A DNA stretch of 18,295 nucleotides. It comes from Pararhodospirillum photometricum DSM 122. GTDB taxonomy: Bacteria; Pseudomonadota; Alphaproteobacteria; Rhodospirillales; Rhodospirillaceae. Location of the stretch: assembly GCF_000284415.1 (NCBI RefSeq), contig NC_017059.1, forward strand, positions 1,358,438 to 1,376,732, read 5' to 3'. The translations under genes were made by a program, and so were the position numbers. Below the pieces are notes generated by a model. That model had not been told where the DNA came from and ran no database searches. It was given only the letters and a program-made list of their open reading frames with translations. Shown here piece by piece: positions 1 through 18,295 of the stretch (positions are counted from its first letter, which is position 1; each line of letters begins with the position of its first letter).

Positions 1-280
1 GGCCATTGTTGCCGACAATCTGGCCGCGGGTCTGGCCGGGGCGGCTTTTGTTGCGTATCTCTCATCGCTGACCAGCGTTCGCTTTACCGCCATGCAATAT
101 GCGCTGTTCAGTTCGCTTATGACCCTGGGGCCCAAGATCCTCGCCGGCTACGGCGGCGCGGTGGTCGATGCCCAGGGCTACGGGCCCTTCTTTATTGGCA
201 CGGCCGTGTTGGGCGTGCCTGTCTTGGGGCTGGTCTGGCTGGCGGCCCGACTGGCGCCGCCGGCGGGGCGCGTGTCGTGA
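1..280 (+). CDS. ampG: AmpG-like muropeptide MFS permease, C-terminal fragment
   Basis: This is the 3' end of a gene that enters from the left edge; the reading frame starts at base 2 and ends with TGA at 278-280, leaving 92 residues. The visible part holds the last transmembrane helices of a major facilitator permease. The stretch DNLAAGLAGAAFVAYLSSL, followed by FTAMQYALFSSLMTLGPK and then FFIGTAVLGVPVLGLVWLAA, is typical of AmpG-type permeases, which import anhydro-muropeptides across the inner membrane for peptidoglycan recycling. That assignment rests on family resemblance; the N-terminal three quarters are outside the window. No terminator is obvious between it and the pyrophosphatase gene 110 nt downstream. 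A related sugar or siderophore MFS transporter is the main alternative. Confidence 0.82.
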   Translation, partial: AIVADNLAAGLAGAAFVAYLSSLTSVRFTAMQYALFSSLMTLGPKILAGYGGAVVDAQGYGPFFIGTAVLGVPVLGLVWLAARLAPPAGRVS

Positions 281-390
281 GGTGACCCCGGTGATTTTGC
301 AGTACCCCTCTTCTTGCGGCGCTCTTTCGCACCGCACAATTCGGCGCTACAGTGCGCGCCTCGCCTGATCCTGTAAGGACTGTTGGACCC

Positions 391-942
391 ATGGATATCA
401 AGAAGATCCCCGTCGGCAAGAATCCGCCCAAGGACATTAACGTCATCATCGAAATTCCGATGCTGGCCGACCCGGTGAAGTATGAGGTGGACAAGGAATC
501 GGGGGCCATGTACGTGGACCGTTTCTTGCACACGGCCATGCAATATCCCTGTAACTATGGCTTCGTTCCCCACACCCTGGCCGACGATGGCGACCCGGTG
601 GATGTGCTGGTCATTGGTCGTATCCCGGTGGCGGTGGGCTCGGTCCTGCGCACCCGGCCGATCGGCGTGCTGCACATGGAAGACGAGGCCGGGCGCGACG
701 AGAAGATCCTGGGGGTTCCCCACTCTTCCTTGCATCCCTACCACGACAATGTGTTCAACTTCGGCGACGTGCGGCCCATCGAGCTGCGGCGCATCGAGCA
801 CTTCTTCGCCCACTACAAGGATCTGGAAGAAGGCAAGTGGGTCAAGATCCTGGGCTGGGGCGATTACAAGGAAGCCTGGGAATGCGTGGAGCAGGGCATC
901 AAGCGCCATGCCGAAGCCGAGGCCCAGCTGAAGGGCGAGTAA
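391..942 (+). CDS. ppa: Inorganic pyrophosphatase (soluble, family I)
   Basis: This 183-aa cytoplasmic enzyme hydrolyses pyrophosphate to two phosphates and so pulls biosynthetic reactions forward. The family I signature is present as DGDPVDVLVI, with the Asp residues that bind Mg and the attacking water. The conserved YPCNYGFVPHTL segment before it and the HFFAHYKDLE and VKILGW segments towards the end also match the family, as does the length. I chose ATG 391 over an upstream in-frame codon at 352 because a Shine-Dalgarno-like TAAGGA lies about 10 nt before it and the protein then starts MDIKKIPVG, as family members do. The gene probably has its own promoter in the 110-nt gap after the permease. 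A palindromic repeat begins 8 nt after its stop and may end the transcript. Confidence 0.97.
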   Translation: MDIKKIPVGKNPPKDINVIIEIPMLADPVKYEVDKESGAMYVDRFLHTAMQYPCNYGFVPHTLADDGDPVDVLVIGRIPVAVGSVLRTRPIGVLHMEDEAGRDEKILGVPHSSLHPYHDNVFNFGDVRPIELRRIEHFFAHYKDLEEGKWVKILGWGDYKEAWECVEQGIKRHAEAEAQLKGE

Positions 943-949
943 ACCAGTG

Positions 950-971
950 CCGGGGAGGGGCACCTCCCCGG
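950..971. repeat. GC-rich palindrome, copy 1 of a dispersed family
   Basis: A perfect inverted repeat has arms CCGGGGAGG (950-958) and CCTCCCCGG (963-971) with a GGCA loop, followed by ACTCC. It begins 8 nt after the ppa stop codon. The same core occurs at five other gene 3' ends in this window. There is no T-run, so it would be a weak intrinsic terminator; an mRNA-stabilising or REP-type role is equally possible. Confidence 0.75.
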
Positions 972-1307
972 ACTCCGCTCACTTTCGGCTCGACTCTGAA
1001 CGATGCGCGCGGTACTCATAACAAATTCCAAAGAAAGAAGGTCCGGTTGTTCCCGGATCCTCAAGAGCCGAAACCGGCTCAAAATCGGGTGGAAAAGAGG
1101 GGGAGTCGGCAAGAAGAAGGCGTAGCAAAACGACAGGTCACCACGACCCGTCTCCACTCCTCTGACCCCGTCAGAGATCATCCTCGCGGCAGTCGTTTCC
1201 TTCCGCTCCACGCTTCCCTGGCCTTCGGCTGGCGTGCGGGGGTACTCTTGCGCCTTTGCTCGCTTTCTGGCATTCTGTCTCCAGTCTAAACGGAGGCAAG
1301 AAAAGCC
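972..1307. other. Long intergenic region with one small hairpin
   Basis: This gap between ppa and the 185-aa gene holds no convincing coding sequence. The open frames that cross it on both strands are out of register with any recognisable protein. It is less GC-rich than its surroundings and contains one perfect hairpin, GAGCCG-AAAC-CGGCTC, at 1065-1080. I see no tRNA, no rho-independent terminator and no clear promoter hexamers. It could be a long 5' leader or an undetected small RNA; neither can be shown from sequence alone. Confidence 0.4.
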
Positions 1308-1865
1308 ATGGACGCTGGACAGGACATTGGACTGGGCGGCGCTGCCTTGACGCAGCAAGCCTACGCAGGCTCGTTTCGACAAGAGCCCATCCCCATCCCC
1401 ACCGAGCAAGAAAGCGCCCTTCCCTCTGCTTCCGGCGTTGGCGCCACCGCTGAAAGTACCGGGGATACCTATAACCTTGATACCAAAATCATCCTCGATC
1501 CCAACTTTTATGTGAGCGTTACCCAGTTCACGTACGGCGAGGATTTCAACTTTCAGGTTCCTTCCCGCGAGCAGATCGAAGCGTATTTGCGCGGCAAGGA
1601 GGCCCACGATGTCGGCCTCACCGAGCAGCAACAGCGCGCCTTGGAAGACTTTCTGGCCCAGCGGCAGATCGTTGAGGTCGATGGGGGGAACGTCAAGGAT
1701 GTGCAGGCTGTCGGCGTTGTGGCCGCCGCCGCTTTGAGCCAAGCCTTTCCCTCGGTCGTGGCCAGCCTGCCGGTGCGTGACACCGCCGCCAGCCCCGACC
1801 CCACCACCAGCGCCCCGGCCCGCAGCGCCGGTCCTCTCGGTCGCGCCGTCGAAGTGGAAGCCTGA
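1308..1865 (+). CDS. Hypothetical protein, 185 aa, unrecognised
   Basis: I do not recognise this protein. The start is well supported: ATG 1308 follows GGAGG at 1292-1296 by 11 nt. The N-terminal ~50 residues are rich in Gly, Ala, Pro and Ser and look disordered. The middle (about residues 52-120) looks folded, with an aromatic segment (NFYVSVTQFTYGEDFNFQV) and then a charged, probably helical part (SREQIEAYLRGKE, TEQQQRALEDFLAQR). The last ~40 residues are again low-complexity Ala/Pro/Ser. There is no signal peptide, membrane helix or cysteine. The gene stands alone between a 365-nt gap and a tRNA unit, so context gives no role. A 6-bp palindrome (CGGACA-GAA-TGTCCG, 1871-1885) follows the stop. 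Confidence 0.72.
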   Translation: MDAGQDIGLGGAALTQQAYAGSFRQEPIPIPTEQESALPSASGVGATAESTGDTYNLDTKIILDPNFYVSVTQFTYGEDFNFQVPSREQIEAYLRGKEAHDVGLTEQQQRALEDFLAQRQIVEVDGGNVKDVQAVGVVAAAALSQAFPSVVASLPVRDTAASPDPTTSAPARSAGPLGRAVEVEA

Positions 1866-1994
1866 CCCCCCGGACAGAATGTCCGTCCAGCGTCCAGGTC
1901 TCTCACGGTCCCGGTCAGTGTCCGGGCTTTTGGCTTTTTGAGGGGGTCTCTCCCCACGGTTTCAAAAAAAATGCTCCTTTGCAAAAATAGGGGC

Positions 1995-2023
1995 TTGCCT
2001 GATCCGCCAAAGCCGGATACTTA
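1995..2023 (+). promoter_or_regulatory. Probable sigma-70 promoter of the tRNA-Asp pair
   Basis: TTGCCT (1995-2000) and TACTTA (2018-2023) are separated by exactly 17 nt and lie 19 nt before the first tRNA. An A-rich stretch just upstream (about 1965-1988) contrasts with the GC-rich surroundings and could act as an UP element, as is common for stable RNA genes. The hexamers are not perfect and the site is a prediction. Confidence 0.5.
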
Positions 2024-2041
2024 CCGGCCCCTCGGAACGAA

Positions 2042-2118
2042 GCGGGTGTAGCTCAGTTGGTTAGAGCGCTGGCCTGTCACGCCAGAGGTCGCGGGTTCAA
2101 GTCCCGTCACTCGCGCCA
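2042..2118 (+). tRNA. tRNA-Asp (anticodon GTC), copy 1
   Basis: The 77-nt sequence folds as a standard cloverleaf. The acceptor arm is GCGGGTG with CACTCGC (one G-U pair), the anticodon stem CTGGC/GCCAG encloses the loop CTGTCAC giving anticodon GTC, and the T arm is GCGGG-TTCAAGT-CCCGT. The discriminator base is G, as expected for aspartate tRNA, and CCA is encoded. It is identical to the second copy 114 nt downstream and shares its promoter and terminator. Confidence 0.97.
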
Positions 2119-2155
2119 GTTTTTTTAAAGGCTCTCCGGTCGGGAGTGTCTCTTT

Positions 2156-2232
2156 GCGGGTGTAGCTCAGTTGGTTAGAGCGCTGGCCTGTCACGCCAGA
2201 GGTCGCGGGTTCAAGTCCCGTCACTCGCGCCA
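2156..2232 (+). tRNA. tRNA-Asp (anticodon GTC), copy 2
   Basis: This is an exact 77-nt duplicate of the tRNA at 2042-2118, with the same GTC anticodon, G discriminator and encoded CCA. The 37-nt spacer has a short T-run but no strong hairpin, so both tRNAs are probably processed from one precursor ending at the terminator just downstream. Confidence 0.97.
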
Positions 2233-2241
2233 GTTTGCAAG

Positions 2242-2267
2242 AAGGCCGCCGGTGGGCGGCCTTTTTT
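2242..2267 (+). terminator. Rho-independent terminator of the tRNA unit
   Basis: A perfect 9-bp stem AAGGCCGCC / GGCGGCCTT (2242-2250 with 2255-2263) closes a GGTG loop and runs into TTTTTT at 2262-2267. It lies 9 nt after the second tRNA and is the only textbook intrinsic terminator in the window. Confidence 0.92.
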
Positions 2268-2322
2268 GTTGTGGGCGCGGCGAGACGGTGTGAACCCAAT
2301 TCCGGGCGGCGCGGCCGCTCAG

Positions 2323-2341
2323 GAGTTGCGAGCAACTCTCA
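2323..2341. promoter_or_regulatory. Palindromic operator candidate, possibly Fur-like
   Basis: GAGTTGC-GA-GCAACTC (2323-2338) is a perfect 7-bp inverted repeat. An overlapping imperfect palindrome, TGCGAG-CAA-CTCTCA (2327-2341), has half-sites agreeing at five of six positions and resembles the TGAnAAT...TCA layout of Fur boxes. It lies between the tRNA terminator and the small FeoA-like gene, about 165 nt before that start. Assignment to Fur is inference; another dimeric repressor would fit. The rest of 2269-2506 shows no gene I can support. Confidence 0.35.
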
Positions 2342-2506
2342 CTTTCAGTACGGTCAGGGGGTGGACAGGGGGGAGCCTCCTGCTCCAGCGCAGCGTGATC
2401 CCCAGGGCCGGGCCGGTCGGCGGTAGGGGGGATCGGGACCCCCCGCCCTGGTTGGCGCCTGGCCGGGCGGGGGGTCATTTTGCTTGGGCGCCCGGGGGGA
2501 CCCCTC

Positions 2507-2767
2507 ATGCGAGAAACCACGATGACGCGCCGGACCCAACACGCCCTGGCCTGGGTGGAACGGGCCCGTCGGTGCCGCGACATCCCGTTGAACGAGGCGC
2601 CGGCCGGCTCGGTGTGGCGACTGAGCACCGGGCTGCCGGGCATCCCCAGCGGCGCGGCCTTGCTGGTTGTCGGACGCGAGCCTGGGGCCTGGGTTCTGCG
2701 GGTCAAGGGCCAGGAGATCACCGTAAGCGCCGCCATCGCCGCCCACGTCACCCTCTCCCCAGTCTAA
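2507..2767 (+). CDS. Small protein with FeoA-like (SH3-like) C-terminal half
   Basis: This 86-aa protein begins MRETTMTRRTQ. ATG 2507 is preceded by a purine-rich GGGGGGA 6 nt upstream; ATG 2522 is an alternative start. Residues ~25-86 follow the pattern of FeoA-type beta-barrel domains: a conserved-looking IPLNEAPAGSVWRL, a turn around GIPSGAALLVV, and a closing WVLRVKGQEITVSAAIAAHV in which the last part would be the binding strand and helix. FeoA proteins are cytosolic partners of the FeoB ferrous iron transporter. No feoB is visible here, and the match is by eye, so the function is tentative. A palindrome upstream could be an iron-responsive operator. A degenerate copy of the dispersed repeat follows the stop. 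Confidence 0.6.
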   Translation: MRETTMTRRTQHALAWVERARRCRDIPLNEAPAGSVWRLSTGLPGIPSGAALLVVGREPGAWVLRVKGQEITVSAAIAAHVTLSPV

Positions 2768-2796
2768 TCCCCCCATCGCATCCCCCATGGACCGAA

Positions 2797-2827
2797 GGGG
2801 CCTGGGGAGGCCCGCCTCGCCCGCCTT
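2797..2827. repeat. GC-rich palindrome, copy 2 (degenerate)
   Basis: GGGGCCTGGGGAGGCCCGCC continues as TCGCCCGCCTT and matches the 15478 copy closely, with one substitution in the right arm (GCCTCGCC instead of GCCTCCCC). It begins 30 nt after the stop of the FeoA-like gene. Unlike the others it runs into a T-rich tail (TTATTTTTCCC), so this copy could work as an intrinsic terminator. Confidence 0.65.
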
Positions 2828-2972
2828 ATTTTTCCCTTTCCCCTCCGTTTTTATCATTGTCCTTGCGCCCCAAAGGCCCCCAGCCCTTTTCCCCCGCTCC
2901 CGTGCTGCCCATATCCATGGCCACGGACTGCCGGGCCCGGTCCCTGCGCCCGGCGCGACCAGGGAGACGGCC

Positions 2973-3764
2973 ATGACCGACCACCGCCCCGCCTCTTCGC
3001 CCGAGCCGCCCTATCGCCTCAACACCGTGACCGTCAGGGCCGTCTGGGGCTGGCTTGACCGGGCTTGGGCCGATATCTGCGCGGCCCCCTTCTCCAGCTT
3101 GCTCTACAGCGCCCTGTTCGTGCTGTTGGGCTTTGGCGTGACCGGGGGCTTGCTGCTCCTCGACATGGCCTGGGCCATCTTGCCGATGATGGGCGGCTTT
3201 CTCCTGGTGGGGCCGGTGCTGGGCACGGGCCTTTACGAAATCAGCCGGATCGTGGAGGCCGGCGGTCCCCCCCAACCGTTCGCTGCTCTGCTGGCCTTTC
3301 GCCGCGCTCCCCAAGGCCTGCTGTTTGCCGGCTTGACCTTTACCTTGCTGCTGCTGGCGTGGCTGCGCTTTGTCGCGGTGCTGTTTGCCCTGTCCTTCCC
3401 GTATGTCGGGCCCTCGTGGGCCGATCTGGTCCACGAAACCTTGACGACCTTGGATGGCGCCGTGTTTGTGGCGGTGAGCGCTGGGGTGGGCGGGGCGTTT
3501 GCCGTGGTGGCTTTCGTGATCGGGGTCATCGCCTTGCCGGTGATGATTGACCAGCGGTGGGACTTCTTCCGGGCCGCGCACCTGTCCTTGCGGGTGGTGC
3601 GGGCCAATCCGGCGCCTCTCGCCGCCTGGGCCGCCTTGATCGCCTTGTTTGTCGGCGCAGGCTTGATGATGGGGCTGATCGGCTTGGTGCCGGCCTTGAT
3701 GCTGGTCGGCCACGCCTCCTGGCACGCCTATCGCTCGTTGGTCGAGTTTCCCGACCCGGCGTAG
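2973..3764 (+). CDS. DUF2189-type integral membrane protein
   Basis: This 263-aa protein has a short soluble N-terminus followed by about six hydrophobic helices, with clear membrane segments beginning SLLYSALFVLLGFGV, WAILPMMGGFLLVGPVLG and LLFAGLTFTLLLLAWL and more near the C-terminus. The features LNTVTVRAVWGWLDRAW, GPVLGTGLYEISR and LPVMIDQRWDFFRA.. are typical of the DUF2189 family of uncharacterised inner-membrane proteins, which are found next to respiratory genes in some proteobacteria. I chose ATG 2973 because AGGGAGA lies 5 nt upstream; the frame is open further back, but that extension crosses the palindromic repeat and looks non-coding. No biochemical function can be given. It converges with the esterase gene on the other strand, with a repeat copy between them. 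Confidence 0.88.
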   Translation: MTDHRPASSPEPPYRLNTVTVRAVWGWLDRAWADICAAPFSSLLYSALFVLLGFGVTGGLLLLDMAWAILPMMGGFLLVGPVLGTGLYEISRIVEAGGPPQPFAALLAFRRAPQGLLFAGLTFTLLLLAWLRFVAVLFALSFPYVGPSWADLVHETLTTLDGAVFVAVSAGVGGAFAVVAFVIGVIALPVMIDQRWDFFRAAHLSLRVVRANPAPLAAWAALIALFVGAGLMMGLIGLVPALMLVGHASWHAYRSLVEFPDPA

Positions 3765-3771
3765 GGTCCCC

Positions 3772-3814
3772 GGAAGGGAAGGGGGGGGAGGCCGCGCTTT
3801 CCCAGCCTTCCCCC
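3772..3814. repeat. GC-rich palindrome, copy 3, between convergent genes
   Basis: This segment sits between the stop of the DUF2189 gene (3764) and the stop of the esterase gene on the minus strand (3816). Read on the minus strand it gives GGAAGGCTGGGAAAGC then CGGCCTCCCCCC, matching the 17157 copy with a few substitutions. Its position suggests a bidirectional transcription barrier, but it has no T-run. Confidence 0.6.
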
Positions 3815-3815
3815 T

Positions 3816-4601
3816 TTACCCCCGCTCTAAGAACCCCCGCAGCACCTGGACCACGGTCTCGGGCTGCTCGGCATGCACCCAGTGCCCGGCGTTTTTCACC
3901 GTCACCACCCGGGCCGTCGGAAACAAACGGCGAAGGGCGTCCCGATCGCTGTCGGGCACGTAGTCGCTCCGTTCGCCGCGCACGACCAGCGTGGGTCCCG
4001 GCCATGCGGCCTGGTCGCCAACGTCAGGAAACCCACTAAGCGCCGGCACCGCCGCCCGCAAGGCGGGCAGGTTGAGGTGCCAGCGCCAGCCGCCATCCTC
4101 GCGCCCCAGGTTTTGCAGCAAAAAGGCCCGCAACGCGGGGTCGGGGAGGGAGGGGGCCAACAAGGTGTTGGCGGCCTCACGGCTGGGCAGATCGACCGGC
4201 AGAGCCTGCAAGGCAGCGATCACCGCGTCCAAGGTGGCCCGGCCGGGGGACACCCCGGGACTGATATCGATCACGCCCAGCGCCCCCACCAGCGTGGGCC
4301 GGGTCAGGGCCAAGGTCATGGCGGTTTTGCCGCCCATGGAATGACCGATCACCACCGGCCGCTCCAGGCCATGGGCCTCGATGTAGGCCGCGACATCCCC
4401 AGCCAGGGCGGGATAGGTCATGACGTCGCTCCACGGCGAGTCGCCATGGTTGCGAGCGTCAAGCAGGTGGAGGCTGGCGAGATCTTGCAGCCGACCGGCG
4501 ATGGCCCGCCAGTTGCGCCCCCTGCCGAACAGGCCATGCAAGATCACCACCGGCCGACCATGGCCAAGGCGGGTGGCGGCCAGGGTCAGCGGCTCGCTCA
4601 C
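3816..4601 (-). CDS. Alpha/beta hydrolase, YbfF-like esterase
   Basis: This 261-aa cytoplasmic enzyme has the alpha/beta hydrolase layout. The oxyanion segment is VILHGLFGRGRNW, the nucleophile Ser88 lies in GHSMGG, and the acid and base are probably Asp213 (GERSDYVPD) and His240 (NAGHWVH). The DARNHGDSPW segment is typical of the YbfF/ABHD11 group of acyl-ester hydrolases, whose natural substrates are poorly defined. The start is GTG 4601: it overlaps the stop of the upstream lipoprotein gene as GTGA, a common coupling arrangement, and has a purine-rich GGGAGAGG upstream. The longer open frame to 4730 runs through the lipoprotein gene and is not used. It is the last gene of the 6362-3816 operon. 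Confidence 0.9.
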   Translation of the reverse strand: MSEPLTLAATRLGHGRPVVILHGLFGRGRNWRAIAGRLQDLASLHLLDARNHGDSPWSDVMTYPALAGDVAAYIEAHGLERPVVIGHSMGGKTAMTLALTRPTLVGALGVIDISPGVSPGRATLDAVIAALQALPVDLPSREAANTLLAPSLPDPALRAFLLQNLGREDGGWRWHLNLPALRAAVPALSGFPDVGDQAAWPGPTLVVRGERSDYVPDSDRDALRRLFPTARVVTVKNAGHWVHAEQPETVVQVLRGFLERG

Positions 4602-4936
4602 GACGGGGCCTCTCCCGGAGGCGGCGGGGCCGGCTCGACGCAGGTAAAGAACGCCACGTGGGGAGCGAGCCACGTGCAGCCATACCGCTCCGTGAGGTGG
4701 TAGCGAGCCTTTTTGTTGTCCTTGGCGCAATGGGCATCCGCCAGGGCCTGGAGGGTTTTGGCCTGGGCCGCCTCGTTCCCGCTGTAACAGACGGCGGCAA
4801 TGGTTGCGGTGCCCCGCATGGGCAGGGCCACGGTCGAGCGCTCGCGGATTTGGACGTAATCGACGAAAGGCTCGCTGGCGCAGCCTCCCGCCAGCAGGGG
4901 CAGGGCCAGGACAAGGGCCGGAGCGAAGCGGAACAC
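4598..4936 (-). CDS. Small lipoprotein, hypothetical
   Basis: This 112-aa protein begins with a short hydrophobic signal (FRFAPALVLALPLLAGGC), whose Cys would be lipidated; the lipobox LLAGGC is slightly non-standard. The mature part has three further cysteines (VCYS, AHCA, GCTW) plus one near the end (FTCVE), and ends in a Pro-rich tail. I chose GTG 4936 because GGGAGA lies 9 nt upstream on the minus strand, it falls 19 nt after the DUF2235 stop, and it places the signal peptide at the N-terminus. A TTG start at 4975 would overlap the previous gene. The stop overlaps the esterase start (GTGA). The function is unknown. The operon suggests a surface or periplasmic partner of the hydrolase, perhaps an immunity-type lipoprotein, but that is speculation. 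Confidence 0.8.
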   Translation of the reverse strand: MFRFAPALVLALPLLAGGCASEPFVDYVQIRERSTVALPMRGTATIAAVCYSGNEAAQAKTLQALADAHCAKDNKKARYHLTERYGCTWLAPHVAFFTCVEPAPPPPGEAPS

Positions 4937-4955
4937 GAGCGGCGATCTCCCGATC

Positions 4956-6362
4956 TCAGAGGGCGGTGATGTCAAGGGTCAGGCTGCCCGAGCGGGGGCC
5001 AGAAAGGCCGCGAGCGGTGTTGGCAAAGACATACAAATACCCCGCCGTGCGCGGTTCCACCATGCCCGTGGCCCCAAGAGCCAGGGTTTCCCCGCCGTCG
5101 TCGCCGGGAATGTGCCCGACCAAGCTCCCCCAGGGCAAGGTGGGGGCCCGTCGGGTCCCCGGCAGGGGGGGCAAGGACTGGCCCATATGGTGGTGCCAGA
5201 CCCGGCCCAGCGTCGCCAGGGCGTGCGAGACGAGTTGGCCCGGGGTGACAGTGTGGGAGCCGTTGTCGCTGATCCCGCCAGGGCCACAGGTCAACAGCCC
5301 CAGATGCCAGCGTCCCGTGGCCTCGACCCGATACAAGCGCCCGGCTTCCAGCCACAGCCCGGTGGGGGTCCAGGGGCAGGCGGCGTCCACCTCCACCCGC
5401 TGGGTTTCGCCGGCAGCGAGGATCCGGGTCGGCCAATAGGGCGTCGTGGGATCGGGCGGTGCCGTGTGGCGGGCGCGGGCCAGGGGGTGGAGGGGGGCCT
5501 GGGGGTCGGCGAAGCAGGGCACGGCCCGCGGCGCGCCGTTCTGGCTGGCGCGGATGGGGAGCGGCCCGCCCTCGACGGGGCGGGGGTCGCCACGCAGCGC
5601 CAGACCACAGGCCGCCGCCTGCTCCATCATCCAGGCCAGCGCGGCATTGGACAGGCTGGTTTGGCCGAGCGCGCCGCCCACGTCCTCGTGGGTGCCAGGA
5701 AACCAGAGCTGGGAGACGGTGCGCCGAGCCGCGACGTTGCTCCACGGCGCCGGGGGGCTGCGGGTTTCGTCGAGGGCGAAGGCCTGGCAGGCGTGACGCA
5801 CCCGATCGCTCAGACGGTCATCGGCAAAGGTCTCCCGCGTGGGGAAGGCCCCGATCCCCCAAAGCGCGGAGTCCAGCGGGATGCCGAGCGGTCCCAAGGT
5901 TTCCCACACGCCGAGAAAGTGGATGTCGGCGGGATAGGGGGGCGGGCAGCCCTCGGGCAGCGGGGTGCGGGCCCGGTAGGCGGCGAGCAGCGTGGGCCCC
6001 GTCTCCAGGTGCCGGGCGGTGGGCAGGCCATAGCGGACGATCAGGGCGGCGAGGGTGCGGGCGATGGTGGCGCCTTGGCTCAGGCCCACCAGAAAGATGC
6101 GGTCGCCCGGCTGGAAGGTTTCCCCCAGCCAGGACAGGCCGGCCAGCACAGACGGGCCCAGCAGGTCGGTCGGGGCGCCCCAGGGACGTCCCCGGGGGGG
6201 GCGGCCGGGTCCCGCGATCAGCACGCGGCGTTGTGGCTCGCCCTGGGCGGTGGTGTCGGCCAGCGCCTGATAAAGACGGGTCACGTTCGTGGTGGGGGAC
6301 GGGTCGCCATTCCCCCCGGCCCGGTGCCACAGGCCGTCGCAACACACGATCAGATGGGCCAT
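4956..6362 (-). CDS. DUF2235 alpha/beta hydrolase with C-terminal LecA-like domain
   Basis: This 468-aa protein has two parts. Residues ~1-260 follow the DUF2235 (Tle1-like) lipase family: VCCDGLWHR at the start, a TNVTRLYQAL segment, the nucleophile elbow GLSQGA (Ser95, usually GFSRGA), the GVWETLGPLGIP segment and FPGTHEDVGG carrying the likely catalytic His225 and Asp227. Residues ~331-468 resemble the Pseudomonas lectin LecA fold: GLWLEAGRLYRVEATGRW, LVGHIPGDDGGETL, YLYVFANTARG and SGSLTLDI. The LecA calcium ligands (Asp100 and Asn107/108 region) are not kept, so sugar binding by the LecA mechanism is doubtful. Family members include phospholipases and secreted effectors. No signal peptide is visible. 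ATG 6362 has GGGAGA 4 nt upstream. It heads a three-gene operon with a lipoprotein and an esterase. Confidence 0.85.
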   Translation of the reverse strand: MAHLIVCCDGLWHRAGGNGDPSPTTNVTRLYQALADTTAQGEPQRRVLIAGPGRPPRGRPWGAPTDLLGPSVLAGLSWLGETFQPGDRIFLVGLSQGATIARTLAALIVRYGLPTARHLETGPTLLAAYRARTPLPEGCPPPYPADIHFLGVWETLGPLGIPLDSALWGIGAFPTRETFADDRLSDRVRHACQAFALDETRSPPAPWSNVAARRTVSQLWFPGTHEDVGGALGQTSLSNAALAWMMEQAAACGLALRGDPRPVEGGPLPIRASQNGAPRAVPCFADPQAPLHPLARARHTAPPDPTTPYWPTRILAAGETQRVEVDAACPWTPTGLWLEAGRLYRVEATGRWHLGLLTCGPGGISDNGSHTVTPGQLVSHALATLGRVWHHHMGQSLPPLPGTRRAPTLPWGSLVGHIPGDDGGETLALGATGMVEPRTAGYLYVFANTARGLSGPRSGSLTLDITAL

Positions 6363-6407
6363 GCTGTCTCCCGTTGCGTCCTTTCATGCCCTTGCCCCAA
6401 AAGCAGG

Positions 6408-6430
6408 CCGGGAAGGCGCGACCTCCCCGG
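6408..6430. repeat. GC-rich palindrome, copy 4
   Basis: CCGGGAAGG (6408-6416), loop CGCGA, CCTCCCCGG (6422-6430), then ACTC. It is the same family as 950-971, with one mismatch in the stem. It lies 20 nt beyond the rsmA stop in the direction of rsmA transcription and before the DUF2235 start, so it separates two same-strand units. Confidence 0.65.
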
Positions 6431-6450
6431 ACTCTTCGGTTTCGTTGGGG

Positions 6451-7291
6451 TCAGGCTTCCTCGTCCACGGCGCGGGCCAGGGCGGCGAAGCCTTCGACCG
6501 GGATGGTCTCGGCGCGGGCGGTCGGGTCCAACCCGGCGGCGGCGCACAAGGCGACCGGATCGCCCAAAGGCTTGAGGCTGGTCCGCAGCATCTTGCGTCG
6601 TTGGCCAAAGGCGGCTGCCGTGACGCGCTCCAAGGTCTCCAGACGGGCCGGCGCCAGGGGCTCGGGCCGAGGGTCGAGGCGTACCACGGTGGAGGTCACG
6701 GCGGGCGGCGGCACGAAGGCCTTGGGGTGAACCTCGAACTGGGGCGTGACCCGGCACAGCCACTGAGTGATCACCGACAGGCGTCCATAGTCCTTGGTGT
6801 CGGGGCGCGCGGCCAGACGGTCCACGACCTCCTTTTGGAACATCAGCACCAAGCACTCGAAGGCGGTGGCGTGCTTGAGCCAGCCCAACAGCAGCGGCGT
6901 GGCCACGTTATAAGGCAGGTTGGCCACAATGCGGCGGGGCGCCTCGCCCAAGTGGGCCACGTCCACGCTCAGGGCGTCGCCCTGGATCACGCTTAGTCGG
7001 CCGGGGCAGGCCTGATCAATCTCGGCCAGGGCCCCCAAACAACGGGGGTCGCGTTCAATGGCGATCACCTCGCGGGCCCCGTGGGCCAGCAGGGCCCGGG
7101 TCAGGCCGCCGGGCCCGGGGCCAATCTCGATGACCGATCCCTGGTCCAGTGCTCCGGCCGCCCGAGCGATACGGCCCGTGAGGTTGAGGTCAAACAGGAA
7201 ATTTTTGCCCCAACGCCTTGCGGGCATCGAGCCCGTGGCGGGCGATCACCTCGCGCAGGGGCGGCAGGGCATCAAGCGTATCCGGGCTCAC
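6451..7291 (-). CDS. rsmA: 16S rRNA (A1518/A1519) dimethyltransferase RsmA/KsgA, frameshifted
   Basis: RsmA dimethylates two adenines near the 3' end of 16S rRNA with S-adenosylmethionine. Visible motifs are the SAM-binding [16 protein letters not shown], the catalytic [11 protein letters not shown] and the C-terminal [19 protein letters not shown]. The gene is broken near its start. The first part, from GTG 7291, reads [19 protein letters not shown] then LDARKALGQ, as RsmA proteins begin, and then hits a stop at 7190. The remainder continues in another frame as [17 protein letters not shown]. Removing one A from the A5 tract (plus-strand T5, 7202-7206) joins GQ to NFLF and gives a normal 279-aa protein; the span 6451-7291 is one base longer than a multiple of three. 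GTG 7291 overlaps the pdxA stop as GTGA. An in-frame ATG at 7227 would give a shorter, abnormal N-terminus. Confidence 0.9.
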
Positions 7292-8337
7292 GCGGCCTCC
7301 GGGGCAGGGGGGAAGCGCCGGTGGCGGGCCATCTCGGCCGCAAGGCGCAAGGCCGCCATCAGGCTGTCGGGACGGGCGGTGCCCTGGCCGGCCAGGCCAA
7401 AGGCGGTCCCGTGGTCGGGCGAGGTCCGCACAAAGGGCAGGCCCAGCGTCACGTTGACCCCTCCATGAAAATCCAGGGTCTTGATCGGGATCAGGGCTTG
7501 GTCGTGGAGCATGCACAGGGCCACGTCGTAGTCGGCGCGGGCCTCGGCATGAAACAAGGTATCAGCCGGCAGGGGGCCGCGCACGTCGAGCCCAGCCGCG
7601 CGCAACGCGGCCACCGCCGGGGCAATCACGTCGCGGTCCTCGGTCCCCAAGGTGCCGTCTTCCCCGGCATGAGGGTTGAGGCCGGCCACCGCCAGACGCG
7701 GACGAACCAGCCCGAAGTCGCGGGTCAAGGCCGCCGCCGTCAGGTGGGCGGTGGTCTCGATCAGCGCCGGCGTGAGCTGATCAAGGGCGCGACGCACCGA
7801 GATATGCACCGTGACCGGCACCACCCGCAAGCCGGGGCACGCCAGCATCATCACGGGCTGACAGGGCGCCCCAGGCCAGTGGCGTTGGGCCAACACCCCC
7901 AGAAACTCGGTATGCCCGGGATAGGCAAAGCCACCCTCTTGCATCAGGCGCTTGTGCAGCGGCAAGGTGACAAGGCCCTCCACGGCGCCCTCGGCACACA
8001 GGGCCACCGCCGCCTCCAGGCACGCCTGCACCGCGGGCGCATTGGCTGCGGTGCCCTGGCCGGGCAAAACCGGTTGGGCCAAGCCCCGGGATATCGGCAG
8101 CACGGGCAGGGCGCGGTCGAACACGGCGCGGGCGGCGGCCGGGTGGTCCACGACCGCGACCGGCCCCAGACCGAGGGCCTGGGCGATGCCCTGGATCCAG
8201 TCGGGATCGGCGATCAGGACGAAGGGCGGCAGCGCGTCGGCCCGGCGGCTCCAGGCCATCAGGGCGATCTCGCCGCCGATGCCAGCCGGCTCGCCCATGC
8301 TCAGGGCGAGCAACGGCGCCGCCTCAGATCCGCACAT
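7288..8337 (-). CDS. pdxA: 4-hydroxythreonine-4-phosphate dehydrogenase PdxA
   Basis: This 349-aa cytoplasmic enzyme oxidises 4-phosphohydroxy-L-threonine in the DXP-dependent route to pyridoxal phosphate, using NAD and a divalent metal. The sequence shows the N-terminal [14 protein letters not shown], the YPGHTEFLG segment, and the three metal-binding histidines expected for the family at His178 (VHIS), His223 (NPHAGE) and His278 (LHDQ). [20 protein letters not shown] follows and then PDHGTAFG. The length is slightly above usual (about 330). ATG 8337 lies 14 nt inside the end of surA, and the stop overlaps rsmA, so translation is probably coupled through the operon. The pairing with surA and rsmA is conserved in many proteobacteria. 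Confidence 0.96.
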
Positions 8338-9646
8338 CGATCAGGGCCTGCTGGCGAAGGTCGCGCAACCGGCGCTGGGCCAAGCCTTCGAGCTTTTGCT
8401 GGGCCAGACGCTCGTGCAGCGCATTGCGGTCGGGCAAGCCGCCCGTGGGCCGGTCGCAGACCATCATGACCAGATCGGCGCCTTCGACGCTCAAGCGCGG
8501 CGAGGGCTGGCCCACGGGCAAATCGCGCACCGCGTCGCGGATCGGCGGCGGCAGGCGCTGGGGATCCACCGGCCCCAGGGAGCCCGAGGGCGGGCCAATC
8601 TCGCGGGCCAGGGCGTCGAACGCCTCGCAACCCCGGATGTTTTTGAGACGGGCTTCGGCGTTTTGCCGCACCTCGGCCTTCACGGCCTGGGGGCCGCGGG
8701 TAATCAGCACCAAGCGGGACATCGGCCATGCGCTGGTGTTTTGCTGGCCGGCCAGCCGGCGGTCCCGCAGCAGCACGATATGATAGCCGCCAAAGGTGCG
8801 GATGGGCTGGGAGAGGTTCCCCGGCGCCATCTGTCCCAGAACCCCCAACAGATCCTGATCGACATCGCCGGGGCCGACCCAGCCGAGATCGCCGCCTTTT
8901 TGGGCGGAGGGCCCGCGCGAGAACTGCCGGGCGAGGGCGGCGAAGTTGGCGCCTTGGCGCAACTGGTCGATCAGACGGGCTCCGGCGCTTTGGACCTCGG
9001 CATCCTGGGCGGGATCATCGACGGCGAGAAAGATGTCGGCTACCAGATACTCGGGTTGGCCCAGATTGCGCTTGAGGTTGTTTTCGTAGATCGCAACTTC
9101 CTCATCCGAGACATTGACGCGTGGAACCAAGGTTTTTTGTACAACCTTGATCCACCCCATTTCGGCGCGCACCTGGCGCTCCAGGCTGCCCCAGTCGAGG
9201 CCGGCCTCCTTGAAGGCTTTTCGCAGGCCGCCCGGTGGCAGGTTGTTTTGCCCTTCCAGCCGCTTCACGCCTTGCTCAATGTCCTCGGGCCCCACGCTGA
9301 TCTTGACCCGCTCCACTTCCTGGAGCTTCAGGGTTTCGTCGATCAGGGCACGCAGGATCTGGGGCGCGAGGCGCTGGCGGATTTCCGGGGAATTGGGCAG
9401 GCGGCTGGTCGCCATCACGATATCCATGCGGGCGTTCAAGTCGCGCAGGGACACGGCATCTTGATTGATCACCGCCGCGATGCGCTCCGCGCCCGCCGTC
9501 GGAGCCGCCGCCGGTCGGTCGGCCCCGGTCGCCGAAGCCGCCAGAACTGGGGAGACCAGGGGGAGGGGGATCAGGGTCAGGGCCAGCCCCAGCAGCGCGG
9601 CCCGCCCGGAGCGGGGAAACGATCGAAGGGAAACGAAGTGCTCCAC
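8324..9646 (-). CDS. surA: Periplasmic chaperone / PpiC-type prolyl isomerase SurA
   Basis: SurA escorts outer-membrane proteins, including LptD, through the periplasm. The 440-aa product has a signal peptide (hydrophobic ALLGLALTLIPLPLV, cleavage near VLA-ASA at ~36-37). The SurA N-domain covers ~53-180 (IAAVINQDAVSLRDLNAR, ILRALIDETLKLQE), and one clear PpiC rotamase domain lies at ~198-295 (YLVADIFLA, FAALARQFSRGPSAQKGGDL, GWVGPGDV, FGGYHIVLLRDR). A second parvulin-like region, ~308-410, is less conserved. The start is GTG 9646, 12 nt after the lptD stop, with a GAGG upstream. Its place directly after lptD and before pdxA and rsmA is the usual operon order. Confidence 0.94.
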   Translation of the reverse strand: MEHFVSLRSFPRSGRAALLGLALTLIPLPLVSPVLAASATGADRPAAAPTAGAERIAAVINQDAVSLRDLNARMDIVMATSRLPNSPEIRQRLAPQILRALIDETLKLQEVERVKISVGPEDIEQGVKRLEGQNNLPPGGLRKAFKEAGLDWGSLERQVRAEMGWIKVVQKTLVPRVNVSDEEVAIYENNLKRNLGQPEYLVADIFLAVDDPAQDAEVQSAGARLIDQLRQGANFAALARQFSRGPSAQKGGDLGWVGPGDVDQDLLGVLGQMAPGNLSQPIRTFGGYHIVLLRDRRLAGQQNTSAWPMSRLVLITRGPQAVKAEVRQNAEARLKNIRGCEAFDALAREIGPPSGSLGPVDPQRLPPPIRDAVRDLPVGQPSPRLSVEGADLVMMVCDRPTGGLPDRNALHERLAQQKLEGLAQRRLRDLRQQALIDVRI

Positions 9647-9658
9647 GACGGGCCTCGG

Positions 9659-11965
9659 TCAACTGGAGGAGTCGCCCAGGCTGGGCGAGAAGGAGTAAGA
9701 GCCTAGCGTTTTCAGGGTCAGGGTGAACATCAGCGTTGTCCCTCCCTTGACATCGTATTCAACCGTGTGGTCTCGCGTATAAGTTGTGGCGATGCTGAGG
9801 CATTCGTCGTCGTACCCCACGGCAAGGGCCGTGCGCACCGATTTGTTCCGGTCGAAGCTGTATGTGTGGGCGCCCGATACGACCCAGTGACGCGCAACGC
9901 GGGTCGCCCCGAAGCCGGTGATTTCCTGCCGATCCTTGAGGACGTCGCCATCCAGCGTGGTGGTGGTGTCGGCGTACAGGTAATTGACACCGCCGTTGAC
10001 CAAGGTATTGCCCCCGGAGAGGCGCAGGACATGACGCTGCGGCACGAGGCTGTCGTGGTCAAGCTGGGTGTCGTACTGCATGCTGAGATGGGCGGACGGC
10101 GTATAGCGGATGCGCGCCACCACGTCGGACAGTGTGTGGTCCAGGCCCGAGCCGGCGCGAAACAAGTCGGTGTCGGTGCCCAGGCGATAGGACTGGCCGG
10201 CCTCGATGTCGAGCACATCGCCCTTGTCGCCGGCATAGGCATAGCGCAGCGAGTAGGCGGTCCATTCGCCACCCTCCACCCGGTCATGGCCGGGCACGCG
10301 CGAGGGCTGAAACAAGTTGCCCACATCCAAAGTGACCACCCGACTGTCCTCGTTGGGAATCTCGTCGGGGTTGTTGTCGGGCAGGGCGGCAAACACCCCC
10401 ACTTTCGGTTCGATCACCTGGGAATAGCCGGCCCCCGTCGCGATCAGGGGGTGGCGCCAGATCACCCCGCCCTGAGGCACCACCCGCGCCACCGAGCCAT
10501 CGAAACGGTGACCCGAGTCGAGGGTTTGATCGACCACGTGATAGAAGTCCCCGCGCACTGCCGCCAGGGCGGTGATCTCGTTGCCCAAGCCGTCGCGCAG
10601 GGGCACCGAATAGCGTGAGCCCACACTCACCCGCTCGGAATCTGTGCCCGAGGGTCGGCGCAGCACCACGCTGTTGAGCGCCGTCTCCACGTGGCCATTC
10701 GACCATAACGGGTCGGAGAGCAAGGTCATGTCGGCCAGCAGCGGCACGGCGGTCATGCCCGATTGGGCTACCCCTTCCGTCACCGACTGGAAGTAAAATC
10801 CCTCCACCGAGGCGCTGGAGCGCAGGCCGAAGCCCTCCAAGCTCAGATGGTTCGTCAGGTAGTCCACGTTGTTGGGCGGGGAAACGTCGATGCGGCGCAG
10901 GTAGACCGGCCGCGTCGTCAGGGAGCTTTCCAGCGAGGCGCGCCACACCGGGTCCAGGTGCCAAGTGGCCTTGGAGGCATAATATCCCTGGGTCCAGCCG
11001 TCCTCGTCATAGGGATTGAAAGAGCCGTTGAACGTCAGAGCCCCCCGGCTGAAGTTGCGATTCAGGTCGCCTTTTAAGATGGCGTACTGCTTTTCGGTAT
11101 ATTGCAGCGTCAGCTTGGCATCGGAGTGGTCGTCGAACACAAGATAATAGGGCAGTTGAAGCTCGCCCCCCAGGCGGTCGGACGACCCGGTTGAGGGGGC
11201 CAGAAAACCAGAGCGGCGGTACACCGTGGAGTCGGCTTGGCTCAGATAGGGCGTGTAGAGCACCGGCACTCCGAACGCCTCAATCCAGGCATCGTGAAAC
11301 ACGACCTCCTGCTCGGCCTCGTCGTGCGTGACCCGCGCCGCCTTGACCTGCCAACTGGGCGGGGGCTGCCGGGGGCCGTCGCGTCGTCCGGTCAGGGTGG
11401 GCAGCGGCGAGGCCTCGCCCGAGCACGAGTCGCACGCCGTGTAAACCCCGCGGGCAAACTCCTTTTTTTGGGTCTGCGACGAGCGTTCGCCATACAGCGC
11501 CGCCAGCCGGGTTCCCGACGGCGACAGGATCTGAATGCCGCGCACAAATCCGTCGCGCAAATCGCCGGTCAGTTCCATGTAATCGGCAAAGGTTGTCTCG
11601 GGCCCCTGGGCCGGCGCCGGCGTGCCGGGCAGTGTCCGCTCGGTCAGCGAGACATGGCCCGAGGCCGTGACCATTTTATCGACGGTGTTGTAGGTCACCA
11701 CGTCGGCCCGCAGCACCTTGGGGCCGCTCACCACCACCACGTTGCCGCGCGCCGTCACCACACCCAGGTCGTCGTCGCGCGTCAGGCTGTCGGCATCGAC
11801 CAGGGTTTCGCCCTCGGGCACGGGATCGCTTTGAACAGCGAGCGTCTGCGTGGGGGCCGCCGGCGCCGGTTTGGCGGGGGCCAAGGCCGGCGGCAGTACC
11901 GGTTTCTTGGGGGCCGCGGGCGGCGCCGCCTGGATCGACGCCGACGGAACCGGGGCGGCGACCAC
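9659..11965 (-). CDS. lptD: LPS-assembly protein LptD, lacking a visible signal peptide
   Basis: LptD is the outer-membrane beta-barrel that, with LptE, inserts lipopolysaccharide into the outer leaflet. The periplasmic beta-jellyroll is clear (DADSLTRDDDLGVVTARGNV, VLRADVVTYNTVDKMVTASG, ADYMELTGDLRDGFV), followed by the barrel (PVLYTPYLSQADSTVYRRSG through the C-terminal strand LMFTLTLKTLG). A Cys pair is present (TACDSCSG). The start is uncertain. GTG 11965 gives 768 aa with an Ala/Pro-rich leader but no hydrophobic signal peptide, which an outer-membrane protein needs. Further upstream the frame stays open to 12565 only as a shadow of the polyketide synthase on the other strand. The lptF/lptG genes often found upstream are absent. 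The 5' end has probably been lost at a junction near 11,970. Confidence 0.88.
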   Translation of the reverse strand: MVAAPVPSASIQAAPPAAPKKPVLPPALAPAKPAPAAPTQTLAVQSDPVPEGETLVDADSLTRDDDLGVVTARGNVVVVSGPKVLRADVVTYNTVDKMVTASGHVSLTERTLPGTPAPAQGPETTFADYMELTGDLRDGFVRGIQILSPSGTRLAALYGERSSQTQKKEFARGVYTACDSCSGEASPLPTLTGRRDGPRQPPPSWQVKAARVTHDEAEQEVVFHDAWIEAFGVPVLYTPYLSQADSTVYRRSGFLAPSTGSSDRLGGELQLPYYLVFDDHSDAKLTLQYTEKQYAILKGDLNRNFSRGALTFNGSFNPYDEDGWTQGYYASKATWHLDPVWRASLESSLTTRPVYLRRIDVSPPNNVDYLTNHLSLEGFGLRSSASVEGFYFQSVTEGVAQSGMTAVPLLADMTLLSDPLWSNGHVETALNSVVLRRPSGTDSERVSVGSRYSVPLRDGLGNEITALAAVRGDFYHVVDQTLDSGHRFDGSVARVVPQGGVIWRHPLIATGAGYSQVIEPKVGVFAALPDNNPDEIPNEDSRVVTLDVGNLFQPSRVPGHDRVEGGEWTAYSLRYAYAGDKGDVLDIEAGQSYRLGTDTDLFRAGSGLDHTLSDVVARIRYTPSAHLSMQYDTQLDHDSLVPQRHVLRLSGGNTLVNGGVNYLYADTTTTLDGDVLKDRQEITGFGATRVARHWVVSGAHTYSFDRNKSVRTALAVGYDDECLSIATTYTRDHTVEYDVKGGTTLMFTLTLKTLGSYSFSPSLGDSSS

Positions 11966-11990
11966 GTCGGCCCTTGGCAGCGGCCTTGCG
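11950..11990. other. Probable rearrangement or assembly junction
   Basis: Here the minus-strand lptD and the plus-strand polyketide synthase meet head to head. Recognisable LptD-type sequence ends about 11,965, and polyketide synthase linker sequence (LAAALRGVARTGG) begins about 11,974. There is no space for promoters or ribosome binding sites. LptD lacks its signal peptide and the synthase lacks its ketosynthase. The exact base of the join cannot be fixed from one sequence. Confidence 0.6.
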
Positions 11991-14900
11991 GGGGGTGGCC
12001 CGCACGGGCGGGCGGTGCGCCGAGGTGCGGCACGGCGGCCCGGTCTTGTTTGTCTTTTCCGGCATGGGGCCGCAGTGGCCGGGCATGGGCCGGATGCTGG
12101 CGGCGAGCGAGCCGGTGTTTCGCCAGACGCTGGAGGAAATCGACGCCCTCTGGGCCCCGCTGGCCGGATTTTCCCTGAGCGCCACCCTCCTGGCGGGCGA
12201 GACCCCCGATGCGCCTTGGCCCTGTCGCTTGGCCCAGCCTGCGGGCTTTGCTTTCCAGTGCGCCGTGGTGCGGGTTCTGGCCCGCCACGGCCTGCGGCCC
12301 GACGGATGCCTGGGCCATTCGGCCGGGGAGGTGGCCGCCGCTTTTTGCGCCGGGCACCTGAGCTTGGAGGACGCCGTGCGGGTGTGCTGGGCGCGCTCCC
12401 GGTTGCAAGATCAGCGGGCCGGCCGGGGGGGCTTGCTGGCGGTGCGGCTGCCCCAGGCGGCGGTGGCGGCGCTGCAAGAGCAGGTGCCGGGGCTGGCCCT
12501 GGCCGCGCTGAATGGCCCAACGGCCCTGACGCTCGCCGGATCCAACGCGGTTCTGGCCGAGGCACAGGCGCTGTTGCGCCGCCAAGGCGTGCCCTGGCGC
12601 CGGTTGCCTGGGGAGATCGCGTATCACAGTGCCGACATGGACCCGCTGGAAGCGCCCTTGCGCGCGGCCCTGGCGGGGCTTGCGCCGCGGGAGCCGTCGC
12701 TTCTGCTGTTCTCCAGTGTGACCGCCCGACGAGTTTCGGTCGAGGCGGGGATGGAGGCCGCCTATTGGTGGGACAATGTGCGCCAGCCCGTGCGGTTTCA
12801 CGAAGCGCTGGCGGCCGCTTTTGCCTTGGGCGTGCGCCACTGCTTGGAGATTGGGGCCCGACCGGTGTTGCAAGGTCCGCTGCGCGAGGCGGCGCGCGCG
12901 CAGACCCAGCCTATCGTGGTCCTGCCCGTCTTGGACGGCGGGCCCGACGAGGCGGCGGCGCTGCACCACGCCCTGGCCCGCCACTACGAGAGCGGGGGAG
13001 GGCTCGACTGGCGGGCCCAGGCGCCCGAGGGCCGGCTGGTCGGGCTGCCCGTGACCGCGTGGCAGCGCCGGCCGTTCTGGCACGAAGCCGAGGTGCAGGC
13101 CTTGGACCGGCGGGGCGATCCGGCGGCCAGTCCATGGGCCGAGCCGGCCGCCCAGCCGCGCACGTGGCGGGCCGACCTTAATCGAACTCTTTTTGCCTTT
13201 CTCGCGGATCACCGGATCGAGGGCGTGCCGGTCCTGCCCGGCGCGGCGGCTTTGGAGGCCGCACTCCAGGCCGGGCAGGCGGCCGGAGCCTTTGCCGCCG
13301 ACACGCCGTTGTGTCTTGAAGCCTGTCGCTTTCCGGGTCTTTTTCCGTTGACCCGACGCCACGAGCAGGTTCTTGACAGCCGCGTGGTGGCCGAGGCGCT
13401 GGAGGTTCTGGCCTACGATCCGGCCCGGCCGGCACACGTCACCCGGGTTCTCACGGCCCGGATTGGGGAGGCAGCGCCGCGCCCTGCGGCCTGCGTGGTG
13501 GGCGATCTCGCCGCCCGGGCCCCGCATCCGGTTGACCTGGAGGCGCAGCGGGCGCGGCTAGGGCATGGCCCGGCGTTTCAGGGGCCGTCTTTCCTCTCCC
13601 TGGCGGCGGATGGCGGCGCAGCCTTGGCCCGGATCAGCCTTCATCGGCCGAGTTGTCCGGTTCCCGAGGTCCAGGGGGTGCCGGCCTTGCTCGACGGGGT
13701 GTTTCAGGCCGCCTTGGCCTTGCGGGTGGGGGAGGGGGCGGTCGTTTTGACCGCCGTCCAGCGCCTGAGCGTGTACACCCCCCTGCCGGCCACGGTGTGG
13801 GCGTGGATTACGCTCGCCAGCGACGATTCTGCCTTGGGAGAGTGCAGCGCGTGGGTGCTGGACGACGACGGGGTCTGTCTGGCCCGGCTGGATGGGGTGA
13901 CGGCCCGGCCCTTGCGGCGGCTCACGTCCCCCATTCCCCGGCCCGACTTTTTTCGGGCGCCGGGCTGGGAGGTCGTCCCGGTCCAGCCAGATCCCCCTGC
14001 CGCCTTCGGGGGGCGGCCGGTGCGTGTGGTTGCCCCGGCCGGGCCGCAGGCCGAGCGCTTGAAGAACGCGCTGGGGGCGGTGGCTCCGGCCGTCGAGGTG
14101 ACGCTTCTCCCTATGGCGCCGCTGGTCGAGGGGCTGGCCACGCTCCTGGCCTTGGGGGGGGAGCCGGGCCGGGGGCGGTTATGTTTCCTGACCCACGATG
14201 CCCAGCCGGTGACGCCCCAAGATCAGGTCCGGCCCGATCAGGCGGCGGTGTGGGGGCTGGGGCGTGCGTTGTGCAACGACATCGGCGATGTTTCGCTGAT
14301 TGATGTTACGAGCGCGGATTCCTGGGCCGAGGGGCCGGCACTGGAGCGTCTTTGGCAGGAGATTGGGGCCGGAGTTCCGGCGATCGCCCTGCGGGCCGGG
14401 CAGCGCTATCGCCCGTGTTTTGTCCCGGTTGCCGAGTCCGAGGACGCGCCGTGGCGGGGCGATCCTGGCCGCAGCTATCTGGTGACGGGCGGGCTTGGCG
14501 GCTTTGGTCAGGCCCTGGCCCTGTGGCTGGTCCGCCACGGTGCCGGGCGGGTTGTGCTGACGAGCCGGTCGGTGCCATCCCAGGCCCGGGTGGCGCCGCT
14601 GGCCCGCGCCGTGGGCTGTCTGGGGGGCGAGATGGCGGTTCGACCCCTGGATGTGACCGATCCTCAGGCGGTGCGCGCCCTGATGCGGGAGTTGGCGAGG
14701 ACCGATCGTCCCTTGGCCGGGGTGTTTCACTGGGCCGGCCAGACCCGCGACCGGCCGGCCCGTGACCTCACCGAGGCCGATGTGCGCGCGGTGCTGGCGC
14801 CCAAGGTGGAGGGTGCCCTGGCCCTGCATCAGGCCAGTCTGGATCTGGGGATTGAGACCTTTGTGATGGCGTCGTCCTTGAGTGCCCTCCTGGGCACGCC

Positions 14901-15312
14901 GCGTCAGGCGGCGTATGCGGCGGCCAATGCCTTTCTCGATGGCTTGGCCTGGGCGCGCCACCGCGCCGGTCTTCCGACGCTCAGTGTCAATTTTGGTCCG
15001 ATTGCCGGGGTGGGCATGGCAGCGTCGGCCCCGGTTGCGGCTTTTTTGAGCGCGGCGGGCCTGCCGCTCCTTGACCCGGCGGTTGCCTTGGCGGGCTTGG
15101 GCGCGGCCTTGCGCTCGGGGCGGCCCCAGATCTGTCTTGCCCGCGCGTTCGACACGGCCCGCTGGGAACGCAGGAGACCTCGCCTGCGCCTGGGAAGGGA
15201 GGGGGAAAGCGACGGCGAGCGGGGGCGGCGGCTCGCGCTCCAGTGCCGGGACCTGCTGGCCGGGATCATCAAAAACCTCCCCCGATCACCTGTCCCTGGA
15301 CACCCCGCTTGA
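11974..15312 (+). CDS. Type I polyketide synthase, AT-DH-KR, ketosynthase missing
   Basis: This 1112-aa frame carries polyketide synthase domains in normal order but starts at the acyltransferase. The AT domain (~22-315) has FVFSGMGPQWPGM, the nucleophile Ser116 in GHSAGE and His218 in AYHSADMDP. The DH domain (~395-650) has the HxxxGxxxxP motif from His413 (HRIEGVPVLP), HGPAFQG, and Asp574 in DGVFQ. A structural pseudo-KR covers ~670-820. The KR domain (~830-1060) has TGGLGGFG for NADPH, plus Lys944, Ser967/968, Tyr981 and Asn985. There is no enoylreductase. The TTG at 11974 has no ribosome binding site and I doubt it is the real start; an upstream KS is expected. The frame ends at 15312 because of a one-base shift; its ACP continues in the next frame to 15460. 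The acyl unit cannot be predicted with confidence. Confidence 0.9.
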   Translation: MAAALRGVARTGGRCAEVRHGGPVLFVFSGMGPQWPGMGRMLAASEPVFRQTLEEIDALWAPLAGFSLSATLLAGETPDAPWPCRLAQPAGFAFQCAVVRVLARHGLRPDGCLGHSAGEVAAAFCAGHLSLEDAVRVCWARSRLQDQRAGRGGLLAVRLPQAAVAALQEQVPGLALAALNGPTALTLAGSNAVLAEAQALLRRQGVPWRRLPGEIAYHSADMDPLEAPLRAALAGLAPREPSLLLFSSVTARRVSVEAGMEAAYWWDNVRQPVRFHEALAAAFALGVRHCLEIGARPVLQGPLREAARAQTQPIVVLPVLDGGPDEAAALHHALARHYESGGGLDWRAQAPEGRLVGLPVTAWQRRPFWHEAEVQALDRRGDPAASPWAEPAAQPRTWRADLNRTLFAFLADHRIEGVPVLPGAAALEAALQAGQAAGAFAADTPLCLEACRFPGLFPLTRRHEQVLDSRVVAEALEVLAYDPARPAHVTRVLTARIGEAAPRPAACVVGDLAARAPHPVDLEAQRARLGHGPAFQGPSFLSLAADGGAALARISLHRPSCPVPEVQGVPALLDGVFQAALALRVGEGAVVLTAVQRLSVYTPLPATVWAWITLASDDSALGECSAWVLDDDGVCLARLDGVTARPLRRLTSPIPRPDFFRAPGWEVVPVQPDPPAAFGGRPVRVVAPAGPQAERLKNALGAVAPAVEVTLLPMAPLVEGLATLLALGGEPGRGRLCFLTHDAQPVTPQDQVRPDQAAVWGLGRALCNDIGDVSLIDVTSADSWAEGPALERLWQEIGAGVPAIALRAGQRYRPCFVPVAESEDAPWRGDPGRSYLVTGGLGGFGQALALWLVRHGAGRVVLTSRSVPSQARVAPLARAVGCLGGEMAVRPLDVTDPQAVRALMRELARTDRPLAGVFHWAGQTRDRPARDLTEADVRAVLAPKVEGALALHQASLDLGIETFVMASSLSALLGTPRQAAYAAANAFLDGLAWARHRAGLPTLSVNFGPIAGVGMAASAPVAAFLSAAGLPLLDPAVALAGLGAALRSGRPQICLARAFDTARWERRRPRLRLGREGESDGERGRRLALQCRDLLAGIIKNLPRSPVPGHPA

Positions 15313-15460
15313 TCGCCTGGGACTCGACTCTCTGGCGGCGGTCGAGTTTCAGGCCGCCGTTGAACGGGACCTGGGCCACGTCATGCCCCTGGCCGCGCTC
15401 TTGGGCGGGCAAACCCTGCTCGACCTCGCGGCCGCCATGGTCTGCGCCGATCCATCCTAA
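15272..15460 (+). pseudogene. ACP domain of the polyketide synthase, in the +1 frame
   Basis: These 62 residues complete the synthase at 11974 but lie in the next reading frame. They hold the phosphopantetheine site LGLDSLAAVEF, whose Ser carries the growing chain, and a typical carrier-protein helix end (ALLGGQTLLDLAAAM). The upstream frame reads DLLAGIIK just before an A5 tract (15271-15275) and a C5 tract (15279-15283). Dropping one base from either joins it smoothly to SPDHLSLDTPLDRLGLDSL. The whole span 11974-15460 is one base over a multiple of three. There is no start codon or ribosome binding site for this piece alone, so as written the synthase would end without its carrier domain. 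Confidence 0.85.
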
Positions 15461-15477
15461 CCTCCCCCAAAACGCCC

Positions 15478-15513
15478 GAGGGGTCTGGGGAGGCCCGCCT
15501 CCCCAGCCTTCCC
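15478..15513. repeat. GC-rich palindrome, copy 5
   Basis: GAGGGGTCTGGGGAGG-CCCG-CCTCCCCAGCCTTCCC. The perfect stem CTGGGGAGG (15485-15493) / CCTCCCCAG (15498-15506) begins 25 nt after the polyketide synthase stop, within a conserved repeat unit that starts at 15478. It is the reverse complement of the 17157 copy, so the two form an inverted pair around the ACP-KAS genes. No T-run follows. Confidence 0.78.
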
Positions 15514-15600
15514 TTCAAACACGGTTCTTAGTATAAAAAATAACCCTTCATTACAAAAAACCCGTTTTAATTTTAATAGGCAAAAAAATATCTTCTCCCC
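15514..15600 (+). promoter_or_regulatory. AT-rich island, probable promoter region of the ACP-KAS genes
   Basis: About 80 nt before the ACP gene switch abruptly from very GC-rich to A/T-rich sequence (GTATAAAAAATAACCC, GTTTTAATTTTAATAGG). One possible sigma-70 pair is TTACAA (15551-15556) with TAATAG (15574-15579), 17 nt apart, but several overlapping choices exist. The composition itself is the stronger evidence. It implies that ACP-KAS can be transcribed independently of the synthase, perhaps under a nucleoid-associated silencer. Confidence 0.4.
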
Positions 15601-15649
15601 ACCTCCCCAAAACCACTTCACCCCTCAGGTCTATCTGGAAGGTCCCCTC

Positions 15650-15919
15650 ATGAAAAACGAGATCCTGAGCCTGATCGCCGACTTCCTGGAGGTCAAACCA
15701 GAAGAACTCCAAGACTATAAAACCCTGGAAGACCTTGATATCGATTCGCTCGATTTTGTCGAGATCATGTTTGAGATCGAAGAAAAATATGACGCCCCCG
15801 TCCTGAGCCATATGCAGCGCTGCCGTGACCAACTGCATACTCTGGGTGATGTCCTGAGCATGACCGAAGAGCTGATCCTCCAGCACCGGGGCGCGGGGCC
15901 GGCCCCCTCCCATGGATAA
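15650..15919 (+). CDS. Stand-alone acyl carrier protein
   Basis: This 89-aa carrier protein holds the growing acyl chain on phosphopantetheine attached to Ser33 in DIDSLDFVEIM. The helix I segment (ILSLIADFLEV) and the acidic helix II (EIMFEIEEKY) are typical, and the C-terminal helix is longer than usual. It differs from housekeeping AcpP in sequence, so it probably serves the adjacent KAS and perhaps the polyketide synthase. ATG 15650 follows GGAAGG by 7 nt. The end overlaps the KAS start by 8 nt, which indicates coupled translation. Its codons are visibly more A-rich than those of its neighbours, which may mean a different ancestry or strong expression. Confidence 0.94.
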   Translation: MKNEILSLIADFLEVKPEELQDYKTLEDLDIDSLDFVEIMFEIEEKYDAPVLSHMQRCRDQLHTLGDVLSMTEELILQHRGAGPAPSHG

Positions 15920-17150
15920 GCCCGCGCGCGTTGTCGTGACCGGCCTTGGGGTCTTGTCCGCCTTTGGTCAGGGCCGAGCCGAGTTCGAGGCGGGCCTGTT
16001 TGCCAGCGCCTCGGCCCTGCGCCCCATCACCAGCCTGGACACCAGCCGGTTTGCCTGCCATTGGGGCGGCGAACTTCCCGGGTTCGACACTCAAGGCTTG
16101 GTGCGCAAGGCCGATGCCCATTGCTACGACCGGGTCAGTCTGCTGGCCCTTGCCGCCGCCGACGAAGCCCTGGCCGAGGCCGGGCTGGATCCCCAGAGCA
16201 TCGGAGGACGGGCCGGCGTGATGATGGGCAGTGCCTTCGGGCCGGCGGCGTCCATCCAAGACGCGGTCGAGCGGGTCGCCCGGGACCAGCGGTTGCGACC
16301 GACCACCTTGCTCAAGATCATGCTCAACGGCCCCACCGCGGCCTTGGCCGCGCGCTATGGACTGGAGCGGGCCTCGACGGCCCATGTCACGGCCTGCGCC
16401 GCCTCGGGCCATGCCCTGGCCCAAGCGACCCGGTCCTTGCAACAAGGCGAGATGGACGTGTGTCTGGCCGGGGGCGCCGAGGCCTTTCCCGGGACCGCCC
16501 TCTTCGCCGCCTGGGATGCGCTCGCCGTCATGAGTCCGCAAACCGACCCGGCCACCGGGATCATGCGGCCTTTCACCCGCGAGCGGCAGGGCTTTGTCAT
16601 TGGCGAGGCCGCCGCTGTTTTGGTGCTGGAGCGCCTGGAGCACGCCCAAGCCCGCGGGGCTCGCATCCTGGGCGAGATCCTGGGCTCGGGCGCCGTGTCC
16701 GATACCCCCAGCTTGACCCGGCCCACCCAACGCGGCATGGCCGGCGCCATGCGGGCCGCCTTGGCGGATGCGGGCCTGAGCCCGGCGCAGGTTGGCCACA
16801 TCAACGCCCACGGCACCGCCACCGACCTGAACGACGCCCTGGAAAGCGCGGCGATTGCCGAGGTGTTTGGCGCGGGTCCCGTGGTGAGTGCCTGCAAGCC
16901 GGCCGTGGGGCATTGCATGGGGGCGGGCAGCGCGCTTGAGGCCGTCGCCACCGTGCTTGCCCTTCAGCGCCAGCAGGCTCCCCATGCCGTGGATCCCTTT
17001 TGGGAGGGGGTGGGTCTGGCGCCGGCGTGGCAGGGAGGCGGGCGGACCGTGCCGCTGGCGACCGATGTGGCCTTGTCCAACTCGTTTGCCTTTGGCGGGC
17101 ACTTTGTGTCGTTGGCGTTTCGGCGCTTTCCCGCCACGTCGGCGGGGTGA
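15912..17150 (+). CDS. Beta-ketoacyl-ACP synthase (FabF-type KAS II fold)
   Basis: This 412-aa condensing enzyme has every catalytic residue: Cys162 in TACAASG, His300 in NAHGTATDLND, and Lys329 and His334 in CKPAVGHCMGA. The glycine-rich end reads SNSFAFGGHFVSLAF. It would extend an ACP-bound acyl chain by decarboxylative condensation. The adjacent ACP, overlapped by 8 nt, is its likely carrier. The sequence departs from housekeeping FabF (for example GHFVS where GxN is usual), which points to a specialised pathway such as a polyketide, aryl polyene or unusual lipid. Because Cys162 is present it is not a chain-length factor. ATG 15912 has no clear Shine-Dalgarno sequence, as expected if translation is coupled. 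It might act in trans with the KS-less synthase upstream. Confidence 0.94.
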   Translation: MDKPARVVVTGLGVLSAFGQGRAEFEAGLFASASALRPITSLDTSRFACHWGGELPGFDTQGLVRKADAHCYDRVSLLALAAADEALAEAGLDPQSIGGRAGVMMGSAFGPAASIQDAVERVARDQRLRPTTLLKIMLNGPTAALAARYGLERASTAHVTACAASGHALAQATRSLQQGEMDVCLAGGAEAFPGTALFAAWDALAVMSPQTDPATGIMRPFTRERQGFVIGEAAAVLVLERLEHAQARGARILGEILGSGAVSDTPSLTRPTQRGMAGAMRAALADAGLSPAQVGHINAHGTATDLNDALESAAIAEVFGAGPVVSACKPAVGHCMGAGSALEAVATVLALQRQQAPHAVDPFWEGVGLAPAWQGGGRTVPLATDVALSNSFAFGGHFVSLAFRRFPATSAG

Positions 17151-17156
17151 GGGAAA

Positions 17157-17193
17157 GGAAGGCTGGGGAGGCGAGGGCCTCCCCAGACCCCTC
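17157..17193. repeat. GC-rich palindrome, copy 6
   Basis: GGAAGGCTGGGGAGG-CGAGGG-CCTCCCCAGACCCCTC lies between the KAS stop (17150) and the stop of the convergent minus-strand gene (17196). Its reverse complement matches the 15478 copy almost base for base outside the loop. Like copy 3 it sits exactly between convergent genes. Confidence 0.78.
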
Positions 17194-17195
17194 GT

Positions 17196-18295
17196 TTAGC
17201 AGGGCTGCGGCGTCATGGGGTTAGCCAGCGCTTGGGAAAGGCGGGCGGCGACACTGGGCAGGGCCAGGGTGTCAAGAGGAGAGATCTCAACGCCCAGGGA
17301 TCGAGCCAGGGTCAACACGGCCAGGACTGCGGCGAGGCGGCGCAGGTCCAGGGGTGTTTCCTCTGGCAGGGGGATTTCGATCAGCAGGCCGGCCGAGGTG
17401 GCAAGATCGAGGAGGGTCGTGACCTCCTCGCGCATCCCCTGGCGCTCGGCCTCTGGGAGATCGGGGACGGCGTTTAGGAGGTCTTCCCGCAAGGTGGTCG
17501 GCACCTCCCAGGCCGTCAGGCTTTCGGCGCGCAGGAGCGCTACCGCCTTGTCGCCCTCGCCCACCGCCCGATGCAAGGCAGCCCGCGCCTCGGCATGGCG
17601 GGCGCGCAGTCCCAAGACCGCGTTCCACGCCACTGCGACGCCCTCGGTGCCGGGTAGCAGGCCGGAGGGCAACCGCCGGGGATCGGGGGGCTGGGCCAAG
17701 GTGGCGCCGGCGGCCAGGGCGGCGGCCAGGGGGGGAGGCAGGGTCGGCAGGGCCGCCCACCGGGCAAAGCGCTCGTGCAGCGCCTGGACCGCATGGTCAA
17801 GGCTGGGACCCAAGGCATCGGGCGTCTGGGCGGCGGGCAGCGCGCGGCGCAGGGCTGAGACCCGTCGTTCCAGGCCGCGCGTGGCTGCTCCCAGGCCGCC
17901 CAGGTCGGGCCGCAGGGCCAGGAGCGCCAGGGCTTCCTCCAGCACCGCCCGCAACGCGGTGCGCGTGGCCGGATCGGCCGCGAGGCTGTCGGCCCCTCGC
18001 ACGCCCAGCCCCCAGGCCACCCCCACGGCCTGCTCGTGAAGCGCCCTCACAGTGTCGTGGCCGGCGGTGACCTCGGCCAGCCACCCGGCGGCACGGCGCA
18101 CGGCGGCGGCGGCCTCGGGCACGACCCCGGGGCCCAGGAGGGAGCGGGCCAGGGCGAGAAACAGCGACAAGGCGGGGGCGTGCGCCCGCAGCAAGGCCGG
18201 GTCCGGCTCGGCCGGTGCCCCGAGGACCGTGGGCCGGCCATCGGCGCCGGTCCCCAGCCACACCCCCTCCACCAGACAGGCGCGCCCGCCGTGGG
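17196..18295 (-). CDS. Hypothetical Ala/Leu-rich helical protein, 5' end beyond window
   Basis: I do not recognise this protein. At least 366 residues are visible, and the frame is still open at the right edge with coding-like sequence (GGRACLVEGVWLG), so the gene most likely begins outside the window; GTG 18272 is only the first start codon inside it. The protein is mostly Ala, Leu and Arg and is predicted by eye to be largely helical, with a hydrophobic N-terminal third, a Pro-rich middle (LPTLPPPLAAALAAGATLAQ) and a C-terminal EIPLPEETPLDLRRLAAVLA segment. There is no Cys cluster, obvious nucleotide motif or clear membrane helix. It converges on the KAS gene, with a palindrome between, so it is unlikely to share that operon. 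Confidence 0.7.
   Translation of the reverse strand, partial: HGGRACLVEGVWLGTGADGRPTVLGAPAEPDPALLRAHAPALSLFLALARSLLGPGVVPEAAAAVRRAAGWLAEVTAGHDTVRALHEQAVGVAWGLGVRGADSLAADPATRTALRAVLEEALALLALRPDLGGLGAATRGLERRVSALRRALPAAQTPDALGPSLDHAVQALHERFARWAALPTLPPPLAAALAAGATLAQPPDPRRLPSGLLPGTEGVAVAWNAVLGLRARHAEARAALHRAVGEGDKAVALLRAESLTAWEVPTTLREDLLNAVPDLPEAERQGMREEVTTLLDLATSAGLLIEIPLPEETPLDLRRLAAVLAVLTLARSLGVEISPLDTLALPSVAARLSQALANPMTPQPC

Follow-up and report, generated by a model that had tools for sequence, protein, structure and literature searches.

The sister species Pararhodospirillum oryzae carries a whole LptD gene (P0002) with a squalene/phytoene synthase gene directly before it. In Novispirillum itersonii (NZ_JACIIX010000018.1), a single-module type I polyketide synthase (PKS) runs from a ketoacyl synthase (KS) through AT, DH, KR and acyl carrier protein (ACP) domains, and it is followed by a stand-alone ACP and then a stand-alone KS. 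The N. itersonii sequence has a G run inside its KS at a frame shift (L056:7284); therefore, two intact 1706-aa relatives (P0122 and P0123) were used as yardsticks. Unlike these genes, lptD of Pararhodospirillum photometricum DSM 122, a photosynthetic laboratory strain, is split across 0.41 Mb of the deposited record, and its PKS gene lies in two places 1.09 Mb apart. One piece of each gene meets the other head to head in the stretch of DNA analyzed here (the window; 18,295 bases, positions 1,358,438-1,376,732 of a 3,876,289-base single-contig genome record rated 100% complete). From sequence comparison, we consider it very likely that this junction is an assembly misjoin between mis-ordered scaffolds and not biology, and most likely that lptD and a KS-AT-DH-KR-ACP PKS gene are both whole in the cell. 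The genome is listed as HE663493.1, 3.88 Mb (PMC6292899), and no discussion of its assembly was found in the literature searched, including passages of that article.

An HMM of codon usage that had been trained on a 400-kb genome sample from P. photometricum switched from lptD on the minus strand to the PKS on the plus strand with zero noncoding bases between them (Table 1). The initial annotation had described a head-to-head junction that left neither gene space for a promoter or a ribosome binding site, and both points were borne out: the two frames are open as far as the join, and the coding segments abut without a gap. Read from the join, the lptD frame begins ADVVAAPVPSASIQ...; further upstream, it runs antisense to the PKS. 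A 601-base junction query matched only itself in the genome, with no repeat or insertion element spanning the join, and the junction region was absent from viral contigs (searched with an exact 36-base pattern) and from plasmids. Head-to-head abutment was considered as a marker of such joins and was rejected, since the P. oryzae control did not have fewer abutting divergent coding segments (six in 370,339 bases) than P. photometricum (four in 400,000 bases). The window join is distinctive in that it truncates two genes, the missing parts of which are both located elsewhere.

Table 1. Features of the window, displaced gene pieces and other suspect joins in the P. photometricum record (window positions unless marked as genome)
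Feature	Position	Strand	Basis or description
surA-like gene after lptD	8324..9646	-	ORF list; similar ORF after lptD in P. oryzae
lptD 3' piece, lacking leader and N-terminal linker	9659..11971	-	Pfam LptD; P. oryzae alignment; HMM edge at 11971
Join	11971..11972 (genome 1,370,408/1,370,409)	.	Gapless HMM strand switch; junction query matches only itself
PKS AT-DH-KR piece without KS	11972..15312	+	Pfam AT, DH and KR; alignment from residue 501 of relatives
ACP end of PKS, other frame	15275..15460	+	HMM frame switch; Pfam PP-binding in second frame
Stand-alone acyl carrier protein of PKS unit	15650..15919	+	Pfam PP-binding; order as in N. itersonii
Stand-alone ketoacyl synthase of PKS unit	15912..17150	+	Pfam; collinear with N. 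itersonii gene
lptD 5' piece	1,781,027 to about 1,780,785 (genome)	-	Leader-like stretch; neighbor gene as in P. oryzae
Orphan KS of PKS	2,456,131 to about 2,457,522 (genome)	+	Complementary to window piece on relatives
Suspect join	L066:4270		Dihydrolipoamide acetyltransferase runs into last part (200-284 of 285) of IS5 transposase model
Suspect join	L081:14665		ALTTAQ repeats run into weak, below-cut-off PRK06034 match from position 59
Suspect join	L011:319		Phage capsid E stops at 166 of 329, beside end of EngA-type GTPase gene

The lptD gene in the window encodes the LptD barrel domain (PF04453; E value, 1.1e-37) and aligns with residues 190-953 of P. oryzae LptD, with 65% identity over this 3' piece; the ORF that follows it is, judging from its sequence, surA-like. 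The protein on file (P0001) has 768 aa and a GTG start at about position 11965. As the initial annotation stated, the gene lacks a signal peptide at the join: no hydrophobic leader was seen by eye in the reading frame. A hydrophobic leader-like stretch does open a displaced frame near 1.781 Mb, followed by sequence that resembles residues 75-129 of P. oryzae LptD. The match of this 5' piece to P. oryzae LptD is of moderate strength (score, 78), a score that shuffled sequences reached in 6 of 6,000, at least 1 of 500 (maximum, 83) and 0 of 5,000 trials; the neighboring gene is the stronger evidence. The P. photometricum ortholog of the P. oryzae squalene/phytoene synthase (73% identity) lies at 1,781,379-1,782,719, about 345 nt from the lptD 5' frame compared with 370 nt in P. 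oryzae, such that the upstream neighbor is common to both species. The search for a signal peptide end elsewhere in the genome that had been proposed was thus successful, although the end follows this synthase and not lptG. Nor was the expectation of lptF and lptG upstream of lptD upheld, since in P. oryzae that place is taken by the synthase, and the two LptF/LptG-family genes of P. photometricum, at 2,278,121 and 2,990,587, stand apart from each other. The 5' frame stops after 81 codons at a palindromic repeat, next to the tail of a carbon-nitrogen hydrolase gene that is whole and lies on the opposite strand. Because the 5' piece resembles residues 75-129 and the 3' piece starts at residue 190, some 60 codons are missing between them, a rough figure for a region of low complexity.

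On the other side of the join, the PKS piece opens in the KS-AT linker, and Pfam found AT, DH and KR domains with no KS ahead of the AT, in agreement with the earlier reading of a KS-less PKS. The protein on file (P0121; 1082 aa, ATG start at position 12064) has an AT-DH-KR region about 50 to 52% identical to those of the N. itersonii PKS, P0122 and P0123. The record contains a frameshift at about 15275-15290, inside the ACP end, as judged from the HMM and Pfam. The order of the unit in the window is that of N. itersonii minus the first KS, and the stand-alone KS is collinear with its N. itersonii counterpart over residues 4-404 of 412, with 274 identical. A search for an orphan KS elsewhere in the genome had been proposed, and one was found: of six ketoacyl synthase places in P. 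photometricum, the one at 2,456,134 belongs to the frame in question. This frame starts MSRVAIIG, as in the relatives, and finishes in linker sequence; its two parts share 70% and 68% identity with the N. itersonii KS. A candidate ribosome binding site at its start was rejected, the purine run being too far from the ATG. On both intact relatives, the KS piece spans residues 1-461 and the alignment of the window piece starts at residue 501; these breakpoints are the same in the two proteins, and the pieces do not overlap. A genome-wide search for the 39-residue linker yielded no convincing match, only two weak partial ones (E values, 0.28 and 0.52); otherwise, the query matched the PKS piece of the window and had a weak match to an acyltransferase at 1.663 Mb.

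The orphan KS gives way within a few bases to gpmI at about 2,457,522, which constitutes a third join. Residues 213-510 of 523 of gpmI are present, with 80% identity to P. oryzae, so about 212 codons are missing at this join. The N-terminal domain is whole in all three relatives searched, and no other match to the 5' part of gpmI was found anywhere in the P. photometricum record. The possibility that this part lies beside the ortholog of the neighbor of P. oryzae gpmI was rejected; by eye, transporter-like and dihydroorotase-like genes are there. Among the 29 loci of the relatives, the only match to the carbon-nitrogen hydrolase was a distant one (28%) that did not adjoin gpmI.

The palindrome at the end of the lptD 5' piece is REP-like (TGGGGAGGC-N0-6-GCCTCCCCA, with asymmetric flanks), and a copy lies at that one of the three joins. 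There are 601 copies in P. photometricum, 6 in P. oryzae, 4 in the genome G008 and 0 in the genome G011, with two copies in the window at 15486 and 17164. In the 400-kb sample, 55 of 60 copies lie in noncoding sequence, which makes up 16% of that sample, and nine neighboring pairs are 43 to 77 bases apart. One copy folds into a stem that is not clearly better than those of shuffled sequences (14 of 200 as good). The window also encodes a protein matching the catalytic domain of T6SS Tle1-like phospholipases (PF09994; 4956-6362, minus strand) and two identical tRNA genes separated by 40 bases (2042-2115 and 2156-2229, plus strand), over which an antisense ORF repeats a peptide.

The comparison shows which genes are cut, where and in which orientation their other parts lie, and that codons are missing; every piece is oriented as a single swap of two adjacent blocks requires. 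Between 1.370 and 2.458 Mb, the record very probably holds two blocks whose order has been exchanged, with no gap letters where they abut: block 1 would extend from 1,370,409 to about 1,780,783 and block 2 from about 1,780,784 to about 2,457,522 (about 410 and 677 kb). Swapping them back would need no inversion and would turn the record order C/D...A/B...E/F into C B...E D...A F, an order in which all three joins are removed. The lptD 3' piece, ending at 1,370,408, would then meet its 5' piece from about 1,780,784, the KS, ending at about 2,457,522, would meet the AT from 1,370,409, and, by elimination, the hydrolase tail would meet gpmI. This last adjacency is the inferred one, and relatives carry other genes before gpmI (GAF-GGDEF in N. 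itersonii and a LysR-type gene in relative G008). The 5' part of gpmI would fall in the hydrolase-gpmI gap, and the codons missing from the PKS (about 39), lptD (60) and gpmI (212) may reflect short unfilled gaps. The cause is very probably the scaffold order in the assembly rather than a real transposition. It had been proposed that both genes lost their 5' ends at one breakpoint, through an inversion, a deletion or an assembly chimera; the breakpoint stands, but the ends are displaced within the same record, at 2.457 and 1.781 Mb, and are not lost. A chimera is much the likelier of these origins, and an inversion is unneeded, since the pieces keep a fitting orientation. The initial annotation observed, correctly and sharply, something that is most likely an artifact.

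The quality of the record itself is draft-like. The 400,000-base sample contains 21 Ns and 20 same-strand coding breaks without a stop, compared with 0 and 5, respectively, in the 370,339-base P. oryzae control; tail-to-tail events without a stop numbered 0 in the sample and 2 in the control. Same-strand breaks of this kind are a mixture of frameshifts and joins. There were 24 break events of all kinds in the sample, plus those from extra loci; 15 were written out (11 from the sample and 4 from the extra loci), and 11 of the 15 were scanned with family models, two by the left piece only. Three of these 11 look like joins of unrelated genes (Table 1), and the remaining eight are frameshift-like, intact-gene-like or not distinguishable. 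A search for the rest of the capsid gene at L011:319 gave four places, none of which was clearly the missing part. The record was presumably deposited as a draft. Across 29 stretches, GC skew and the KOPS motif are partly coherent along the record; this argues against contigs strung together at random and does not decide on the swap.

A real transposition with three breaks, in which the 410- or the 677-kb segment moved and lptD, the PKS and gpmI were cut with loss of some DNA at each break, would give an identical geometry at the three joins, and for this reason the geometry alone is not decisive. Such an event also fits a record that consists of one contig and is rated 100% complete, a rating that counts against a misjoin, as does the occurrence of the 1082-aa AT-DH-KR protein in a 4,627-base contig as well, which might carry the true flank or this very join. 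However, each of the three breaks would interrupt a gene, and sequence is missing at every one. The event would also deprive LptD, which is usually essential, of its leader and leave the cell without an intact copy of gpmI, a central gene. Furthermore, no repeat or insertion element crosses the window join, and no 10-base word is shared among the three joins within 101 bases of each. We therefore favor the assembly reading on the strength of the gaps in coding sequence at the three joins, the essential or central roles of lptD and gpmI, the lack of a repeat at the window join or of a shared 10-base word, and the draft-like Ns and same-strand coding breaks. A transposition of this kind is very unlikely, and there is an equally slim chance that a recent one has been survived by a cell that has neither a conventional LptD leader nor a whole gpmI.

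It can also be envisioned that the arrangement is natural and functional, with LptD starting from the internal GTG and exported in another way, and with a PKS that has no N-terminal KS and uses the downstream one. Both frames are open to the join and a stand-alone KS does lie downstream; however, in N. itersonii the unit includes an N-terminal KS besides the downstream one, the leader end of lptD is present elsewhere beside its usual neighbor, and promoters and ribosome binding sites would have no room between the genes. We regard this arrangement as scarcely credible.

If the junction is a misjoin, as we conclude is very probable, it would be wrong to take the LptD, PKS and gpmI entries of this record for natural truncations, and from 1.37 to 2.46 Mb the order of the genes is unfit for use in synteny or replichore studies until it has been checked. 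No second copy of LptD or of the KS piece from P. photometricum was present among the matches listed; databases may therefore rest on one record. Searching for the complementary parts of cut genes is a cheap detector of errors in scaffold order that leave no gap letters.

The case is reminiscent of scaffold misjoins or wrong scaffold order in draft bacterial genomes released as a single sequence, with which it shares cut genes, complementary and fitting parts elsewhere in the record, missing sequence, ambiguous bases and frameshift-like breaks; it differs from them in that no gap letters mark the P. photometricum joins.
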